A DNA stretch of 64,000 nucleotides from NCBI RefSeq assembly GCF_016907475.1, contig NZ_JAFBCA010000001.1:2418001-2482000 (forward strand). The letters run 5' to 3'. Below the pieces are notes generated by a model. The model worked only from the letters and a program-made list of their open reading frames with translations, had not been told where the DNA came from and ran no database searches. The position numbers and the translations under genes are program-made. Positions 1-64,000 of this stretch are shown here, piece after piece. The first letter of the stretch is position 1. Each line of letters starts with the position of its first letter. Source of the stretch: Nocardioides cavernae. Its GTDB lineage: Bacteria; Actinomycetota; Actinomycetes; Propionibacteriales; Nocardioidaceae.

Positions 1-1
1 C

Positions 2-895
2 TCGTGGAGCGGCGTGGCCGAGCTGACCTGGCGTGTTCGCGGCTTCGACGAGGCGCCGGCGCGCAGCGACGTCGTCGTGAGCTTCGCTCCGAGTGGCGAT
101 GGACTGGGCATCGTGGAGTTCGCGTCGTCCGACGCAGCGGGGACGCGCCTGCCGTTGTGGCTCCGTGGCCGCCTGTCAGTCTCCCGGTCGGACGACGTCC
201 TCGTGATGGCGGACGGGCCCCCGAGCGTGGCCAAGGCTGCGGCCGCACGAACGGTGCGGGGCATCGACGTCGTACGTCGCGTCCTCCCGGACTGGAGCTC
301 GCCCGTCGTGGTGGAGGTGCCCGCCACAGCAGCCGCGCTCGACGAGACCCTAGGCGCGCGACCCGGGACGTACGCCGGGATCGCTGCGGTGACCGCCCCG
401 GTCGGACGAGCCTCGGACGGTGACGGGCCCGTCCACGTGTTCGTGAACCCTGACGTCAGCGACGGGCTGCGCCGCGTGGGCGCGCAGGTGGTCATGAGCC
501 ACGAGCTGGTGCATGTCGCGACCGATGCGGTTCGCAAGCCGGTCGAGCCGTGGCTGCTCGAGGGCTTCGCGGACTATGTCGCGCTCCGTGGCACGCGCCT
601 GCCGGACCGCGTCACGCTGGGGCGTGCCATCGCGGCGGCCAGGCGCGACGGCGTACCGGATGCATTGCCGACCGCGGCAGACTTCGACACTCGTACGCGC
701 GACCTGCAGGCCCGCTACGAGGAGGCGTGGCTCGCCTGTCGGATCATCGCCGAGAGGCTGGGGGAGGAGGGCCTGGTGCAGGTGTACGACGATGCCTCGA
801 GCCAACCTGTGACCGAGGCACTCGCGGCAGCCGGCCTTCCCGTCGGCGCCCTGTCGCACACTTGGCAAGAAGTGCTGCGCAAGATCGCGCGATGA
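2..895 (+). CDS. Gluzincin-type metallopeptidase-like protein (5' end outside window)
   Basis: The reading frame is open from the window edge, so the start is probably upstream; a GTG at 14 is only the first internal candidate. The motif SHELVHVAT carries HExxH (about residues 162-166 counted from the GTG at 14), and 20 or so residues later comes LLEGFADYVA, in which the Glu could be the third zinc ligand, as in the peptidase MA / gluzincin fold. The preceding segment resembles the usual non-catalytic N-terminal domain. No signal peptide can be seen because the 5' end is missing. It converges on the pilin genes across a strong hairpin. The zinc peptidase fold is well supported; substrate and location are unknown. 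Confidence 0.7.
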   Translation, partial: SWSGVAELTWRVRGFDEAPARSDVVVSFAPSGDGLGIVEFASSDAAGTRLPLWLRGRLSVSRSDDVLVMADGPPSVAKAAAARTVRGIDVVRRVLPDWSSPVVVEVPATAAALDETLGARPGTYAGIAAVTAPVGRASDGDGPVHVFVNPDVSDGLRRVGAQVVMSHELVHVATDAVRKPVEPWLLEGFADYVALRGTRLPDRVTLGRAIAAARRDGVPDALPTAADFDTRTRDLQARYEEAWLACRIIAERLGEEGLVQVYDDASSQPVTEALAAAGLPVGALSHTWQEVLRKIAR

Positions 896-913
896 CGCGC
901 TCAGAAATGCACC

Positions 914-941
914 GAAGGCGATCGGAGATCCGATCGCCTTC
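914..941. terminator. Perfect 12-bp hairpin between convergent genes
   Basis: GAAGGCGATCGG (914-925) pairs perfectly with CCGATCGCCTTC (930-941) around the loop AGAT. It lies between the stop of the metallopeptidase gene at 895 (plus strand) and the stop of the pilin gene at 1006 (minus strand). It therefore fits a bidirectional terminator, though a U-tract is weak on both sides, as is usual in high-GC actinobacteria. Confidence 0.75.
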
Positions 942-1005
942 AAGCGAATCTGGTGCAGCTGCGAAGTCCCCGACGCCGACTGGCACTGTCAGCCGCAACT
1001 CGACT

Positions 1006-1170
1006 CTAGTTACGGCCCAGTCGCGGAGGGATCTCCTGGAAGAGACTGAGCACTTCCTGTCCGAAGAAGCCGACGGTGATGATGATCGCAACGCCGATCA
1101 TCCCGAGCATGAGGCCGTACTCCACGGCCGTCGCTCCGCGCTCGTCGCGCCTTTGGTCGTTGCGGGTCAT
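1006..1170 (-). CDS. flp: Flp-family type IVb prepilin (second copy)
   Basis: A 54-residue protein with the Flp prepilin signature RGATAVEYGLM: a short basic N-terminus, a processing Gly, Glu at +5 of the mature protein, then a single hydrophobic helix (GMIGVAIIITVGFF). It would be cleaved by a TadV/CpaA prepilin peptidase and polymerised into a thin Flp pilus. The start at 1170 is chosen because a strong GGAGGGAG ribosome site lies just before it; an upstream in-frame start at 1209 would run into the hairpin region. It follows the first pilin gene after a strong hairpin, so it may be expressed at a different level. Confidence 0.9.
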   Translation of the reverse strand: MTRNDQRRDERGATAVEYGLMLGMIGVAIIITVGFFGQEVLSLFQEIPPRLGRN

Positions 1171-1197
1171 CGTCCTGCTCCCTCCTGCGTGAATGGC

Positions 1198-1234
1198 GAA
1201 GGCCGGCACCCGCGAGACGCGGGCGCCGGCCTTC
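1198..1234 (-). terminator. Long hairpin between the two pilin genes
   Basis: GAAGGCCGGC (1198-1207) pairs with GCCGGCCTTC (1225-1234). The inner arms CCCGCG and CGCGGG extend the stem, with one mismatch and a three-base loop. It starts 8 bp after the stop of the upstream pilin gene and ends 28 bp before the next pilin start. It is either a partial terminator or a 3'-end mRNA stabiliser giving high expression of the first pilin. Confidence 0.75.
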
Positions 1235-1241
1235 GGGTGGA

Positions 1242-1427
1242 TCAGCGGCCCTGCATGCCCGCGGTCATCTCGTCGAACAGGGTGACGAGCTCGTCGCCGA
1301 GGAGGCCGACGGTGGCAATGATGGCGGCGGCGATCAGCGCGACCATGAGGCCGTACTCAACGGCGGTGGCGCCCTTCTCGTCGTCCTTGCGGCCCGCGAG
1401 CATGATGGCGAAGAAGTTCTGCAGCAT
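1242..1427 (-). CDS. flp: Flp-family type IVb prepilin (first copy)
   Basis: A 61-residue prepilin. After a 20-residue leader comes KGATAVEYGLM, with the cleavage Gly and conserved Glu+5, then a hydrophobic helix (VALIAAAIIATVGLLG) and a short amphipathic C-terminus. It is the probable major subunit of the Tad pilus. The start at 1427 is preceded by an AAGGGG ribosome site; the ORF extends in frame to 1475 but that start has no comparable site. It is the first gene of a two-pilin unit, separated from the tad assembly operon by about 590 bp, which suggests its own promoter. Confidence 0.92.
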   Translation of the reverse strand: MLQNFFAIMLAGRKDDEKGATAVEYGLMVALIAAAIIATVGLLGDELVTLFDEMTAGMQGR

Positions 1428-2017
1428 GGTATTTCCCCTTGTTTCTGTCTGATGAGTCTCGGCTTCCGAGCCCACGAGGACCCGTCGAGAAGAACTCTGC
1501 CAAGATCGCGCGGTCGACGGATCAGGTGATCGGCTCCGTCTGGGTAGTTCCTTGTGACTATCTCCGCGCCACCCCTACGGCCGCGCGGACCACCGAACCG
1601 GCTAGCTGTACTGATGGGGCGGTGGTCAGTCCGGAGAAGGGTGCAACCGGCCGTGTCGTCGTCCCGGGCCTTGGCGTGTGGCGAGTCGGCTGTCGAAGGT
1701 CGTGCACCTCGTGGTGCCGATCTCGGGGACCTGGTGGGCGTCCTTGGGCCGGTGAGCGCGTTGGCTGCGAGCCGGCCTTCATCGCTGCGGTGGAACCGGA
1801 GGTGACCCACCTCCGCAGTGGGGATGGTGTGGAGCTGCTCCGAGCGACGTTGGACCGGGCCCGGGACGGTCGTGCTGGCTGCAGCGCCCCGGCTCACTGC
1901 GGCTCGGCCGACATCGCATCGGTATACGTGCTGACGGCGCACAGGATGGGGTAGCGCAAGGCTCGTCCTCGTACCCTGGGTCAGGACCGGGCCGACGTGC
2001 CGGGTCAGTACATCTAC
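1428..2017. other. Intergenic region upstream of the pilin genes
   Basis: About 590 bp without a gene I can support. Short ORFs on both strands here show no family resemblance and no ribosome site. The region should hold the minus-strand pilin promoter. A TAGTCAC sequence (minus strand, 1553-1559) partly matches the motif found upstream of cpaB and tadE. An 8-bp hairpin lies at 1797-1815. I saw no tRNA or riboswitch fold. Confidence 0.5.
1797..1815 (-). terminator. Short hairpin downstream of the response-regulator gene
   Basis: CGGAGGTG (1797-1804) and CACCTCCG (1808-1815) form a perfect 8-bp stem with a three-base loop. It lies about 200 bp past the stop of the response regulator that ends the tad operon. 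It could be that operon's terminator or an operator near the pilin promoter; the sequence alone does not decide. Confidence 0.4.
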
Positions 2018-2665
2018 TCAGAAACGCTGAGGGGAGGCGTGGTCGAGCATGCCGAGCCGCATCGCCGTCACCAGCGCCTGGGCGCGGTTGGCGGCGCCCA
2101 GCTTCTGGTAGATGTGGGTGATGTGGGTCTTCGCCGTCGACTCGCTCATGTAGAGCGACGAGGCGATCTCGCCCGTGCCGAGTCCGTCGGCCAGCAGGGC
2201 GAGCACCTCGGCCTCGCGACCTGACAGCTTGGGAGGCGCCGGGGACGTGGCGCGTCGCATGACCGCCTGGCTCAGGCCAGTACAGAGGAAGGTGCGCGGG
2301 GCGACCGCCGCGTGCTTGGCGGCGCTGACCACCTCCTTCGCCCGGGTGTCCTTGCCCACGAACGCTGAGGCGCCTGCCTCCATCGCCGCGAAGATGTGAT
2401 CGTCGCCGGCGTGCATGGTCAGAACCACGACGCCGGTGCTGTCGGAGGTGTCGCGGATCGCGCGCACCACGTCGAGGCCGTGCCCGTCCGGCAGCTGCAG
2501 ATCCGTGACGACGACGTCTGGCTGCAGCCCCTTCCACGCGGACACGCCCTCGGCAACGGTGCCTGCCTGTCCCACGACGGTCATGTCGACGTCACGCTCG
2601 AACGCTCGCGCCAGACCTTGGCGGATCAGCTCGTGGTCGTCAACCAGTAGCACAGTGGTGCCCAT
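2018..2665 (-). CDS. LuxR/NarL-type response regulator of the tad operon
   Basis: A 215-residue protein with an N-terminal receiver domain: acidic pair DD at 9-10, phospho-acceptor Asp55 in VVVTDLQLPD, and Lys105 in AFVGKD. A C-terminal LuxR helix-turn-helix follows at about 150-205 (LSGREAEVLALLADGL, then SESTAKTHITHIYQKL). The start at 2665 has an AGGAGA ribosome site; the frame stays open further upstream but that part is shadow of the kinase gene. It overlaps the kinase gene by 26 bp, implying translational coupling. It is the last gene of the tad operon, so it probably controls pilus genes, perhaps through the CTAGTCA motif found upstream of them. Confidence 0.92.
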   Translation of the reverse strand: MGTTVLLVDDHELIRQGLARAFERDVDMTVVGQAGTVAEGVSAWKGLQPDVVVTDLQLPDGHGLDVVRAIRDTSDSTGVVVLTMHAGDDHIFAAMEAGASAFVGKDTRAKEVVSAAKHAAVAPRTFLCTGLSQAVMRRATSPAPPKLSGREAEVLALLADGLGTGEIASSLYMSESTAKTHITHIYQKLGAANRAQALVTAMRLGMLDHASPQRF

Positions 2666-4226
2666 GGGCGGTCTCTCCTTCTGACGTGACGGTCGATGGT
2701 GATCGCAGGCAGACGACGGTCCCGCCGTCGTCTCGGGGAGTGACCTCGAGTCGGGCGCCGACGCCTTCGGCCCTCTCCCGCATGGTCTGAAGTCCCCAGT
2801 GGTGCTCGCGTGGTTCGGCGTTGCCGACCCCGTCGTCCGCCACCTCCAGCCGGAGGGTGTCCCCGTCGGAGTCGAAGGTGACCCACAGGTTGTTGGCCCG
2901 GGCGTGCTTCCTGACGTTGCCGATGGCCTCTTGGGCCACGCGAAGCACCTCCGTTGCCGTGCGGGGAGTGAGCGGCGGCCCGGACTCCGCAAGCGAGAGA
3001 TGCACCTGGAGGCCCGAGGTGTGGGACACCTCGCGGGCATAGTCGGCGAGCGAGCTCGACACCCGACCGTCGGTGACCTCGTGGCGCAGGTCGAAGATGG
3101 AGAACCTGATCTCCGAGACGAGGCGTGTGATCTCTGCTCGAAGCGTCGACGCGAGCTCCCGGGTCAGCTCCTGGTCGCTGATCGACTCGATCTCGTCGAC
3201 GATGTATCCAAGCCCGACGATCTCCTGGGCGACGCCGTCGTGCATGTCGCGGGCGATGCGGTTGCGCTCCTCGGAGGTGGCGAGCGTGCGCACGTCCTCG
3301 AAGAGCACGGCCGTGTCGAGCCTGAGGGCAAATTCGTCGGCCACCTCGCGCGCGCGTCCGTCGAGTTCCTCGGTCCAACGGGGGACGCCTACGACGACGC
3401 AGTAGCCCAGGACCTGCTGAGACCCTCGCAGCGGCACCACCGCTGCACCAGGCGTCCGCTCGGCCTCGGGAAGGTGGATCTCGTGGAGCAGGCGGTCCAC
3501 GTCACCGCCCGGGTTGATCGCGCGGAGCGGCTGGTCCTGGTCGACGACGAAGACGGTGCAGCGTGCGCCCGCCGTGGCCCGTAGCATCGCCGTCTCGAGC
3601 TCGGTCGCCAAGGAGGCACTGTCCAGACCTACGGTTCCGGACGCTGCCAGCTGGTGGAACCGGGCCATCAGGTGGTGCGCAGCGGCATAGGGGGCCTCGC
3701 GAGCGGCCAAGTCCCGGTTCCCGCGTGACTGCCAGCTCGCCAGCAACCCGACGCCGAGCCCGATGGTGAGCCACGGCAGTACACCTGTGGCTCGCTCAGC
3801 CACATCGCCTGACGGATCGGTGGCCAGGGTCGCCGCGGTGGCCAGGCCGGCGATCAGCGTCACGTTCAACGTGGTCACGAGGCCGTGCCGGACACCTGCG
3901 ACGACGGCGGGGAAGGCCAGGCAGGCACCCAGGCCGACGGTGGAGTCCGTGGCGACGATGACGGTGGGCACGACGACCGCCTCGGCGACGGCGTACCAGT
4001 GCGTCGGCTGCCCGCGCGACTTCCACTCGAGCAGGGACATCACCAGGGTGACGAGCAGAATCACGACCAGGGCGGGCGCCGATCCCACCAGCACGCCGTC
4101 GCTGATGGCCGCGCCCGTGGCCAGGGCGACGGCGAAGACGCGTACGGCGGTCGTCGTCCTCCAGGCGTTGACGGCCGATCGCGTCGGCGCGGCGTCACCC
4201 GGCTGTCGGACGCGGGACCACGTCAT
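2640..4226 (-). CDS. NarL-family sensor histidine kinase of the tad operon
   Basis: A 528-residue membrane sensor kinase. Hydrophobic segments fill about residues 28-165 (for example VRVFAVALATGAAI and ALVVILLVTLVMSLL). A GAF-like region (about 185-310) follows, then a HisKA_3 phosphoacceptor with His329 in RDMHDGVAQEIVG, then a HATPase_c domain with N box EAIGNVRKHA and G boxes ADDGVG and WGLQTMRERA. It is the cognate partner of the overlapping response regulator. Its start codon shares one base with the tadC stop, so it is embedded in the tad operon. The signal it senses is unknown. Confidence 0.9.
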   Translation of the reverse strand: MTWSRVRQPGDAAPTRSAVNAWRTTTAVRVFAVALATGAAISDGVLVGSAPALVVILLVTLVMSLLEWKSRGQPTHWYAVAEAVVVPTVIVATDSTVGLGACLAFPAVVAGVRHGLVTTLNVTLIAGLATAATLATDPSGDVAERATGVLPWLTIGLGVGLLASWQSRGNRDLAAREAPYAAAHHLMARFHQLAASGTVGLDSASLATELETAMLRATAGARCTVFVVDQDQPLRAINPGGDVDRLLHEIHLPEAERTPGAAVVPLRGSQQVLGYCVVVGVPRWTEELDGRAREVADEFALRLDTAVLFEDVRTLATSEERNRIARDMHDGVAQEIVGLGYIVDEIESISDQELTRELASTLRAEITRLVSEIRFSIFDLRHEVTDGRVSSSLADYAREVSHTSGLQVHLSLAESGPPLTPRTATEVLRVAQEAIGNVRKHARANNLWVTFDSDGDTLRLEVADDGVGNAEPREHHWGLQTMRERAEGVGARLEVTPRDDGGTVVCLRSPSTVTSEGETAHGHHCATG

Positions 4227-5161
4227 CAGTTCGAGCTGAAGTTCTCGGCGATGGAGATGCCAGCGGGGCCGAGGATGACGAGGAACAGGCAGGGCAGGAT
4301 GAACATGACGAGCGGGATCATCATCCGCACGGGGACCTGCTGGGCCTTCTCCTCGGCACGCTGGCGTCTCTTGGTGCGCATCTCCTGACTCTGGATGCGC
4401 AGCACGCGGGCGATGGGGATGCCCAGGCTGTCGGCCTGGACCATCGCGAGACAGAAGGACTTGAGGTCGGGCAGGGACGTCCGCTCGGCCATGGCGCGCA
4501 TCGCGTCAGAGCGGCCCACGCCGATCTGCATCTCCTGCAAGAGACGGGCGAACTCGCTGGACAACGGACCGTCGCTGTTCTTGGCCACCCGACTGACCGC
4601 GGCGTCGAAGCCGAGGCCGGCCTCGACCGAGATGGTGAGCAGGTCCATCGCGTCGGGCAGGCCGTTGCGCATCTGGGTGGCGCGCTTCGTGCCCGCGTTG
4701 TAGAGCAGGATGTTGGGCAGCACGTAGCCGAAGGCCGCGGCGATGCCGGTGGCGAGCAGCACCCGGTAGAACGGCCAGCTCAGGCCGAGGAGGTACAGGA
4801 ACGCCAGCACACCGATGACTCCGAGCCCGAGGACCTTGAGACCGATGATGCGGTTCACGTCCCAGGCTGGCGGGTTGCCCGCCACGTTGAGTCGGTACTG
4901 GATCTTCTTCGCCGTGTCGGCCCGGACGAGCCGCCGTCCGGCGACGACCAGGCGATCCCCCATCGGTCCGATGACGCGCTCGACGAAGGGTCGATCGATC
5001 TCGTCCTTGAGTGCGGCGGGGGCGCTGTCGATAGCCTGAATCGCGGCCACCGAGCGGGCCACGCCGCGTCGCTCGGCGGTCGCCACACCGATGATGGACA
5101 AGGCGAGGGTCACGCCTGCGCACAGCAAGGCAGCTCCGGCCAGCATGATCGTCGTTTCCAT
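4226..5161 (-). CDS. tadC: TadC: inner-membrane platform protein of the Flp pilus machine
   Basis: A 311-residue type II secretion F-domain protein. An N-terminal membrane helix (about 5-27) and paired helices (about 105-150) precede the T2SSF domain (NGLPDAMDLLTISVEAGLGFDAA, about 165-290), with a C-terminal helix (MIPLVMFILPCLFLVILG). With TadB it forms the membrane platform on which the TadA ATPase acts. It starts one base after the tadB stop and its stop shares a base with the kinase start. Length and layout are normal for TadC. Confidence 0.93.
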   Translation of the reverse strand: METTIMLAGAALLCAGVTLALSIIGVATAERRGVARSVAAIQAIDSAPAALKDEIDRPFVERVIGPMGDRLVVAGRRLVRADTAKKIQYRLNVAGNPPAWDVNRIIGLKVLGLGVIGVLAFLYLLGLSWPFYRVLLATGIAAAFGYVLPNILLYNAGTKRATQMRNGLPDAMDLLTISVEAGLGFDAAVSRVAKNSDGPLSSEFARLLQEMQIGVGRSDAMRAMAERTSLPDLKSFCLAMVQADSLGIPIARVLRIQSQEMRTKRRQRAEEKAQQVPVRMMIPLVMFILPCLFLVILGPAGISIAENFSSN

Positions 5162-5162
5162 C

Positions 5163-7064
5163 TCAGACCTCTACCTTCGCGAGCTTGGCCATGGCGAAAC
5201 CGCCGAGCGCGAGCAGGAAGCCGGCGACCACGATGAGGATCCAGCCAGTCATCGTCGTGTAGAGCACCTCGACGTAGTCTGGGTTGGCGAACATCATGTA
5301 GAAGAACAGTCCCGGTGGCAGAGCGGTCAGGATGTAGCCCGACAGCCGGCCCTCGGCACTGAGCGCGCGCACCTGTCGACGCAGGTAGTCGCGCTCGCGA
5401 AGCGTGTCCGCAACTGTGTGCAGGATCTCGGCCAGGTTTCCGCCGACCTCGCGCTGGATGCGGATGGCCATCACGATCCACGAGAAGTCCTCGCTCTGCA
5501 TCCTCTCGCCGACGCCTTCGAGAGCATCGGTGATGTCGACCCCGAGGCGTTGCTCGATGAGCGCTCGGCGGAGCTCTCCTGCCATCGGCTCATTGCCCTC
5601 GCGGACGACGCTGTCGACGGCTTGGGGGAGCGAGAGACCTGCCTGCAGGCCGCCAGCCATGAGGCCCAGCGTCTCGGCGAGCTGGCTGTTGAACGTCCTG
5701 AGCCGGCGGACGTGCCGGATCTTGAGGTAGAGCCACGGCCCGACGAGTCCAAGGACGAGCCCCATCACCGCGAACCCGGCGCCGCTCAGAACGAACCCTG
5801 CCACAGCAGCGCCGACGGCGATCGCGGCGTGGAGAAGCAACCACTCGGACGCGGTGAGCGCCGAGCCCGCTCCGGCGAGGCGCCCGGAGATGCGACCTTC
5901 CAGGTCCTTCGAGACGACTTTGTCTGTCAAGGCCACTGCCGATCCACGCAGGTCAGCGCCGGTGTTGCCCTTCCGCTTGCCGCCTCCGGCGCTGCTCTTG
6001 CCGAAGTAGGCGTCGATCCGGCGATCGGCCGAGGACCGGTTCGGACCGGCGATCGCCACGGCGAGGACCCCAGCCAGGCCGAGCGCGAGCGCGAGGGCGC
6101 CGCCGAGCATGCCGGGCGTGCCCACGAGCGCGTGGCCAGAGGACACGAGGTCGGGCGCGGATGAGGGAACCCCGAGCGAGATGAAGGCCGAGTCCGTGTA
6201 GGACGTCTCGTCGGCGTCGACGGTGATGCCGAGATTGACCTCCGCCGCCACGTCATCTGGACGCTCGAAGGTCACGAGGAGCTGCTGGGCAAGCGCATTC
6301 GCCTGCGCGGAGAACACGGACTGCAGGGCGCCTTGCTCGGACGGGATCACCTGGCCACCAGTGCCTTCCGCGAGGGTCGCCATGGTCTCGGCGTTCCCGG
6401 GGTTGGCCAAGGACACGACGTCGACGACGACACCGTTGTCCTGGGCGTCCTTGGTGACCACCTCCAGTGTGGTGGAGCTGTTGGTGTCGCCGCCGTCTGA
6501 CAGCACCAGGAGCGAGCGCGACCCGTCGGTCCCGACCTGGGCGAGACCCTCGGCCATCGCGTCGTACACCGCGGTGCCCTTGCGCAGCGTGACGTCGGCA
6601 AGCGCGGCGCGCACGGCCTCGTGGTCGAGGGTTGGCTTGATGACGTCGCCGAGGTCGCCGGCGAAGGGGATCAGCCCGATGCGTACGTCCGGGGGAGCTG
6701 CCGCAAGGAACGCGTCGACCGCTGCGACGGCCGAGGCGAACTTGCCACCCTGTTGCATGCTGTTGCTCGCGTCGAGAACAAGCACGGTCGTACGCGTGAC
6801 GTCGCCAGCCGCAATGCTCTTTGCGGAGGATTCGACGGCTCGTCCGTCGACCTCAACCCGGACGGACGCGGGGTCCACTGCTGCGTCGCCGGGAATTCCG
6901 TCGACGGCGACCACCATCGACACCTTCCCGTCGACGGACTCGACGTGGTCGATGTTGACCTCGTCGGCCGCGTGCGCCGGTGCCGTCACAGCCAGGAGGA
7001 CCAGCCCTCCCAAGAGCAGCGCCGCTGCCCGTCGCGGTGCTCGCGAGGCGTTGGACAGCTTCAT
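5163..7064 (-). CDS. tadB: Fusion of a secreted VWA domain with TadB
   Basis: A 633-residue protein, about twice the length of ordinary TadB. It begins with a signal peptide (about 10-32, ending APAHA). A von Willebrand A domain (about 90-265) has a complete MIDAS motif DASNS at 98-102 and a later Thr/Asp-bearing segment (LSDGGDT). A membrane helix at about 318-340 leads into the cytoplasmic and membrane TadB part, with a T2SSF domain (AETLGLMAGGLQAGLSLPQA) and C-terminal helices. The VWA part would lie outside the membrane, where it could bind pilin, a pseudopilin or a surface ligand. It overlaps tadA by 4 bp. The fusion is one continuous frame with no sign of frameshift. Confidence 0.92.
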   Translation of the reverse strand: MKLSNASRAPRRAAALLLGGLVLLAVTAPAHAADEVNIDHVESVDGKVSMVVAVDGIPGDAAVDPASVRVEVDGRAVESSAKSIAAGDVTRTTVLVLDASNSMQQGGKFASAVAAVDAFLAAAPPDVRIGLIPFAGDLGDVIKPTLDHEAVRAALADVTLRKGTAVYDAMAEGLAQVGTDGSRSLLVLSDGGDTNSSTTLEVVTKDAQDNGVVVDVVSLANPGNAETMATLAEGTGGQVIPSEQGALQSVFSAQANALAQQLLVTFERPDDVAAEVNLGITVDADETSYTDSAFISLGVPSSAPDLVSSGHALVGTPGMLGGALALALGLAGVLAVAIAGPNRSSADRRIDAYFGKSSAGGGKRKGNTGADLRGSAVALTDKVVSKDLEGRISGRLAGAGSALTASEWLLLHAAIAVGAAVAGFVLSGAGFAVMGLVLGLVGPWLYLKIRHVRRLRTFNSQLAETLGLMAGGLQAGLSLPQAVDSVVREGNEPMAGELRRALIEQRLGVDITDALEGVGERMQSEDFSWIVMAIRIQREVGGNLAEILHTVADTLRERDYLRRQVRALSAEGRLSGYILTALPPGLFFYMMFANPDYVEVLYTTMTGWILIVVAGFLLALGGFAMAKLAKVEV

Positions 7065-8494
7065 CGAAGGGTTCCGCCGGTGGCGAAGATGGCGGGATCG
7101 ACGTGCACGCCGTGGTCGGTGAGACGCTCCAGGAAGCGGGGCCGCAGGCCCATCGACAGCAGCCCCCCCTTGAACTTCCCGTTCTCGTCGAGGCCGGCGG
7201 CGTAGTCGAAGAGGAACACGTCCTGCGTCGTGATGATGTCGCCCTCCATGCCGACGATCTCCGTGATCGCGGTGATGCGGCGGGTGCCGTCCTTGAGACG
7301 GGTCTGCTGGATGATCAGGTCGACGGCGCTCGCGACCTGCTCGCGGATTGCCCGGACCGGCAGGTCCATGCCGGCCATCAGGACCATCGTCTCGAGGCGG
7401 GCGAGCGCGTCGCGCGGAGTGTTGGCGTGCAGCGTCGAGATGGAGCCGTCGTGTCCGGTGTTCATCGCCTGGAGCATGTCGAGGGCGGCGGCGTCACGGA
7501 TCTCGCCGACCACGACGCGGTCAGGCCGCATGCGCAGTGAGTTCTTCACGAGGTCGCGGATGGTCACTGCGCCCTTTCCCTCGATGTTGGCCGGCCGGGA
7601 CTCGAGCCTGAGCACGTGATCCTGGCCGAGCCGGAGCTCGGCGGCGTCCTCGATGGTGACGATGCGCTCGTCCTCCGGGATGAAGGCCGACAGGACGTTG
7701 AGGGTCGTCGTCTTGCCGGAGCCGGTGCCGCCCGACACGAGGATGTTGAGCCGCCCCCGCACGCACCCTTCGAGCAGCCCCGCCGAGGCGGGCGTGAGGG
7801 TGCCGAAGCTGATCAGGTCGTCAACGGTGTAGGGGTCCTCGGAGAACTTTCGGATCGTGAGCTTGGAGCCGTCCAGCGCCAGTGGCGGAATGATGGCGTT
7901 GACACGGCTCCCGTCGGGGAGTCGCGCGTCACACATGGGGCTCGTCTCGTCGACGCGGCGCCCGATCTTGCTCACGATCTTGTCGATGGTGCGGCGCAGG
8001 TGCGCCTCGTCGGTGAACGCCGTGTCGACCTTGACCAGCTTGCCGCTGCGCTCGACGAAGATGTCCTTGTAGGAGTTGACCATCACCTCGGACAGGCTGG
8101 GGTCGCGCAGCAGGGGCTCGATCGGGCCGTAGCCGAGGATGTCGTCCGCGATCTCCTGTGACACCCGGGTGCGATCCGCCGACGACATCGGGATGTCGGC
8201 GTCGGCGATGGCCGTCTGGAGTGCGAGGCGCACCTGCTGCTCCAGCTCGGACTGCGTCATGTGGGCGTCGTAGAGCTTCGGGCCGAGTGCCTCGACGAGG
8301 CGCTGGTGGACGATCCGCTTGAGGTCCTGGAAGGGATCGCTCTTCGGCGTGCCGGCGCGCTTCTTGGCGTCGCTGGCTGAGGGGCGCGCGACGGTCGCTG
8401 TCGCGCTCGGCGAACCCGCAGCAGCGCCGGGGACGGTGTCGGACGGTTCGGCATTGCGGCTGCGCGCGGCTGCCAGGCGATCGGTCAGACTCAC
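7061..8494 (-). CDS. tadA: TadA/CpaF: secretion ATPase that drives Flp pilus assembly
   Basis: A 477-residue type II/IV secretion ATPase. It has a helical N-domain (about 60-170), then the RecA-like domain with Walker A GGTGSGKTTTLN (about 253-264), an Asp-box region ERIVTIEDAAEL, Walker B VVVGEIRDA, and a His-box region TGHDGSISTLHANTP. The hexameric cytoplasmic motor would act on TadB/TadC. It overlaps the VWA-TadB gene by 4 bp and follows tadZ with one base between. The Ala-rich 50-residue N-terminus is variable in the family. Confidence 0.95.
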   Translation of the reverse strand: MSLTDRLAAARSRNAEPSDTVPGAAAGSPSATATVARPSASDAKKRAGTPKSDPFQDLKRIVHQRLVEALGPKLYDAHMTQSELEQQVRLALQTAIADADIPMSSADRTRVSQEIADDILGYGPIEPLLRDPSLSEVMVNSYKDIFVERSGKLVKVDTAFTDEAHLRRTIDKIVSKIGRRVDETSPMCDARLPDGSRVNAIIPPLALDGSKLTIRKFSEDPYTVDDLISFGTLTPASAGLLEGCVRGRLNILVSGGTGSGKTTTLNVLSAFIPEDERIVTIEDAAELRLGQDHVLRLESRPANIEGKGAVTIRDLVKNSLRMRPDRVVVGEIRDAAALDMLQAMNTGHDGSISTLHANTPRDALARLETMVLMAGMDLPVRAIREQVASAVDLIIQQTRLKDGTRRITAITEIVGMEGDIITTQDVFLFDYAAGLDENGKFKGGLLSMGLRPRFLERLTDHGVHVDPAIFATGGTLR

Positions 8495-8495
8495 G

Positions 8496-9758
8496 TCATG
8501 CCCTCCTCAGGCGGAGCCGGGACCCACTGGATCTCCGACCGGACGGGGTGCCCTCGTCGATGTCGTCCGCGGACACGGCAGACGCGACGCTGTCAGAGAA
8601 TGCGACGAGGGCCTTTGAGTTGGTGTGGTTGGGGTAGGCGCTGACGAGCGCTTCGCCTCGATTGACGGCTGCCAGGACCTCGCGGCTCGAGACGAGCGAG
8701 GTGTCGGCCTTCAACCCGAGGGTCTTCTCGAACTCGTCGATGGTGAGACCGACCTTGCCGTCGGCCCGGTTGAGCACGAAGCGCCAGGTGGACTTGGGGA
8801 AGTTGAGGACCTCGAGCGTGCTGGTGGCGAGCTTGAGGGCCTTGAGCGAGGGGATGTCGAGGGTGCCGACGAGCACGATCAGGTCGGACCGGTCGAGAGC
8901 GCACAGGGCGTGGTCATCAAAGACCCCAGAGGTGTCGACCACCACGAAGTCGACCATGCGGCGCAACGCATCGAGCAGCTTGCCGATGTCTTCGACTGAC
9001 GCCTGGTCGGGCGAGTCCAGGCGCACCGGCGCGGCCACGACAGACAGGTTGTCGGAGTGGCGGGTGAGGATGGACGTGATCCCCTCGGCGTCGATCACAC
9101 CGCTGAACGTGGCCAGGTCGTTGATGGTTCGGCTGGGGGTCAGCTGCAGCATGATGGCCACGTCACCGCTGTTGACGTCGAGGTCGACGAGGCAGACCGA
9201 GCGGCCCTTGTTGGCCAAGGCAACCCCCAGGTTGGTCGACACCAAGCTCTTGCCGACGCCGCCCTTGGTGGAGAAGACCGTGATCACGCGGCCGCGCGGC
9301 GCCTCGGCCTCCGCCTGCGCGACTGCTGCCGCTTGAGCGGCCTGGGCGACGACCTCGGCCCGGACGGTCTCTGCGGCCGCTTGGGCCTCGTCCATCATGG
9401 TCTGCCCGATCGCGTTGGCAACGCTGCGGGCTCGCTGGACGGCGGTCGTGATGCCCGCCAGGTCTCGCGCGGCCACGACCTCGCGCATGCCGCTGCGCAG
9501 GGCGAGGGCCAAGGCGTTGCTGTCGACCTCGTGGCGAAGCAGGATGACGCCGAGGTCGGGTCGGTGGACCCGCGCCCACTGCGCCAGATCGGCGGCGGCG
9601 TGGCTCGCGACCGAGGGACCGATGACCACCGCGAACTCGTTGGCCGAGCTGCGGATGTGCGAGTCCAGGCCCTCCGGGTCGGCGAAGGCCACCGATCCGT
9701 GGAGCATGGCCTGCAGAACGGCTCGTTGTGCACCGTCTGGCTCGAGGATGGCGGTCAC
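8496..9758 (-). CDS. tadZ: TadZ/CpaE-like MinD-type ATPase that positions the pilus machine
   Basis: A 420-residue protein with an N-terminal atypical receiver-like domain (about 1-120, no clear phospho-Asp signature), an Ala-rich linker, and a MinD/ParA ATPase domain whose deviant Walker A is STKGGVGKSLVSTN (about 160-173), followed by VDLDVNSGDVAIML and VVVDTSGVFDD. TadZ proteins localise the Tad apparatus in the cell. It overlaps cpaB by 4 bp (9755-9758). The C-terminus is basic (RRSSGSRLRLRRA). Confidence 0.92.
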   Translation of the reverse strand: MTAILEPDGAQRAVLQAMLHGSVAFADPEGLDSHIRSSANEFAVVIGPSVASHAAADLAQWARVHRPDLGVILLRHEVDSNALALALRSGMREVVAARDLAGITTAVQRARSVANAIGQTMMDEAQAAAETVRAEVVAQAAQAAAVAQAEAEAPRGRVITVFSTKGGVGKSLVSTNLGVALANKGRSVCLVDLDVNSGDVAIMLQLTPSRTINDLATFSGVIDAEGITSILTRHSDNLSVVAAPVRLDSPDQASVEDIGKLLDALRRMVDFVVVDTSGVFDDHALCALDRSDLIVLVGTLDIPSLKALKLATSTLEVLNFPKSTWRFVLNRADGKVGLTIDEFEKTLGLKADTSLVSSREVLAAVNRGEALVSAYPNHTNSKALVAFSDSVASAVSADDIDEGTPSGRRSSGSRLRLRRA

Positions 9759-10537
9759 GGCTGCGGGCTCCGGAACAGCTCGGGGTAGACGTCGCGGAGA
9801 TAGGCGCCCTCGTTGTCCGCCGACGCGGAGTCGTCCGTGAGGAGGGCGAAGTTGAGCTCGGAGGTCCGGTCGGCATGGATCAGCTTCTCAGCCTGTTCCT
9901 GCGTGACCGCGACGGACAGGATGGTCCGGGCGACCTCCTCGGTTGCGGTGCCCCCGTCCTCGTCCTGGGTGGTGCGCGACGTGACGCTCGTGGTGCCGAC
10001 GCCGAGCACGAGGCTGCGGGTGAGGACGATGCGTGTGTAGCTGCCGAGGCGCTGCTCCTTGCCGTCCGGCAGGAGCCGCATCGGATCCAGCGCCGTGGCG
10101 AAGACGGCGATCTCGTTGCCGGGGTTGACGAAGCCGGCCACTCGCTCGAAGTCGGTGAGCTCGACGGAGACGGCCATCATGTCGTCGGGGATGACAAGCG
10201 TCTGGGTGTCGCCGAGGCTGCCGAACTTCTTGGCGATGAGCTGTTCGCCGGGGTAGATCGTGCCGATCGCGACCAGGTCCGAGATCGACGAGGTCGACGA
10301 AAGACTTCCCTCGACGACGTCTGCGCGGCGGACCTCGGCGGAGTCGATCTTGCCAGCCTCCTGCGCCTCGGACACGGACTCACCTGTCTCGATGGTCTCG
10401 GTTGCGACCAGGACGTCGACGAGCTCCTGGTCCTGGGTTGCCCTGGCGTCGATGCCCTGGACGTAGAGCACGATCATGGCCGTGCCGGCGAGCGCGATGA
10501 GGGCGGCGACGAGGAGGAGTACGGATCGACGAGCCAT
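9755..10537 (-). CDS. cpaB: CpaB/RcpC-like SAF-domain Flp pilus assembly protein
   Basis: A 260-residue protein with an N-terminal membrane anchor (RSVLLLVAALIALAGTAMIVL, about 4-24), a SAF domain (about 35-100, VLVATETIETGESVS) and an RcpC domain (MMAVSVELTDFERVAGFVNPGNEIAVF). It would face the cell-wall side of the membrane. The start is set at 10537 because the anchor begins there; the frame is open to 10717 but that extension lacks any family character. It is the first gene of the tad operon, which reads down to the response regulator at 2018. Confidence 0.9.
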   Translation of the reverse strand: MARRSVLLLVAALIALAGTAMIVLYVQGIDARATQDQELVDVLVATETIETGESVSEAQEAGKIDSAEVRRADVVEGSLSSTSSISDLVAIGTIYPGEQLIAKKFGSLGDTQTLVIPDDMMAVSVELTDFERVAGFVNPGNEIAVFATALDPMRLLPDGKEQRLGSYTRIVLTRSLVLGVGTTSVTSRTTQDEDGGTATEEVARTILSVAVTQEQAEKLIHADRTSELNFALLTDDSASADNEGAYLRDVYPELFRSPQP

Positions 10538-10716
10538 GATGCGGTCCTTCGCGGGTTCGTGGGCGCCCCACGGCGGGGTCCCGGGCGCGCAGGAGAATTC
10601 GGGGTCTGTCGCGTGAAAACAGGCCCCGAAGCCATCCCAGCGCGACGAATCTAGGGGCGTCCCGACAGGGCCGTGGGCTAAACCGAGCAAACCACCCGAA
10701 CGTAGTCCCGATGCCA

Positions 10717-10743
10717 CCCGAAATGACTAGTTGCGCCTAGTCA
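10717..10743 (-). promoter_or_regulatory. Inverted repeat and motif shared by both tad units
   Basis: On the minus strand, TGACTAG and CTAGTCA form a perfect 7-bp inverted repeat around a 6-bp spacer (10724-10743). It continues as CTAGTCATTTCGGG (10730 down to 10717). The same 14-mer with one change lies upstream of tadE at 16470-16483. It is 180 bp before the cpaB start and past the fadD stop at 10799. It may be an operator for the tad response regulator; alternatively the repeat is the weak terminator of fadD. Confidence 0.5.
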
Positions 10744-10798
10744 CGTGCGGTGTGCCGCGCCCCTGGGGCGATCCCCATGGCGAACCATGCCGGGCCCG

Positions 10799-12595
10799 TC
10801 AGCCGAGGTAGAGCGCCTCGATCTCCTCGCGCGACTCGCGCATCACGACACGTCGCTTCAGCTTCAGGCTCGGTGTGAGCTGGCCGCCCTCCTCGGTCCA
10901 CTCACCGGGCAGGATGGTGAACTTCCGGATCGACTCGGCCTTCGAGACCGCCTTGTTGGCCTCGTCGACTGCTTCCTGGACCGCAGCGACGAGGTCCGGG
11001 TCGTCGATGAGGGTGTCGAGGTCCGCCGTCTTGCCGTGCTGCTCGGCCCAGGCCGGGAACGTCTCGCGGTCGATGGTGACGAGCGCGCCGATGAACGGCT
11101 GTCCGTCACCGACGACGAGGCACTGGTCGATGAGGGCGTGGGCCCGGAGCCGGTCCTCCAGGACGGCGGGCGCGACGTTCTTGCCGCCGGCCGTCACGAG
11201 GATCTCCTTCTTGCGGCCGGTGATGCGGACGAAGCCCTCGTCGTCCACCTCGCCGACGTCGCCGGTGTGGAACCAGCCGTCGCGGTCGACCGCCTCGGTC
11301 GTCGCCTCGTCGTTGCGCCAGTAACCGGCGAAGACCTGACCGCCGCGGAAGAGCAGCTCCCCGTCGTCGGCCACCCGCACGCTCGTGCCGGGCAGTGGGC
11401 GACCGACCGTCCCGATCTTCGTGGCGTCGGGGAGGTTGGCGGACAGGGCCGCCGTCGTCTCGGTCAGGCCGTAGCCCTCGAGGACGGTGAGGCCGATGCC
11501 GCGGTAGAAGTGGCCGAGCCGGTCGCCCAGCGGCGCGCCGCCTGAGATGGCGTACGCGCAGCTCCCGCCGAGCGCCTGGCGCAGCTTGCCGTAGACCAGG
11601 CGGTCGAAGAGCGCGTGCTGCGCTCGCAGGCGCACCGGCACCCGCTTGCCGTCCGACGCCCGCGACCAGGCGATCGCGACGTCTGCTGCGCGGTCGAAGA
11701 TCTTGCCCCGCCCGTCGGCGGTGGCCCGCTGGGAGGCGCTGTTGAAGACCTTCTCGAACACGCGCGGCACGGCGAGGATGAAGGTCGGCTTGAACTCGCC
11801 GAGGTCGGTCACCAGGTTCTTGATGTCGGCGCTGTGGCCCATCTTGGCCCGGCTCTTGACGCAACCCACCTGGATGATGCGCGCGAAGACGTGGGCGAGC
11901 GGCAGGAAGAGCAGGGTCGAGGCGTCGTCGGTGTCGAACAGGTCGGCCAGCTCGTCGACCGCGACACCGAGCTCGAACATGAAGTTGCCGTGGGTGAGCA
12001 TGCAGCCCTTGGGCTTGCCGGTCGTGCCGCTGGTGTAGATCAGCGTGGCTACGTCCTGCGGGGATGCCGCCGTACGACGCTGCTCGAGCACGTCGTCGGA
12101 GATGTCGGAGCCGAGGCGACCGAGCACGTCGACCGCGTTGTCCTGGAGCGACCACACGTGCTGCAGCTCGGCGAGGTCGCCGGACCGGCGGGCCTCGCGG
12201 ACCCGGGCGAGGTGGTCCGGGCCCTCCGCCACGATGGCGCGGGCGCCCGAGTCCTGGAGGATCCAGCCGATCTGCTCGGCGGAGGACGTCTCGTAGATCG
12301 GCACGGTGACGGCGCCGGCGAACCAGATCGCGTAGTCGAGGAGCGTCCACTCGTAGCGGGTCTTGGAGAGGATCGCGACGCGGTGGCCGACCTCGACGCC
12401 CGCGGCGACCAGCCCCTTGGCGACGGCCTGCACCTCGTCGAGGAACTCGGCGGCGGTGACGTCGGACCACTCGTCGCCGGTGCGCCGGCTGAACACCACG
12501 GTGTCGGCGAAGTCGCGGCCGTTGGTGACCACGTCGTCGGTGAGGTTCCCGGTGGACGGGATGGTGATGCTGAGCGGCGACGCGTACTCCCGCAC
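10799..12595 (-). CDS. fadD15: Long-chain fatty acid-CoA ligase (FadD15 type)
   Basis: A 598-residue AMP-forming acyl-CoA synthetase. It has the AMP-binding P-loop TLIYTSGTTGKPKGCMLTHG, the motif EGYGLTETTA, and the C-terminal hinge and lysine regions (GDVGEVDDEGFVRITGRKKE). It activates fatty acids to acyl-CoA via acyl-AMP in the cytoplasm or at the membrane. Length and motifs match bacterial FadD15-type ligases. It diverges from the SRPBCC gene, an arrangement I recall for Rv2187 and Rv2185c in mycobacteria. It stands between the two parts of the tad locus but is read as its own unit. Confidence 0.93.
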   Translation of the reverse strand: MREYASPLSITIPSTGNLTDDVVTNGRDFADTVVFSRRTGDEWSDVTAAEFLDEVQAVAKGLVAAGVEVGHRVAILSKTRYEWTLLDYAIWFAGAVTVPIYETSSAEQIGWILQDSGARAIVAEGPDHLARVREARRSGDLAELQHVWSLQDNAVDVLGRLGSDISDDVLEQRRTAASPQDVATLIYTSGTTGKPKGCMLTHGNFMFELGVAVDELADLFDTDDASTLLFLPLAHVFARIIQVGCVKSRAKMGHSADIKNLVTDLGEFKPTFILAVPRVFEKVFNSASQRATADGRGKIFDRAADVAIAWSRASDGKRVPVRLRAQHALFDRLVYGKLRQALGGSCAYAISGGAPLGDRLGHFYRGIGLTVLEGYGLTETTAALSANLPDATKIGTVGRPLPGTSVRVADDGELLFRGGQVFAGYWRNDEATTEAVDRDGWFHTGDVGEVDDEGFVRITGRKKEILVTAGGKNVAPAVLEDRLRAHALIDQCLVVGDGQPFIGALVTIDRETFPAWAEQHGKTADLDTLIDDPDLVAAVQEAVDEANKAVSKAESIRKFTILPGEWTEEGGQLTPSLKLKRRVVMRESREEIEALYLG

Positions 12596-12713
12596 GATGG
12601 AACCTCCTGAGGGTGGTGGACTGCGGTCCGCAGGCTATCGCCCGGTAAGCCGCACCGAGAACGCCCGGTGCCGTCGGCCGGGGGGCGCCGCACCCGTGGA
12701 CTAGGCTCCGGCC

Positions 12714-13151
12714 ATGGCCGAACAGACCTCTTCATCGATCGTCGTCGACGCTCCTCCGGCCGACGTGATGGCCGTCATCGCCGACTTCGAGTCCTACCCC
12801 GAGTGGGCCAAAGGCGTGCAGAAGGCGGAGGTCGTCGAGCCGGGGGCCGGCGACCGGGCCGAGCAGGTCTACTTCGCCCTCGACGTCTCGCCGATCAAGG
12901 ACGAGTACACCCTGGCCTACGACTGGGACGGTGACCGGGAGGTCACCTGGACGCTCGTCGAGGGCAACATGCTCAGGGCCCTCGACGGTGCCTACACCCT
13001 GGTCGACGGCGGCGACGGCAGCACCGAGGTCACCTACCGACTCGCGCTCGACGTGAGCATCCCGTTGATCGGCATGCTCAAGCGCAAGGGCGAGAAGATC
13101 CTCATCGACGCCGCGCTGAAGGGCCTCAAGAAGCGCGTCGAGTCGCTCTGA
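12714..13151 (+). CDS. SRPBCC-family lipid-binding-fold protein
   Basis: A 145-residue START/SRPBCC (polyketide cyclase-like) protein: SSSIVVDAPPADVMAVIADF, then YPEWAKGVQKAEVVE, and a C-terminal helix ending KGLKKRVESL. The fold makes a deep hydrophobic pocket and typically binds lipids or other hydrophobic ligands. It starts an apparent operon with the ArsA-type ATPase 14 bp downstream and the small CxxC protein, an order also seen in mycobacteria (Rv2185c-Rv2184c-Rv2183c, from memory). The ligand is unknown. Confidence 0.88.
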   Translation: MAEQTSSSIVVDAPPADVMAVIADFESYPEWAKGVQKAEVVEPGAGDRAEQVYFALDVSPIKDEYTLAYDWDGDREVTWTLVEGNMLRALDGAYTLVDGGDGSTEVTYRLALDVSIPLIGMLKRKGEKILIDAALKGLKKRVESL

Positions 13152-13165
13152 CCCGCGGTCCGGGC

Positions 13166-14353
13166 ATGCGGATCCTGCTGTTCACCGGCAAGGGCGGCGT
13201 GGGGAAGTCGACCCTGGCCGCCGCCACGGCGTGCGCCAGCGCGGCGGCCGGCCACCGGACGCTCGTGCTCTCGACCGACGCCGCCCACTCGCTGGCCGAC
13301 GCACTGGACGTGCCTGCCACGTCGGAGCCGACCGAGGCCGCCACCAACCTGTGGGTGCAGCACGTCGATGCGCAGCAACGGTTCGAGCGGTCGTGGGCCG
13401 ACATCCAGGGCTACCTCCTGAGCGTGCTCGACGTGGCGGGGGTCGACCCCGTCGCTGCCGAGGAGCTGACGGTCATCCCCGGCGCGGAGGAGGTGCTCGC
13501 CCTGCTCGAGGTGCGCGCCCAGGCGCGGTCGGGGGAGTGGGACGTGCTGGTCGTCGACTGCGCGCCGACCGCGGAGACCCTGCGGCTCCTCGCCCTCCCG
13601 GAGGCTCTCGGGTGGTACATGACCCGCGTCCTCCCGGTCGAGCGACGCGTCGTCAAGGCGCTCAAGCCTGTCCTGACCCGAGCGGCGGGCGTGCCGATGC
13701 CCGAGGACTCGGTGTTCGACGCCATCGAGCGGCTCCACGCCGACCTCGACGACGTACGCGCCGTGCTCACCGGGACGGAGACGTCGGTCCGCCTGGTCCT
13801 GACACCTGAGTCGGTGGTGCTCGCCGAAGCGCGGCGGGCCTACACGTTCCTGACGCTCTTCGGCTATCGCGTCGACATGGCGATCGTGAACCGGGTCTTC
13901 CCCGAAGGGGGTGCCGACGAGTGGCGGCGCAGCTGGGTCGCTGCGCAGGCGCGTCACCTGGCGGATGCAGCCGACTCGTTTGCCGGGCTCGATCTTCGTA
14001 CGTCGGTCTACCGGGCGGCCGAGCCGGTGGGGCGCGACGAGCTGCTCGACCTCGCGGCGTCGGTGTACGACGACGCGGACCCGATCGCGCCCGGCGCCTC
14101 CGTGCCACCGATGTCCGTCAGCACCACGCCGGCCGGGCTCGTGCTGTCCCTTCCCTTGCCCCTGGCCGCCCAGGAAGACGTCGGCCTCGTGCGCAAGGGC
14201 GACGAGCTGATCGTCTCTGTCGCGTCGTACCGTCGCCTCGTGACGCTGCCGACGGGACTCGCGCGGCACCGCGTGGCCGGTGCGCGCGTGCGCGACGGAC
14301 AGCTGCAGGTCCGGTTCACAGCGCCTGCCGAGCTGCCTGAGGAGGTCTCGTGA
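13166..14353 (+). CDS. ArsA/Get3-type anion-transporting ATPase family protein
   Basis: A 395-residue protein with the deviant Walker A TGKGGVGKST (7-16), a switch I-like STDAAHSLADAL, and VVDCAPTAETLRLL in place of the usual DTAPTGH. The C-terminal third (about 310-390) has a small beta domain (SLPLPLAAQEDVGLVRKGDELIV) like the alpha-crystallin-like C-domain of some Get3-type proteins. The single ATPase half suggests a dimer. Nearby genes give no arsenic link (no arsB or arsR), so a chaperone or targeting role is more likely than arsenite export. The next gene starts within its stop codon. Confidence 0.88.
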   Translation: MRILLFTGKGGVGKSTLAAATACASAAAGHRTLVLSTDAAHSLADALDVPATSEPTEAATNLWVQHVDAQQRFERSWADIQGYLLSVLDVAGVDPVAAEELTVIPGAEEVLALLEVRAQARSGEWDVLVVDCAPTAETLRLLALPEALGWYMTRVLPVERRVVKALKPVLTRAAGVPMPEDSVFDAIERLHADLDDVRAVLTGTETSVRLVLTPESVVLAEARRAYTFLTLFGYRVDMAIVNRVFPEGGADEWRRSWVAAQARHLADAADSFAGLDLRTSVYRAAEPVGRDELLDLAASVYDDADPIAPGASVPPMSVSTTPAGLVLSLPLPLAAQEDVGLVRKGDELIVSVASYRRLVTLPTGLARHRVAGARVRDGQLQVRFTAPAELPEEVS

Positions 14354-14724
14354 CCGACGCCGAGCGCGATGAGGTCGGTTCACTCGGCGAGGAGGCGGCC
14401 AAGCTCCTCGGTGCCCTGGCCGGCTGGGCGCGCGAGCACGCCACCGAGGCCGGGGGGCTGTCCGGTCTCGTGTCGGATACAGCCGCTTCCGCGCACGACG
14501 TAAGTGAGCACCTTGCCACCGATGCCGCAGAGTGCTCCATCTGCCCTCTGTGTCGAGCCATCAGCGCCGCGCGTCAGGTTAGTCCCGAGGTGACGGCCCA
14601 CCTGTCCGCCGCGATTGCCTCGCTTGTGCAGGCCGCCGCGCTCATCATGGCGACGCCTCCGCGGACCGGTGATGGTACGGACGATCTCGAGCGCATTGAC
14701 CTGGCCGACGACTGGCCGCGCTGA
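14350..14724 (+). CDS. Small conserved protein with a CxxCxxC cluster
   Basis: A 124-residue protein starting at a GTG that overlaps the ATPase stop (GTGA). The centre has AECSICPLCRAI, three cysteines spaced like a half metal or Fe-S site, followed by a helical part (SPEVTAHLSAAIASLVQAAAL). The N-terminal half is helical and the C-terminus acidic. Proteins of this kind sit next to ArsA-type ATPase genes in other actinobacteria; the position corresponds to Rv2183c as I recall. Function unknown. Tight coupling suggests it works with the ATPase and SRPBCC protein. Confidence 0.75.
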   Translation: MTDAERDEVGSLGEEAAKLLGALAGWAREHATEAGGLSGLVSDTAASAHDVSEHLATDAAECSICPLCRAISAARQVSPEVTAHLSAAIASLVQAAALIMATPPRTGDGTDDLERIDLADDWPR

Positions 14725-14736
14725 CGAGCGACCCGC

Positions 14737-15954
14737 TCACTGCGTCAGGCGCGTCCTGCGAAGCCCTCCGTCGCAGTCGTCGCCCAAGCCGCATTCCGAA
14801 TCGGTGTTGGAGCCCGATGAGCGCACATTCTCGTACCGCAAGATCAAGTAGTTGGCTTTGGAGTCTGTGTCCGTAGTTTTGCCGTAGTAGGGATTTCCCT
14901 TGCACTTGTTCACGTTTGACTGCACCGAATTGCCCGAACCGCTCTTGAAGTAGTAGCCGCACACAACCGCCGAGACGAGTTTGTACACCGGGTACACGGC
15001 GCCGGCTCCTGAGCCGTTGATCGTCGACTCACTGCACTGGGGGGGAGCACAGAAGACTGGGAAGAGCGAAGCCTCCTCAGAAGTGATGAGAGACTTCCAG
15101 GCGTCTTCTGTCTGCTTCCCGCCCTGCGATATGTTTCCCGGGTTTCCGCTCATGCAGGTCTCCGAATACAAGGGAGCGGCTGGGCACTCCTCCTCCAGCA
15201 CGACTGTCAACTGTCCTGGAGTAGAGGCGTCCGCCTGACCCGGGATAACTGAAACGGCTTCAGGACATCCGTCCTTGATCTGGTCAGCCAAGGTGCTTGC
15301 TGACCCCGTACGTTCTCCGGGGCAATCCGTGATCCACCAGTTGCCAGAGGTCTTCGGCACGGGGCACCCCGCCGGGGGGGCATGACCGCCACCGGGGTAG
15401 TCAACGCGGATGAACGTGCCCGCCGCCGCATCAATTGGTGGGAGCATCGCGGAGCAGATAGCCAGAGGACGAACGCCTTCGCGCGCCCGGGGTGCCACGT
15501 CGACGGTCGCTTCTGACCGACGGTCGGTTGTGATTTCGTCCGGCGCACCAATGAGCTGGGAAGTCGAGGTAGCAGTGGCGCCACTGAGGCCATACTCGAC
15601 GATGAGGACACCGGGTGTGCGGTCGCAGTCAATGTCGAACTCGAGCTGGTCCGACTCGTACGACTCTTTGGTTTCGTCGTAGTTCGCCTCACCGTATTCG
15701 CGCGCGGCGTCTTCTGCTGCAGCGTAGGCAACGGGGTCATCGCGAACGTCAGCGCAGCTTCCCTGGAATTCTGTGAGGGCTTGGGCCGCAGCCAACGCCC
15801 CGGCGTCAGCTGCCTTCTGCAGGTTTCGCTTACTCACGTACGCCTGACCCAGGTCGATAGTGAATCCGGATATACCGAGAAGGACCAACGCAAGGATCCC
15901 GACCAAGACGGCCGTTGCGCCCCTGTCGTCGCGCCTGCTCATGAGAACTCGCAT
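14737..15954 (-). CDS. TadG-like cysteine-rich pilus-associated protein
   Basis: A 405-residue protein with an N-terminal prepilin-like anchor: DRGATAVLVGILALVLLGIS, then DLGQAYVSKRNLQKAADAGALAAAQAL, typical of TadG/Flp-assembly pseudopilins. The remaining 350 residues are predicted outside the cell and contain about fifteen cysteines, suggesting several disulfides. It lacks the VWA domain found in classical TadG; that domain is instead fused to TadB in this locus. The start may be 15954 (GAGG about 10 bp upstream) or 15942, which makes an ATGA overlap with the tadE stop. Base composition looks less GC-rich than its neighbours, hinting at faster evolution or transfer. Confidence 0.78.
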   Translation of the reverse strand: MRVLMSRRDDRGATAVLVGILALVLLGISGFTIDLGQAYVSKRNLQKAADAGALAAAQALTEFQGSCADVRDDPVAYAAAEDAAREYGEANYDETKESYESDQLEFDIDCDRTPGVLIVEYGLSGATATSTSQLIGAPDEITTDRRSEATVDVAPRAREGVRPLAICSAMLPPIDAAAGTFIRVDYPGGGHAPPAGCPVPKTSGNWWITDCPGERTGSASTLADQIKDGCPEAVSVIPGQADASTPGQLTVVLEEECPAAPLYSETCMSGNPGNISQGGKQTEDAWKSLITSEEASLFPVFCAPPQCSESTINGSGAGAVYPVYKLVSAVVCGYYFKSGSGNSVQSNVNKCKGNPYYGKTTDTDSKANYLILRYENVRSSGSNTDSECGLGDDCDGGLRRTRLTQ

Positions 15955-16367
15955 TGGAATTGTGCCTCGCTTCGCAACACCACTTCGCTAGGAATAACCG
16001 ACTCCGGCACTGGCCAGGGAAAGATGAAATCGGTCGTGACCTCGGCCGTCAGTCCAAGACTCTCGCCGAAACTGCTCCCCTCGCACGTCGTCCGGTCCGC
16101 GAAGGTGACCTCTGGGTCGGAACTTCCGGCCAACGGTTGGTACTCGTCCTGGACGACGGCTTCAAGATCGGGCGCTGGCGTGACGTCGACAACGCCGGCC
16201 CGTGCCGCCTGCCGAACTGCGTTGTCCAACGAGAGCTGGTTCGCGAAGGCGACGCCGAAGTTGATGATCCCCCCGACGACGAGGAGCAGCGGGATCACGA
16301 CGAGCGCGAACTCGACTGCCGATGCACCTCGTTCGGTGCGATCGTGGAGGCGTGAGCGCCAGCGCAT
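15939..16367 (-). CDS. tadE: TadE-like pseudopilin
   Basis: A 142-residue protein with the TadE N-terminus RGASAVEFALVVIPLLLVVGG: a prepilin-like Gly processing site, Glu+5 and a hydrophobic helix, followed by an extracytoplasmic domain. The motif LSLDNAVRQAARAGVVD is typical of the family. An AAAGGGGA ribosome site precedes the start at 16367. It is the first gene of the tadE-tadG unit, with the CCCGAAGTGACTAG motif about 100 bp upstream, so it may be co-regulated with the distant cpaB operon. Confidence 0.88.
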   Translation of the reverse strand: MRWRSRLHDRTERGASAVEFALVVIPLLLVVGGIINFGVAFANQLSLDNAVRQAARAGVVDVTPAPDLEAVVQDEYQPLAGSSDPEVTFADRTTCEGSSFGESLGLTAEVTTDFIFPWPVPESVIPSEVVLRSEAQFQCEFS

Positions 16368-16469
16368 GAGATCCCCTTTCCCCGAGGTGTCCGCTCGTCA
16401 CCGTAGGAGGTGTCGGTCTCGGGTGTCGCTGGTTTGACGACACTCTTGACCGTGCGTGACGCAAGATGG

Positions 16470-16483
16470 CCCGAAGTGACTAG
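16470..16483 (-). promoter_or_regulatory. Copy of the tad upstream motif before tadE
   Basis: Minus-strand CTAGTCACTTCGGG matches 13 of 14 bases of the element upstream of cpaB (10717-10730). It lies 103 bp before the tadE start. Only a half-site is present here, without the mirrored TGACTAG. I read it as a candidate shared binding site for a tad regulator. Confidence 0.5.
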
Positions 16484-16525
16484 ACAGACCAACCGATCGG
16501 GCCATGGGTCACGACGTGGGCCAAG

Positions 16526-17494
16526 ATGTCCCGCGTGAACGAGGGCGTGGTGGTCGGGGTCGACATCGGCGGCACCAAGGTGTTGGCGGGAGTGGTCGAC
16601 GACGCGGGGCGGGTCGTGCGCACGGCACTGCGTACGACACCCGGGCGTCGGGTGGTGACCAGCCGGGTCGAGGACGCGCTCGTCGAGGCCATCCTCGAGG
16701 CTGCGGACAGCGCGCCCCTCGAAGGGGTCGGGGTCGCCGCGGCCGGCTTCGTCGACTCGGCGGGGGAGCGCGTCATGTTCGCGCCTCACCTGCCCTGGCA
16801 GGGCGAGCCGCTCAAGGGCCTGCTCGAGGGGCGCCTCGGCTGCCCGGTCGGTCTCGACAACGACGCCAACTGCGCCGCGCGCGCAGAGGCCCGCTACGGC
16901 GCAGCCCGAGGAGCCACCTCGGCGCTGATGGTCACCATGGGCACCGGGATCGGGGGTGCCGTGCTGCTCGACGGACGGGTGGTGCGGGGCGCCAACGGGA
17001 TGGCGGGGGAGTTCGGACACATGCAGGTCGTGCCCGACGGGCAGCCCTGCGAGTGCGGCCGGCGAGGCTGCTGGGAGCAGTACTCCTCAGGCAATGCGCT
17101 CGTCCGCAACGCTCGTGCCCTGATGACCGAGCAGCCGTCGGTTCTCGGCGACATGACGGACGGCAACCCGGACCGGGTCACCGGACCCATGGTCACGAGC
17201 GCGGCGGAGCAGGGAGACCTCGTCGCGCGCCGGGCCTTCGCATCCATCGGTGACTGGCTCGGCATCGGCGTCGCGAACCTCGTCGCAGCGCTCGACCCCG
17301 AGGTGGTCGTCATCGGCGGTGGCGTGTCGGCCGCCGGTGAACGGCTGCTCGACCCCGCGCGCGACGCGCTGCGTCGTACGTTGGTGGGCGCAGCGCACCG
17401 CCGGGTCCCCGACCTGCTCGCGGCGGAGCTCGGCCCTCGGGCCGGCATGATCGGGGGCGCCCTGCTCGTCGGGGAGGCTCAGCCGCGGCGGTAG
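16526..17494 (+). CDS. glkA: ROK-family glucokinase
   Basis: A 322-residue ROK kinase. The ATP-binding motif is VGVDIGGTKVLAGVVD near the N-terminus. The sugar-binding motif is GEFGHMQV, and the ROK zinc motif is CECGRRGCWEQYSSG. A LDNDANCAARAEARYG segment carries the catalytic Asp. It phosphorylates glucose in the cytoplasm, feeding glycolysis; the position next to acyltransferase and MacRS genes matches glkA of Streptomyces (SCO2126, from memory). The 3' end overlaps the convergent TIGR00300 gene by 16 bp. Confidence 0.9.
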   Translation: MSRVNEGVVVGVDIGGTKVLAGVVDDAGRVVRTALRTTPGRRVVTSRVEDALVEAILEAADSAPLEGVGVAAAGFVDSAGERVMFAPHLPWQGEPLKGLLEGRLGCPVGLDNDANCAARAEARYGAARGATSALMVTMGTGIGGAVLLDGRVVRGANGMAGEFGHMQVVPDGQPCECGRRGCWEQYSSGNALVRNARALMTEQPSVLGDMTDGNPDRVTGPMVTSAAEQGDLVARRAFASIGDWLGIGVANLVAALDPEVVVIGGGVSAAGERLLDPARDALRRTLVGAAHRRVPDLLAAELGPRAGMIGGALLVGEAQPRR

Positions 17495-18714
17495 TCGGCC
17501 ACCAGCTCGAGGGCGAGCTGCTCGAGGAAGAGGCCGACGTCGGTCACGATGCCGCGTCCCTGACCGGTACCGCGGTCGGCGAGCCGGGTGACGGTGGCGG
17601 GGTTGATGTCGACGCAGACGAGCGGCACCGACGCAGGAAGGATGCTCGCCGTGGCGACGGCGTAGAGCTGGGTCGCCATCATCAGGCAGTAGCCGAGATC
17701 GCGGACCTCGTCGCGCATGGCGCGCTGGCCCTCGACGATGTCGGTGTGGACCTCGGGGAGTGGGCCGTCGTCGCGGACGGATCCGACGAGGACGAAACGC
17801 TTCCCCTCGGTGACGAGCGCGTGCATCAGGCCGCTTGCGAGCACGCCGTCGCGCACCGCGCGTTCGATCGAGCCGGCCTTGCGGATCGTGTTGACCGCCC
17901 GGACCCGGTGCTCGTGACCGTGCTCGTGACCGGGCGGGGAGCTGCTGTCGTGGCCGGTGCCGTAGAGCGCGGTCTCGATGTCGAGCGCGGCCACCGCGTT
18001 GCCGGCGAAGAGGACGTCGACCCAGCCGGCCCGCACCAGGGCCGCCATGGCCGGTACGCCGCCTGCGTGGACGACGCCGGGTCCAGCCACCCACAGCAAC
18101 CGAGTGCCGGCGGCCCGTGCCTGCCGCATCCCGTCGGCCACCTGGCGCACCAGCACCGTCTGCGGGCGCTCCGGCCCGTGGTCCGCGTCGAACGGGCTGG
18201 TCGCCTCGACCGAGGGGGCGGAGCTGGGCACGCTCACCTGGATGCCGGCCGCGCCCACCACGATGCGCATGCCCCGGGTGACGTCGGACATGGGGACCGT
18301 GCGAACGCCCAGGTCGCCCGAGGCCGACTCCTCGACGACCAGGCCGCAGTCCATCTCGGGGTGGTCCACGTCGTACCACCGGCCGCCCAGGCGCACCCGC
18401 GTCTCGAGGTTGGTGGTGGCGTAGAACCCGTCGGGCAGCACGCCGTCCTGCTCGGAGGTCGCGACCGCGGCGTCGCCGTGGGCTAGCTGGTTGACCCCCC
18501 GCGTCTGCAGGCGCATGAGGAGGCGCTGGAGCGACTCGTCATCGGGGGCCTCGACCGTGATGCGGGCGCTGCTCGGGTCGTGTGCCTCGTGGCCGACGTC
18601 GAACTCCTCGATGACGAAGTCGCCGCCGTACTCGCGGATGTCGTCGAGGACACGCGACAGGATGCCGCTGTCCATCAGGTGTCCTGTGACCTCGACCGTC
18701 TCCCGCGCCCCCAC
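17479..18714 (-). CDS. TIGR00300 / LOR-SDH-region protein (ornithine cyclodeaminase-like)
   Basis: A 411-residue protein of the TIGR00300 family. The N-terminal region (about 5-110, VEVTGHLMDSGILSRVLDDI) is the LOR/SDH conserved domain. The C-terminal half is Rossmann-like (LLWVAGPGVVHAGGVPAMAALV, VDVLFAGNAVAALDIE). Family members include the ornithine-cyclodeaminase half of cyanobacterial AgrE and an archaeal ornithine cyclodeaminase, so an amino-acid deaminase using bound NAD is plausible. A His-rich stretch (GHEHGHEH) sits where relatives carry a shorter His motif. Family assignment is firm; the reaction is inferred. Confidence 0.75.
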   Translation of the reverse strand: MGARETVEVTGHLMDSGILSRVLDDIREYGGDFVIEEFDVGHEAHDPSSARITVEAPDDESLQRLLMRLQTRGVNQLAHGDAAVATSEQDGVLPDGFYATTNLETRVRLGGRWYDVDHPEMDCGLVVEESASGDLGVRTVPMSDVTRGMRIVVGAAGIQVSVPSSAPSVEATSPFDADHGPERPQTVLVRQVADGMRQARAAGTRLLWVAGPGVVHAGGVPAMAALVRAGWVDVLFAGNAVAALDIETALYGTGHDSSSPPGHEHGHEHRVRAVNTIRKAGSIERAVRDGVLASGLMHALVTEGKRFVLVGSVRDDGPLPEVHTDIVEGQRAMRDEVRDLGYCLMMATQLYAVATASILPASVPLVCVDINPATVTRLADRGTGQGRGIVTDVGLFLEQLALELVADYRRG

Positions 18715-18753
18715 CCGGCAGACCCTACGCCGGAGCGAGGTCGGCGGCGCGGG

Positions 18754-19236
18754 TCAGATGCGTGAGCCGTCGTCCCAGGGGTCGCGGGGCGACTTGGGCA
18801 TCTCCAGGACGAGGTAGGCGAACCCGCCGACGAACCACCCGACCAGCGCCCAGCCGACCAGAGGGTTGACGTAGATCGAGAGCAGACCGATCACGAGGGC
18901 GATCAGCGGAGCCACGAAGATGCCGGCCCAGGCCAGGCCGCGCTGCCACGTGCGGGGCAAGGGGAACGGGGGCGCCGGCGGCGGCCGGAAGCGCTCGGCC
19001 TTTGCGATGGCCTGCTCGCGCCGCTCCACCTCGTCGTCGTCCCGCAGGTGCTCCGGCAGGTCGGCCGAGGACGGGCTCTCAGTGCTCGCGGGAGCGCCGG
19101 GGGAAGGGTCCTCGGGGGCGGGCGTCGCCTCGTCCGACGGGGCAGCCGGGTCATCCAGGACAGCGCGCTCGCCGTAGTTCTCGACGATCTCGCGCCACGC
19201 GAGCTCGGCGCGGCTCTCGTCCTCCGGGCGACTCAC
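18754..19236 (-). CDS. Small membrane protein with acidic cytoplasmic N-terminus
   Basis: A 160-residue protein. The first half is Pro/Glu/Asp/Ser-rich and predicted disordered. A charged helix (EVERREQAIAKAERF) leads to two hydrophobic segments (LAWAGIFVAPLIALVIGLLS and WALVGWFVGGFAYLVL), ending in a basic/acidic tail (DPWDDGSRI). The GTG at 19236 is preferred since the frame upstream to 19473 is clearly the shadow of the opposite-strand esterase gene. It diverges from the esterase. Conserved actinobacterial proteins of this shape have no known role. Confidence 0.65.
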   Translation of the reverse strand: MSRPEDESRAELAWREIVENYGERAVLDDPAAPSDEATPAPEDPSPGAPASTESPSSADLPEHLRDDDEVERREQAIAKAERFRPPPAPPFPLPRTWQRGLAWAGIFVAPLIALVIGLLSIYVNPLVGWALVGWFVGGFAYLVLEMPKSPRDPWDDGSRI

Positions 19237-19350
19237 GAGATCTACGGTAGCGGGGGCGTGGTCCCCACGCTCCCCGCGCTCGTACCTCGACCACCCGGCG
19301 ACACGACGTTCGAGGGCCTCACAGCTGCCCGGCTGGTGCACACTGTGCCC

Positions 19351-20163
19351 GTGAGGATCCTCTTCCGCGGCGCGCAGGCCGCACCCCTCGACCCCACCCT
19401 GGTCGCGCCGATGTCCACCCCGGCCAACCCGGCGCTGACCGGTGGTCGGCGCGTCGGTGTGCTCGTCGTGCACGGCTTCACCGGTAGCCCTGCCTCCATG
19501 CGGCCGTGGGCCGAGGAGCTGTCAGCGCGCGGGTACGCCGTCGAGATGCCGCTGCTGCCCGGCCACGGCACGCGGTGGCAGGACTGCAACAAGGTCACCT
19601 GGTCCGACTGGGTCGCGACCGTCGAGGGGGCGTTCGACAGGCTCGCAGCCGAGAACGACGCCGTCTTCGCTGTCGGCCTGTCCATGGGCGCGTCGCTGTG
19701 CCTGCGCCTCGCCGCGGACCGCGGCGAGGAGCTCGCCGGCCTCGTGCTGGTCAATGCGGCCGTCGACACGCTGCGCAAGGACGCGGTGCTGCTGCCCGTC
19801 CTCAAGCGGGTGGTGCCTGCCTTCCCCGGGATCCGGAACGACATCAAGAAGCCCGGGATGGACGAGGTCGCCTACCCCGTCATGCCGCTGAAGGCAGCGT
19901 ACGAGATGTCCGCCGGGTGGGCGCAGCTGCGACGGGACCTGCCGAAGGTCACCATCCCGGTGCTGTCGTTCCGCTCCAAGGACGACCACGTCGCGGACAT
20001 CTCGTCGTCGAAGGCCCTCCATGCCAGCTTGTCGTCCAAGGACTTCGAGGAGCGGGTGCTGGAGGACAGCTACCACGTCGCCACGCTCGACCATGACGCC
20101 CCGCGGATCTTCGCGGAGTCCGCCGAGTTCATCGAGCGGGTCACCAGCGAGCAGCAGGGATAG
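19351..20163 (+). CDS. Alpha/beta hydrolase (carboxylesterase or monoacylglycerol lipase type)
   Basis: A 270-residue alpha/beta hydrolase. The oxyanion motif is VVHGFTGSPASMRPW, the nucleophile elbow GLSMGAS (Ser111), the acid Asp in SFRSKDDHVAD and the catalytic His in EDSYHVATLDHD. It resembles Est30-type carboxylesterases and monoacylglycerol lipases. The start is taken at GTG 19351 (alternative ATG 19411); longer frames run into the divergent gene. It lies 9 bp upstream of the acyltransferase gene, so the pair may act together on membrane lipids. Confidence 0.88.
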   Translation: MRILFRGAQAAPLDPTLVAPMSTPANPALTGGRRVGVLVVHGFTGSPASMRPWAEELSARGYAVEMPLLPGHGTRWQDCNKVTWSDWVATVEGAFDRLAAENDAVFAVGLSMGASLCLRLAADRGEELAGLVLVNAAVDTLRKDAVLLPVLKRVVPAFPGIRNDIKKPGMDEVAYPVMPLKAAYEMSAGWAQLRRDLPKVTIPVLSFRSKDDHVADISSSKALHASLSSKDFEERVLEDSYHVATLDHDAPRIFAESAEFIERVTSEQQG

Positions 20164-20172
20164 TCTCGGACA

Positions 20173-20940
20173 GTGCTGTACTGGTTCCTGAAGTGGATCG
20201 CCCTCGGGCCGGTCCTGCGACTCGTCTTCCGGCCAAAGGCCTACGGCATCGACTACGTGCCGGAGGAGGGTCCCGCGATCCTCGCCAGCAACCACCTGTC
20301 CTACGCCGACTGGCTGTTCATGCCGCTCACGCTCACCCGGCGGGTCACCTTCGTCGCCAAGGCCGAGTACTTCACCACCCCCGGCATCAAGGGCTGGTTC
20401 CAGAAGAAGTTCTTCACCGGAGCCGGGCAGGTGCCGATCGACCGGTCGGGCGCCAACGCCGCGGAGGGCGCCATGAAGTCGGCGATGAAGATCCTCGCCG
20501 AGGGCGACCTGTTCGGGATCTACCCCGAGGGCACCCGGTCCCACGACGGCAAGCTCTACCGCGGCAAGACCGGCGTGGCCCGGCTCGCGCTCGAGAGCGG
20601 CGCCCCGGTCATCCCGTGCGCGGTGGTCGGCACCGACGTCGTGGCCCCGACCGGCAAGGTCTACGGCACGTGGACGCGCCCGGTGGTGCGCTTCGGCAAG
20701 CCCCTCGACTTCTCCCGCTACGCCGGCATGGAGAACGACCGCTACATCCTGCGCTCGATCACCGACGAGATCATGTACGAGATCATGCGGCTCTCCGAGC
20801 AGGAGTACGTCGACCTGTACGCCAGCAAGGCGAAGGAGCTCGACAAGGAGAAGGCCAAGCAGGCCGAGCGCGAGAAGGCCGAGCAGGAGAAGGCGGCGCG
20901 CGAGCAGGCCGAGGACGGGCCTGAGCAGAAGGCGTCCTGA
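20173..20940 (+). CDS. PlsC-family lysophospholipid acyltransferase
   Basis: A 255-residue 1-acyl-glycerol-3-phosphate acyltransferase-like enzyme. Motif I is NHLSYAD (40-46, the His/Asp pair), motif III is YPEGTRS (117-123), with GSGAPVIP-like motif IV (ESGAPVIPCAVVG). It transfers an acyl group to a lysophospholipid at the membrane. The last 45 residues form a highly charged Lys/Glu/Ala tail (KAKELDKEKAKQAEREKAEQ), probably a coiled coil, which the enzyme core does not need. Coupled to the esterase upstream and to macS downstream. Matches the Rv2182c position as I recall it. Confidence 0.9.
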   Translation: MLYWFLKWIALGPVLRLVFRPKAYGIDYVPEEGPAILASNHLSYADWLFMPLTLTRRVTFVAKAEYFTTPGIKGWFQKKFFTGAGQVPIDRSGANAAEGAMKSAMKILAEGDLFGIYPEGTRSHDGKLYRGKTGVARLALESGAPVIPCAVVGTDVVAPTGKVYGTWTRPVVRFGKPLDFSRYAGMENDRYILRSITDEIMYEIMRLSEQEYVDLYASKAKELDKEKAKQAEREKAEQEKAAREQAEDGPEQKAS

Positions 20941-21026
20941 ACGCCGACCCGTACCCGCGGCAGCAACAGCCGCGGGCCGACTCCGCCCTCGCCGTCGAGG
21001 ACCGGCTCTACTCCGCGCTCGCGATC

Positions 21027-22097
21027 GTGCGGGTCGTGGTCACCATCAACATGGTGGCCCTCAACGCCTACCGGCGCGACAGCTTCTCCTACCCGACCCT
21101 CGCCCTGGCGGTGGTGCTGGCGCTCGTGGTGTGGACCGGGGTCGCGATCTGGCTCTACGGCCGGCGCTCCACGCGTACGCCCGCGCTCCTCGTCGCCGAC
21201 CTGCTGATCGCCGTGGCGGCGATCGGCGTCACCCCGTGGCTGAAGACGGAGAGCTTCAACGCGACGCTGCCCGGCTTCTGGGTGATGGGCGCGCTGCTGG
21301 CGTGGGCGATCCACTGGCACTGGAAGGGCGGTCTCGTCGCCGCGATCGCCCTGTCGCTGGCCGATCTCCTGCCGCGTGAGGTCGTCGACCAGGGCAACTA
21401 CGGCAACGTGTTCCTGGTGCTCATCGGTGGACCGATCGTCGGCTACATGTGCGAGTCGCTGCAGCGGATGGCGAGGGAGCGGGACGCCGCCGAGCACGCA
21501 GCCGCGGCGGCGGAGGAACGGACCCGACTCGCCCGCGCCGTGCACGACGGCGTGCTCCAGGTGCTGGCGATGGTGCAGCGTCAGGGGGCCGCCTCCGGCG
21601 GGCAGTGGGCCGAGCTCGGCCGGCTGGCAGGTGAGCAGGAGCGCGGGCTGCGCTCGCTGATCCGGCAGCAGGACACGGTGCCGGCCCGGTCCGGCGGCTG
21701 GGTCGACCTTGCCGGCGCTCTCGAGGCGATGGCCACCGCGCACCCGGTGCGGGTCGAGGTGGCGACGCCGGGCGGCGCCGTCCTGGTCGACGAGCACGTC
21801 GGCACCGAGACCGTCGCTGCGGTCAAGGCGTGCCTCGACAACGTGCTGGCCCACGTGGGAGCCGATGCGAGCGCGTGGATCCTGGCCGAGGCCGCCCACG
21901 ACGCGGTCACCGTCTCCGTGCGCGACGACGGTCCCGGCATGGCGCCGGGGCGGGTCGACGAGGCAGCGGCCGAGGGGCGACTCGGCGTCGCCTCCTCGAT
22001 CCGCGGCCGCATCGAGGGCCTCGGTGGTACCGCCACCGTCCAGAGTGGCGAGTGGGGCACCGAGTGGGAGCTGTCCGTGCCCGACCGACGGATCTGA
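21027..22097 (+). CDS. macS: MacS-family sensor histidine kinase (start uncertain)
   Basis: At least 356 residues: five or so membrane helices (about 1-140), a coiled region (MARERDAAEHAAAAAEERTRLA), the phosphoacceptor HDGVLQVLAMVQRQG with His173, and a HATPase_c domain (CLDNVLAHV, RDDGPGM, GRLGVASSIRGRIEGLGG). It pairs with macR at 23850. The frame is open without a stop back to 20925 and encodes AVEDRLYSALAIVRVVV just before the annotated GTG, a stretch that looks like the family N-terminus. The true start may therefore be a CTG at 20937 overlapping the acyltransferase stop, preceded by AGAAGG. Confidence 0.85.
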   Translation: MRVVVTINMVALNAYRRDSFSYPTLALAVVLALVVWTGVAIWLYGRRSTRTPALLVADLLIAVAAIGVTPWLKTESFNATLPGFWVMGALLAWAIHWHWKGGLVAAIALSLADLLPREVVDQGNYGNVFLVLIGGPIVGYMCESLQRMARERDAAEHAAAAAEERTRLARAVHDGVLQVLAMVQRQGAASGGQWAELGRLAGEQERGLRSLIRQQDTVPARSGGWVDLAGALEAMATAHPVRVEVATPGGAVLVDEHVGTETVAAVKACLDNVLAHVGADASAWILAEAAHDAVTVSVRDDGPGMAPGRVDEAAAEGRLGVASSIRGRIEGLGGTATVQSGEWGTEWELSVPDRRI

Positions 22098-22175
22098 CTT
22101 TCCGCGATCGGCCCCGTGCACGGACGCGTAGGGGTTACCGTCGGCTGCCCGTCGTCGTCGAGTGAGGTGGTCCAG

Positions 22176-22511
22176 GTGGCTCGCACAGTGCGGTCCGCTC
22201 TGCGGACCAGGACCCGGCTCCTGCTGGCAGCACTCGTGTGCGTCCAGGTGGCGGTTCCGCTGTGGGCGACCGTCGAGGGCGTGCCGCACAAGTTCGGGTT
22301 CCACATGTTCACGGGCTACGAGGCCTTCGGAGTCGATGTGTCGGACCGCAGTGGCGAAAAGGTCGTGGTCGACCTGCGCGACTGGATCGTGGTGGCGCGC
22401 GAGGACATCGACTGGGCCCCCCGGCTGGCGCCGGCCATCTGCGCGACCGTGCCCGACGCCGCGACGGTGACCGTCCGGCAATGGGGCGAGCATCGGACGC
22501 GCTCGTGCTGA
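22176..22511 (+). CDS. Small anchored partner of the HTTM protein (SdpA-like position)
   Basis: A 111-residue protein: basic N-terminus, one membrane helix or uncleaved signal (LLLAALVCVQVAVPLWATV), then a 75-residue outer domain beginning FGFHMFTGYEAFGVDVS and ending in a C-terminal Cys. The GTG at 22176 follows GAGGTGG. It overlaps the HTTM gene by 7 bp. In Bacillus, SdpA (small) and SdpB (HTTM-like) are paired in a similar order and are needed to mature the SdpC toxin. That resemblance is by architecture and pairing only; I do not claim sequence homology to SdpA. Confidence 0.6.
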   Translation: MARTVRSALRTRTRLLLAALVCVQVAVPLWATVEGVPHKFGFHMFTGYEAFGVDVSDRSGEKVVVDLRDWIVVAREDIDWAPRLAPAICATVPDAATVTVRQWGEHRTRSC

Positions 22512-23311
22512 GGCTCGACGATGTCGTGGATGGACGACCGCTCGCCATCGCGCGTATCGGTATCGGCATGGCCGGCCTGTTGAACTGCGCCGAGTCCTGG
22601 GTCGTTCTTGTCAAGATCGAGGCACGAGACGCCTTGACTGTTCCCACCTGGGACGGGCTGCCCCACCTGTCGCCAACGGGCGCGGCGATCCTCATGTCCA
22701 CGGGCGTCATCGGCGCCATCTTCGTGATCGGGGGACTGGCGACCAGGGCTGGTGCGGTCGCTCTCGCGACGGTGCTCGCGACCGCGATGCTGTTGGAACA
22801 GCAGACGTACAGCAATCACGTTGCCCTTTCGATGTGGTGTTCTCTGTGGCTGGTCCTCGCCCATTCGGACGCCAGGTGGTCGCTGCGAAGCCGGATAGAT
22901 GGACCGCGAGACGTCCGCGTGGCTGATCAGTTCCTGCTGATGACGCAGGTGAGCGTCGTCTACGCGTTCACCGGCCTCCTGAAGGCCAACCCTGCGTTTC
23001 TCAGTGGACGGGTCATCCAGGAGAACTCGCACCTCGACATCTCCGATCAGCTGGCTCAGGCGATGGCGCTGGGCGCGGTGGTGACGGAAGTCGGGCTCTG
23101 CATCGGGCTGTGGTTCGCTCGCACCCGATGGATTGCAGCCGCTGCAGGCGTCGCGCTGCACACGTCGATCCCGATCGTGATGTACCAACCCCTGCCACTC
23201 GTGTCGTTCTCGATCTCCGTCGTCTGTCTGTACCCGCTGTTCTTCGCGCGCCGAGTTCCGGTCCGTCCTCAGGAGCCCGACAGGACAGGGTTGACTAGCG
23301 TGACCGCGTGA
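22505..23311 (+). CDS. HTTM-domain membrane protein (SdpB / gamma-carboxylase-related)
   Basis: A 268-residue multi-helix membrane protein of the HTTM superfamily, related to the membrane part of vitamin K-dependent gamma-carboxylase and to SdpB. Features are ARIGIGMAGLLNCAESW, the segment LLEQQTYSNHVALSMWCSL, VVYAFTGLLKANPAFLSG and a helix with LHTSIPIVMY. The GTG start at 22505 overlaps the preceding stop, and its own stop overlaps the next start (GTGA), so the three genes are translationally linked. The pair separates macS from macR. Its chemistry is unknown. Confidence 0.78.
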   Translation: MLRLDDVVDGRPLAIARIGIGMAGLLNCAESWVVLVKIEARDALTVPTWDGLPHLSPTGAAILMSTGVIGAIFVIGGLATRAGAVALATVLATAMLLEQQTYSNHVALSMWCSLWLVLAHSDARWSLRSRIDGPRDVRVADQFLLMTQVSVVYAFTGLLKANPAFLSGRVIQENSHLDISDQLAQAMALGAVVTEVGLCIGLWFARTRWIAAAAGVALHTSIPIVMYQPLPLVSFSISVVCLYPLFFARRVPVRPQEPDRTGLTSVTA

Positions 23312-23814
23312 CCATCCACGCCGGACACCCGTTCCCGACCCCCGACGACCCCGTACGACGCCTGCGCGGGCGCCTCGGTGGGACGGTCTCCCTCTGGACA
23401 GCAGGGGACGACACGGAGCGGGCGGGCCTGACGGTCACGTCGTGGCTGGTGGCGGGCGGCGACCCCGGACGGGTGCTCGCGCTGCTCGACCCCGACGCCG
23501 ATCTCACCGAGCTGCTGCTCGGGACGGGCCGCGGCGTTGTCCAGCTCCTGTCCTGGGCCGACCGCGACCTGGCCGACGCCTTCGCAGGGATCGCCCCGGC
23601 GCCCGGCGGCCCGTGGCGGATGGCCGCGTGGGACCAGAACACGCACGGGCCGCGGCTCGCCACCGCTACCGCGTGGGCGCTGGTGAGCGTCGAGACCGAG
23701 GTCGAGGTGGGCTGGTCCCGGCTGGTGACCTGCACGCTGGACGAGGTGATGGTCGGCGAGGATCCCGCGCCGCTCGTCCACCGGCGGGGTCGTTACGTCC
23801 CTCCGGGCGACTGA
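23308..23814 (+). CDS. Flavin-reductase-like split-barrel protein
   Basis: A 168-residue FMN-binding split-barrel protein: GTVSLWTAGDDTERAGLTVTS near the N-terminus (the GLTVTS motif of flavin reductases), followed by LLDPDADLTELLLGTGRGVV and a C-terminal strand set. It probably binds FMN and may reduce flavin or another small substrate in the cytoplasm. Its GTG overlaps the HTTM stop and macR follows after 35 bp. In other actinobacteria a gene of this type commonly sits by macRS. Confidence 0.78.
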   Translation: MTIHAGHPFPTPDDPVRRLRGRLGGTVSLWTAGDDTERAGLTVTSWLVAGGDPGRVLALLDPDADLTELLLGTGRGVVQLLSWADRDLADAFAGIAPAPGGPWRMAAWDQNTHGPRLATATAWALVSVETEVEVGWSRLVTCTLDEVMVGEDPAPLVHRRGRYVPPGD

Positions 23815-23849
23815 GCGTCTACGCTGCGGTCCAACTGGGAGGGGGATCC

Positions 23850-24494
23850 ATGGTGAGGGTGATGGTGGTCGACGACCATCCGATGTGGCGCGACGCGGTC
23901 GAGCGCGACCTGCAGGCGGCCGGGCACCAGGTCGTGGCGGTGGCGGCGAACGGCCGTGAAGCGATGGCACGGTTCCCGGCGGCGGCGCCGCAGGTGGTCG
24001 TGCTGGACCTCCAGCTGCCCGACCACAGCGGGGTGCAGGTCACCAGCATGATGCTGGAGCACGACCCGACGGCCCGGGTGCTGATCCTGTCGGCCAGCGG
24101 CGAGCAGGACGACGTGCTGGAGGCGATCAAGGCCGGCGCGACGGGCTACCTGGTGAAGTCGGCCTCGAGCGGCGAGCTCATCGACGCCGTGACGCGGGTC
24201 GCCGACGGCGACACCGTCTTCACCCCCGGCCTCGCCGGTCTCGTGCTGGGGGAGTTCCGGCGCATCGCGGACGGCCCGGCCGACGACCCGCGCGACCAGC
24301 TCACCGAGCGGGAGACCGAGATCCTCAAGATGGTCGCGACCGGCATGAGCTACAAGCAGATCGCCGCACGCCTGGTCCTGTCGCACCGCACCGTGCAGAA
24401 CCACGTCCAGAACACCCTGCGCAAGCTGCAGATGAACAATCGCGTGCAGCTGACCCGCTGGGCCATCGAGCACGGCCTCGACGACAACGCCTGA
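23850..24494 (+). CDS. macR: MacR: LuxR-type response regulator
   Basis: A 214-residue NarL-type regulator. The receiver domain has DD at 8-9, phospho-acceptor Asp53 in VVLDLQLPDHSG and Lys in GYLVKSASS. The LuxR helix-turn-helix covers about 150-205 (LTERETEILKMVATGMSYKQIA, SHRTVQNHVQNTLRKL). The start at 23850 is fixed by a GGGAGGGGG ribosome site. It is the partner of MacS; the two genes are 1.75 kb apart here. In Streptomyces, MacRS acts on membrane and antibiotic-production genes, so a cell-envelope role is likely. Confidence 0.9.
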   Translation: MVRVMVVDDHPMWRDAVERDLQAAGHQVVAVAANGREAMARFPAAAPQVVVLDLQLPDHSGVQVTSMMLEHDPTARVLILSASGEQDDVLEAIKAGATGYLVKSASSGELIDAVTRVADGDTVFTPGLAGLVLGEFRRIADGPADDPRDQLTERETEILKMVATGMSYKQIAARLVLSHRTVQNHVQNTLRKLQMNNRVQLTRWAIEHGLDDNA

Positions 24495-24508
24495 GCTGCT
24501 CGCTCAGG
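24490..24508. terminator. Hairpin spanning two convergent stop codons
   Basis: CCTGAGC (24490-24496) pairs with GCTCAGG (24502-24508) around TGCTC. One arm contains the macR stop and the other contains the stop of the opposite-strand gene. It would end transcription from both sides within 19 bp. Confidence 0.6.
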
Positions 24509-25514
24509 ACGGGACGGTCACGACGGCGAGCACGCGGTTCCCGGCATCGGTGCCGGCGAGCTCCACCCGCCACTGGTCGTCGCCCTCCGACTCCCCGCAG
24601 GGGACGGGCTGGGCGTCCGGCTCGGCGCACGCGAGCGACAGCACCTCCTGAGACCGCACGACCCGGACGTCGCGCGCCTGCGTCGCGGTGACGTCGAGCG
24701 ACGTCGTGGTGGCGAGGCCGCGGCCGTCGGCGGACGAGCTGAGCTCGACCGCACCTGACATCAGGTAGCGCACCTGGATCCGGGTCGCGTCCGCGAAGGC
24801 GTACGTCGCCCCGCTCGGCCCGACCGTCGCGGGACCGGACGCCGCACGACCGTCGGCGGTCACCTCCACGCCGGTCGCCGAGACCTCCGCACCGTCGAGC
24901 TCCGGCAGGGTGAGGCTCAGCTCGTCGATCGGCTCCTCCGCGTGGATCCAGTGGGTGACCTCCAGGTCGCCACCGGGCAGCACCTCGGTCACGGCGCGCG
25001 ACTCCGCGGCGATCGGCCACCCGTCGATCGGCAACGACGCGGCTGGGGTGCGTGACTGCTGACCGGGTCCGACGACCTGCCACGCCACGAGCCCGCCCGC
25101 GACCACGCCCACCAGCGCGGCTGCCACGAGAGCGATCGTCCTGCGGGACTGGCGCCCGGAACGAGGGCCCGGCCCCGTTGGTGGAGGGCCCGGTCGGGCC
25201 GTCGGCTCGGCGGGGGGGTCGGTGGGTGGCGCGGCTGGTGCGACGACCGCGTCCTGCTCGGCCGGACTCGTCGCCCGGGGCTCTCGGACCTCCGGGGATC
25301 GCGCGGCGAGGGGAGTCGGGGCAGCGGCCGCCGCGTCAGGTGTCGGGTCGCGCGGCGGGGCGACCGGCGCGGCAACGGACGGGCCCGCCGGAGGAGACCG
25401 ACGGGCGCGAGGGGGAGCGGGACGTGGTCGGATCGCCTCCTGCGCCGGGGCACGGCGGGGGGCCGGGGGGAGGACGTTGGGGAGCCGCTTCTGGTACGGC
25501 TTCTTCGGACTCAC
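24504..25514 (-). CDS. Pro-rich, membrane-anchored surface protein of the sortase operon
   Basis: A 336-residue protein. Residues 1-125 are Pro/Ala/Arg-rich and probably disordered in the cytoplasm. One membrane helix follows (TIALVAAALVGVVAGGLVAW, about 127-146). The last 190 residues are a beta-rich outer domain (ITHWIHAEEPIDELSLTLPE-like strands) with a Cys pair near the C-terminus (LACAEPDAQPVPCGE). No LPxTG signal is present. The GTG start overlaps the sortase stop by 4 bp. I do not recognise the outer domain. Confidence 0.7.
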   Translation of the reverse strand: MSPKKPYQKRLPNVLPPAPRRAPAQEAIRPRPAPPRARRSPPAGPSVAAPVAPPRDPTPDAAAAAPTPLAARSPEVREPRATSPAEQDAVVAPAAPPTDPPAEPTARPGPPPTGPGPRSGRQSRRTIALVAAALVGVVAGGLVAWQVVGPGQQSRTPAASLPIDGWPIAAESRAVTEVLPGGDLEVTHWIHAEEPIDELSLTLPELDGAEVSATGVEVTADGRAASGPATVGPSGATYAFADATRIQVRYLMSGAVELSSSADGRGLATTTSLDVTATQARDVRVVRSQEVLSLACAEPDAQPVPCGESEGDDQWRVELAGTDAGNRVLAVVTVPS

Positions 25515-26161
25515 GCCGCCTCCGGTGGGCCGAGGGGCCGAGCCGTGACCACGGCCAGGTTCTGGTAGCCACCGCGGGAGGCGTCGTAGGGCGGGGCGCA
25601 GGTGACGAGAGTGAGCCGCAGGTCGCCCGCAGCGTCGTAGATCCAGGCGTCGTCGACGAGGCTGCCCTGTGGCACCAGCCGGCGCGACCGCACCTCGAAG
25701 TCCTGGCGCAGGCCGTGCGCCTCGAGGCGGACCCGCGCACCCTCACGGACGGTGAGGAGCTCGGCGAACGGGCCCAGGCCCTCGGAGTCGGAGTCGACGT
25801 GGGCGGCGACGAGGATCGACCCGAACGGGTCACCGATGCGCGAGCCGCCGCGCCACCACCCCGCGACGTCCACGTCGTCGGGCACGTCCAGCACGCCGGT
25901 GCCGGTGGTGCCGGCCCCGGACACGGGTACGACGCGCCCGCTCGGCAGCGTCGCCCGGACCGGCCGCCGCGGCGCCACGACCGACTCGGCGCGCCGGGCC
26001 GGGAGCACCGGCTCGGCGGAAGACGAGGAGGGAGTGGAGGACGGCGACTGAGAGAGGCGAGTCCCGGAGTCGTCAGGTCGGGCGGCACCGGTGCTGCCGA
26101 CACAGCCGGTGGCCGCGACGAGGCAGGCGGAGATCATGAGCGCGGGCGTGCGGAGGCTCAT
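25511..26161 (-). CDS. Class F sortase
   Basis: A 216-residue sortase. The N-terminus looks like a lipoprotein or signal-anchor (ACLVAATGC, Cys20), followed by a Ser-rich spacer. The catalytic domain (about 70-210) has VVPVSGAG, the catalytic His in AAHVDS (His121), Cys188 in LTLVTCAPPYD and a nearby Arg196. Class F sortases are actinobacterial transpeptidases whose substrates are mostly unknown. It overlaps its neighbours by 4 bp on both sides, so the flanking DUF4397 and Pro-rich proteins are the natural candidate partners. Confidence 0.88.
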   Translation of the reverse strand: MSLRTPALMISACLVAATGCVGSTGAARPDDSGTRLSQSPSSTPSSSSAEPVLPARRAESVVAPRRPVRATLPSGRVVPVSGAGTTGTGVLDVPDDVDVAGWWRGGSRIGDPFGSILVAAHVDSDSEGLGPFAELLTVREGARVRLEAHGLRQDFEVRSRRLVPQGSLVDDAWIYDAAGDLRLTLVTCAPPYDASRGGYQNLAVVTARPLGPPEAA

Positions 26162-27024
26162 CCGGACGGTGGGACGAGGGACCGCTGCCTCCGCAGATGC
26201 ACGCGGCAGGCTCCCGCCGTGAGGAGGACCGCCAGGCCGAGCGCGCCGAGGGGCAGCAGGGTGCGGTCGTCGGCCGGCGTCGAGCCGGTGAAGGTGGTCA
26301 CCCGGCCCTCGACCAGCCCCGCCGACCCGGTCTCGATGCGCGAGGGGCGGACGCTCCCGTCGGCTGCCAGGTCCACGGTGTGGGCGATGACGTTCATCGA
26401 GTTGTCGCGCGGGTTGCCGTAGGCGTAGATCATCGAGAGGGTGCGTGCCTTCAGGGCCACGTCGAGCGGGCCGAGGATGGGGTCGGCGCCCTCGGCGCCC
26501 GACGGCAGCAGCGCCACGCTGATCGAGCCCTCCGGGACGTCGGCATCGGCGAACTCGCCGTTGGCGATGTTGGTGAACACCGTCTGGCCGTCGACCTCGA
26601 CGTCGGCGGGGGCGACGGTCGCCGTGTGGGCGAGCAGGACGCGGGCCTTGCCGGGACCGATCGGTCCAGCCGGTGCGACGTAGGAGTGGACGACCGGGTC
26701 ACCCCCGACGTCCGCCGGGAGGTGCAGCACGACGTCGCTGGTGTCGCCGGCCCCGACGTCGAGGGTCGACTCCACCTTGACGCCCTTGCCGCGGAACGAG
26801 ATCTCGTGGCTGCCGGGCTCGAGCTCGAAGGGTCCGAGCACCTCTCCGACGCCGGCTCCGCCGGCGACCCGGCGACCGTCGACGGTCACGTCGACGGTCG
26901 CCCCGGGGACGGCCTGCACGACGTTGACGCGGGCCGTCGGCGGCGCCGGGACGTCAGCCTCGGCCGGTGCTCCGGCGACGAGTGGCAGGCACGCGGCCGC
27001 CAGAACTGCTGAGAGTCGACGCAT
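26158..27024 (-). CDS. Secreted DUF4397 protein with C-terminal membrane anchor
   Basis: About 288 residues. A signal peptide (LSAVLAAACLPLVAGAPAEA) precedes two DUF4397 repeats (about 30-120 and 130-225: ARVNVVQAVPGATVDVTVDG and ARVLLAHTATVAPADVEVDG). The end has a spacer, a hydrophobic helix (LLPLGALGLAVLLTAGAC) and a basic tail, the layout of a cell-wall sorting signal but without LPxTG. The ATG at 27024 is used; a GTG at 27033 is also possible. It is the first gene of the sortase operon and a probable surface-displayed protein. Confidence 0.82.
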   Translation of the reverse strand: MRRLSAVLAAACLPLVAGAPAEADVPAPPTARVNVVQAVPGATVDVTVDGRRVAGGAGVGEVLGPFELEPGSHEISFRGKGVKVESTLDVGAGDTSDVVLHLPADVGGDPVVHSYVAPAGPIGPGKARVLLAHTATVAPADVEVDGQTVFTNIANGEFADADVPEGSISVALLPSGAEGADPILGPLDVALKARTLSMIYAYGNPRDNSMNVIAHTVDLAADGSVRPSRIETGSAGLVEGRVTTFTGSTPADDRTLLPLGALGLAVLLTAGACRVHLRRQRSLVPPSG

Positions 27025-27200
27025 TCCGACCACACCCCCATGGCCCCACTACGACGTCGTCCCGAACGGAACGCCGGCCCTCACCTGAACACCCCGGGGT
27101 CAGCCGCCTCAACCCCGATATGGGGTACGTCCGTCCGCACCGACACGCCTAGGGTTGAGCCGTGGAGACCGGGGTGACGCGCAGGGCGGAAGGCAGCGGC

Positions 27201-28094
27201 ATGGACGTCGACAGGACCGTCGAGGGTTACCTCACCCGCGTCGGGTTGGGCTCAGTCCCGCAGCCGACGATCGAGGACCTGCGCGTGCTGCACCGGGCCC
27301 ACGTCGCGCACATCCCCTACGACAACCTGTCCATCATGCTGGGCCGGCCCGACTCGATCGACCCGGCCGCATGTGCCGCTCGTGCCGCCACCGGCGGCAG
27401 GGTGGGTTACTGCTTCCAGCAGAACGGCGCCCTCGGCTGGCTGCTCGAAGGGCTCGGGTTCGCCCTCAGCCGGCGGCACGGCCACGTCTGGGCTCGTCCT
27501 GAGGACGAGCTCGGCACCGTGCTCAACCACCTCGTTCTCGTCGTCTCCGGGCTGCCCACCGGTGACAACCCCGGCGGGCACTGGTGGGCTGACGCCGGCC
27601 TCGGTGAGGGGTTCTCCGAGCCCTTGCCGCTGGTCCGGGGCGACCACGTCGTCGACGGCTGGTCGTTCGGGATCGGGGCCGGCTACGGCGCCCAGGCGGC
27701 AGGGCGCCCGACGGGGCCCGCGGCCTGGACCTACCGACACCTGCCCGGTGGGGTGCTGCGAGGGATGGTGGTCACCTCCCGCGACCACGCCGAGGACGCT
27801 ATCGGGACCGCGCACGCGACCCTGAGCGGCGGCTCGGAGTCGCCGTTCCGGCGCGTGGTCGTCGCCCAGCGCATCGACGGACCGCAGCAGCGCACGGTCC
27901 GCGGCCTGGTGCACCACGTGATGACACCGACGTCGAAGGACCAGCACGACCTGACGTCGTACGACGACTGGCGCGGCGCGCTGATCGACGACCTGCTGGT
28001 GTCGGTCGACGACGTCACCGACGACGAGTGGCCGGCGCTGTGGGCACGGACGCAGGCCTCCCACCGGGCCTGGGACGAGGCGGGGCGGCCATGA
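27201..28094 (+). CDS. Arylamine N-acetyltransferase
   Basis: A 297-residue NAT-family enzyme. The catalytic Cys71 lies in GYCFQQN, with PYDNLSIMLG upstream, a His-bearing GHVWARPEDE to HLVLVV segment and an Asp in WWADAGLGEG, making the Cys-His-Asp triad. It transfers acetyl from acetyl-CoA to arylamines or related acceptors in the cytoplasm. The ATG at 27201, after GGAAGG, is preferred over a GTG at 27162. The next gene overlaps by ATGA. Confidence 0.9.
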   Translation: MDVDRTVEGYLTRVGLGSVPQPTIEDLRVLHRAHVAHIPYDNLSIMLGRPDSIDPAACAARAATGGRVGYCFQQNGALGWLLEGLGFALSRRHGHVWARPEDELGTVLNHLVLVVSGLPTGDNPGGHWWADAGLGEGFSEPLPLVRGDHVVDGWSFGIGAGYGAQAAGRPTGPAAWTYRHLPGGVLRGMVVTSRDHAEDAIGTAHATLSGGSESPFRRVVVAQRIDGPQQRTVRGLVHHVMTPTSKDQHDLTSYDDWRGALIDDLLVSVDDVTDDEWPALWARTQASHRAWDEAGRP

Positions 28095-28549
28095 GCGACC
28101 GCGGGACGAGGACCTGGCGTCGCGCGACGACGGAGGACGCCGTCGCGCTGCGCGACCTGGAGCGCATCGCGAGCCTGACCGGGCTGGCGCACGTGTTCGG
28201 CGAGCTGCCCTACCCAGACGACGACGTGCTGGCGCGTTGGGCGCTGCTCCTCGACGACCCGGAGGTGACGGTCGAGGTGGTCGAGGACGATCGAGGGATG
28301 GTCGTCCTTGCCGCCCACGACGGTGCCACGCTGCGGCACCTGGCGGTCCGTCCCGACTACTGGAGCGCCGGGCTGGGGCGCGAGGGTTTCCTCCGGGCCG
28401 AGGCCGCCGGGGCGCGACGGCTGTGGGTGCTGGAGGCGAACGGACGGGCGCGCGGGCTCTACGAGTCGCTGGGCTGGACCCCGACCGGGGTCACCCAGGA
28501 ATGCCCCTGGGCGCCGTACCCGACCGAGATGGAGTACGCCGCTCCCTAG
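28091..28549 (+). CDS. GNAT-family N-acetyltransferase
   Basis: A 152-residue GNAT protein. It shows LRHLAVRPDYWSAGLGREGF (acetyl-CoA binding motif A, here GxGxxG-like as SAGLGREG) and the C-terminal NGRARGLYESLGWTPTG motif. The start overlaps the NAT stop (ATGA), so the two acetyltransferases form an operon. The acceptor substrate cannot be told. Confidence 0.85.
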   Translation: MSDRGTRTWRRATTEDAVALRDLERIASLTGLAHVFGELPYPDDDVLARWALLLDDPEVTVEVVEDDRGMVVLAAHDGATLRHLAVRPDYWSAGLGREGFLRAEAAGARRLWVLEANGRARGLYESLGWTPTGVTQECPWAPYPTEMEYAAP

Positions 28550-28558
28550 GATCGGGGC

Positions 28559-29458
28559 ATGCCGGACGCCGACCCGCTGCTGGAGATCGCCGACGACCTC
28601 TACGCCCTGCCCCTCGCGGACTTCACGCCTGCCCGCGACGCGCTGGTCAAGGAGCACAAGACGGACAAGGCCCTCGCGGCCTCGATCAAGGGGCTGCGCA
28701 AGGCTTCGGCCGCGGCGTGGGTGGTCAACCTGCTGGTGCGTCGCGACCCAGACCAGGTGGACCAGGTGCTGGCCGTGGGGGAGGCCCTGCGGGAGGCGCA
28801 GGAGAACCTCGACGCCACCCAGCTGCGGGAGTTCACCAAGCAGCGACGACAGCTGACCGCGACGGTGACCACTGCCGCGCGCCGGATGGCGCGCGAGGAG
28901 GGGGTCCGGACGACCGAGTCCGTCGCCGAGCAGGTGGAGGCGACCCTCACCGCCGCGATGCTGGAGCCGGACGCCGCGCGTGCCGTCCGCAGCGGGCTGC
29001 TGGTGACGTCGTTGTCCGCGACCGGGCTCGGAGACCTCGACCTCAGCGGTGCCGTGGCGCTGCCCGAGGCGCTCGGCTTCAGCGCGAAGGCCCGACCTGC
29101 CCCGGCCCCCGACCCGACGCAGCGGCCCCAGCTCCACGTCGTACCCGATCCCGACGCCGACGTGAAGGCCCGGGCGGCTGCCGACGAGCGCCTCGCCGAC
29201 GCACGTGCCCTGCTCAAGGAGCACGAGAAGGAGCACCGGGCCGCGCGTAGGGCGGTGGAGAAGCTGCAGGCGCGGACCCTGCAGGTCCAGTCCGAGATCG
29301 ACGAGCTCCGCAGCCAGATCGCGGCCCTCGAGGACACGCTGGAAGAGGTCGACGACGAGCTCGCCGAGGCCGAGGCCGCGCAGGCCGAGGTCGAGGAGGC
29401 CGTCGACGAGGCGCGGTCGGAGGTCGACGCCGCTCGCGAGGCTCGCGATCGGCTCTGA
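28559..29458 (+). CDS. Coiled-coil protein of unknown function
   Basis: A 299-residue protein. The N-terminal 150 residues are helical (LEIADDLYALPLADFTPARD, then LRKASAAAWVVNLLVRR). A Pro-rich linker (about 180-200) leads to a long C-terminal coiled coil (about 205-299) rich in Glu, Ala and Arg. There is no signal peptide and no membrane segment. Actinobacterial genomes carry similar proteins without known function. It follows the GNAT gene by 9 bp and may be in the same transcript. Confidence 0.75.
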   Translation: MPDADPLLEIADDLYALPLADFTPARDALVKEHKTDKALAASIKGLRKASAAAWVVNLLVRRDPDQVDQVLAVGEALREAQENLDATQLREFTKQRRQLTATVTTAARRMAREEGVRTTESVAEQVEATLTAAMLEPDAARAVRSGLLVTSLSATGLGDLDLSGAVALPEALGFSAKARPAPAPDPTQRPQLHVVPDPDADVKARAAADERLADARALLKEHEKEHRAARRAVEKLQARTLQVQSEIDELRSQIAALEDTLEEVDDELAEAEAAQAEVEEAVDEARSEVDAAREARDRL

Positions 29459-29562
29459 CTCCGCTCGAAAACGACGATGTCACGACCGGCCCCGTCATTC
29501 CGGTGCGGCCGGCCGGTGCCATGCCCCAGACTTGCGGCTGCAATCAGGGGAGGGAGTCCGGG

Positions 29563-30351
29563 GTGAAGCTGTTGGTCGCTTCGGCCAGGATCCTGGGCTC
29601 CTGTATTGGGGCACTCCTCGTTCCACTCACCGTGATCTGGCTGGTCGAGATCGGTGTGGCGGGGGCCTGGAAGTGGCTTCCCGGCTGTGCAGTCCTGATC
29701 GCCGGCCTCGCCGGGTGCTCGGCCGCTGCTCTCTGGTGGCCTCGTGCGCTCATGCGCGCAACCGCTGTTGTTGCCGCGCTCGTCTGGGGGACGGTGGCTC
29801 TCAGCGCTGCGTACTGGCCGGCGGTCACGACCCGCGCAGAAGTCCGGGAGGCCTTCGATCGTGTCGGGTACGACGGGGGCATTGTGGATCCCACGATCTG
29901 GGAGCTCGGTGGGTCCTGGTGTGCCTTCGGTTCTCGAAGCCTGCTCGGCTGTCCGCGGCTGTCGGCGGACTACCTGGTCAACGAGGGCGAGAGCGAGGAC
30001 GTGATCCGCGCCCTTGAGGAGGCTGGCTTCGAGTTGGTCAAGGGAGCTCGGCCGCGACCGGTTGAGAGTTTTGACCATCCCGGGTCGGGATCGATGGGCG
30101 TCGGCTCGAGGTACTGGTTCAAGGATGACGGAATGCGGGTCGAGGTCACTGTCATCGACGACCAGGACATGGCTGTGCCCATGCAGGGCATGAACGACCT
30201 CACGGCCTACGTCCCGACGAGCACGGAGCGGGTCAGTCTGGAGTTCAGCGACGCGGCGAACCCCCATCAGTTGCTCGACAACATTGCAGAGCTCGGCTTC
30301 TGGTCACCCGACGCCTCGCTCGAGGACGTGCAGCCGCCACCCGGTTGGTGA
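29563..30351 (+). CDS. Unrecognised membrane protein
   Basis: A 262-residue protein with three hydrophobic segments in the first 90 residues (ILGSCIGALLVPLTVIWLV, LPGCAVLIAGLAGCSAAALWW, ATAVVAALVWGTVALSAAYW) and a 170-residue domain after them, likely outside the cell, with Cys residues in GGSWCAFGSRSLLGCPRL. The GTG at 29563 follows a very strong AGGGGAGGGAG ribosome site; the frame continues to 29503 without support. It looks less GC-rich than its neighbours. I do not recognise the family. Confidence 0.65.
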   Translation: MKLLVASARILGSCIGALLVPLTVIWLVEIGVAGAWKWLPGCAVLIAGLAGCSAAALWWPRALMRATAVVAALVWGTVALSAAYWPAVTTRAEVREAFDRVGYDGGIVDPTIWELGGSWCAFGSRSLLGCPRLSADYLVNEGESEDVIRALEEAGFELVKGARPRPVESFDHPGSGSMGVGSRYWFKDDGMRVEVTVIDDQDMAVPMQGMNDLTAYVPTSTERVSLEFSDAANPHQLLDNIAELGFWSPDASLEDVQPPPGW

Positions 30352-30370
30352 GACAGGCCCCCGACGGGCT

Positions 30371-31840
30371 CTAGTCCGCCCAGCCCTTCGACCGCTCCAC
30401 CGCGTCGGTCCAGCGGGCGTACGACGCGTCGAGCGCCGCACGGTCGCCACCGGGCTCGAAGCGCCGGTCGAGCGCCCACGTGTCCCGCAGGTCGTCGGTC
30501 GACCCCCACACGCCCGTGCCCAGCCCGGCGAGGAACGCGGCGCCCAGCGCCGTCGTCTCGACGATCTCCGGGCGCTCCACCGCGCGACCGACCTGGTCGG
30601 CCTGGAGCTGGCAGAGGAAGTCGTTCTCCGCCGCCCCGCCGTCCACGCGGAGCGTGGTGAGCTCGGGCAGCGTCTCGAGCACGTCACGGACCTCGAAGGC
30701 GATCCCCTCGAGCGTCGCCCGCACGAGGTGGGCACGGGTGGTGCCGCGGGTGATGCCGAGGATGGTGCCGCGGGCGTGAGGGTCCCAGTGGGGCGCGCCG
30801 AGCCCCGTCAGCGCGGGGACGAACACCACCCCGTCGGTGTCGTCGACGGTCGCAGCGATCGCCGCCGTCTCCGCGGCGTTGCCGACGATCTGCAGCCCGT
30901 CGCGCAGCCACTGGACCGCCGCCCCGGTCACGAAGATGGCGCCCTCGAGGGCGTAGGTGAGCTCGCCGTCGGGTGAGCGCCAGGCCGCGGTCGACAGCAG
31001 GCCGGCGTCGCTGCGCACCACCCGGGTGCCGGTGTTGGTGAGGATGAACGAGCCCGTGCCGTAGGTGCACTTGGACTCGCCCTCCTCGAAGCACGTCTGC
31101 CCGAAGAGCGCGGACTGCTGGTCGCCGGCGACGCCTGCGATCGGGAGCGAGAGCCCGAGGAAGACCGCGGGGTCGGTCGGCGCGATCTCGCCCCAGTTGG
31201 GGACCAGGTCGGGGAGGGCGTCACGGGGCACGCCGAAGAGCTCGCACAGCTCGTCGGACCACTCACCCGACACGAGGTCGAGCAGCAGGGTGCGGCAGGC
31301 GTTGGACACGTCGGTGACGTGCCAGGTGCCGCGCGTCATCCGGGCGATGAGGTAGGAGTCGACCGTGCCGACGGCGTACCGTCCCGACTCCACCAGCGCC
31401 CACGTGTGCGGCTCGTTCTCGGCCAGCCACATCAGCTTGGTGCCGGAGAAGTAGGGGTCGAGGCGCAGGCCGGTGAGCTCGGCGACGCGGTCCTCGTGGC
31501 CGTCGGCGCGCAGCCGGTCGCAGATGTCGGCGGTACGACGGTCCTGCCACACGATGGCGCGGCGGGGCGAGCCGAGCGTCTCGCGGTCCCACAGGACGAC
31601 GGTCTCGCGCTGGTTGGTGATGCCGACCGCGGTGAGCTCGGACTGGTCGACCTTGGTCAGCACCTCGCGCGTCGCCTCCAGGGTGGCCTGCCAGATCTCC
31701 TCGGCGGAGTGCTCGACCCAGCCGGGCTGCGGGAAGTGCTGCCGGAACTCCTGGTAGCCCTTCGCCTGGATGCGGCCGTCGGGGGTGACGACGACGGCTG
31801 TCACGCCGGTGGTGCCGGCGTCGATCGCCAGGATGCTCAT
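30371..31840 (-). CDS. glpK: Glycerol kinase
   Basis: A 489-residue FGGY kinase. It has the N-terminal phosphate motif LAIDAGTTGVTAVVV, the ITNQRETVVLWDRETG-like region, the substrate loop PYFSGTKLMWL, GDQQSALFGQ and the C-terminal DGGAAENDFLCQLQAD. It makes glycerol 3-phosphate from glycerol and ATP in the cytoplasm. No glpF or glpD is next to it. The ATG at 31840 overlaps the stop of a 27-codon ORF (ATGA), which in turn overlaps the stop of the DUF1028 gene, so translation of glpK may depend on ribosomes passing through both. Confidence 0.95.
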   Translation of the reverse strand: MSILAIDAGTTGVTAVVVTPDGRIQAKGYQEFRQHFPQPGWVEHSAEEIWQATLEATREVLTKVDQSELTAVGITNQRETVVLWDRETLGSPRRAIVWQDRRTADICDRLRADGHEDRVAELTGLRLDPYFSGTKLMWLAENEPHTWALVESGRYAVGTVDSYLIARMTRGTWHVTDVSNACRTLLLDLVSGEWSDELCELFGVPRDALPDLVPNWGEIAPTDPAVFLGLSLPIAGVAGDQQSALFGQTCFEEGESKCTYGTGSFILTNTGTRVVRSDAGLLSTAAWRSPDGELTYALEGAIFVTGAAVQWLRDGLQIVGNAAETAAIAATVDDTDGVVFVPALTGLGAPHWDPHARGTILGITRGTTRAHLVRATLEGIAFEVRDVLETLPELTTLRVDGGAAENDFLCQLQADQVGRAVERPEIVETTALGAAFLAGLGTGVWGSTDDLRDTWALDRRFEPGGDRAALDASYARWTDAVERSKGWAD

Positions 31841-31920
31841 GCCCGTACTCGCTTCGCTCCGTGCGCGCACGAGGCACGACCAGCACTGCGCTGAATGATT
31901 CGCTCGCTCCGCTCGCTCAT
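31837..31920 (-). CDS. 27-codon bridging ORF with SERSERI-type repeat
   Basis: A small ORF that begins inside the DUF1028 stop (ATGA at 31920-31917) and ends inside the glpK start (ATGA at 31840-31837). It starts MSERSERIIQ and ends CAHGAKRVRA. The DNA repeats the unit GAGCGAGCG twice and has GGAGCGAAGCGAG near its end. From memory, short ORFs with SERSERI and AHGAKR recur between genes in several actinobacterial genomes; this was not checked. It may be a mobile-repeat-derived translational linker or a leader peptide. Whether the peptide itself has a role is unknown. Confidence 0.6.
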   Translation of the reverse strand: MSERSERIIQRSAGRASCAHGAKRVRA

Positions 31921-32756
31921 GCGTCCTCGCCTCGGATGATCTCGAGGATGCGCCGGTCGATCCACGCCGGCCGAGCACCGGAGTCGACCCGCATCTCGTA
32001 GTTCTCCGAGCCGACCCACATGTGGAAGCTGTCCTTGCCCTCGGCCTTGGCCAGCGACTCCAGCTCGATCATCAGCGCGTCGTCGACCGGCACCTGCTCC
32101 TCGGGGGTCGACGCCGTCAGGTAGAGCTCGTTGAGGTCGACCAACCGGGCGAGCTCCGTGACCGGGTCGGCGTGGTCGTCGACGCGCAGGTCGACGGCCA
32201 CGTCGTCGTGCCCGCCGTAGCCGGCCCCGTCGCGTACGACGAGCAGTGCCGCCGACTGGCGGCCGCGGCTGTCACCTCCCGCGTCGTCGCCGGCGGCCAG
32301 CGCCGCGAGCAGGCGTCGCTCGACGGGCTGGTCCTCGGCCGCGATCCACGCGCGCTCCATTGCCTCGACCACCTCGGGTCCGGTGAGGATGTTGCCCTGG
32401 ATCGCGTAGCCGCCACGCTCGCCGCTGCGCCCGGTCGCCCCGCCGGCCCAGGCGAAGCACTCGGAGCCGGTCCACGTCGCGGCGTTGCCGTCGGAGTCGA
32501 CGACGCCCACCTGTCGGTGCTCGCGGCCCTCGTCCTCCTCGACCAGCCGGTCGAGGGCGACCTGCGCGGTCGCGCCGTCGTCGAGGTGCGCCAGGCCGAG
32601 GTACTTGAAGGCGAGGTTGGCGTCCGCCTGCGTGGCGATGGCGCCGACCCCGGCCGCCGCTGCCGGCACGGCGGACCCGACGGCCAGGAACTTGGAGGCC
32701 ACGGCGACGCCCCACGACTCGCCGTCGTCGGACCGGGCCACGATCGAGAAGGTCAT
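31917..32756 (-). CDS. DUF1028 protein (Ntn-hydrolase fold)
   Basis: A 279-residue DUF1028 protein: TFSIVARSDDGESWGVAVASKFLAVGS at the start, VGAIATQADANLAFKYLGLAHLDDG, then GGYAIQGNILTGPEVVEAM, all typical. The first 220 residues are the DUF1028 domain, related to N-terminal nucleophile hydrolases; the last 60 are a short extension. The start at 32756 is chosen for the conserved Met-Thr-Phe beginning; an ATG at 32768 is possible. It is the first gene of a unit leading into glpK. Confidence 0.85.
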   Translation of the reverse strand: MTFSIVARSDDGESWGVAVASKFLAVGSAVPAAAAGVGAIATQADANLAFKYLGLAHLDDGATAQVALDRLVEEDEGREHRQVGVVDSDGNAATWTGSECFAWAGGATGRSGERGGYAIQGNILTGPEVVEAMERAWIAAEDQPVERRLLAALAAGDDAGGDSRGRQSAALLVVRDGAGYGGHDDVAVDLRVDDHADPVTELARLVDLNELYLTASTPEEQVPVDDALMIELESLAKAEGKDSFHMWVGSENYEMRVDSGARPAWIDRRILEIIRGEDA

Positions 32757-32919
32757 GTGCCGAAACATAGCGGGCGCGAGGAACGAGGGCCCGCTGCGTG
32801 GGAGGTAGGTCGAGTGGCCCCACGACCGAGCCTGCGAGGTCGTGACGGGACGTACCGAGACCCACCTCGTCGAGGGTCGGGGGCACGTGATCGTCCGACC
32901 CCGGTGCGAGGATGCGCCT

Positions 32920-34167
32920 GTGCTGACTCGTCTCGGATTCCCCCGCGTGGGGGAGCACCGCCGCTTCGTCGCGGCGATCGTCGCCGACACCGTCGGCAGC
33001 GGGCTGTTCATGCCGATCACGCTGCTCTACTTCCTCGCGATGACCGACCTGTCCCTCGTGCAGGTCGGGTCCGCGCTGTCGCTGTCCGCGGTGCTGACCA
33101 TGCCCGGTGCGTTCGTCATCGGCAGCCTCGTCGACCGGTTCGGCCCGAGGAAGATGATGCTCATCGGCAACCTCGTCCAGGCGGCCGGCATGGCGGCCTA
33201 CCTGTGGGCCGACTCGCTGCTCGCGGTCGCGCTGTGGACGGCGCTGCTCAACCTCGGGCGCCAGTCCTTCTGGGGCTCCTTCGGCAACGTCGTCACCGCG
33301 ATCTCGGCCCCGGGGGAGCGGGAGCTGTGGTTCGGCTTCCTGCAGGCCGTGCGCAATCTCGGCTACTCGGTCGGTGGGGTGCTCGCCGGCCTCGCGCTGC
33401 AGGTCGGCACCGACGTCGCCTACCAGTCGGTGGTGGTCGTCAACGCGGTCACCTTCGTGGTCGCCTTCGTCCTGCTGCTCGACGTGCCCGACCACCGAGT
33501 GGTGCATCCCGCCGACGCCCCGGTCGAGGGCTGGGGAGTGGTGCTGCGCGACACCGCCTACCTGCGGCTCGTGCTCGGGCAGCTCGGCTTCGTGGCCGGG
33601 ATGATGGTGCTCAACTTCGCCCTGCCGGTCTACGTCGCCGAGACGATCGACCTGCCCGGATGGGTGGTGGGGGCGATCTTCACGCTCAACACGACGCTGG
33701 TCGGCCTCGGCCAGGGGCTCGTCGTACGCCGCATGACCGGGCGCGTGCGCGCCCGGATGATGGGCCTGGCGCAGCTGACCTTCGTCGTCGCCTACGCCCT
33801 GTTCGTCGTCGCCGGTTGGCTCCCGGTCTGGCTGGCGATCGTGGTGATGCTCGTCGGAGCGGCGATCTACACCGCCGGCGAGCTCACCGGTGGGCCGGTC
33901 TTCAGCGCGACCGCGGCCGAGGCCGCACCCGACCACCTCCGCGGCCGCTACCTCGGCCTGTTCCAGCTCAGCTGGGGGCTCGGGGGAGCGGTGACGCCGG
34001 TGGCGTTCACCTGGCTCCTCGCCCACGGCCAGACCACGTTGTGGTGGGTCCTGGCGCTGGTCGCGCTCGCCAGTGCGGCGTACCTGCAGCGGCTGCCGCA
34101 GGTCCTTCCGGCGGCGGGCCGGCGGGTGACCAACCGGGTCGAGGAGGAGGCCCCGGAGGCGGCGTGA
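32920..34167 (+). CDS. Major facilitator superfamily transporter
   Basis: A 415-residue protein with twelve predicted helices. The loop 2-3 signature is GSLVDRFGPRKMMLIG (MFS motif A: GxLaDrxGxkxxl). It resembles MFS drug or small-molecule exporters. The GTG at 32920 with GAGGA before it is preferred; the upstream in-frame extension to 32842 is not hydrophobic. It stands alone between divergent DUF1028 and convergent pfp. Confidence 0.85.
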   Translation: MLTRLGFPRVGEHRRFVAAIVADTVGSGLFMPITLLYFLAMTDLSLVQVGSALSLSAVLTMPGAFVIGSLVDRFGPRKMMLIGNLVQAAGMAAYLWADSLLAVALWTALLNLGRQSFWGSFGNVVTAISAPGERELWFGFLQAVRNLGYSVGGVLAGLALQVGTDVAYQSVVVVNAVTFVVAFVLLLDVPDHRVVHPADAPVEGWGVVLRDTAYLRLVLGQLGFVAGMMVLNFALPVYVAETIDLPGWVVGAIFTLNTTLVGLGQGLVVRRMTGRVRARMMGLAQLTFVVAYALFVVAGWLPVWLAIVVMLVGAAIYTAGELTGGPVFSATAAEAAPDHLRGRYLGLFQLSWGLGGAVTPVAFTWLLAHGQTTLWWVLALVALASAAYLQRLPQVLPAAGRRVTNRVEEEAPEAA

Positions 34168-34171
34168 GCCG

Positions 34172-35380
34172 TCATGGCCGCCCGGCGTCCTGGCCGATGT
34201 CGGCGAGCAGGCCGGTGAACCACGCCTGCTCGGCGTCGAACGGCTTGTGCCCGGCGATCCGCTCGAACTCGATCGCGCGCAGCTCGTCGTCGTGCTCCTC
34301 GTCGTGGCCGATCACGCCCGGCGTGCCGTCGAGGGCGCACGCGACGGCGAGCTCGGCCATCTCGCGGATGAGGGCGAGGTCGGTGTCGTTGGCGGGCGCG
34401 GAGCGGGAGAAGTAGCCCGACTTCTGCACCATCTTCTTCTCGGCGCCGATCGCCTCGGAGAACCGGTCGGCGAAGTAGCGGCCCGGGTTGATGGTGTCGA
34501 TCTGGACGTGCCCGAACGGGTCGCGCTCGACGGTCTCGCCCGACGCCTCCAGGTCGGCGACGATGTCGTCGATGCCGGCGCCCTCGGCGAGGAAGATGTT
34601 GACGCAGCCGATCTCGTCCATGACCCCTCGCAGCCGGTCGGCCTCCGCCGCGAGGTCGATCGCGAGCTCCGGCACGTAGACCGCGTGGATCGCCCACTTC
34701 CGGCCGTCGAGCCCGATGCCGGGGAGCCACTCCTGCTCGGCGTGCCACGCCATGTAGTCGCGCGCGGCTGCGGCGGTCAGCCAGCCGCTGGCGCGGCCCA
34801 TGACCTCGTGGACGATGAGCATCCGCGGGTTGGAGCCGTGCTCGGCGAGCACGTTCTGCGCGAACCGTGACGCCTGCTGGGCCGCCGTCTGCGCGCCGAG
34901 GCTCTGGCGGATGGGCACGATGTCGTTGTCGATGGTCTTGGGCAGCCCGACGACCGTCAGCTTCGAGCCCTGGGTCGCGAGGTACGCCGCCAGGTCGGCC
35001 GCCGCGGTGTTGGTGTCGTCGCCGCCGATGGTGTGAAGGACGTCCACCCCGTCGGCCTGCAGCCGGGCCGCTGCCACCTCGAGCGCGGTCTCGTCCTCGC
35101 CGATCAGGCCGCGTCGGCGGCAGTTGACGTCGTTCGTGAGCTTGACCCTGCTGTTGCCGATCGGGCTGCCGCCGAAGCGGTGCAGCAGTGCGGCGCCGGC
35201 CCGCTCCTCGGCGCCGATGGTGATGCTGTTGCCGGTGAGCAGGCCGTGGTAGCCGTGCCGGTAGGCGATCAGCTCGATGTCGGGGTCGGTGGCGTCGTAC
35301 GTCTCGATGAGGGCGCCCACCGCGGACGACAGGCACGGGGCGTATCCGCCCGCGGTCAGGATCGCAACACGCTTCGGCAT
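34172..35380 (-). CDS. pfp: Pyrophosphate-dependent 6-phosphofructokinase
   Basis: A 402-residue phosphofructokinase. Residues 119-122 are GGDD, with Asp where ATP enzymes have Gly, and 147-153 are PKTIDND, where the Lys also marks PPi use. MGRASGWLTAAAARDY binds the sugar phosphate. The enzyme interconverts fructose 6-phosphate and fructose 1,6-bisphosphate with PPi and can work in both directions. The ATG at 35380 is chosen over longer frames. It ends 4 bp from the MFS stop. Confidence 0.9.
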   Translation of the reverse strand: MPKRVAILTAGGYAPCLSSAVGALIETYDATDPDIELIAYRHGYHGLLTGNSITIGAEERAGAALLHRFGGSPIGNSRVKLTNDVNCRRRGLIGEDETALEVAAARLQADGVDVLHTIGGDDTNTAAADLAAYLATQGSKLTVVGLPKTIDNDIVPIRQSLGAQTAAQQASRFAQNVLAEHGSNPRMLIVHEVMGRASGWLTAAAARDYMAWHAEQEWLPGIGLDGRKWAIHAVYVPELAIDLAAEADRLRGVMDEIGCVNIFLAEGAGIDDIVADLEASGETVERDPFGHVQIDTINPGRYFADRFSEAIGAEKKMVQKSGYFSRSAPANDTDLALIREMAELAVACALDGTPGVIGHDEEHDDELRAIEFERIAGHKPFDAEQAWFTGLLADIGQDAGRP

Positions 35381-35576
35381 GGGGAGCAGGGTAGTTGGAT
35401 CGATACAAGCCCGGAAGTGCGTCCCACCCCACCCCTCCGGGCTCGCCTCACCCCTTCTGGCGTGACCCCGGCGCCGACACGACGTTGTCCGAGTGCTCCG
35501 GTGGTTGCCACGCCCCCGCGGCAAGTCCATTGTGAGTAGGCGCCGTGCGATGCGCGGGCCGATGAGGGGAGTCTCG

Positions 35577-37022
35577 ATGAGCGCGACGGAAGCCGAGCAG
35601 CAGGACGTCAACGGACCGGAGGACACCGACCTCAAGAGGGTCCTCGGCCCCAAGCTGCTGCTGCTCTTCATCGTCGGTGACATCCTCGGCGCCGGCGTGT
35701 ACGCCGTCACCGGAAAGCTCGCCGGCCAGGTGGGCGGGATCGCCTGGCTGCCGTTCCTGGTGGCGTTCGCGGTCGCGACCGTCACCGCCTTCAGCTACTT
35801 GGAGCTGGTCACCAAGTACCCCCAGGCCGCCGGTGCAGCGCTCTACACGCACAAGGCGTTCGGCATCCACTTCATCACCTTCCTGGTGGCCTTCACCGTG
35901 GTCTGCTCGGGCATCACCAGCGCCTCGACGTCGTCCAACCTGCTGGCGGCCAACCTGCTCATCGGCTTCGGCAACGACGACCCCAGCTCCAGCACGACCC
36001 TGCTCACCGCACTGGTGTTCATGCTCGTGCTCGCCGCGATCAACCTGCGCGGCGTCGGCGAGAGCGTGAAGTTCAACGTGCTGCTGACGCTCGTCGAGAT
36101 GACGGCCCTCGCCATCGTCATCGGCATCGGGATCTGGGTGATCGCCCGCGGTGACGGCGACCTCTCCCGGGTCACCGTCTTCGAGAGCCCGGACGACAAG
36201 GGCCTCTTCATGGCGGTCACCATCGCCACGGCCATCGCGTTCTTCTCGATGGTGGGCTTCGAGGACTCGGTCAACATGGTGGAGGAGACCCAGGACCCGC
36301 TGAAGATCTTCCCGCGCACGATGCTGACCGGCCTGGGCATCGCCGTCGTGATCTACATGCTGGTCGCGATCTCGGTCGTCGCGGTCATCCCGGCCGGGCA
36401 GATCGCCGAGCCCACCAACGCCGAGGCCGGGATCCTGCTCGACGTCGTCAAGATCGGGGCGCCCGACCTGCCGATCGACAACATCTTCCCGTTCCTCACC
36501 GTGTTCGCGGTCGCCAACACGGCCCTGATCAACATGCTGATGGCGAGCCGCCTCATCTACGGCATGGCCCAGCAGGACGTGCTGCCGCGCTCCCTCGGCA
36601 GGGTGCTCCCGGGTCGTCGCTCGCCGTGGACCGCGATCATCTTCACCACCGCCCTCGCGCTCGGGCTGATCACCGTGGTCACCCTCGACTCGGAGTCCTC
36701 CGTGGTCGGGGCGCTGTCGGGCACCACGGCCCTCCTGCTGCTGGCCGTGTTCACCATCGTCAACATCGCGTGCCTGATCCTGCGCCGCGACCCGACCCCC
36801 GAGGGCGCCTTCCGCGCACCGTCGGTGCTGCCCGTCATCGGTGCCATCTGCTGCGGCTACCTCCTCGGTCCGTGGGCGCGGCTCGAGGCCGACATGGTCC
36901 AGTACAAGATCGCGGCAGGGCTGCTCGCCGTCGGCGTGGTCCTCTGGGCGCTGACCTGGCTCACCAACCGCGGCGTGCGCGCCAAGAAGACCGGCTTCCG
37001 CGACATCGACCACCTCGAGTGA
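35577..37022 (+). CDS. APC-superfamily amino acid permease
   Basis: A 481-residue permease with about twelve helices. The first helix has the APC Gly-rich motif (LLLLFIVGDILGAGVYAVTG), followed by FSYLELVTKYPQAAGAALY and the GFEDSVNMVEETQDP segment of transporter loop 6. It probably moves an amino acid or amine with a cation across the membrane. The ATG at 35577 follows GAGGGGAG; longer in-frame starts have no site. A hairpin follows the stop by 3 bp. Confidence 0.9.
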   Translation: MSATEAEQQDVNGPEDTDLKRVLGPKLLLLFIVGDILGAGVYAVTGKLAGQVGGIAWLPFLVAFAVATVTAFSYLELVTKYPQAAGAALYTHKAFGIHFITFLVAFTVVCSGITSASTSSNLLAANLLIGFGNDDPSSSTTLLTALVFMLVLAAINLRGVGESVKFNVLLTLVEMTALAIVIGIGIWVIARGDGDLSRVTVFESPDDKGLFMAVTIATAIAFFSMVGFEDSVNMVEETQDPLKIFPRTMLTGLGIAVVIYMLVAISVVAVIPAGQIAEPTNAEAGILLDVVKIGAPDLPIDNIFPFLTVFAVANTALINMLMASRLIYGMAQQDVLPRSLGRVLPGRRSPWTAIIFTTALALGLITVVTLDSESSVVGALSGTTALLLLAVFTIVNIACLILRRDPTPEGAFRAPSVLPVIGAICCGYLLGPWARLEADMVQYKIAAGLLAVGVVLWALTWLTNRGVRAKKTGFRDIDHLE

Positions 37023-37025
37023 GGC

Positions 37026-37046
37026 ACCCCGCCGACACGGCGGGGT
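37026..37046 (+). terminator. Terminator hairpin after the permease gene
   Basis: ACCCCGCCG (37026-37034) pairs perfectly with CGGCGGGGT (37038-37046) around a three-base loop. It sits 3 bp past the permease stop and 42 bp before the start of the phosphoesterase gene. Confidence 0.75.
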
Positions 37047-37087
37047 CACGCACGCGTGTGTGGGCCCTGCCGTCTACGGTGGGGCGG

Positions 37088-38467
37088 GTGACCAAACGAC
37101 CTGTGGGGCCCGTGCTGGCGATGTTGTTGGCCGGCGCGATCGGCTGCTCGACGGTCGCGCCTTCCGCGCCTTCCGCGAGCGCCGTCCCGGACTCCGACCC
37201 CCCTGCGCTCACCTTCACCGTGCCGCCGGTCGAGCCCAGCGCCGACCCCACGCACGCCCCCGGGAAGCCGGCCGCCGAACTCGGGCCGCGGGACCGGCCG
37301 ACCGTGCCGGCGGCCCCCGAGCTGACCGGGGCCTACCGGTTCGTCTCGGCCCCCGACTTCCTCAACCAGGACGTCGCCGACCTCACCGCCGACGGGCGCA
37401 AGCAGTTCGTCGACAAGCGCACGGGGGAGGTCGCGAACTCCACCAACGCCGCGTACGACGCGGCCCTGGACCACGTGATCGACGAGATGGCGTCGCACGG
37501 CACCGACGACGTCCTCGTGGCGGGCGACCTGGTCGAGGGACGCTGGGGCCGCGATGACGCTCGCACCGGCGTCTTCGGGCCGGTGCGGACCCAGACCCAG
37601 CGCCTCCGGGCCTGGCGCCGCGCCGCGGACGTCTACTACCCCGCCTGGCGCGAGCGGTTCGAGGACCGCGGCCTCACGACCTACCCCGCCCTCGGCGACC
37701 ACGAGATCGGTGACGACCCGTGGCGGGCCCGCAAGGACCCGTGGATCGACTTCAAGCGCCGCCACGTGCCCGAGTTCAAGCGGATCTATGCCGACCACAT
37801 GCTGACGGGCGGGGGCGGAGCGCCTCGGTTCGCCGACCGGCCCTCCGGGCAGGCCCGCCGCACCGCCTACGCCGTACGCCTCGACGCGGACGTCCTGCTC
37901 GTCACGCTCGACGTCTTCGAACGCCGGGGCGGTGACGTGCACATGTCCGTCGCCCCCGCGCAGCTGCGCTGGCTGAAGGGTGTCCTCCGCCAGGCCCGCA
38001 AGGACGACGTGCCGTGGGTGATGGTCCAGGGACACGTCCCGATGACCCCGAAGGTGCGCGTCCGCAACTCCAGCAACCTCGTCTACGAGAAGGGCGTGCG
38101 CTCCGACCTGTGGAAGGCGATGGTCGACGGCGGCGTCGACGTCTACCTGAGCGGAGAGGTGCACGACCAGACGGTCCACGAGCGTGACGGCATCCTGCAG
38201 GTGTCGCACGGCTCGCTCCTCTACCGCGGTGAGGCGTCGTACGTCCTCGGCCAGGCCACCGCAGACCGACTGGTGCTGGAGAACCACCAGTTCCGCGGGG
38301 AGATCGGGTTCGAGGACCGGCTCTGGACCACGTCGCGCCAGGGGGCGCCCGGTCACATCAGCTACCCCGACGCGTCCGTCGTCACCGGCACCCTCGTCGC
38401 CAGCCGCACCCGTTCGGGAGGGCTGCGCGTGGACGACGCCGAGGGCGTGCTCGCACCGCGCGACTGA
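37088..38467 (+). CDS. Lipoprotein calcineurin-like phosphoesterase
   Basis: A 459-residue exported metallophosphatase. The N-terminus is a lipoprotein signal (VLAMLLAGAIGC, Cys20), followed by a Pro/Ala-rich spacer. Metal-binding motifs are VLVAGDLVEGRW (GDxxE), PALGDHEIGDDPW (GNHD-type, here GDHE), MVQGHVPM and a late SGEVHDQTVH (GHxH-type). The GNHD Asn is replaced by Asp, and GHxH appears as GEVH. It would act at the outer face of the membrane; the substrate is unknown. Confidence 0.8.
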   Translation: MTKRPVGPVLAMLLAGAIGCSTVAPSAPSASAVPDSDPPALTFTVPPVEPSADPTHAPGKPAAELGPRDRPTVPAAPELTGAYRFVSAPDFLNQDVADLTADGRKQFVDKRTGEVANSTNAAYDAALDHVIDEMASHGTDDVLVAGDLVEGRWGRDDARTGVFGPVRTQTQRLRAWRRAADVYYPAWRERFEDRGLTTYPALGDHEIGDDPWRARKDPWIDFKRRHVPEFKRIYADHMLTGGGGAPRFADRPSGQARRTAYAVRLDADVLLVTLDVFERRGGDVHMSVAPAQLRWLKGVLRQARKDDVPWVMVQGHVPMTPKVRVRNSSNLVYEKGVRSDLWKAMVDGGVDVYLSGEVHDQTVHERDGILQVSHGSLLYRGEASYVLGQATADRLVLENHQFRGEIGFEDRLWTTSRQGAPGHISYPDASVVTGTLVASRTRSGGLRVDDAEGVLAPRD

Positions 38468-38554
38468 GGAGCCCCGCCCGGCGTGCGCTGCGTCACGCGT
38501 TCAGGGGGCGGTCACGGTTCGGGCGAGGCGGGGCGCGCGCCGTACCCTTGTCAG

Positions 38555-39892
38555 GTGACCGCGATCCCCACGCTCGAGCAGTTGCACGCCCTCGGGCCGA
38601 AGCAGCAGCCGACCTATCCCGACTCCGGGGCGGTCGACGCTGCCGTGGCCCGACTGAGGACCGTGCCGCCGCTCGTCTTCGCCGGTGAGTGCGACGACCT
38701 CACCGCCAAGATCGCAGCGGTGACGCGTGGCGAGGCCTTCCTGCTCCAGGGCGGCGACTGCGCCGAGACCTTCGCCGGCGTGACTGCCGACAACGTCCGC
38801 AACAAGCTGCGCGTGCTGCTGCAGATGGCGGTCGTGCTGACGTACGCCGCCTCGGTTCCCGTCGTGAAGCTGGGCCGCCTCGCCGGCCAGTACGCCAAGC
38901 CGCGCAGCTCCGACGAGGAGACCCGCGACGGGGTGACCCTCCCGGCCTACCGCGGCGACGCGGTCAACGGCTACGACTTCACGCCCGAGGCGCGCATCCC
39001 CGACCCGCAGCGGCTGGTGGACGTCTACAACTCCTCGGCCGCCACGCTCAACCTGGTCCGCGCGTTCGTCACCGGCGGCTACGCCGACCTCCGCCAGGTG
39101 CACACCTGGAACACCGACTTCGTGCAGAGCTCGCCGTTCGGCCAGCGCTACGAGTCGGTCGCCGACGAGATCGAGCGCGCGCTCACCTTCATGAAGGCGA
39201 TCGGCGCCGACCCCGACGAGTTCCACCGCGTCGACTTCCACTCCAGCCACGAGGCGCTCCTGCTCGAGTACGAGCAGTCCCTCACGCGCATCGACTCGCG
39301 CACCGACGAGCCCTACAACGTCTCGGCGCACTTCGTGTGGATCGGCGAGCGCACCCGCCAGCTCGACGGCCCGCACGTCGAGCTGCTCTCGAAGATCAAG
39401 AACCCGATCGGCATCAAGCTCGGCCCGACCACGACGCCCGACGACGCGCTGGCCTACGCCGCGCGCCTCAACCCGGAGAACACCCCGGGCCGGCTCACCT
39501 TCATCACCCGCTTCGGCGCCGGCAAGATCCGCGACGGGCTGCCCGCCCTCGTGGAGAAGGTCACCGCCGAGGGCCTCAACGTCGCCTGGGTCTGCGACCC
39601 GATGCACGGCAACACCTTCGAGGCGTCCTCCGGCTACAAGACCCGTCGCTTCGACGACGTCATCGACGAGGTCCAGGGCTTCTTCGACGTGCACCGCAGC
39701 CTCGGCACCTGGCCCGGCGGCGTGCACGTCGAGCTCACCGGCGACGACGTCACCGAGTGCGTCGGCGGCGGCGAGGAGATCGACGAGGTGGGCCTGGCCC
39801 ACCGCTACGAGTCGGTCTGCGACCCCCGCCTCAACCGGGTCCAGTCGCTCGAGCTCGCGTTCCTCGTGGCGGAGATGCTGCGCAAGGCCTGA
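38555..39892 (+). CDS. aroG: Class II 3-deoxy-7-phosphoheptulonate synthase
   Basis: A 445-residue DAHP synthase of the plant/actinobacterial class II, the first step of the shikimate pathway (phosphoenolpyruvate plus erythrose 4-phosphate). Motifs include FLLQGGDCAETFAGV (metal Cys), KLGRLAGQYAKPRSS (substrate binding), HFVWIGERTRQLDGPHVE, WVCDPMHGNT and HVELTGDDVTECVGGG. The GTG at 38555 makes a length near that of mycobacterial AroG (about 460). It shares a neighbourhood with the PASTA kinase, Rv2175c and prenyl synthase genes as in Mycobacterium (Rv2178c, from memory). Confidence 0.95.
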   Translation: MTAIPTLEQLHALGPKQQPTYPDSGAVDAAVARLRTVPPLVFAGECDDLTAKIAAVTRGEAFLLQGGDCAETFAGVTADNVRNKLRVLLQMAVVLTYAASVPVVKLGRLAGQYAKPRSSDEETRDGVTLPAYRGDAVNGYDFTPEARIPDPQRLVDVYNSSAATLNLVRAFVTGGYADLRQVHTWNTDFVQSSPFGQRYESVADEIERALTFMKAIGADPDEFHRVDFHSSHEALLLEYEQSLTRIDSRTDEPYNVSAHFVWIGERTRQLDGPHVELLSKIKNPIGIKLGPTTTPDDALAYAARLNPENTPGRLTFITRFGAGKIRDGLPALVEKVTAEGLNVAWVCDPMHGNTFEASSGYKTRRFDDVIDEVQGFFDVHRSLGTWPGGVHVELTGDDVTECVGGGEEIDEVGLAHRYESVCDPRLNRVQSLELAFLVAEMLRKA

Positions 39893-40062
39893 TCGCCCGA
39901 CCGCACACCGGCGAGCGGTGGCTGAGCCACGTTCTCGGCGCCCGGATGTGGCGGACGCACCGCTGGCGGGATTGTCGTACGACGGCGCGCCGCACCCTTT
40001 TCGTGACCTGATCGTGAGCAGGTCGTGGTCCGCTCCGCGTCGGCGTGCCCCATGCTCTCGCC

Positions 40063-41223
40063 ATGGCGGACGTCAGGACATCCTTGCGGGCACTCGCGCA
40101 CCCGGGCTCGGTGCTCGCCCTCGTCGTGCTCGTCCTCAACGACCACGTCCTCAAGCAGGCGTGGCCGGGGTGGGTCACCGGCAAGCTCAGTGACGTCGCC
40201 GGTCTCGTCGTCGCACCGCTGCTGCTCGGGGCGTTGCTGACGCTGCTGCGCGTTCCGCGGGCGGTACCGGCCGCCCTGGCCGCGACGGGTGTCGGCTTTG
40301 TCTTCTGCAAGACGTCGGCGGTCGGAGCGGCAGCAACCAGCGCCGTGTGGAGCCTGTTCGGCACACCCACGATCATCCGCGCCGACGTCACCGACCTGGT
40401 CGCACTGCCCGCGATCTGTGCCGCCTGGGCGATCCATCGCCGTACGGCGCGCTCCGACGGCGCCGGTTGGCGTCGTACGGTCTCCGTCGCCCTGGGCGTG
40501 GCAGTCCTGCCAGTGGGCGTGCTGGCGACCAGCGCGACGTCGTGCAGCGAGTCGGAGGGCTACCAGGCGGTCGGCGTGGTGCGGGGCGAGTTCACCGGTC
40601 CACCGCGACAAGAGGAGACGCGACTGGCCGTGGGCGAGCTGACCGGCGCGAGGTTCAGCGTCGACCGCTCGGGCGACTTCCTGACCGCGTCGTTCGAGCT
40701 CGACGGCCCCCTCGACCGGTCGTCGAGGACCTGCCTTGGCAGCCGCTGCTGGCGCCTCATCGGTGAGGACGCCGTCGACGCCTCCACCGACGGCGGCCGC
40801 ACCTGGACGCGCGAGGCGGAGCTGACGGAGGCGGACCGCGACCGGATCACCGAGGACGTCGGCACCGACGACGGGTGCGACGACGCGCCGCCCGCAGTCG
40901 GGGCCAGTGACGTCGCCGCACTGCGCGTCGACGCGGGCGACCTCGTCATCGTCACGCTCCAACGCGGCGGCGTCTGGCGGCGCGACCCGGCCGGTACCTG
41001 GACGGTGCTGACCGAGAGCGAGGTGCGTGACCTCATTCGCGACGACTCCCCGCCACCGCCCGTCGTCACCGAGCTCGACGGCACCGACACCCCGGACGAC
41101 CCGGACGTTCCGGACGTTCCGGGCTCGGGGCAGACCGGTCCACCGTGCCCCACGCCGTCGACGACCACGGTCACGCCCCATCCGAGCAACGGACCGCCGA
41201 CCACGTACGACGTGTGCGTCTGA
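40063..41223 (+). CDS. Membrane protein with extracytoplasmic C-terminal domain
   Basis: A 386-residue protein. The first 165 residues hold about five hydrophobic segments (VLALVVLVLNDHVLKQAW, VAGLVVAPLLLGALLTLL, VSVALGVAVLPVGVLATSA). The rest, after SCSESEG, is an outer domain with paired Cys residues (RTCLGSRCWR), ending in a Pro/Thr-rich tail with a last Cys. A segment (ASTDGGRTWTREAELT) resembles an Asp-box/sialidase-like repeat (DGGxTW), suggesting a beta-propeller blade. Function unknown. Confidence 0.7.
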   Translation: MADVRTSLRALAHPGSVLALVVLVLNDHVLKQAWPGWVTGKLSDVAGLVVAPLLLGALLTLLRVPRAVPAALAATGVGFVFCKTSAVGAAATSAVWSLFGTPTIIRADVTDLVALPAICAAWAIHRRTARSDGAGWRRTVSVALGVAVLPVGVLATSATSCSESEGYQAVGVVRGEFTGPPRQEETRLAVGELTGARFSVDRSGDFLTASFELDGPLDRSSRTCLGSRCWRLIGEDAVDASTDGGRTWTREAELTEADRDRITEDVGTDDGCDDAPPAVGASDVAALRVDAGDLVIVTLQRGGVWRRDPAGTWTVLTESEVRDLIRDDSPPPPVVTELDGTDTPDDPDVPDVPGSGQTGPPCPTPSTTTVTPHPSNGPPTTYDVCV

Positions 41224-41242
41224 CCCCGGGTAGGTTCGCCCC

Positions 41243-42221
<979 letters not shown>

Positions 42222-42244
<23 letters not shown>

Positions 42245-43379
42245 CGCTCACCTCGCTGATCGCGGTGTAGTCGCGACCGAGGCTGCCGAGCCCCGGCGGG
42301 GTCACGGCGGTGATCGTGATGGTGACCGTCGCGGTCTCCACCGGCGGGACCTTGAGGCGCTGCATGGCCGGTTGCTCGGCGAAGGTCTGCTCGATCGACG
42401 AGCCGTCGTCGAAGCCCCAGCTGACCGCGACGATGCGGCGGTTGTTGGGGTACCAGTCGACGCCGGCGACCTGCTTGGCATAGCCGTTGACGAGTCCGAC
42501 CCGGGTGACCACGCCGGGCTCGGTCAGCGTGACCGTGATGGTCTCCCCGGTCGCGTCACCCGCCGTGCGCCACGCCGTGGCCGGGTTGCCGTCGCCCATC
42601 TGGCTGGCCTCGTAGGCCACCAGGTTGCCGTCGAAGTCGGTGGTCGGCGGCGCCGTGCCGGGGACCTCGAACGTCGCGCCGCGCGCCAGGTCGAGCGCCT
42701 TGCCGACGCCAGTCGGTGTCTCGCCGCCGTCGTCCGTCGGCTCCGGGCTGCTGTCCGTCTGCTCGGCGCCCGGGTCCGGCGCCTGTGAGGTGCCGGTCGC
42801 ACCGTCAGCGGGATCGGTGGCGACCTCGTCGCCGTCGGTGTCGAAGACCCGCAGCAGCAGGAAGGCCAGGCCCACCAGCAGCGCGGCGCCCAGGACCCAC
42901 CCGAGCCACGCCAGGCCGTGCACCGGAAGGTCGCCGTCGACGTCGTCGACCTCCTCGTAGGGCAGCAGCTCCTCGTGGGGGTCCCACGTCGGGCGCCGCG
43001 AGGGGGGAGGGCCCGGTTCGTCGGGTACGACGTCGGGCGGACTGGTCGGCGGGACCGGGGTGGGGTCGGCCGCCTGGACGCGCGGGTCGACCGGGGCCGG
43101 GGAGCGGTCCGTGCCCGGCGCGGGGCCGTCCACGACAGTCGAAGCGGCCGTGGAGTCGGCAGCAGGTTCGGCGGCGGAGCCGGACGGCTCCGGCAACGCC
43201 TCGTCCGGAGCCGGACGCTCGGGGGCCGGCCTTGTGGCGGTCACGGTCGGCGACGGCGGAGCGGGTGCCTGCTCGAGGCGGACCGGCGCGGGCGCGCCGA
43301 TGCGGTGCCCACAGTTGAGGCAGAACCGCCCCACCCCCAGCTCGGCGCCGCACGCCACACACGTGTCCACGGGCCCCAC
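42222..43379 (-). CDS. Zinc-ribbon protein with outer discoidin-like domain
   Basis: A 385-residue protein. A cytoplasmic zinc ribbon comes first (CVACGAELGVGRFCLNCG, residues 7-24, four Cys). A disordered Pro/Ala/Glu stretch follows to about 165, then a membrane helix (LAWLGWVLGAALLVGLAFLLL) and a Thr/Asp-rich linker. The C-terminal domain (about 245-380) has YEASQMGDGNPATAWRT, typical of discoidin/galactose-binding-like modules of the NADase type. It could tie cell-wall or glycan binding to a cytoplasmic partner. Function unknown. Confidence 0.75.
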
Positions 43380-43427
43380 GATAGGGGGACGGACCCACGC
43401 GGGGTTCCACCCGAGGGACGGGGGTTC

Positions 43428-44327
43428 CTACACGGCGATGTGCGGGACCTCGCCCTCGACCACCCGGCGCGGCGCGAGCTCGACGGTCAGCATCGCGACC
43501 AGGACCATCGACCCGCCCAGCAGCAGCCGCGCCGTGAGGTCCTCGCCGCCGAGCCAGACCGCGAAGAACGAGGCGAACACCGGTTCCATGCTCATGATGA
43601 TCGCGCAGCGCGTCGGCGGGAGGTGCGCCTGCGCCCACGTCTGGCCGAGCAGGCCGAGCGCGCCGACCACCACCGCCATGTAGAGCACCGACCACCAGTC
43701 CGCGGCCCGGTCGGGCAGGACGATCCCGTCGGGCGCCGTCGCCACCGTGCACACCACCGCGATCACCATGACCTGCAGGATCGTCATGCCGACGGCGTCC
43801 TGGGCGGTCGACCACGCGCCGAGCCCGACGATGTGCAGCGCGTAGAGCACCGCCGACGCGAGCGTGATCAGCTCGCCGTAGCCGATGCTGAGCCCGTTGA
43901 GGGCGAGCACGCCGAGCCCGACGGTCGCGAGCGCGACGGCCGCCCAGGTGATCGGCGGGATCCGGGTGCCGAGGATCGCGGCGGCCAGCAGCGGGGTGCA
44001 CACGACGTACAGGCCGGTGACGAAGCCGCTGATGCTCGCGGGGGTGTGCGCCAGGCCGGCGGTCTGGAGGATCTGGGCGACGCCGTAGAGGAGGCCGAGG
44101 ACGATCGCGTGCCGACGGACGACGGGGGAGAGCCGGCCGAGGGCCTTCGGCGCCACCACGAGCAGGGCGAGCGAGGCGATCGCGAACCGCAGGGCCAGGA
44201 AGTCGAGCGTCGGGACCCGGTCGAGGAGGTCCTTGATCATGAAGAACGTCGAGCCCCAGCACGCCGCCAGGGCGAGCAGGGCGGCCGCCGCGAGCAGGGA
44301 CGTACGACGGTTCTGCTCGGCGTGCAC
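43428..44327 (-). CDS. EamA/DMT-family transporter
   Basis: A 299-residue protein with ten predicted helices in two EamA repeats (LAACWGSTFFMIKDLLDRVP in the first, LYALHIVGLGAWS and LGLLGQTWAQAHLPPTRCAIIMSMEPVFA region in the second). It is probably a metabolite exporter of the RhaT/YdcZ class. It is 17 bp upstream of nothing else on its strand except the zinc-ribbon gene 48 bp downstream, and is preceded by the kinase gene on the same strand. Confidence 0.88.
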   Translation of the reverse strand: MHAEQNRRTSLLAAAALLALAACWGSTFFMIKDLLDRVPTLDFLALRFAIASLALLVVAPKALGRLSPVVRRHAIVLGLLYGVAQILQTAGLAHTPASISGFVTGLYVVCTPLLAAAILGTRIPPITWAAVALATVGLGVLALNGLSIGYGELITLASAVLYALHIVGLGAWSTAQDAVGMTILQVMVIAVVCTVATAPDGIVLPDRAADWWSVLYMAVVVGALGLLGQTWAQAHLPPTRCAIIMSMEPVFASFFAVWLGGEDLTARLLLGGSMVLVAMLTVELAPRRVVEGEVPHIAV

Positions 44328-44344
44328 GGACGAAATCTAGGTGG

Positions 44345-46528
44345 TCAGACGAGGAACAGCGTGATCGTGGAGCCCTTCGGGACCTCCTCGCCGGACCCCG
44401 GGTCGGAGCTGGCGACGAAGCCGAGCCCGAGGTAGGTGTCCGACTCCTTGGTCTGGACCTCGAAGCCGAGTCCCTCGAGCAGCTCGGTCGCGGCCTCGAC
44501 GCCCATCGCCTGCACCCGCGGCACCTCGACCAGCTCGGGGCCGAGGGAGACCACGAACGACACCGTGTCGCCGCGGAAGAGGCTGGCCGTCGGCGGGTCC
44601 TGCGAGATGACGTCGCCCTCGGCGACGGTGTCGCTGTACTCCTCGCTGGTGACGCTCACCTGCAGGCCGCGCTTCTCGAGGGCGGCCGAGGCGTCGTCGA
44701 ACGACTTGCCCGTCCAGTCCTTGACCTCGATCGGCTTGCGGCCGCGGCTGAGCACGAGGTCGACGGTGGCGCCGGGCTTGAGGGTGGTGCCGGCCTTCGG
44801 CGACGTGCGGATGACCTGTCCCTCGGGCACCGTCTCGCTCCAGCGCCCCTTGCTCGCTCCGAAGGCGAGGCTGGTCGCGGCGAGCGCGTCCTGGGCCTGG
44901 TCCTCGGTCTGCCCGGCGAGGTCGGGCACGTCGTAGCGCTCCGGGCCCAGCGACAGGGTCAGGGTGACGGTGCCGCCGTCCAGCACCTTGCCTCCCGGTC
45001 CCGGGTCGGTGGCGATGACCAGCCCGGCGGTGACGTTCTCGCTGTACGCCGGCTCGCCCGCCTCGGCCTGGAGTCCGGCGTCCTCCAGCTCGACGGTGGC
45101 GGCCGCCTCGTCGAGGCCCAGGACGCCGGGGGTGGTGGTGTAGCGCTCCCAGCCGAACCACCACGCACCGGCCGCGACGCCACCGACCAGCAGCAGCGAC
45201 AGCAGGAGGAGCAGCGGCCCCTTCCTCGACCGGCGGCGCGCGGTCGTCTCGACCGGCGCCACCCGGGTCGGGGCGCGACCCGGGGTGGGTCGCGCGTTGG
45301 TCGGCGCGGCTGGGAGGGTGGTCGTCGCGGCTCCCGTGGGAGCGACCGCGGTGCGCATCGGCTCGGTGACGGGGCCACCGGCCGGGCCGTCGGAACGGGA
45401 CCGTCCGGCAGGAGGGGCGGGGTGCCGCTCGAGGGCCGTGGTGCGGTCGGGGCTGCCGTCGTCGACGAGCCCCGAGTCGCGCGGGTCGACCTCGGTCAGC
45501 AGCGCGAGCGCACCCGCGTCGAAGGGCTCGGGGGTGGTGTCGTCGGTGGAGGGGGGCAGGTCGAGCGCCACCGCGCGCCGAGGCAGCAGGTCGGCGGCCA
45601 GCTCCGGGTCGGAGGCCAGCCCCTCGCGCAGCGCCTGCTCGACCCGGTGGAGGTGGTGCAGCAGGACGGTGGCGTCGGCCGGGCGCTGGTCACGGTCGCG
45701 GGAGGTCGCGCGCGCCACCAGGGCGTCGACGTAGTCGGGGATGCCGGGCTCGACCAGCGACGGCATCGGCACGTCGTGGTGGACGTGGCGGTAGGCCACC
45801 TGGATCGGTGACTCGCCCTCGTGGGGCTTCCTGCCGGTCAGCAGCTCGTAGAGCACCACGCCGGCCGCGTAGACGTCGGCCCGGGCGTCGGAGCGGCCGT
45901 CGATGACCAGCTCCGGTGCGAGGTAGGAGACGGTGCCGATGAGCACGCCCCCGGTCGCGGTGTGCTGGGTGTCGGCACTGACCGCCTTCGCGAGGCCGAA
46001 GTCGGCGACCTTGACGGTGCCACCGTGCGCCTCGTCGGCGATGAGGACGTTCTCCGGCTTCACGTCACGGTGGACCAGTCCGGCCCGGTGCGCGGCGGCG
46101 AGCGCGGAGATGACCGGCTCGAGCAGGGCCAGGGCCCGCGCGGGCGGCATCGGGGACTCCTTGCGCAGGACGTCGCGGAGGGTGTGGCCCGGGACGTACT
46201 CCATCACCAGGAAGATCGTGTCGGTGCCGTCGGAGGTGTCGTCGCCCTGGTCGTAGACACCCACGACGTGCGGGTGGTTGAGGCGGGCGGCGGCGCGCGC
46301 CTCACGCACGAAGCGCTGGGCGAACTCCTGGTCGTCGCCGAGCCCGGGGTGCATCACCTTGACCGCGACGGTGCGGTCGAGCCGGGTGTCGGTGGCCTCG
46401 TAGACACTGGCCATGCCACCGCGCGCCACCCGGGCGAGGATGCGGTAGCGGCCGTCCAGCAGCCGTCCGACCAGGGGGTCGCCAGACGCGCCGGGCGCGG
46501 TTGCGCGGGCGTGCTCGGGTGGCTCCAC
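44345..46528 (-). CDS. pknL: PASTA-domain Ser/Thr protein kinase
   Basis: A 727-residue transmembrane kinase. The kinase domain (about 26-290) has the Gly loop RVARGGMASVYEA, AVKVM, catalytic HRDVKPENVLI, DFGLAK and the activation segment up to GTVSYLAPEL. A disordered linker leads to one membrane helix (about 445-465), then four PASTA repeats outside the cell (for example PDLAGQTEDQAQDALAA and VPRVQAMGVEAATELLEGLG), which in relatives bind muropeptides or lipid II. The position near an Rv2175c homologue matches PknL, whose known substrate is Rv2175c. The Stk1/PknB name also fits; pknL is chosen by context. Confidence 0.92.
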   Translation of the reverse strand: MEPPEHARATAPGASGDPLVGRLLDGRYRILARVARGGMASVYEATDTRLDRTVAVKVMHPGLGDDQEFAQRFVREARAAARLNHPHVVGVYDQGDDTSDGTDTIFLVMEYVPGHTLRDVLRKESPMPPARALALLEPVISALAAAHRAGLVHRDVKPENVLIADEAHGGTVKVADFGLAKAVSADTQHTATGGVLIGTVSYLAPELVIDGRSDARADVYAAGVVLYELLTGRKPHEGESPIQVAYRHVHHDVPMPSLVEPGIPDYVDALVARATSRDRDQRPADATVLLHHLHRVEQALREGLASDPELAADLLPRRAVALDLPPSTDDTTPEPFDAGALALLTEVDPRDSGLVDDGSPDRTTALERHPAPPAGRSRSDGPAGGPVTEPMRTAVAPTGAATTTLPAAPTNARPTPGRAPTRVAPVETTARRRSRKGPLLLLLSLLLVGGVAAGAWWFGWERYTTTPGVLGLDEAAATVELEDAGLQAEAGEPAYSENVTAGLVIATDPGPGGKVLDGGTVTLTLSLGPERYDVPDLAGQTEDQAQDALAATSLAFGASKGRWSETVPEGQVIRTSPKAGTTLKPGATVDLVLSRGRKPIEVKDWTGKSFDDASAALEKRGLQVSVTSEEYSDTVAEGDVISQDPPTASLFRGDTVSFVVSLGPELVEVPRVQAMGVEAATELLEGLGFEVQTKESDTYLGLGFVASSDPGSGEEVPKGSTITLFLV

Positions 46529-46677
46529 TGGTCGACCTCCAAGCCGGACCAGGGGCGAGACGGGGAAGGATCCGGCCCGCCCATCGTACGGAAGCAGCGC
46601 CTGCGCCCACGCTCAGGCACGGTTCCGGCGTGGCGTCCGACGTGGGCGCGCCCGGGGTGGAGGGCGGCGAGCGGGCG

Positions 46678-47460
46678 TCAGGACGGTGGCCGACCGGCCT
46701 CGAGGCGTTGCTTGATCGCCTCGACGTTGGCGACGTACGTCCGGGTCTCGTCGTACAACCCGTGCCGCCGCACCGCGCCGAGGCCCTGGTAGTAGGCGCC
46801 GATCTTGTGGGTACGACGATGCGTGTGGCGCGAGAGCACCTTGAGCAGCAGCACGCCGGCCGTGGCGTTGTCGCCGAGCTTGTCCAGGTCGAGCGGACGC
46901 CCTGCGTAGTGCTCCATCCAACGTCCCGTCGAGGGCAGCACCTGCATGGCCCCGACGGCGTCGGCGTGCGAGACGAGGCCCATCTGCCACCCGGACTCCT
47001 GCCAGGAGACCGCCAGTGCGAGCTGCGGGTCGACGCCGTGGTTGCGGGCTGCGCCGGCGACCACGCGGCGGACCTTCTCGCGGTCTCGGTCGGGGTGCTG
47101 CCACATGGTGGTCGGTGTGCTCCCGCCGGCCTTGCCGACGACCGGGATCTCGATCTGCTGGCCCACCTTCAGCGCGCCGTTCCTGCCGAGGTGGTTGTGC
47201 GAGACGATCTCGGCGGTCCACGCGTGGAACTGCACGGCGAGCCCCGAGACGGTGTCGCCCGGCTCGACGACGTACGACACCAGCGTGCGGCCGGACGGGA
47301 GGTGCTCGTGGTCGGCGTGGGCGGGGGTGGCCACGCTCGACAGCGTGGTCACGGCGAGCACGAGCCCGGCGGCGCATCGCGCGATCCGACGGAACGGGCC
47401 GGTTGGTCGGGCTGGTCGGTCTGGTCGGGGGTGTGGGGGCACGGGGTTGCTCCTCGTCAC
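46678..47460 (-). CDS. Secreted LysM plus lytic transglycosylase-like protein
   Basis: About 260 residues from GTG 47460 (a GTG at 47529 would add 23). A signal peptide (ARCAAGLVLAVTTLSSVATPAHA) precedes a LysM module (SYVVEPGDTVSGLAVQFHAW to VGQQIEIPV) and an SLT domain (HGVDPQLALAVSWQESGW, with the catalytic Glu, then AVGAMQVLPSTGRWM). It would bind and cleave peptidoglycan, and lies next to a muropeptide-sensing kinase gene. Confidence 0.88.
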   Translation of the reverse strand: MTRSNPVPPHPRPDRPARPTGPFRRIARCAAGLVLAVTTLSSVATPAHADHEHLPSGRTLVSYVVEPGDTVSGLAVQFHAWTAEIVSHNHLGRNGALKVGQQIEIPVVGKAGGSTPTTMWQHPDRDREKVRRVVAGAARNHGVDPQLALAVSWQESGWQMGLVSHADAVGAMQVLPSTGRWMEHYAGRPLDLDKLGDNATAGVLLLKVLSRHTHRRTHKIGAYYQGLGAVRRHGLYDETRTYVANVEAIKQRLEAGRPPS

Positions 47461-47550
47461 GTCCGCTGCGCCCGAGGGTCCGAGGCCCGCGGGAGGGAAG
47501 CGCGCGAACGAGCAGTCGACGCTAGCCACTGCCGGCCGCGGGACGCGAAC

Positions 47551-47589
47551 GGCGGCCGGGCCGGGCGTGTCGCCCCGACCACGGCCGCC
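47551..47589 (-). terminator. Hairpin after the GH16-like gene
   Basis: GGCGGCCG (47551-47558) pairs with CGGCCGCC (47582-47589), and the inner arms GGGCG and CGCCC add a second stem. It lies 29 bp past the stop of the GH16-like gene and upstream of the LysM gene on the same strand. Confidence 0.5.
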
Positions 47590-47617
47590 GCGCGTGGGTG
47601 CTCCGGTCCGAGGCCGG

Positions 47618-48418
47618 TCAGCAGCCTCCGTTGAACGTGCTGAGCTCGAACTGGGGAGCCTTGATGGACTTCTCGTTGGGCGCGCGCATCGACCAGTAGC
47701 GCATCCAGTCCATCTGCATCCGGGCCGGGTCCATCGTCTTGCCCTTCTTCGCGCGCAGCTCGAACTTCAGCTGCCGCGGCACCGGGTCGAGCGCCTCGGT
47801 GCGGCGCTCGGTGTGGATGACGTGGGCGTCGACGAACCAGGAGATGTGGTCCTTGGCGACCTCGACGGCGTACGTGTGCCAGCGGTCGTTGCGCAGGTGG
47901 CGGCCGAGGAACCCGCGGTAGGAGCTGTTGGGGAGCGTGTGGACGTAGGACTTCACGGTGTTGGTGCCGAGCGTGAAGTTCTGGATGCCGATGTCACGAC
48001 CGCCGCAGTGCTGGTCACGGGTGCCGCCGGGGACCAGTTCGGTGACGACCTTGAACGGCTTGCCGCCCCTGACCTTCGACATGGTGCGGGCGCGCATCCG
48101 GATCTCCCAGCGACCGTAGGTGTGGCCCGTGAGGTCGAGGGTGGCGGACACGCTGCCGCGCTTGGTGCTCATCAGGGTGAGCATGCCGTTCTGGGTGCGG
48201 ACGACGCCGCGACCCTTCTTCTTCCAGAAGCCCGGCTTGGGGCCGATGAACTCCTGGCGGAACACGCCGTGCTGGTACCAGCCGAACGTGTTGCCGGCGT
48301 GGATCGGGCCGGGTGCGCCGTCGAAGTGGTCGGCCGAGGCGGGGGACACGACAGGGGAGAGCGTGAGCGCCAGCAGGCCCACGAGGGCTGCTGCGAGTGC
48401 GGATCGGAGGGGGTGCAT
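47618..48418 (-). CDS. Secreted GH16-like protein with altered active-site motif
   Basis: A 266-residue exported protein: signal peptide (RSALAAALVGLLALTLSPVVSPASA), then a concanavalin-like beta sandwich typical of GH16 (GMLTLMSTKRGSVSATLDLTG, YGRWEIRMRARTM, WHTYAVEVAKDHISWFVDAHVIH). The GH16 catalytic motif ExDxxE should fall where this protein has CGGRDIGIQN, in which the acid residues do not line up. It may be a polysaccharide-binding relative without hydrolase activity, or use other residues. The start at 48418 is set by the signal peptide; the longer frame to 48499 is not supported. Confidence 0.72.
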   Translation of the reverse strand: MHPLRSALAAALVGLLALTLSPVVSPASADHFDGAPGPIHAGNTFGWYQHGVFRQEFIGPKPGFWKKKGRGVVRTQNGMLTLMSTKRGSVSATLDLTGHTYGRWEIRMRARTMSKVRGGKPFKVVTELVPGGTRDQHCGGRDIGIQNFTLGTNTVKSYVHTLPNSSYRGFLGRHLRNDRWHTYAVEVAKDHISWFVDAHVIHTERRTEALDPVPRQLKFELRAKKGKTMDPARMQMDWMRYWSMRAPNEKSIKAPQFELSTFNGGC

Positions 48419-48510
48419 CCCCGGCACGGTACGGACCACCCGCCGGGGTGACAACTTCGGCGGCCGCGCGCGACTTCGCTGCTGCGCGGGCGCTCTCATA
48501 GGCTGGTGGC

Positions 48511-48882
48511 ATGACTGACGTCCCGCTTGCCGACCGTGACCTGGCCGCCCTCGTACCCGAGTGGCTCGACTGGAGCCAGGTCGCCGAGCTGCTCGGCGTG
48601 ACGCCGGGCAAGGTGCGCACGATGATCCGCGATCACGAGCTCGCCGCCGCAGTGTCCGAGCCGGGTGCCGGCCCGCGGGTGCCGGCCGACTTCATCCAGG
48701 ACGGCCTGGTGGTCAAGGGGCTGTCCGGCCTCCTGGTGCTCCTGCACGACCACCGCTTCGACGACCGCGAGTGCATCGCCTGGCTGTTCACCGACGACGA
48801 CCTCCCCGGCCGCCCGATCGACGCCCTCCGCGAGAACCGCGGCAGCGAGGTCAAGCGCCGCGCCCAGGTGCTGGAGTACTGA
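48511..48882 (+). CDS. Rv2175c-family winged-helix DNA-binding protein
   Basis: A 123-residue protein: WLDWSQVAELLGVTPGKVRTMIRDHELAA forms a helix-turn-helix (about 18-50), followed by a C-terminal alpha domain (VKGLSGLLVLLHDHRFDDREC, FTDDDLPGRPIDALRENRGSEVKRRAQ). In M. tuberculosis Rv2175c binds DNA and is phosphorylated by PknL. The PASTA kinase gene lies 2 kb away here. An N-terminal Thr (T2) is a possible phosphosite, and the known one in Rv2175c is near the N-terminus. It is translationally coupled (TGATG) to the RNase gene. Confidence 0.88.
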   Translation: MTDVPLADRDLAALVPEWLDWSQVAELLGVTPGKVRTMIRDHELAAAVSEPGAGPRVPADFIQDGLVVKGLSGLLVLLHDHRFDDRECIAWLFTDDDLPGRPIDALRENRGSEVKRRAQVLEY

Positions 48883-49373
48883 TGGCCCCGGCCGCGTCGA
48901 CGGGCAGGCAGCGCTACCGCTGGCTGCTGCTCCTCGCGGCGGCGATGATGCTCGTCGCCTGGCTGGTCGCCGGCGGCGGTCAGGGCGACGAGGACCCCGC
49001 GGGTGACGGCGGGTCGACCTCCACGTCCTCGTCCTCGTCCACGTCCTCGGCCCCGGACGACGCGACCGACGGGACCGACCCGGCGAGCGGCCTGCCCGTC
49101 GTACGCCTCGCCGCCCTCCCGCCCGAGGCGGGACGGACCGTCGAGCTGATCGACGCCGGCGGACCGTTCCCCGAGCCCGAGCACGACGGCGGCACCTTCG
49201 GCAACCGCGAGGAGCTGCTGCCCGACCAGCCGATGGGCTACTACCGGGAGTACACGGTCCCCACTCCCGGCGTCGACCACCGCGGTGCGCGCCGCATCGT
49301 GGCGGGCGACGACGGCGAGGAGCTCTACTGGACCGACGACCACTACAGCTCGTTCTCGCGCATCAGGAGGTAG
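48882..49373 (+). CDS. Barnase-family (N1/T1) ribonuclease with membrane anchor
   Basis: A 163-residue protein. An uncleaved signal or anchor (YRWLLLLAAAMMLVAWLVAGGG, about 12-33) and a Ser/Thr-rich linker precede the barnase-like domain (about 95-163). Catalytic residues of the family are visible: Glu123 in YREYTV, Arg in GARRIV (137/138) and His154 in DDHYSSF, with FGNREELLP before them. It would be exported or surface tethered and cut RNA at guanosine. The barstar gene follows by 4 bp, so this is a toxin-immunity type pair. Confidence 0.85.
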   Translation: MAPAASTGRQRYRWLLLLAAAMMLVAWLVAGGGQGDEDPAGDGGSTSTSSSSSTSSAPDDATDGTDPASGLPVVRLAALPPEAGRTVELIDAGGPFPEPEHDGGTFGNREELLPDQPMGYYREYTVPTPGVDHRGARRIVAGDDGEELYWTDDHYSSFSRIRR

Positions 49374-49377
49374 GAAC

Positions 49378-49812
49378 ATGAGTGGCCTCGCAGCCGTCCT
49401 GGCAGGACACGAACCCCCGGGGATCCATCTCTGGCACGGCGCGTTCGACGTCGCCGACGTACGCCACTCCGTCGAGCACGCCGGCTGGGGCTTCGGCTGG
49501 GTGGACGGCTGGACCGGCGCCGACACCAAGCCGGCCTTCCTCGCAGCGGTGGGCGAGGCGCTCGACTTCCCCGACCACTACGGGCAGAACTTCGATGCCC
49601 TCGCCGACTGCCTCCACGACATCGGGAGCGGTCGCGACGGGGTCGTCCTGTTGTGGGACGGCTGGTCGACGCTCGCCCGCGCGGACGAGAAGGCCTTCAG
49701 CATCGCCCTCAGCGTGCTGGGCTCGCGGGTCAACGACGAGCGAGGCGTGCCGTTCAGCGTGCTGCTGCGGGGCGAGGGTCCCGTCGTGCCCGGGGTCACC
49801 AGCCTCGACTAG
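49378..49812 (+). CDS. Barstar-family RNase inhibitor
   Basis: A 144-residue cytoplasmic protein of the barstar family: the core GEALDFPDHYGQNFDALADCLHDI has the Tyr, Asn and Asp of barstar's barnase-binding helix and loop. Length is greater than Bacillus barstar (about 90) owing to a 40-residue N-terminal extension. A consensus AGGAGG lies 7 bp upstream, just inside the RNase gene's end, which should make inhibitor synthesis strong. It protects the cell from the linked RNase. Confidence 0.88.
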   Translation: MSGLAAVLAGHEPPGIHLWHGAFDVADVRHSVEHAGWGFGWVDGWTGADTKPAFLAAVGEALDFPDHYGQNFDALADCLHDIGSGRDGVVLLWDGWSTLARADEKAFSIALSVLGSRVNDERGVPFSVLLRGEGPVVPGVTSLD

Positions 49813-49821
49813 ACCGCACAG

Positions 49822-50886
49822 CTAGACGGAGCGCTGGGTCGCCGCGGCCGCCAGCTCGACGAGCACGTCGCGCGCGTGCGCGTCGATGTCGGCTGCCCGG
49901 AGTGCCTCGACCGCGTGGTCGGAGAGCTGGCCGATGACCGCCTCGACCTGTGCGCGCGCCCCGGAGTCGTCGATGATGCCGCGCAGCTCGTCGACGTCGG
50001 TGCCGGTGAGCGGCGTCCCGAGCGCGGCGTCGAGGCGCTCGGCCGAGGCGCGGGGAGCGGCATCGAGCGCGAGGGCGACGAGCACCGTCCGTTTGCCCTC
50101 GACCAGGTCGTCGCCGGCCGGCTTGCCCGTCTCCTCGGGGTCGCCGAACACCCCGAGCAGGTCGTCGCGCAGCTGGAACGCCTCGCCCAGGGGGAGGCCG
50201 AAGCGTCCGAGCTGCTCGAGCTGCCCGGGCGTGGCCCCGGCGAGGGCGGCGCCGATGTGGATCGGGCGTTCGATGGAGTACTTGGCGGACTTGTAGCGCA
50301 GCACCGTCATCGCCGTCTCGACGTCCGCCCGGCCGCGCGCCTGCACCGAGACGTCGAGGAACTGGCCCGCGATGACCTCGTTGCGGCACTGCTCGAAGAT
50401 GGCCAGCCCGGGACCGACCTCCTCGGCGGGGAAGCCGCTGCGGCGCAGCATGTCCTCGGCCCAGCCGAGCAGGAGGTCGCCGAGCAGGATCGCGGCGGCG
50501 GCGCCGTACTGCTCGGGGTCGCCGCGCCATCCCGCGGCGCGGTGCTCGGCCTCGAACGCGCGGTGGGTCGCGGGGCGGCCGCGCCGGGTGTCGGAGGCGT
50601 CCATGAAGTCGTCGTGGACGAGCGCGCTGGCGTGCAGCACCTCCAGGGAGGCGCATGCCCGGGCCAGCGCTGCGTCGTCGTCGACCGACGGCCGGATGGC
50701 CCGGTGTCCCCAGTGGCAGAAGGCCGCCCGGAACCGCTTGCCGCCGCTGACGGCCGTACGGGCCTCGGCGATCAGGCGACCGGCGTCGGGGCCGAGCGGG
50801 GCGAGCTCGGCTCCCCGTTCGTCGAGGAAGGCATCCAGCACCTGCTGGACCCGGTCGCGGAAGTCGGCTGGGTCCCAGGTCGTCAC
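49822..50886 (-). CDS. idsA2: Polyprenyl (isoprenyl) diphosphate synthase
   Basis: A 354-residue trans-isoprenyl diphosphate synthase. The first Asp-rich motif is DDFMD (92-96) with GRPATHRAFE after it. The second is RDDLLGVFGD (about 237-246), in which the usual last Asp is Gly. GGKRFRAAF binds the pyrophosphate. It elongates allylic diphosphates for quinones, lipid carriers or carotenoids. Position next to metF and Rv2175c matches idsA2 of Mycobacterium (Rv2173, from memory). Confidence 0.9.
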   Translation of the reverse strand: MTTWDPADFRDRVQQVLDAFLDERGAELAPLGPDAGRLIAEARTAVSGGKRFRAAFCHWGHRAIRPSVDDDAALARACASLEVLHASALVHDDFMDASDTRRGRPATHRAFEAEHRAAGWRGDPEQYGAAAAILLGDLLLGWAEDMLRRSGFPAEEVGPGLAIFEQCRNEVIAGQFLDVSVQARGRADVETAMTVLRYKSAKYSIERPIHIGAALAGATPGQLEQLGRFGLPLGEAFQLRDDLLGVFGDPEETGKPAGDDLVEGKRTVLVALALDAAPRASAERLDAALGTPLTGTDVDELRGIIDDSGARAQVEAVIGQLSDHAVEALRAADIDAHARDVLVELAAAATQRSV

Positions 50887-50973
50887 CAGTTCAGCCTAAA
50901 CATTGGACACGGCGTCGATGACGGCGCGGTCGTCCGTACGCTGTTGCGTATGACGCCAACAGGGGGACAGAGC

Positions 50974-51840
50974 ATGCGCGAGCTGCTCGCGCGTGGAGAC
51001 CGGTCGTTCTCGTTCGAGTTCTTCCCGCCGAAGGACGAGGCCGGCGAGCAGCAGCTGTGGCAGGCGATCACCGACCTCGAGCCCTACGGGCCGACGTTCG
51101 TGTCGGTGACCTACGGCGCGGGCGGCACGACACGTGACCGCACCGTGGCGATCACCGAGCGGATCGCGCGGGAGACCAGCATGCTCCCGGTCGCGCACCT
51201 GACCTGCGTCGGGCACACGACGGACGAGATCGGCGCGATCCTCGACGACCTCGGCCGCGCGGGCGTCGAGCACGTGATGGCGCTGCGGGGCGACCCGCCG
51301 GGAGGCCCCGGCACGCCGTGGACGCCGACGGAGGGTGGGCTCACCTACGCCAACGAGCTGGTCGCGCTGATCCGGGAGCGGACCGACATGCGCATCGGCG
51401 TCGCCGCCTTCCCCGAGGGCCACGTCGACGCGCCGGACCTCGACCACGACGCACGGGTGCTGAAGGCGAAGCACGACGCCGGCGCCGAGTTCGCGGTGAC
51501 CGACATGGTGCTGCGAGCCTCCGACTACGTCGCGCTGGTCGAGCGGGCCGCCGCCGCCGGGGCCGACTTCCCGATCATCCCGGGCATCATGCCGATCCTG
51601 AACCTCCGCTCGATGGAGCGGATGGTCGAGTTCTCCCGCCGCCAGCTGCCCGAGGAGACCACGGCCCGCCTCACGCCGTACGCCGACGACCCGGAGCGGC
51701 TGCGGGCCGAGGGCATCGCCATCGCGACCGAGCTGTGCGAGACGCTGCTCGACGCCGGGGCGCCGGGCCTCCACTTCTACACGCTCAACCGGTCCAAGGC
51801 GACGCGCGAGATCTTCGCCAACCTGCAGATCACCGTCTGA
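50974..51840 (+). CDS. metF: Methylenetetrahydrofolate reductase
   Basis: A 288-residue MTHFR. FSFEFFPPKDEAGEQQLW carries the catalytic Glu near the N-terminus. The FAD and folate site shows FVSVTYGAGGTTRD, HLTCVGHTTDEI, VMALRGDPPG and FYTLNRSKATREI. It reduces 5,10-methylene-THF to 5-methyl-THF for methionine synthesis. ATG 50974 is preferred for its AGGGGG ribosome site; ATG 50950 is in frame but without one. It diverges from idsA2, sharing a short promoter region. Confidence 0.95.
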   Translation: MRELLARGDRSFSFEFFPPKDEAGEQQLWQAITDLEPYGPTFVSVTYGAGGTTRDRTVAITERIARETSMLPVAHLTCVGHTTDEIGAILDDLGRAGVEHVMALRGDPPGGPGTPWTPTEGGLTYANELVALIRERTDMRIGVAAFPEGHVDAPDLDHDARVLKAKHDAGAEFAVTDMVLRASDYVALVERAAAAGADFPIIPGIMPILNLRSMERMVEFSRRQLPEETTARLTPYADDPERLRAEGIAIATELCETLLDAGAPGLHFYTLNRSKATREIFANLQITV

Positions 51841-51845
51841 CGCGC

Positions 51846-52454
51846 ATGCCGACCGTGACCGTGACCGGGACCGGCTCCGCGTCCGTCGTGCCGGACAGCG
51901 CGGTGGTGCGGCTCGCGGCCGTGGCGCGGGGGAGCAGTGTCGCGGAGGCCTACGCCGCGATGGCGGCGGCCGCCGCCACCGTCGTCGAGGTCGCGCACCG
52001 CCACACCGAGGAGCGCAGGGTCGCCTCGTCCGGCATCTCGGTGTGGCCGGCCCGCGACCACGAGGGGCGCGAGACCGGCTACGAGGCGCGGCACTCCTAC
52101 GCCATCGCATGCCGGGACCTGGCGACCGCCGGGGCGCTGCTGGGCGACCTCACAGGTGAGGTCGGCGACTCGCTCGCGATCGACGGGGTGGCCCTGGAGG
52201 TCACCGAGGACCACGGAGCCGGCGGCCGGGCCCGCGAGGCCGCCTTCCACGACGCCCGTGAGCGCGCCGCCCAGCTGGCGGGAATGGCGGGTGCGGGACT
52301 CGGCGCCGTGCAGACGATCGTCGAGGGCGATGCCGAACGTGGCCCGTCGCCGATGCCGAAGATGGCGCTGGCCCACGCGTCGGCAGACGGCCTCGAGCCG
52401 GGCGAGGCGTCGGTCACCACCACTGTCACGGTCGTGTGGGAGCTCGCCTACTGA
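51846..52454 (+). CDS. SIMPL-domain protein
   Basis: A 202-residue SIMPL (DUF541) protein: TVTVTGTGSASVVPDSAVVRLAA at the start, AAAATVVEVAHRH, and a C-terminal EASVTTTVTVVWEL strand. It has no signal peptide, unlike many relatives that are periplasmic or exported. It starts 6 bp after metF and overlaps the convergent oxidoreductase gene by 7 bp. No role can be given. Confidence 0.82.
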   Translation: MPTVTVTGTGSASVVPDSAVVRLAAVARGSSVAEAYAAMAAAAATVVEVAHRHTEERRVASSGISVWPARDHEGRETGYEARHSYAIACRDLATAGALLGDLTGEVGDSLAIDGVALEVTEDHGAGGRAREAAFHDARERAAQLAGMAGAGLGAVQTIVEGDAERGPSPMPKMALAHASADGLEPGEASVTTTVTVVWELAY

Positions 52455-53758
52455 CGTGGGACCCGGCCGACCATCTCGGCCACCAACGCGGCGCTGAGGC
52501 CGGCGAACGGCAGGCCGGACCCGGTGGTGGCGTGCGCCCCGGCGGCCAGCACGCCCGCGATCGGCGTCCGCGGACCCAGCCGTGAGCGGGCCGTGCGGGG
52601 GCCCTGCCACTGCACGCCGTACGGCGAGCCGCCCCATGCCTCGACGAGGTCGCGCGGCGTGCGGTCGACGCGGGCGACGACCTGTCCGCGGACGTCGAGC
52701 CGGTGGCGCGCCAGCGCCGTCAGGACGTCCTCCGCGACCAGGCCTCGTGCCAGCACCGTCCACGCAGCGGCACCGTCCGGCGCCCGGCCACCCGTGCGCA
52801 CCACCAGCAGCGGGTTGCCGTGGAGCACCACCTCGTGGGGCAGGTCGGGCACCTCGCCCTCGAGCCCCACGTGGCACACGACCGGCGGGAAGGCAGGCAT
52901 CGTGCGTCGGACGTACGACGCGAGAGCCGGCAGCCGTCGCGGGTCGATCGCGACGACCACGTGGTCGGCGTCGACCTCGCCGCCCGCGGTCCGGACCGCC
53001 GCGACCCGGCCGTCGCGCACGACGAGGTCGATCGCCTGCGTGCCGGTCTGCACGGCGACGCCGCGCAGCGCGAGGCGGTCCGCCATCGCCACGCCGAGGG
53101 CGGCGAGCCCGCCGGGGACGGTCCACGACCCGAAGCGCTGCTCGAGGTAGACGTCGACGCCGGCGAGCACCGGCGCCCTGCGCAGGTCGTGGCCGTCCAT
53201 GACGAGCCGGTGGCCGGCGACCAGTCGCAGCCGCTCGTCGTCGAGTGTCCGACGCAGCCGCTTGTGCAGCGACTCGCGCCGGTCCAGCATCGCCATGAGC
53301 TCGCGCGGCGCGACGTCGGGGTCGAAGGGCCGCTCGTACCACTCCTTGCGCAGCAGCTCCCACGGCTCGCCGTACGACGCCACGTGGTCGACCCACTGCC
53401 GGCCGAGGCCCGAGCCGAGGGACTCGAACGCGTCGAGCTGGGCGGCTCGTGAGCCGCCGGGCAGCCGCACCGACGAGCCGTCGGCGAAGCGGTGCTCGCG
53501 GACCAGGTCGAGCGGCTGGAGGTCGAGCTCGCGCTCGAGCGGGCGGCCCGACTTCCTGAACAGGTCGCGCACGACCGCCGGCAGGAGCGTCGTGGTCGGC
53601 CCGGCGTCCCACGCGAAGTCGTCGTGCTCGACCGTGGTGAGCGCACCGCCGAGGTGCTCGGAGCGCTCGAGGAGCGTGACCTCGTGGCCCATCCTGGCCA
53701 GCCGGGCCGCGGCTGCCATGCCGCTGAAGCCGCCTCCGACCACCACCACACGTGCCAC
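52448..53758 (-). CDS. FAD-dependent oxidoreductase of the phytoene-desaturase type
   Basis: A 436-residue flavoprotein. The dinucleotide fold is VVVGGGFSGMAAAARLARMGHEV with LLERSEHLGGALTT, and the C-terminal FAD motif is IAGVLAAGAHATTGSGLPFAGLSAA. It resembles phytoene desaturase / NAD(P)-FAD amine oxidase-like enzymes. A role in isoprenoid or carotenoid metabolism is possible since idsA2 is 1.6 kb away, but there is no phytoene synthase here. Substrate unknown. Confidence 0.85.
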   Translation of the reverse strand: MARVVVVGGGFSGMAAAARLARMGHEVTLLERSEHLGGALTTVEHDDFAWDAGPTTTLLPAVVRDLFRKSGRPLERELDLQPLDLVREHRFADGSSVRLPGGSRAAQLDAFESLGSGLGRQWVDHVASYGEPWELLRKEWYERPFDPDVAPRELMAMLDRRESLHKRLRRTLDDERLRLVAGHRLVMDGHDLRRAPVLAGVDVYLEQRFGSWTVPGGLAALGVAMADRLALRGVAVQTGTQAIDLVVRDGRVAAVRTAGGEVDADHVVVAIDPRRLPALASYVRRTMPAFPPVVCHVGLEGEVPDLPHEVVLHGNPLLVVRTGGRAPDGAAAWTVLARGLVAEDVLTALARHRLDVRGQVVARVDRTPRDLVEAWGGSPYGVQWQGPRTARSRLGPRTPIAGVLAAGAHATTGSGLPFAGLSAALVAEMVGRVPRQ

Positions 53759-53778
53759 GGGGGAACCCTAGGCGTCCG

Positions 53779-54369
53779 CTAGGTCGCCCGGTCGACGGGC
53801 TCCTTGTTCTTCCAGCGCCGCCAGCCGCGTCGCACCAGCCGGGTGAGGACCAGCAGCAGGCCCAGGCCGGTCAGGAGCAGGACGCCGGCGATCGCCGCGG
53901 CGGCCTGCGGGTGCTCGAGCGAGAACCACACCACCCCGAGCACGGCGGCGTCCTCGGTGAGGCTGGCCCCGATGTTGGTCACCGGCTCGGGGGACGAGTT
54001 GATGGCCAGCCGGCCGCCGGCCTTCGCCAGGTGGCTCAGCAGCGCGGTGCCGCCGCCGACGACGCCGAGCACGGCCTGGTCCAGCGAGGCCGCGTCGCCG
54101 GCGAGCAGCACGCCGATGACCGCGCCGACGGTCGGCCGGATCGCGGTGGAGATGGCGTCCCAGGTCGAGTCGATGTAGGGGATCTTGTCGGCGACGAACT
54201 CCATCGCGAACATGAAGCCGGCCACGGCCAGCACGTCCCACCGGCCCAGGACGTCGGGGATGTCGGCGTAGGAGCCGACACGGTCGGCGATGCCCAGCAC
54301 CAGCACGACGAGGTAGGCGTTGATGCCGCTCGCCCACCCGCTGGAGAAGGTGAGGGCCAGGGCGTCCAT
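53779..54369 (-). CDS. DUF4126 membrane protein
   Basis: A 196-residue protein with about four to five helices: LALTFSSGWASGINAYLVVLVLG, MEFVADKIPYIDSTWDAI, PTVGAVIGVLLAGDA, then AIAGVLLLTGLGLLLVLTRLV and a basic tail. The GWASGINAY start and ADKIPYID motif are typical of DUF4126. Role unknown. It is 20 bp upstream of the oxidoreductase gene on the same strand and 13 bp after the YbaK gene, so the three probably share a transcript. Confidence 0.85.
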   Translation of the reverse strand: MDALALTFSSGWASGINAYLVVLVLGIADRVGSYADIPDVLGRWDVLAVAGFMFAMEFVADKIPYIDSTWDAISTAIRPTVGAVIGVLLAGDAASLDQAVLGVVGGGTALLSHLAKAGGRLAINSSPEPVTNIGASLTEDAAVLGVVWFSLEHPQAAAAIAGVLLLTGLGLLLVLTRLVRRGWRRWKNKEPVDRAT

Positions 54370-54382
54370 CAGCAGGTCCCCA

Positions 54383-54856
54383 TCAGTCCACCTCGACCTC
54401 GACCGCGCCGGTCATCGCCACCAGCTCGTCGTACGACGTCGAGAAGACCGCGGCCGGGTGGCCGGCCGCCGCCCACACGACGTCGTGCCGACGGAGCCAC
54501 GGGTCGATCCAGGTGCGGACCGGTGCCGGGTGGTCGATGGGGGAGACGCCGCCGATCACCTGACCGGTGTGTCGGCGCACGAAGTCGGGGTCGGCACGCT
54601 TGAGGCGGGTCACGCCGATGCGTTCGGCGACCACCGCCGTGTCGACGCGGTGGGCACCGGAGGTGAGGACGAGGATGGGCTCGCCGTCACCGTCGAAGAG
54701 CAGGCTGTTGGCGATGGCGCCGACCTCGCACCCCAGCGCCGCCGCGGCGAGTGCCGCTGTGTGGGCGCTGTCGGGCAGGATGACCACGTCACCGGTGCCG
54801 CCGCGCCGGGTGAGGTCCCCTCGAAATGAGGTGATCGATGCGTGCTCGGTCGACAT
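54383..54856 (-). CDS. YbaK/EbsC-type aminoacyl-tRNA deacylase
   Basis: A 157-residue YbaK/ProX-family protein: TAALAAAALGCEVGAIANSLLF, PILVLTSGAHRVDTAVVAERIG, and QVIGGVSPIDHP, the conserved substrate-binding GGVSPxxH loop. Family members hydrolyse wrongly charged Cys- or Ala-tRNA. It is divergent from the next membrane gene. Confidence 0.88.
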   Translation of the reverse strand: MSTEHASITSFRGDLTRRGGTGDVVILPDSAHTAALAAAALGCEVGAIANSLLFDGDGEPILVLTSGAHRVDTAVVAERIGVTRLKRADPDFVRRHTGQVIGGVSPIDHPAPVRTWIDPWLRRHDVVWAAAGHPAAVFSTSYDELVAMTGAVEVEVD

Positions 54857-54904
54857 GATGCGAGCCTAGCGACGAACGACGACGATCCTCAGGGGGACTT
54901 CAAG

Positions 54905-55372
54905 ATGGCGCGCGACCTGCCGGGATCCGTGGTCAACAGCATGCGAGTGCTCGGACTGATCGTGGCCACGTCCGGCGTGATCACGCTGCTGATCTGGCTG
55001 ATGCGCGACGACGTCATCCTCGGCTGGGCCAAGGGCAACCCGTCGGCGCAGGAGCTCCTTGCCCAGGGCGGCATCGAGCTGCTGCGGGACAGCCCCATCG
55101 TGCCCGGGTTCGTCGCCCTATCGGTCGTCGCGTTCGTCGGCTTCGCCCTGCTGGTGCTGGTGCTCGGCTCCTTCTTCGTCGGCGGCTACGGCTGGACCCG
55201 TCCGGTGCTCACCGCCACCGCCGGCGTCGGAGTCCTGGTCGGCGTGGTCTGCCTCGACAGCCACCTCCCGGTCATCTTCGTGGTGCTGTCGGCCCTGGTG
55301 ATCGTCGAGGGCCTGGTGCTCTCGTTCTTCCTCTGGCAGCGCGAGACGACCGCCTACCTGCGTCGGGTCTGA
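54905..55372 (+). CDS. Four-helix membrane protein of unknown function
   Basis: A 155-residue protein with four predicted helices: MRVLGLIVATSGVITLLIWLM, VPGFVALSVVAFVGFALLVLVLGSFF, VLTATAGVGVLVGVVCL and VIFVVLSALVIVEGLVLSFFLW. It has short charged ends. The ATG at 54905 is used, since the upstream in-frame stretch to 54842 is polar and overlaps the divergent promoter. I do not recognise a family. Confidence 0.68.
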   Translation: MARDLPGSVVNSMRVLGLIVATSGVITLLIWLMRDDVILGWAKGNPSAQELLAQGGIELLRDSPIVPGFVALSVVAFVGFALLVLVLGSFFVGGYGWTRPVLTATAGVGVLVGVVCLDSHLPVIFVVLSALVIVEGLVLSFFLWQRETTAYLRRV

Positions 55373-55497
55373 CGTCCTCCCGCGCGTCCTCCGCGCAGTC
55401 CACTCCCTCCGTCCTCGGGATCCGTCCCCGGGATTCGTCCCGGAGTCGCGTCGGCCCTTGACGGGCTGTCGGTGGGGAGTAGTACCGTTCTCGTTGT

Positions 55498-55513
55498 TCG
55501 AACATGTGTTCGA
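55498..55513 (+). promoter_or_regulatory. SOS box (LexA operator) before the mutagenesis operon
   Basis: TCGAACATGTGTTCGA is a perfect palindrome matching the actinobacterial LexA consensus TCGAAC-N4-GTTCGA. It is 78 bp upstream of the DUF6504 start. A TTGACG (55458-55463) and a TAGTAC (55480-55485) just before it make a plausible promoter, placing the operator near the transcription start. DNA damage should therefore switch on the operon. Confidence 0.9.
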
Positions 55514-55590
55514 TGCGACCCGGGTGGCGGTGACCTCGACCCCCACCGTCCCCCGGGTCGGCCCGGGGTCGACGGATGCGAGGAGGCGCG

Positions 55591-55929
55591 ATGAGGCAGT
55601 ACGACGACCCCGTCGAGGTGCGACGAGGCGAGGCGGAGGACCCCGACCAGTTCCTGTGGCGGGGCAGGTTGTGGAAGGTGCGCGCGGTCGTCGCGCACTG
55701 GGTGGAGACCGGTCCGTGGTGGCAGGGCGGGGCCGACGGCGGGTCCGACGGCGCGCAGTCGAGGACGATCACCGACCTCGTCGCCGAGCGCGAGCTGTGG
55801 CGGGTGGAGGCCGGCCGCGGGATCCAGGGCGGACGGCAGCAGGTCGGCGACCAGCCGTCCTACGGCGTCTTCGACCTCTCCTTCGACTGGACCGACGGGC
55901 GCTGGCAGCTCGTCGGGTGCCTGGACTGA
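55591..55929 (+). CDS. DUF6504 family protein
   Basis: A 112-residue protein beginning MRQYDDPVEVRRGEAEDPDQF, then FLWRGRLWKVRAVVAHWVETG and an Arg/Trp-rich C-terminal half ending DGRWQLVGCLD. The ATG at 55591 follows AGGAGG. DUF6504 proteins are commonly next to Y-family polymerase or dnaE2 genes in actinobacteria. It is the first gene behind the SOS box. Molecular role unknown; the Trp/Arg surface suggests nucleic acid or protein contact. Confidence 0.82.
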   Translation: MRQYDDPVEVRRGEAEDPDQFLWRGRLWKVRAVVAHWVETGPWWQGGADGGSDGAQSRTITDLVAERELWRVEAGRGIQGGRQQVGDQPSYGVFDLSFDWTDGRWQLVGCLD

Positions 55930-55938
55930 GGGCACGCC

Positions 55939-56370
55939 ATGACTTCGACGACCAGTCCCGGCCCCTACGTCGGGCCCCACATGCTTCCGGCCACCACGCA
56001 CTCCTACCTCGAGCGGTCCGCGACGTCGCTCCGCGACTCCATCACGGCGCGCGACGTGCCGACCCGCTACGCCTGCGCCCACGTCGCGGCACTCTGTGCC
56101 GCGGCCGCCCTGCTCGCGGCCCGGGCCCGCCCGGCTCCGCGGGGCCGCCGGCAGAAGAACGCATGGGTCCTGCTCGCCGAGGTGGCTCCCGAGCTGACCG
56201 AGTGGGCGAGCTTCTTCGCTGCCGGTGCCGGCAAGCGCGCCGCCGCCGAGGCCGGGTCGACCCGGGCCGTGACCGAGCGGGAGGCCGACGACCTGGTGCG
56301 CGACGCGGACCGGTTCCTCGCCGTGGTCGAGCAGGCGCTCGGCCTGGTCCCGCACGCCAGCGTCGCCTGA
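55939..56370 (+). CDS. SAV_6107-type HEPN protein
   Basis: A 143-residue helical protein of the SAV_6107 HEPN family. RYACAHVAALCAAAALLAAR holds a possible Rx4H motif (Arg43, His48), and a second helix set contains KNAWVLLAEVAPELTEWASFF and a final READDLVRDADRFLAVVEQAL. HEPN proteins are often RNases or regulators, though the motif here is in an early helix rather than the usual late one. It is between DUF6504 and dnaE2, 9 bp and 12 bp apart, in the SOS operon. Confidence 0.8.
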   Translation: MTSTTSPGPYVGPHMLPATTHSYLERSATSLRDSITARDVPTRYACAHVAALCAAAALLAARARPAPRGRRQKNAWVLLAEVAPELTEWASFFAAGAGKRAAAEAGSTRAVTEREADDLVRDADRFLAVVEQALGLVPHASVA

Positions 56371-56382
56371 GGGCGGGGCGAG

Positions 56383-59300
56383 GTGTCGTCAGACCCGTTC
56401 GTCCACCTCCACGTCGCCTCCGGGTTCTCCCTGCGATACGGCGCGTCCCACCCCCACGTGCTCGTCCAGAGGGCTGTCGAGCACGGCATGGACACCCTTG
56501 CCCTCACCGATCGTGACGGCACCTACGGCGCGGTGAAGTTCGTGGGCGCCGCCCGCCGGGCCGGCATCCGTCCGGTGCTCGGGGTCGACCTCGCCCTCAG
56601 TCCGACCACCGACCCGGCGACCGGAGGCGCGGCGGTCGGGGGAGGTGGGCGCCCGCCCCGACGCCGTACGCCGGCGCGCGGTGGCGTGTCACGTGGCCCC
56701 TCCCCGCAGCAGGGGGGAGGCAACCGAGTCACGTTCCTCGCCATGGGCGGGGCCGGGTGGGCGGCCCTGTGCCGGATGGTGTCCTCGGTCCACCTGTCCG
56801 GCGAGCGCGGGCGACCCGTCGCGACGCTCGAGCTGCTGGCTCCCCACCTCGCGGGCGGTGACGTGCTCGTGCTGCTCGGGCCGTCCTCGGAGCTCGGCGC
56901 GGTCGCCACCCGGCGCCGCGACGACCTCGGCCCGGCGGTGCTCGCGCCGTGGCTCGAGGTGGTGCCGCGCCCCAACCTGGTCGTCGAGCTGGTGTCCCAC
57001 CGGCTCGGTGGCCGCGGGGGTGCCTGGGGGCCGGGCACGTCGGCCCACGCCGCGCGGATGGCCGGCCTCGCCCGCCGTGCCGGCCTCACGACGGTGCTGA
57101 CCAACGCGGTGCGCTACACCGACCGGCTCGACGCCCCGACGGTCGACGTGCTCGACGCGGCCCGGCGACTGGTGCCGCTGGGCTCGGCCGGACTGCGCGA
57201 CGTCGGCCCCGACGGCGCGCGCGGCAACGCCGAGGGATTCCTCAAGACCGGCAAGCAGATGCACGAGGTGGCCGACGAGATCTGCCGCCTCGCCGGGTTG
57301 GGCGACAGCGACCGAGAGGCGAGGCGGTTGCTCGCCCGCACGCGGGCGGTCGCCGACCGGTGCGCGCTCGACCCGCGCACCGACCTCGGCATCGGCGAGG
57401 TGCACTTCCCGGAGCTCGAGCTCCCCGACGCCGGCCCACACCGCACGGCCGACTCCCTGCTGCGCGCCCGCAGCGAGGCGGCGATCGGCTGGCGCTACGG
57501 CACCGGCCCGAGGATGCGGGTCTGGAAGCGGCTCGACGACGAGCTCGAGACCATCCGGACCCTGGGCTACGCCTCCTACTTCCTGACCGTCGCCGACGTC
57601 ACCGACCTGATCGGCGAGATGGGCGTCCGACGGGCCGCGCGCGGGTCCGGCGCCGGCAGCCTGGTCAACTACCTGCTCGGCATCTCCGGGGTCGACCCGA
57701 TCCGCCACGGCCTGCTGATGGAGCGGTTCCTGTCGCCGCTGCGTGCCTCGCTGCCCGACATCGACGTCGACGTGGAGTCCGCCCGACGCGAGGAGGTCTA
57801 CCGCGCGATCCTCGACCGCTTCGGCGGCGAGCGGTGCGTGACCGTCTCGATGATGGACACCTACCGGGTCCGCCACGCCGTCCGCGACGTCGGCGCCGCC
57901 CTCGGCATGCCTCCGGGGGAGGTGGACGCGATCGCCAAGGCGTTCCCGCACGTCCGTGCCCGCGACGCCCGCTCGGCGCTCCGCGACCTGCCCGAGCTGC
58001 GGGCCAGTGGGCTCGGCGACGGCGCGCTCGACCGCTTCTTCGGACTGGTCGAGCGGCTCGACGGGCTGCCGCGCCACATCGCGATGCATCCCTGCGGGGT
58101 GCTGCTGTCCGACGTGACGTTGCTCGACCGCACCCCGGTCGAGGCGTCGCACGCCGGGTTCCCGATGAGCCAGTTCGACAAGGACGACGTCGAGGAGCTC
58201 GGCCTGCTCAAGCTCGACGTGCTCGGCATCCGGATGCAGTCGGCGATGGCCCACGCCGTCGCCGAGGTACGACGCGTCGACGGTGTGCACGTCGACCTCG
58301 ACGACGAGGCGCAGGTGCCCTTCGACGACGCCACGACCTACGACCTCATCAGCAGCGCCAGGACATTGGGCGTCTTCCAGATCGAGTCACCCGGACAGCG
58401 CGAGCTCGTCGGCAAGTCCGGCATCGAGACCTTCGACGACATCGTCACCGACATCTCGCTGTTCCGCCCCGGCCCGGTCAAGAGCGACATGATCACGCCC
58501 TACCTCGAGGCCAAGCACGGGTGGCGAGACGTCCACTACCTCCACGACGACCTGCGTCCGATCCTCGAGGGCACCCGCGGCGTGGTGGTCTTCCACGAGC
58601 AGGTGATCGAGATCATCGCCAGGTTCGGCGGTGTCTCCTACGCCGAGGCCGACGAGAAGCGCCGAGCGCTCGGGAGCGCCGACGGGATGGCTGCGACGAG
58701 GACCTGGTTCCTCCCGCGGGCGCTCGGCCAGGGCTACGACCTGGCGCTGGTCGAGCGCATCTGGAGCGTCCTCGAGGCCTTCGCGTCATTCGGCTTCTGC
58801 AAGGCCCACGCCGCCGCGTTCGCCCTGCCGACCTACCAGTCGGCGTGGCTCAAGGCCCACTGGCCGGCGCACTTCCTCGCCGGGGTGCTGACCCACGACC
58901 CGGGCATGTACCCCAAGCGCCTGATCCTCGACGACGCCCGCCAGGTCGGGGTCGGCGTGCGAGGGCTCGACGTCAACGCCAGCGCATCGGCCTACGTCGT
59001 CGAGCGCGCCGACGACGCCGACGACGGACCCCGGAGCCACGCGATCCGGCTCTCCCTCACCGACGTCAAGGGCATCAGCGCGGCCGAGGTGGCCCGCATC
59101 GTCGAGGCGCGCGGGGGCGGCCACTACGCGTCGCTGTCCGACTTCTTCCACCGAGCCCGGGTCTCCCGGCCGACCCTCGAGCGGCTGGTGCTGGCCGGCG
59201 GGTTCGACGCGGTCTACGGCATCGCGACGGGCGAGCAGGCCCTCGACCGGCGCGGTCGGATCACGCGGCGCGACCTGCTGCTGCAGGTCGCCGAGCTCGA

Positions 59301-60294
59301 CCTCCATGCGCGTCTGGTCGACCGGGCCTCGCGGGCACGCGGTCGGGGCCTGACCAGGCGGAGCGCGCCGCCGAGGGCGACCGCTGCTGCGACGGACGCG
59401 GCTGCCCGCAACAGCACCGACCCGACGGTGCGCGCCTCGTCGGGGGTGACGGAGCGGCACGCGCTGGCCGAGGCTGGCGTATGGGCCCGCGCCTCGGCGC
59501 AGTCGCGGGCGACGCGGCCGGTGGTCGAGGCCGAGTCGGTCCAGCTCACGCTCGAGCTGGGCGACGAACCGGGCCGGCCGGGGGAGCGGGCGACCGGGTT
59601 GCCGGAGATGACCACGTTGGAGCGGATGCGCGCCGAGCTGGAGATCCTGGGACTCGACGTCAGCCAGCACGCGGTCACGCCCTACGCCTCGCTCCTCGAT
59701 GCGCTCGAGGTGACCCGCAGTCGCGACCTGCTACGCCGGCGCAGCCGGTCCGAGCTGCTCGTGGCCGGGGTGAAGGTCGCGACCCAGACGCCGCCGATCA
59801 GGTCGGGGCGACGGGTGGTGTTCCTGACCCTCGACGACGGCACCGGCCCGGTCGACGCGACCTTCTTCGAGGACGCCCAGGGGCCCTACGCCGCGACCGT
59901 GTTCTCGTCCTGGTTGCTGCTCGTGCGCGGCGAGCTGCGGCGCACGGGCCGCCGGGGCGTCTCGCTGCGAGCCACCGGTGCGTGGGACCTGCCCGCGCTG
60001 CACGCCCTGTGGCAACGCGCACGCACCACCGACGAGGCGCTCGAGCGGGTGCGCGCCGAGCTGGCCCGACGACCCGAGCCCCTCCCGGAGGGAGCGGACG
60101 AGCCGACCGGGAGGCGAGCCCTCGTACACTCCAGCGGCTTCCGGCTCTCGCCCTACGCCGACGTCGCACCGGCCGGGGACCCCGCCCGCGACGTCGGGCG
60201 CAAGCTCGCCGCGGCCGCCGGCGCTGATGCCCGGGTGGGCGACCAACCTCCGTCCCGCACGCTGTGGCACCGCAGTCCTGGGAGCCCCGGATGA
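56383..60294 (+). CDS. dnaE2: DnaE2/ImuC error-prone DNA polymerase III alpha subunit
   Basis: A 1303-residue C-family polymerase, longer than most DnaE2 (about 1080). The PHP domain begins FVHLHVASGFSLRYGASHPH with ALTDRDGTYGAVKF. The palm has GSGAGSLVNYLLG and the catalytic LPDIDVDVES (about 455-465). DFFHRARVSRPTLERLVLAG is the HhH region and QTPPIRSGRRVVFLTLDDGTG the OB fold. Extra length comes from a Gly/Arg/Pro-rich insertion in the PHP domain (about 85-120) and an Arg/Ala/Ser-rich linker (about 985-1050), which ends in QLTLEL, a clamp-binding-like motif. It performs damage-induced mutagenic synthesis and is under the SOS box. Confidence 0.92.
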   Translation: MSSDPFVHLHVASGFSLRYGASHPHVLVQRAVEHGMDTLALTDRDGTYGAVKFVGAARRAGIRPVLGVDLALSPTTDPATGGAAVGGGGRPPRRRTPARGGVSRGPSPQQGGGNRVTFLAMGGAGWAALCRMVSSVHLSGERGRPVATLELLAPHLAGGDVLVLLGPSSELGAVATRRRDDLGPAVLAPWLEVVPRPNLVVELVSHRLGGRGGAWGPGTSAHAARMAGLARRAGLTTVLTNAVRYTDRLDAPTVDVLDAARRLVPLGSAGLRDVGPDGARGNAEGFLKTGKQMHEVADEICRLAGLGDSDREARRLLARTRAVADRCALDPRTDLGIGEVHFPELELPDAGPHRTADSLLRARSEAAIGWRYGTGPRMRVWKRLDDELETIRTLGYASYFLTVADVTDLIGEMGVRRAARGSGAGSLVNYLLGISGVDPIRHGLLMERFLSPLRASLPDIDVDVESARREEVYRAILDRFGGERCVTVSMMDTYRVRHAVRDVGAALGMPPGEVDAIAKAFPHVRARDARSALRDLPELRASGLGDGALDRFFGLVERLDGLPRHIAMHPCGVLLSDVTLLDRTPVEASHAGFPMSQFDKDDVEELGLLKLDVLGIRMQSAMAHAVAEVRRVDGVHVDLDDEAQVPFDDATTYDLISSARTLGVFQIESPGQRELVGKSGIETFDDIVTDISLFRPGPVKSDMITPYLEAKHGWRDVHYLHDDLRPILEGTRGVVVFHEQVIEIIARFGGVSYAEADEKRRALGSADGMAATRTWFLPRALGQGYDLALVERIWSVLEAFASFGFCKAHAAAFALPTYQSAWLKAHWPAHFLAGVLTHDPGMYPKRLILDDARQVGVGVRGLDVNASASAYVVERADDADDGPRSHAIRLSLTDVKGISAAEVARIVEARGGGHYASLSDFFHRARVSRPTLERLVLAGGFDAVYGIATGEQALDRRGRITRRDLLLQVAELDLHARLVDRASRARGRGLTRRSAPPRATAAATDAAARNSTDPTVRASSGVTERHALAEAGVWARASAQSRATRPVVEAESVQLTLELGDEPGRPGERATGLPEMTTLERMRAELEILGLDVSQHAVTPYASLLDALEVTRSRDLLRRRSRSELLVAGVKVATQTPPIRSGRRVVFLTLDDGTGPVDATFFEDAQGPYAATVFSSWLLLVRGELRRTGRRGVSLRATGAWDLPALHALWQRARTTDEALERVRAELARRPEPLPEGADEPTGRRALVHSSGFRLSPYADVAPAGDPARDVGRKLAAAAGADARVGDQPPSRTLWHRSPGSPG

Positions 60295-60379
60295 ACGGCG
60301 CCACCGCACCGACCCGCCGCTCCGGCGGCCCGTGCGGCCGCAGCAGGACCCCGCACGTCGAGCCACTAGGGTTGCGCCC

Positions 60380-61159
60380 ATGGCCCAGCCGACCGCGAGC
60401 TCCTCTGCCAGCGAGCGCCGCCAGTCCGTCCGCACCGGCGTGGTCTGGGAGGGCGTACGCCGCCTCCTCGAGCCAGGCGACGCGACCGACGGACGGCAGG
60501 CCCGCATCGTCGACATCGGCGGCGGCACCGGCGGTTTCGCCGTCCCGCTCGCCGAGCTGGGCCACACCGTCCAGGTCATCGATCCCAGCCCCGACGCCCT
60601 CGCCTCCCTCGACCGGCGCGCCCGCGAGGCCGGCGTCGCCGACCGGGTCACGGGCCAGCAGGGCGACCTGTCCGACCTGCCCGACCTCGCCGACGAGGCC
60701 GACCTGGTCCTCTGCCACGGCGTCCTCGAGATGGTCGACGACCCCGCGGCCTCCCTCGCCTCGATCGCTGACGTGCTGCGCCCCGACGGCCACCTCAGCC
60801 TGCTGGTCGCCCAGCGGCACGCCGCCGTGGTGGCACGCGCGATGGCCGGCCACTTCCAGGCCGCCCGCGAGCTCCTCGACGACGCGCCCGACGGCTCGGC
60901 CGGTCACGCCTCGGGCGGCCCGGTCGGACGTGGCGGGCGCCGGTTCACCCACGACGAGGTCGTCGACCTCCTGGCCGGCGCCGGTCTGCACCCCGAGTGG
61001 GTCCACGCCGTCCGGGTCTTCGCCGACCTGGTGCCGGGCAGCCTCCTCGACCTCGAGCCCGGCGCGACGGCCGCGCTGGTCGAGCTCGAGAAGGCCGTGG
61101 CCACCCGCCCCGAGTACCTCCCGCTGGCTGCCCAGCTCCACGTCGTCGCGCGCCGCTGA
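60380..61159 (+). CDS. Class I SAM-dependent methyltransferase
   Basis: A 259-residue methyltransferase: motif I is ARIVDIGGGTGGFAVPLAELG, followed by VQVIDPSPDALASLDRRA, GDLSDLP, VLCHGVLEMVDDPAASLASI and a late domain. It resembles UbiE/SmtA-type enzymes (a CmoM-like tRNA methyltransferase is a possibility). The ATG at 60380 gives the normal family start. It lies between dnaE2 and dinB and might be read in the SOS transcript, but no functional link is known. Confidence 0.85.
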   Translation: MAQPTASSSASERRQSVRTGVVWEGVRRLLEPGDATDGRQARIVDIGGGTGGFAVPLAELGHTVQVIDPSPDALASLDRRAREAGVADRVTGQQGDLSDLPDLADEADLVLCHGVLEMVDDPAASLASIADVLRPDGHLSLLVAQRHAAVVARAMAGHFQAARELLDDAPDGSAGHASGGPVGRGGRRFTHDEVVDLLAGAGLHPEWVHAVRVFADLVPGSLLDLEPGATAALVELEKAVATRPEYLPLAAQLHVVARR

Positions 61160-61183
61160 CCATCGCCCCTCGGGGGGCGGAGG

Positions 61184-62353
61184 ATGACCGAGACCCCACT
61201 GCTCCACGTCGACATGGACGCGTTCTACGCCTCCGTCGCGCTCCGCGAGCGCCCCGACCTGGTCGACCAGCCGGTCGTGGTGGGCGGCAGCGGTCGAGGC
61301 GTGGTGCTGGCCGCCAACTACGTCGCCCGCCGCTACGGCATCCGGTCGGCGCTCCCGATGACCCGCGTCCGCCGCCTCTGCCCGCACGTCGTGGTGCTCC
61401 AGCCCGACTACTCCACCTTCACCAGCGTCTCCGCGTCGGTGATGGAGACCTTCCGCGACGTCACCCCCGTGGTGGAGGCGATGTCGCTCGACGAGGCGTT
61501 CCTCGACGTGAGGGGGTCGACGCGCCGCCTCGGCACCCCCGCCGAGATCGCCGAGCACCTCCGCGCGACGATCCACGACGAGCAGGGCATCACCTGCTCC
61601 GTCGGGGTGGCGGCGTCGGTGTCGGTGGCCAAGGTCGCGAGTCGCCGCGCCAAGCCCGACGGCGTGGTGGTGGTGCCTCCGGCGGAGGTCACCTCTTTCC
61701 TGCACCCGCTCGACGTCGGCGAGCTCTACGGCGTGGGGGAGAAGACGCAGGCGCTCCTGCACCGCTTCGGCCTGCTCACGGTCGGCGACGTCGCCCACAC
61801 CCCGCTCCAGACCCTCCAGCGTGCGGTCGGCGACCACCTCGGTCGCCAGCTCCACCACCTGGCCTGGGGCACCGACCGCAGCGACCTCACCCCGACGGCA
61901 GGTCCGCACGAGCCCGAGCGGTCCATGGGGGCCGACGAGACCTTCGCGCGCGACACCGACGACCGCGAGGTGATCGTCCGCGAGCTGCTGCGCCTCTCGG
62001 CCCGCGTGGCCGGACGCATGCGCGCGGCGGAGGTGGCCGGGCGCACCGTCACCCTCAAGGTGCGCTTCGCCGACTTCACCACCATCACCCGCTCGCGCAC
62101 GATGCCCGAGGCCACCGACGTCACTGTCGAGGTGCACCGCGCGGTGACCCGGCTCTACGACGCGCTCGGGCTCCAGCGCGCACGCCTGCGACTGGTCGGC
62201 GTACGGGTGGAGGGACTGGTGCCGCGCGCGACGGTGCACCGGCAGCTCGTCCTCGGCGAGCCGGAGCACGGGTGGGCCGAGGCGGACCGCGCGGTGGACC
62301 GCGCGACACGGCGGTTCGGGGCCGCGGCGGTCCGTCCGGCGAGCCTGGTCTGA
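61184..62353 (+). CDS. dinB: DNA polymerase IV (Y family)
   Basis: A 389-residue Y-family polymerase. HVDMDAFYASVALRERPDL carries the first catalytic Asp (Asp10) and VEAMSLDEAFLDV the Asp/Glu pair (about 103-109). HhH and little-finger regions follow (YGVGEKTQALLHRFGLLTVGD). Catalytic residues are complete, so it is a true polymerase rather than an ImuB. The clamp motif at the end is weak (QLVLGE). GGAGG precedes the start at 61184. It lies 3' of the SOS-controlled dnaE2 and may supply the Y-family partner. Confidence 0.93.
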   Translation: MTETPLLHVDMDAFYASVALRERPDLVDQPVVVGGSGRGVVLAANYVARRYGIRSALPMTRVRRLCPHVVVLQPDYSTFTSVSASVMETFRDVTPVVEAMSLDEAFLDVRGSTRRLGTPAEIAEHLRATIHDEQGITCSVGVAASVSVAKVASRRAKPDGVVVVPPAEVTSFLHPLDVGELYGVGEKTQALLHRFGLLTVGDVAHTPLQTLQRAVGDHLGRQLHHLAWGTDRSDLTPTAGPHEPERSMGADETFARDTDDREVIVRELLRLSARVAGRMRAAEVAGRTVTLKVRFADFTTITRSRTMPEATDVTVEVHRAVTRLYDALGLQRARLRLVGVRVEGLVPRATVHRQLVLGEPEHGWAEADRAVDRATRRFGAAAVRPASLV

Positions 62354-62446
62354 CGTCCCTCTCCTGCCCCGGGGGTGAATTTTCCGGGGACGCCTACCGT
62401 AGGTGGTGGCGGGTGCCTAGACTTGCCCCAGAGGTGAGGAGGAAAC

Positions 62447-62884
62447 GTGGAGCTCTCCGAAGAAGAACTGCGAATGCTCGAGCAGATGGAGCGCGCCCTC
62501 GTCGAAGAGGACCCCAAGCTCGCCTCGACCTTGCGCGGCACCTCCTTCCAACGGGCCGCACGTCGCCGCATGATCCTCGGCGGGGCGATCCTCCTCGTCG
62601 GCATCGGCCTCCTGATCGTCGCGGTGCTGCTCGACCTGACCGCCGTCCTCCAGACGATCACCGGCGTCCTCGGCTTCGTGGTGATGCTCGCCGGCGCGAT
62701 CCTGGCCCTCACCTCCGCGCGCAGTCCCGGCCGCGCGACGCCCAAGGTTCGCGCCTCGGGACGCACCGGGTTCGGCGTCGTCGACGGCGGCCGCCCGCAC
62801 CGTCCCAGCCGCCAGCGCTCCGGGGGCCACTTCATGGAGCGCATGGAGGAGCGGTGGCGCCGCCGCCGCGAGCGCGGCCTCTGA
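62447..62884 (+). CDS. DUF3040 membrane protein
   Basis: A 145-residue DUF3040 protein: ELSEEELRMLEQMERALVEEDPKLASTLRG at the N-terminus, two helices (LGGAILLVGIGLLIVAVLLDL, ITGVLGFVVMLAGAILAL) and a basic, probably disordered C-terminus. In actinobacteria it lies next to the division/cell-wall cluster (Rv2169c, as I recall). The GTG start follows GGAGG. Role unknown. Confidence 0.88.
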   Translation: MELSEEELRMLEQMERALVEEDPKLASTLRGTSFQRAARRRMILGGAILLVGIGLLIVAVLLDLTAVLQTITGVLGFVVMLAGAILALTSARSPGRATPKVRASGRTGFGVVDGGRPHRPSRQRSGGHFMERMEERWRRRRERGL

Positions 62885-62903
62885 CCACCTGATCGCACCC
62901 CAT

Positions 62904-62925
62904 CGCCCGGTCCTCGGACCGGGCG
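62904..62925. terminator. Terminator hairpin after DUF3040
   Basis: CGCCCGGTC (62904-62912) pairs with GACCGGGCG (62917-62925) around CTCG, followed by TTCGT. It is 20 bp past the DUF3040 stop. Confidence 0.75.
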
Positions 62926-62980
62926 TTCGTGCGTCCGCTGCGCGTCACCCTCCGGCGTACGACCTCGGCGCGCACACGGA

Positions 62981-63075
62981 CGTCATGGGACGTGGTCGTC
63001 CGGGCGGCCGGCCGCCATGACGTCATCGATCGACGTCATGGTCGCTGGCGGCCAGGACGGCCGGACGCCATGACG
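62981..63075. repeat. Two tandem 42-nt inverted-repeat units
   Basis: Unit 1 (62981-63022) and unit 2 (63034-63075) are each 42 nt, begin CGTCATGG and end GCCATGACG, and are separated by 11 nt. Each unit can fold on itself by pairing its ends, and the cores share GGCGGCC and GGCCGG parts but are not identical. The inner facing ends also form the palindrome-like CCATGACGTC and GACGTCATGG. The arrangement looks like a REP/BIME-type intergenic element between convergent genes. Confidence 0.7.
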
Positions 63076-63111
63076 TTCCGGTACGACGCCGCCGTCCCAG
63101 CGCCGGTCGGG

Positions 63112-64000
63112 TCAGCCGACCAGCTCGTCGACCGTCCGGGTCGACTCGTGGTCCGGGGTCGTGGTCGAGGCCCGGCCCGCGCGGGCACGCGGACGCCACG
63201 ACCTGCGCTGCCCCACGACGGACGTGGGCCACCACTCGGCGCGGCGCGCCTCACGCGACGTCACTCCGGCGGCGAGCGACTCCTCGACGAGGACGAGGTC
63301 GCCGGCGAGGTGGTCGGCGGTGAAGATCTCGGGGTTGCGGGCGTAGCGGCTGCGTTCGAGAGCCGAGACGAGCCGGTCGAGGGCCTGAGCCGCCTCGGGC
63401 GCCTGGTCGCGACCGCGTCGTGGACGGTCGGGTCGCGAGCCGTCGTGGACGGGCATCGCCAGCAGGTGGCCGAGCCACTCGCCGGCGCGCCGGGGCGACC
63501 GGCCCACCGGCCAGGCGTGGCCGAGGTCGATCGCGACGTCGCGGAGCTCGACCCAGAGGTCCTCGACGTCCCCGTCGAGGCGGCGCCGGCGTCGCGCCGT
63601 GCGGACCAGCCGGGGCGTCAGCAGCAGGAGGCCCACCAGCGCCAGGCCCAGCAGGCCTGCGACGAGCGGCACCCAGGGGATCGACGAGGCGCTGCTGTCG
63701 TCGGCAGCCGCGTCGGCGGCGGCGTCGGCGCCGCGCTCGGGCAGGTCCTCACTGGGGCGGGCGGCACTCGGCGTGGGCGTCTCGGTGACCGCGGCGAACT
63801 GCGCCTCGGTGTAGTCCGGGGGCCGGCTGGTGCGGGTCTGGGGAGTGGGCTCGAAGCGCACCCAGCCCGATCCGGGGAAGTACAGCTCGGGCCAGGCGTG
63901 CAGGTCGCGCGAGGAGAACTCCCACGAGCCGTTGGTGGCCCGCTCGGGCTCGAGGAAGCCGACCGCCACCCGGCTCGGGATGCCGATGATGCGCGCCATG
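63112..64000 (-). CDS. Transglutaminase-like membrane protein (5' part outside window)
   Basis: Only the C-terminal 295 residues are inside the window. They start within the transglutaminase core: GIPSRVAVGFLEPE, then WEFSSRDLHAWPELYFPGSGWVRFEPTP, containing the catalytic His and Asp; the Cys would be upstream. A linker and one membrane helix follow (IPWVPLVAGLLGLALVGLLLL), then a cytoplasmic helical tail. In actinobacteria, such genes often accompany a DUF58 protein and a MoxR ATPase near the division cluster. The reading frame reaches the window edge. Confidence 0.88.
   Translation of the reverse strand, partial: MARIIGIPSRVAVGFLEPERATNGSWEFSSRDLHAWPELYFPGSGWVRFEPTPQTRTSRPPDYTEAQFAAVTETPTPSAARPSEDLPERGADAAADAAADDSSASSIPWVPLVAGLLGLALVGLLLLTPRLVRTARRRRRLDGDVEDLWVELRDVAIDLGHAWPVGRSPRRAGEWLGHLLAMPVHDGSRPDRPRRGRDQAPEAAQALDRLVSALERSRYARNPEIFTADHLAGDLVLVEESLAAGVTSREARRAEWWPTSVVGQRRSWRPRARAGRASTTTPDHESTRTVDELVG

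Follow-up and report, generated by a model that had tools for sequence, protein, structure and literature searches.

Short Repeats at Gene Boundaries

Among the interspersed repeats of bacteria, those closest to the element considered here are the mycobacterial interspersed repetitive units (MIRUs), which were reportedly described by Supply et al. in 1997. REP sequences are likewise interspersed short hairpin repeats and are associated with RAYT transposases. According to a 2009 paper (PMC2734929), MIRUs are interspersed units of 40–100 bp, and longer MIRU-VNTR repeats in front of one gene have been linked to higher mRNA levels. A 2015 review (PMC4473831) ascribes to them a small ORF that overlaps its neighbours at both ends and in the same orientation, and the lack of dyad symmetry, while a 2025 review (PMC12548453) adds that they appear to be mobile and that start codons are where they insert, with −4 coupling. 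Rickettsia palindromic elements (RPEs) and other ORF-bearing bacterial MITEs are presented, in PMC10969869 and PMC2229807, as small palindromic repeats. Finally, for termination–reinitiation coupling and leader ORFs, a −4 overlap and an RNA-unfolding model are given in PMC12548453 and PMC4833913.

The element found in Nocardioides cavernae appears to work like a MIRU, likened to it by description and not by sequence, and fails one stated MIRU feature. Like MIRUs as portrayed there, it is a small ORF overlapping its neighbours in the same orientation (among 64 aligned copies, the right end is in phase in 62 and the left end overlaps in up to 42), it is interspersed and sometimes tandem, with 10 copies in its own genome, and its size lies within the 40–100 bp range; unlike MIRUs, for which PMC4473831 states no dyad symmetry, it has covarying hairpins. 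The hosts of MIRUs are mycobacterial, whereas those named here, among the 80 matches listed, are Nocardioides, Kribbella, Actinopolymorpha, Phytohabitans and Jongsikchunia. MIRU-like start-codon linkers are thus not confined to mycobacteria; several actinobacterial genera carry families whose ends are alike, and two of these families have hairpins pairing with the start codon of the target.

With RPEs, again as described in the sources cited, the element shares an open frame thanks to which the host gene is spared, but RPEs fuse in frame inside proteins, while the linkers stay separate ORFs by means of a 4-nt stop/start overlap. In-frame insertion inside genes was not found among the 64 copies, all of which lie before ORFs at the start codon. 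The element resembles REP sequences in being an interspersed short hairpin repeat and differs from the REP/RAYT system in bearing an ORF, in sitting at start codons, and in that 0 of 39 genomes has a Y1_Tnp match. The −4 overlap and the RNA-unfolding model are also those of termination–reinitiation coupling; in contrast to the coupling ORFs described there, the putative coupling ORF is here a multi-copy insert. In a literature search, none of the titles or abstract openings among the matches listed describes these linker families.

The Linker between the DUF1028 and glpK Genes

The window, i.e., the whole stretch of DNA that was analysed, comprises 64,000 nucleotides. On its minus strand, a gene of the DUF1028 family (31917..32756; 279 codons plus stop; Pfam PF06267, E 2.6e-70) is followed by the linker ORF MSERSERIIQRSAGRASCAHGAKRVRA (31837..31920; 27 codons plus TGA) and by the glycerol kinase gene glpK of the FGGY kinases (30371..31840; 489 codons plus stop; PF00370, E 3e-65; PF02782, E 2.7e-42). 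The DUF1028 stop codon TGA (31919–31917) overlaps the linker start within one ATGA (31917..31920, minus strand), and the linker stop codon TGA (31839–31837) overlaps the glpK start within another (31837..31840, minus strand), leaving zero untranslated bases, as a sequence-only reading of the window had pointed out. The distance from ATGA to ATGA is 80 bp, and the element, which belongs to family 1, scores 99 bits (R1; E 2.6e-25). The same reading had taken the linker DNA to be built on the repeat GAGCGAGCG; this applies to the left 20 nt, which hold two copies of it, and not to the rest of the linker, and the window shows no excess of the 9-mer taken alone (3 matches against 5.4 expected).

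Two hairpins can be drawn on the minus strand, a left one, ATGAGC ... GCGAAT (31898..31920), and a right one, CTCGTGCGCG ... CGGGCATGAG (31836..31873), in which the start codon of glpK has its partners within the linker, the helix including one G-G mismatch and one G-T pair. Folded alone, the window copy is no better than its shuffles (z −0.04). A comparison of positions 30000–34000 of the window with Rfam gave a sole match, which is under the gathering score (E 0.94) and lies outside the element.

Copies and Their Distribution

In the genome from which the window was taken (G000; 4.85 Mb, one contig), BLAST with a 96-nt query returned 10 copies at E ≤ 1e-5, the best E values among the other copies reaching down to 2.8e-27. 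Nine of the ten are nearly full length (75–100% identity), the tenth was returned as a 42-nt piece and proved on inspection to be a nearly full-length copy, and all ten right ends start an ORF of 139–489 codons. A search of relatives, own genome counted, found the element in 17 of 39 genomes. With a covariance model, copies were found in 67 of 195 genomes of the same genus and matches in 10 of 296 genomes drawn across the phylum, several of the latter being weak and, to judge from their sequence, probably unrelated; in named genomes, a pattern scan gave at least 120 stretches. The earlier statement that SERSERI/AHGAKR ORFs occur in other actinobacteria is thus borne out by the same-genus count and by the five genera named above among the matches listed. 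Tandem pairs at 80-bp spacing were seen in G021 (L070), G488, G622, and G577. Carriage by plasmids or phages was rejected, since plasmid and phage collections gave zero matches to an 85-nt copy at E 1e-5.

The copy set used below (n = 64, from 17 genomes) was obtained from 68 BLAST matches, which gave 67 profile matches and, finally, 64 copies: the weak BLAST match L089 was not recovered by the profile, and L056, L060, and L088, which are partial or shortened, were excluded. The copies are related to each other, and statistics on them overstate independence. Read by eye, L060, L088, and L225, none of which is part of the set of 64, are right ends that remain, in shortened form, at start codons; two of them, L088 and L225, prolong the reading frame of the target gene in phase.

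Position, Phase, and Upstream Context

The distance from RTGA to RTGA is 80 bp in 50 copies, 71 bp in 7, 83 bp in 2, 79 bp in 2, and 77, 74, or 68 bp in the rest. The element length equals 2 modulo 3, as needed for the 4-nt overlap at the right end, in 62 of the 64 copies, where one third would be expected; the two copies out of phase are L008 and L075, the latter also bearing an internal stop. Of the 64 right ends, 63 start an ORF that has 60 codons or more or runs off the locus, and the remaining one starts a second tandem linker; for comparison, the window has 59 ATGAG sites, and 25 of these are the start of 60 open codons. The RTGAG of the right end belongs to the search profile, so its presence proves little, and it is the ORF behind it that constitutes the evidence.

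All 120 loci listed from the named collection were scored with the frame not demanded. Among the matches listed there, a recognisable left end was found for 123 of 125 distinct right ends; of these 123, the length is 2 modulo 3 in 115, intactness was scored for 114, and in 117 the frame behind the right end stays open for 60 codons or more or up to the end of the locus. When the 11 copies shared with the set of 64 are left aside, the numbers become 104 of 112 for the phase and 103 of 112 for intactness, again among the matches listed. Two of the nine copies scored as not intact, L204 and L221, are intact on another reading, which covered 80 of the 120 loci. To judge from their letters, the target genes include hemA, ilvN, menB, an aldehyde dehydrogenase gene, and an alanine-racemase-like gene, the Pfam check having covered DUF1028 and glpK.

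Upstream of the linker, up to 42 of the 64 copies have a long ORF with a stop codon that overlaps the start of the linker, a few of these upstream ORFs being possibly spurious, and no such overlap exists in the other 22; L058 was counted among the latter, though a start two codons upstream would overlap. The proposal that the linkers insert between coupled genes therefore suits up to 42 copies and fails for the 22, so that the start codon, and not a gene pair, is the target. Of the 22 linkers without upstream overlap, 8 are preceded by a TANNNT hexamer at the distance of a leaderless promoter, as is none of the 42 with it (0.25% at random places). Shine–Dalgarno-like words precede 76% of the linker starts among the 42 and 18% among the 22, the latter being about as few as the 15% at random places; the downstream start, where such a word would lie inside the element, has one in 27%. 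From the upstream overlaps, the Shine–Dalgarno-like words, and the hexamers taken together, the linker start codon seems to replace the old start in operons and leaderless-type genes alike.

Occupied and Empty Sites

Of 24 DUF1028–glpK loci read, only that of the window is occupied. At L091, L092, and L109, the two genes are joined by a single ATGA, and at several others by a single GTGA; the remaining loci have a spacer, a diverged kinase, or a glpK that is not adjacent. Between rex (named from its letters) and hemA, 7 of the 30 junctions read are occupied (G000, G017, G010, G014, G027, G029, and G034), a further 7 of the 37 matches having no locus. The occupants are different sequence variants, and this suggests repeated insertion at the site; alternatively, a single old insertion may have been lost in most lineages. 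G004 and G006 have other linkers at this junction, and where there is no linker at all, rex and hemA overlap by ATGA or GTGA in 19 of 21 cases. The linker of G004 (L154), translated by eye, is a different one of 19 codons, MTFTPQNHSLRSCFRGGPA, with ATGA at both ends.

The menB gene is occupied in G017 and G019 (L065 and L040). In 17 of the 19 other junctions listed, with 19 of 26 loci being listed, a TANNNT hexamer is followed by the start codon; one of the empty sites is that of G000, whose flanks are nearly identical to those of G017. The insert comprises 80 bp exactly at the leaderless-type start codon, and AGT is retained as the second codon of the gene. The ilvB–ilvN junction is occupied in 3 of 26 listed (26 of 30 loci), namely in G000, G012, and G026. 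The relatives of G026 start ilvN with ATGTCC or ATGTCG, whereas the occupied gene starts with ATGAGC, and the element may for this reason bring ATGAG along rather than require it at the site. RTGAG stands at both ends of the element, either as a target duplication or as element sequence. Presence and absence at all these sites point to movement; the loss of old copies would also leave empty sites.

A Probable Mobile Element Tolerated as a Translational Linker

It is quite probable that the window copy represents a mobile element, non-autonomous and MITE- or MIRU-like, which measures about 80 bp, inserts at RTGA(G) start codons and is tolerated there as a 'translational linker'. The basis for this is the copy number, the exact position, the phase, the open frame, the empty sites, and the covarying hairpins, from which we infer translation of the linker, re-initiation, and movement by transposition. 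The sequence-only reading had supposed a multi-copy family of repeat-derived linkers with ends on start and stop codons, and both the phase (62 of 64) and the empty sites in relatives speak for it.

According to this model, the left end of the element would supply a new start codon where the old one stood, the frame would stay open for 26–27 codons, and the right end would leave the old start codon in a 4-nt overlap with the linker stop. A ribosome would then start the linker instead of the gene, whether by re-initiation after an upstream gene, at a Shine–Dalgarno site, or on a leaderless mRNA; while translating the linker, it would open the right-end hairpin that hides the start codon of the gene, terminate at the linker stop, and re-initiate on the gene. 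We propose that insertion is tolerated because the linker would pass the ribosome on to the gene, and the architecture suggests that ribosome flow would be kept intact, as had been supposed for the window copy. Two questions are raised by this model, namely, which enzyme places DNA exactly onto start codons, and whether the small reading frame is what renders insertion there harmless. Pairs of occupied and empty sites, one leaderless-type gene included, are natural experiments on re-initiation.

Hairpins and the Start Codon

Over the 64 copies, 97.3% of the cells of the right helix are paired, with 6 pairs changed on both sides, and the helix takes in the downstream start codon; RNAalifold recovers it unaided. 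With 66.9% of its cells paired, the left helix is the weaker one, and RNAalifold does not recover it; in the left hairpin, the linker start and the position 22 nt beyond its first base covary, as A-T in 37 copies, G-C in 19, and other in 8 (n = 64). Taken jointly, the two helices have values that 0 of 500 shuffles match. The folded strand is the sense strand, since G-T cells number 63 of 768 in the right helix, and A-C cells 3, the two main G-T columns being also third codon positions. In families 1 and 2 together, start codons beginning with A have T in the pairing arm in 74 of 78 cases, and those beginning with G have C in 7 of 9, a covariation whose Fisher value is inflated by relatedness. 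For the downstream start region, the probability of being unpaired is predicted at 0.18, compared with 0.49 when the letters of the linker are shuffled (lower in 56 of 64 copies) and 0.47 when the element is removed (lower in 49 of 64).

Such a structure could be a regulatory device kept by the host, the hairpin hiding the start so that the gene would be expressed strictly in dependence on whether the linker or the upstream gene is translated. The covariation of the start-codon helix in both families, the joint change of the first base of the start codon and its partner in the linker, and the predicted loss of accessibility relative to the site with the element removed all agree with it; however, the element is patchily present between close relatives and precedes unrelated genes, which a selfish insert fits better, and the helix could equally serve DNA recognition. 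We give this reading a limited chance of being right; it is compatible with the mobile-linker explanation.

Another reading of the same pairing, which we hold to be rather unlikely, is that the CTCAT arm acts as a guide that pairs with the ATGAG start region, the pairing thereby aiming insertion at start codons and some enzyme carrying it out. Five of the 64 copies have variant targets, and three of these have a matching arm: L062 (GTGAG/CTCAC), L075 (GTGAG/CTCGC), and L043 (ATGAC/GTCAT). In L070, the first unit pairs by wobble, and L045 is mismatched.

In L058 and L085, which precede a hemA-like gene in G034 and G029, respectively, the pairing between linker and gene was seen by eye to continue past the start codon (CAGGTAGCTCAT with ATGAGCTACCTG and GAGGTAGCTCAT with ATGAGCTACCTC), the change between G034 and G029 being matched on both sides.

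Hairpins at both ends, together with a base that changes along with the start codon it pairs with, would also be expected of a REP/RAYT or IS200/IS605-like element, whose Y1 (HUH) transposase reads hairpins and finds its target by base pairing. This is nevertheless very unlikely: the Y1_Tnp domain (PF01797) has no match in the 39 genomes, the 17 with the element included, though it is matched in 5 of 14 control genomes, and the copies examined are all short. A Y1/RAYT transposase as the mover was accordingly rejected on the zero PF01797 matches in these 39 genomes.

The Open Frame and Its Peptide

None of the 50 copies of 80 bp has an internal stop, as against 5.8 expected with columns shuffled, and none of 500 shuffles is that low; one of the two 79-bp copies, L075, has one. 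Both ends of the peptide, SER-SER and AHGAKRVRA, are conserved. In a pooled set of 118 copies, used for column entropies alone because it was partly selected for intact ORFs, codons 8–15 have mean entropies of about 1.16 bits at the first position, 0.86 at the second, and 1.06 at the third. Internal frame shifts that cancel themselves occur in L191, L183, L193, and L221, which have a different peptide (e.g., VSELASEPSTQRAS...) and keep the outer phase. Codons 18 and 27, as well as 20 and 25, change their amino acids jointly, preserving base pairs.

A frame open in nearly all copies and conserved peptide ends are what a micro-protein family would show, with the basic peptide of 27 residues as the selected product. 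However, the middle of the peptide varies at all three codon positions, the frame-shifted copies keep their outer phase, residues change together in favour of base pairs, and the other linker families have other peptides, which makes a micro-protein extremely improbable. The peptide, for which a function had been suggested from the window copy, was rejected as the selected product on its variability and on the frame-shifted copies, and it is most likely a by-product. As for the idea that a low-complexity GC-rich repeat abuts two genes by chance, GAGCGAGCG by itself is indeed common by chance, but the idea can be dismissed outright, being refuted by the ten genome copies, which reach E 2.8e-27 elsewhere in the genome and all precede ORFs of 139–489 codons.

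Further Linker Families

A related element, family 2, is present in 13 of 151 genomes of the family of G273, nine of the 13 belonging to genus g13, where its peptide reads MSERSERTxNTAE...SEAQS. The alignment comprises the 23 copies complete enough among 36 distinct matches listed, the rest including fused units of tandem arrays; 22 of these 23 have a length of 2 modulo 3, and, as in family 1, the start codon is reached by a helix that covaries. Tandem arrays occur: in genus g13 (L176, L179, L181, L138, and L196), one to three tandem linkers stand before the gene MSTLHKFKAYFGM..., which we take to be sepF. At this sepF-like locus, some inner ATGA junctions are lost, and units may fuse into one longer frame.

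Family 3 is of unrelated sequence (e.g., MSTPRRSSPPLRSSEQRRRDPA and MSTPRRSCPPLRSSQQRRRDPA), consists of 65-bp units, and has matches in 18 of the 39 genomes. Fifteen of its matches are in G000, four of them in a tandem array (L364, G000:C1:1047861-1048097) and 11 elsewhere. In its hairpin, 3 of 9 predicted pairs covary, and the start codon is not included; 37 of 48 matches listed are in phase, which is weak evidence, the search having demanded phase.

In genus g12, 14 matches (L429–L442) were found in 8 of 98 genomes. Of the 12 that were parsed (all but L432 and L438), ten are in-phase 65-bp units at start codons (e.g., MSEACERIIGPQCGSRACEATA), some of them tandem; L440 is a 44-bp unit with a CTG start before a short ORF, and L436 is out of phase. 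Families 1 and 2 and the g12 family have in common a left end like ATGAGCGA...GCGAGCGA. L436 has an in-frame repeat, SELASESTA, at the start of the gene, and its left end resembles the linkers.
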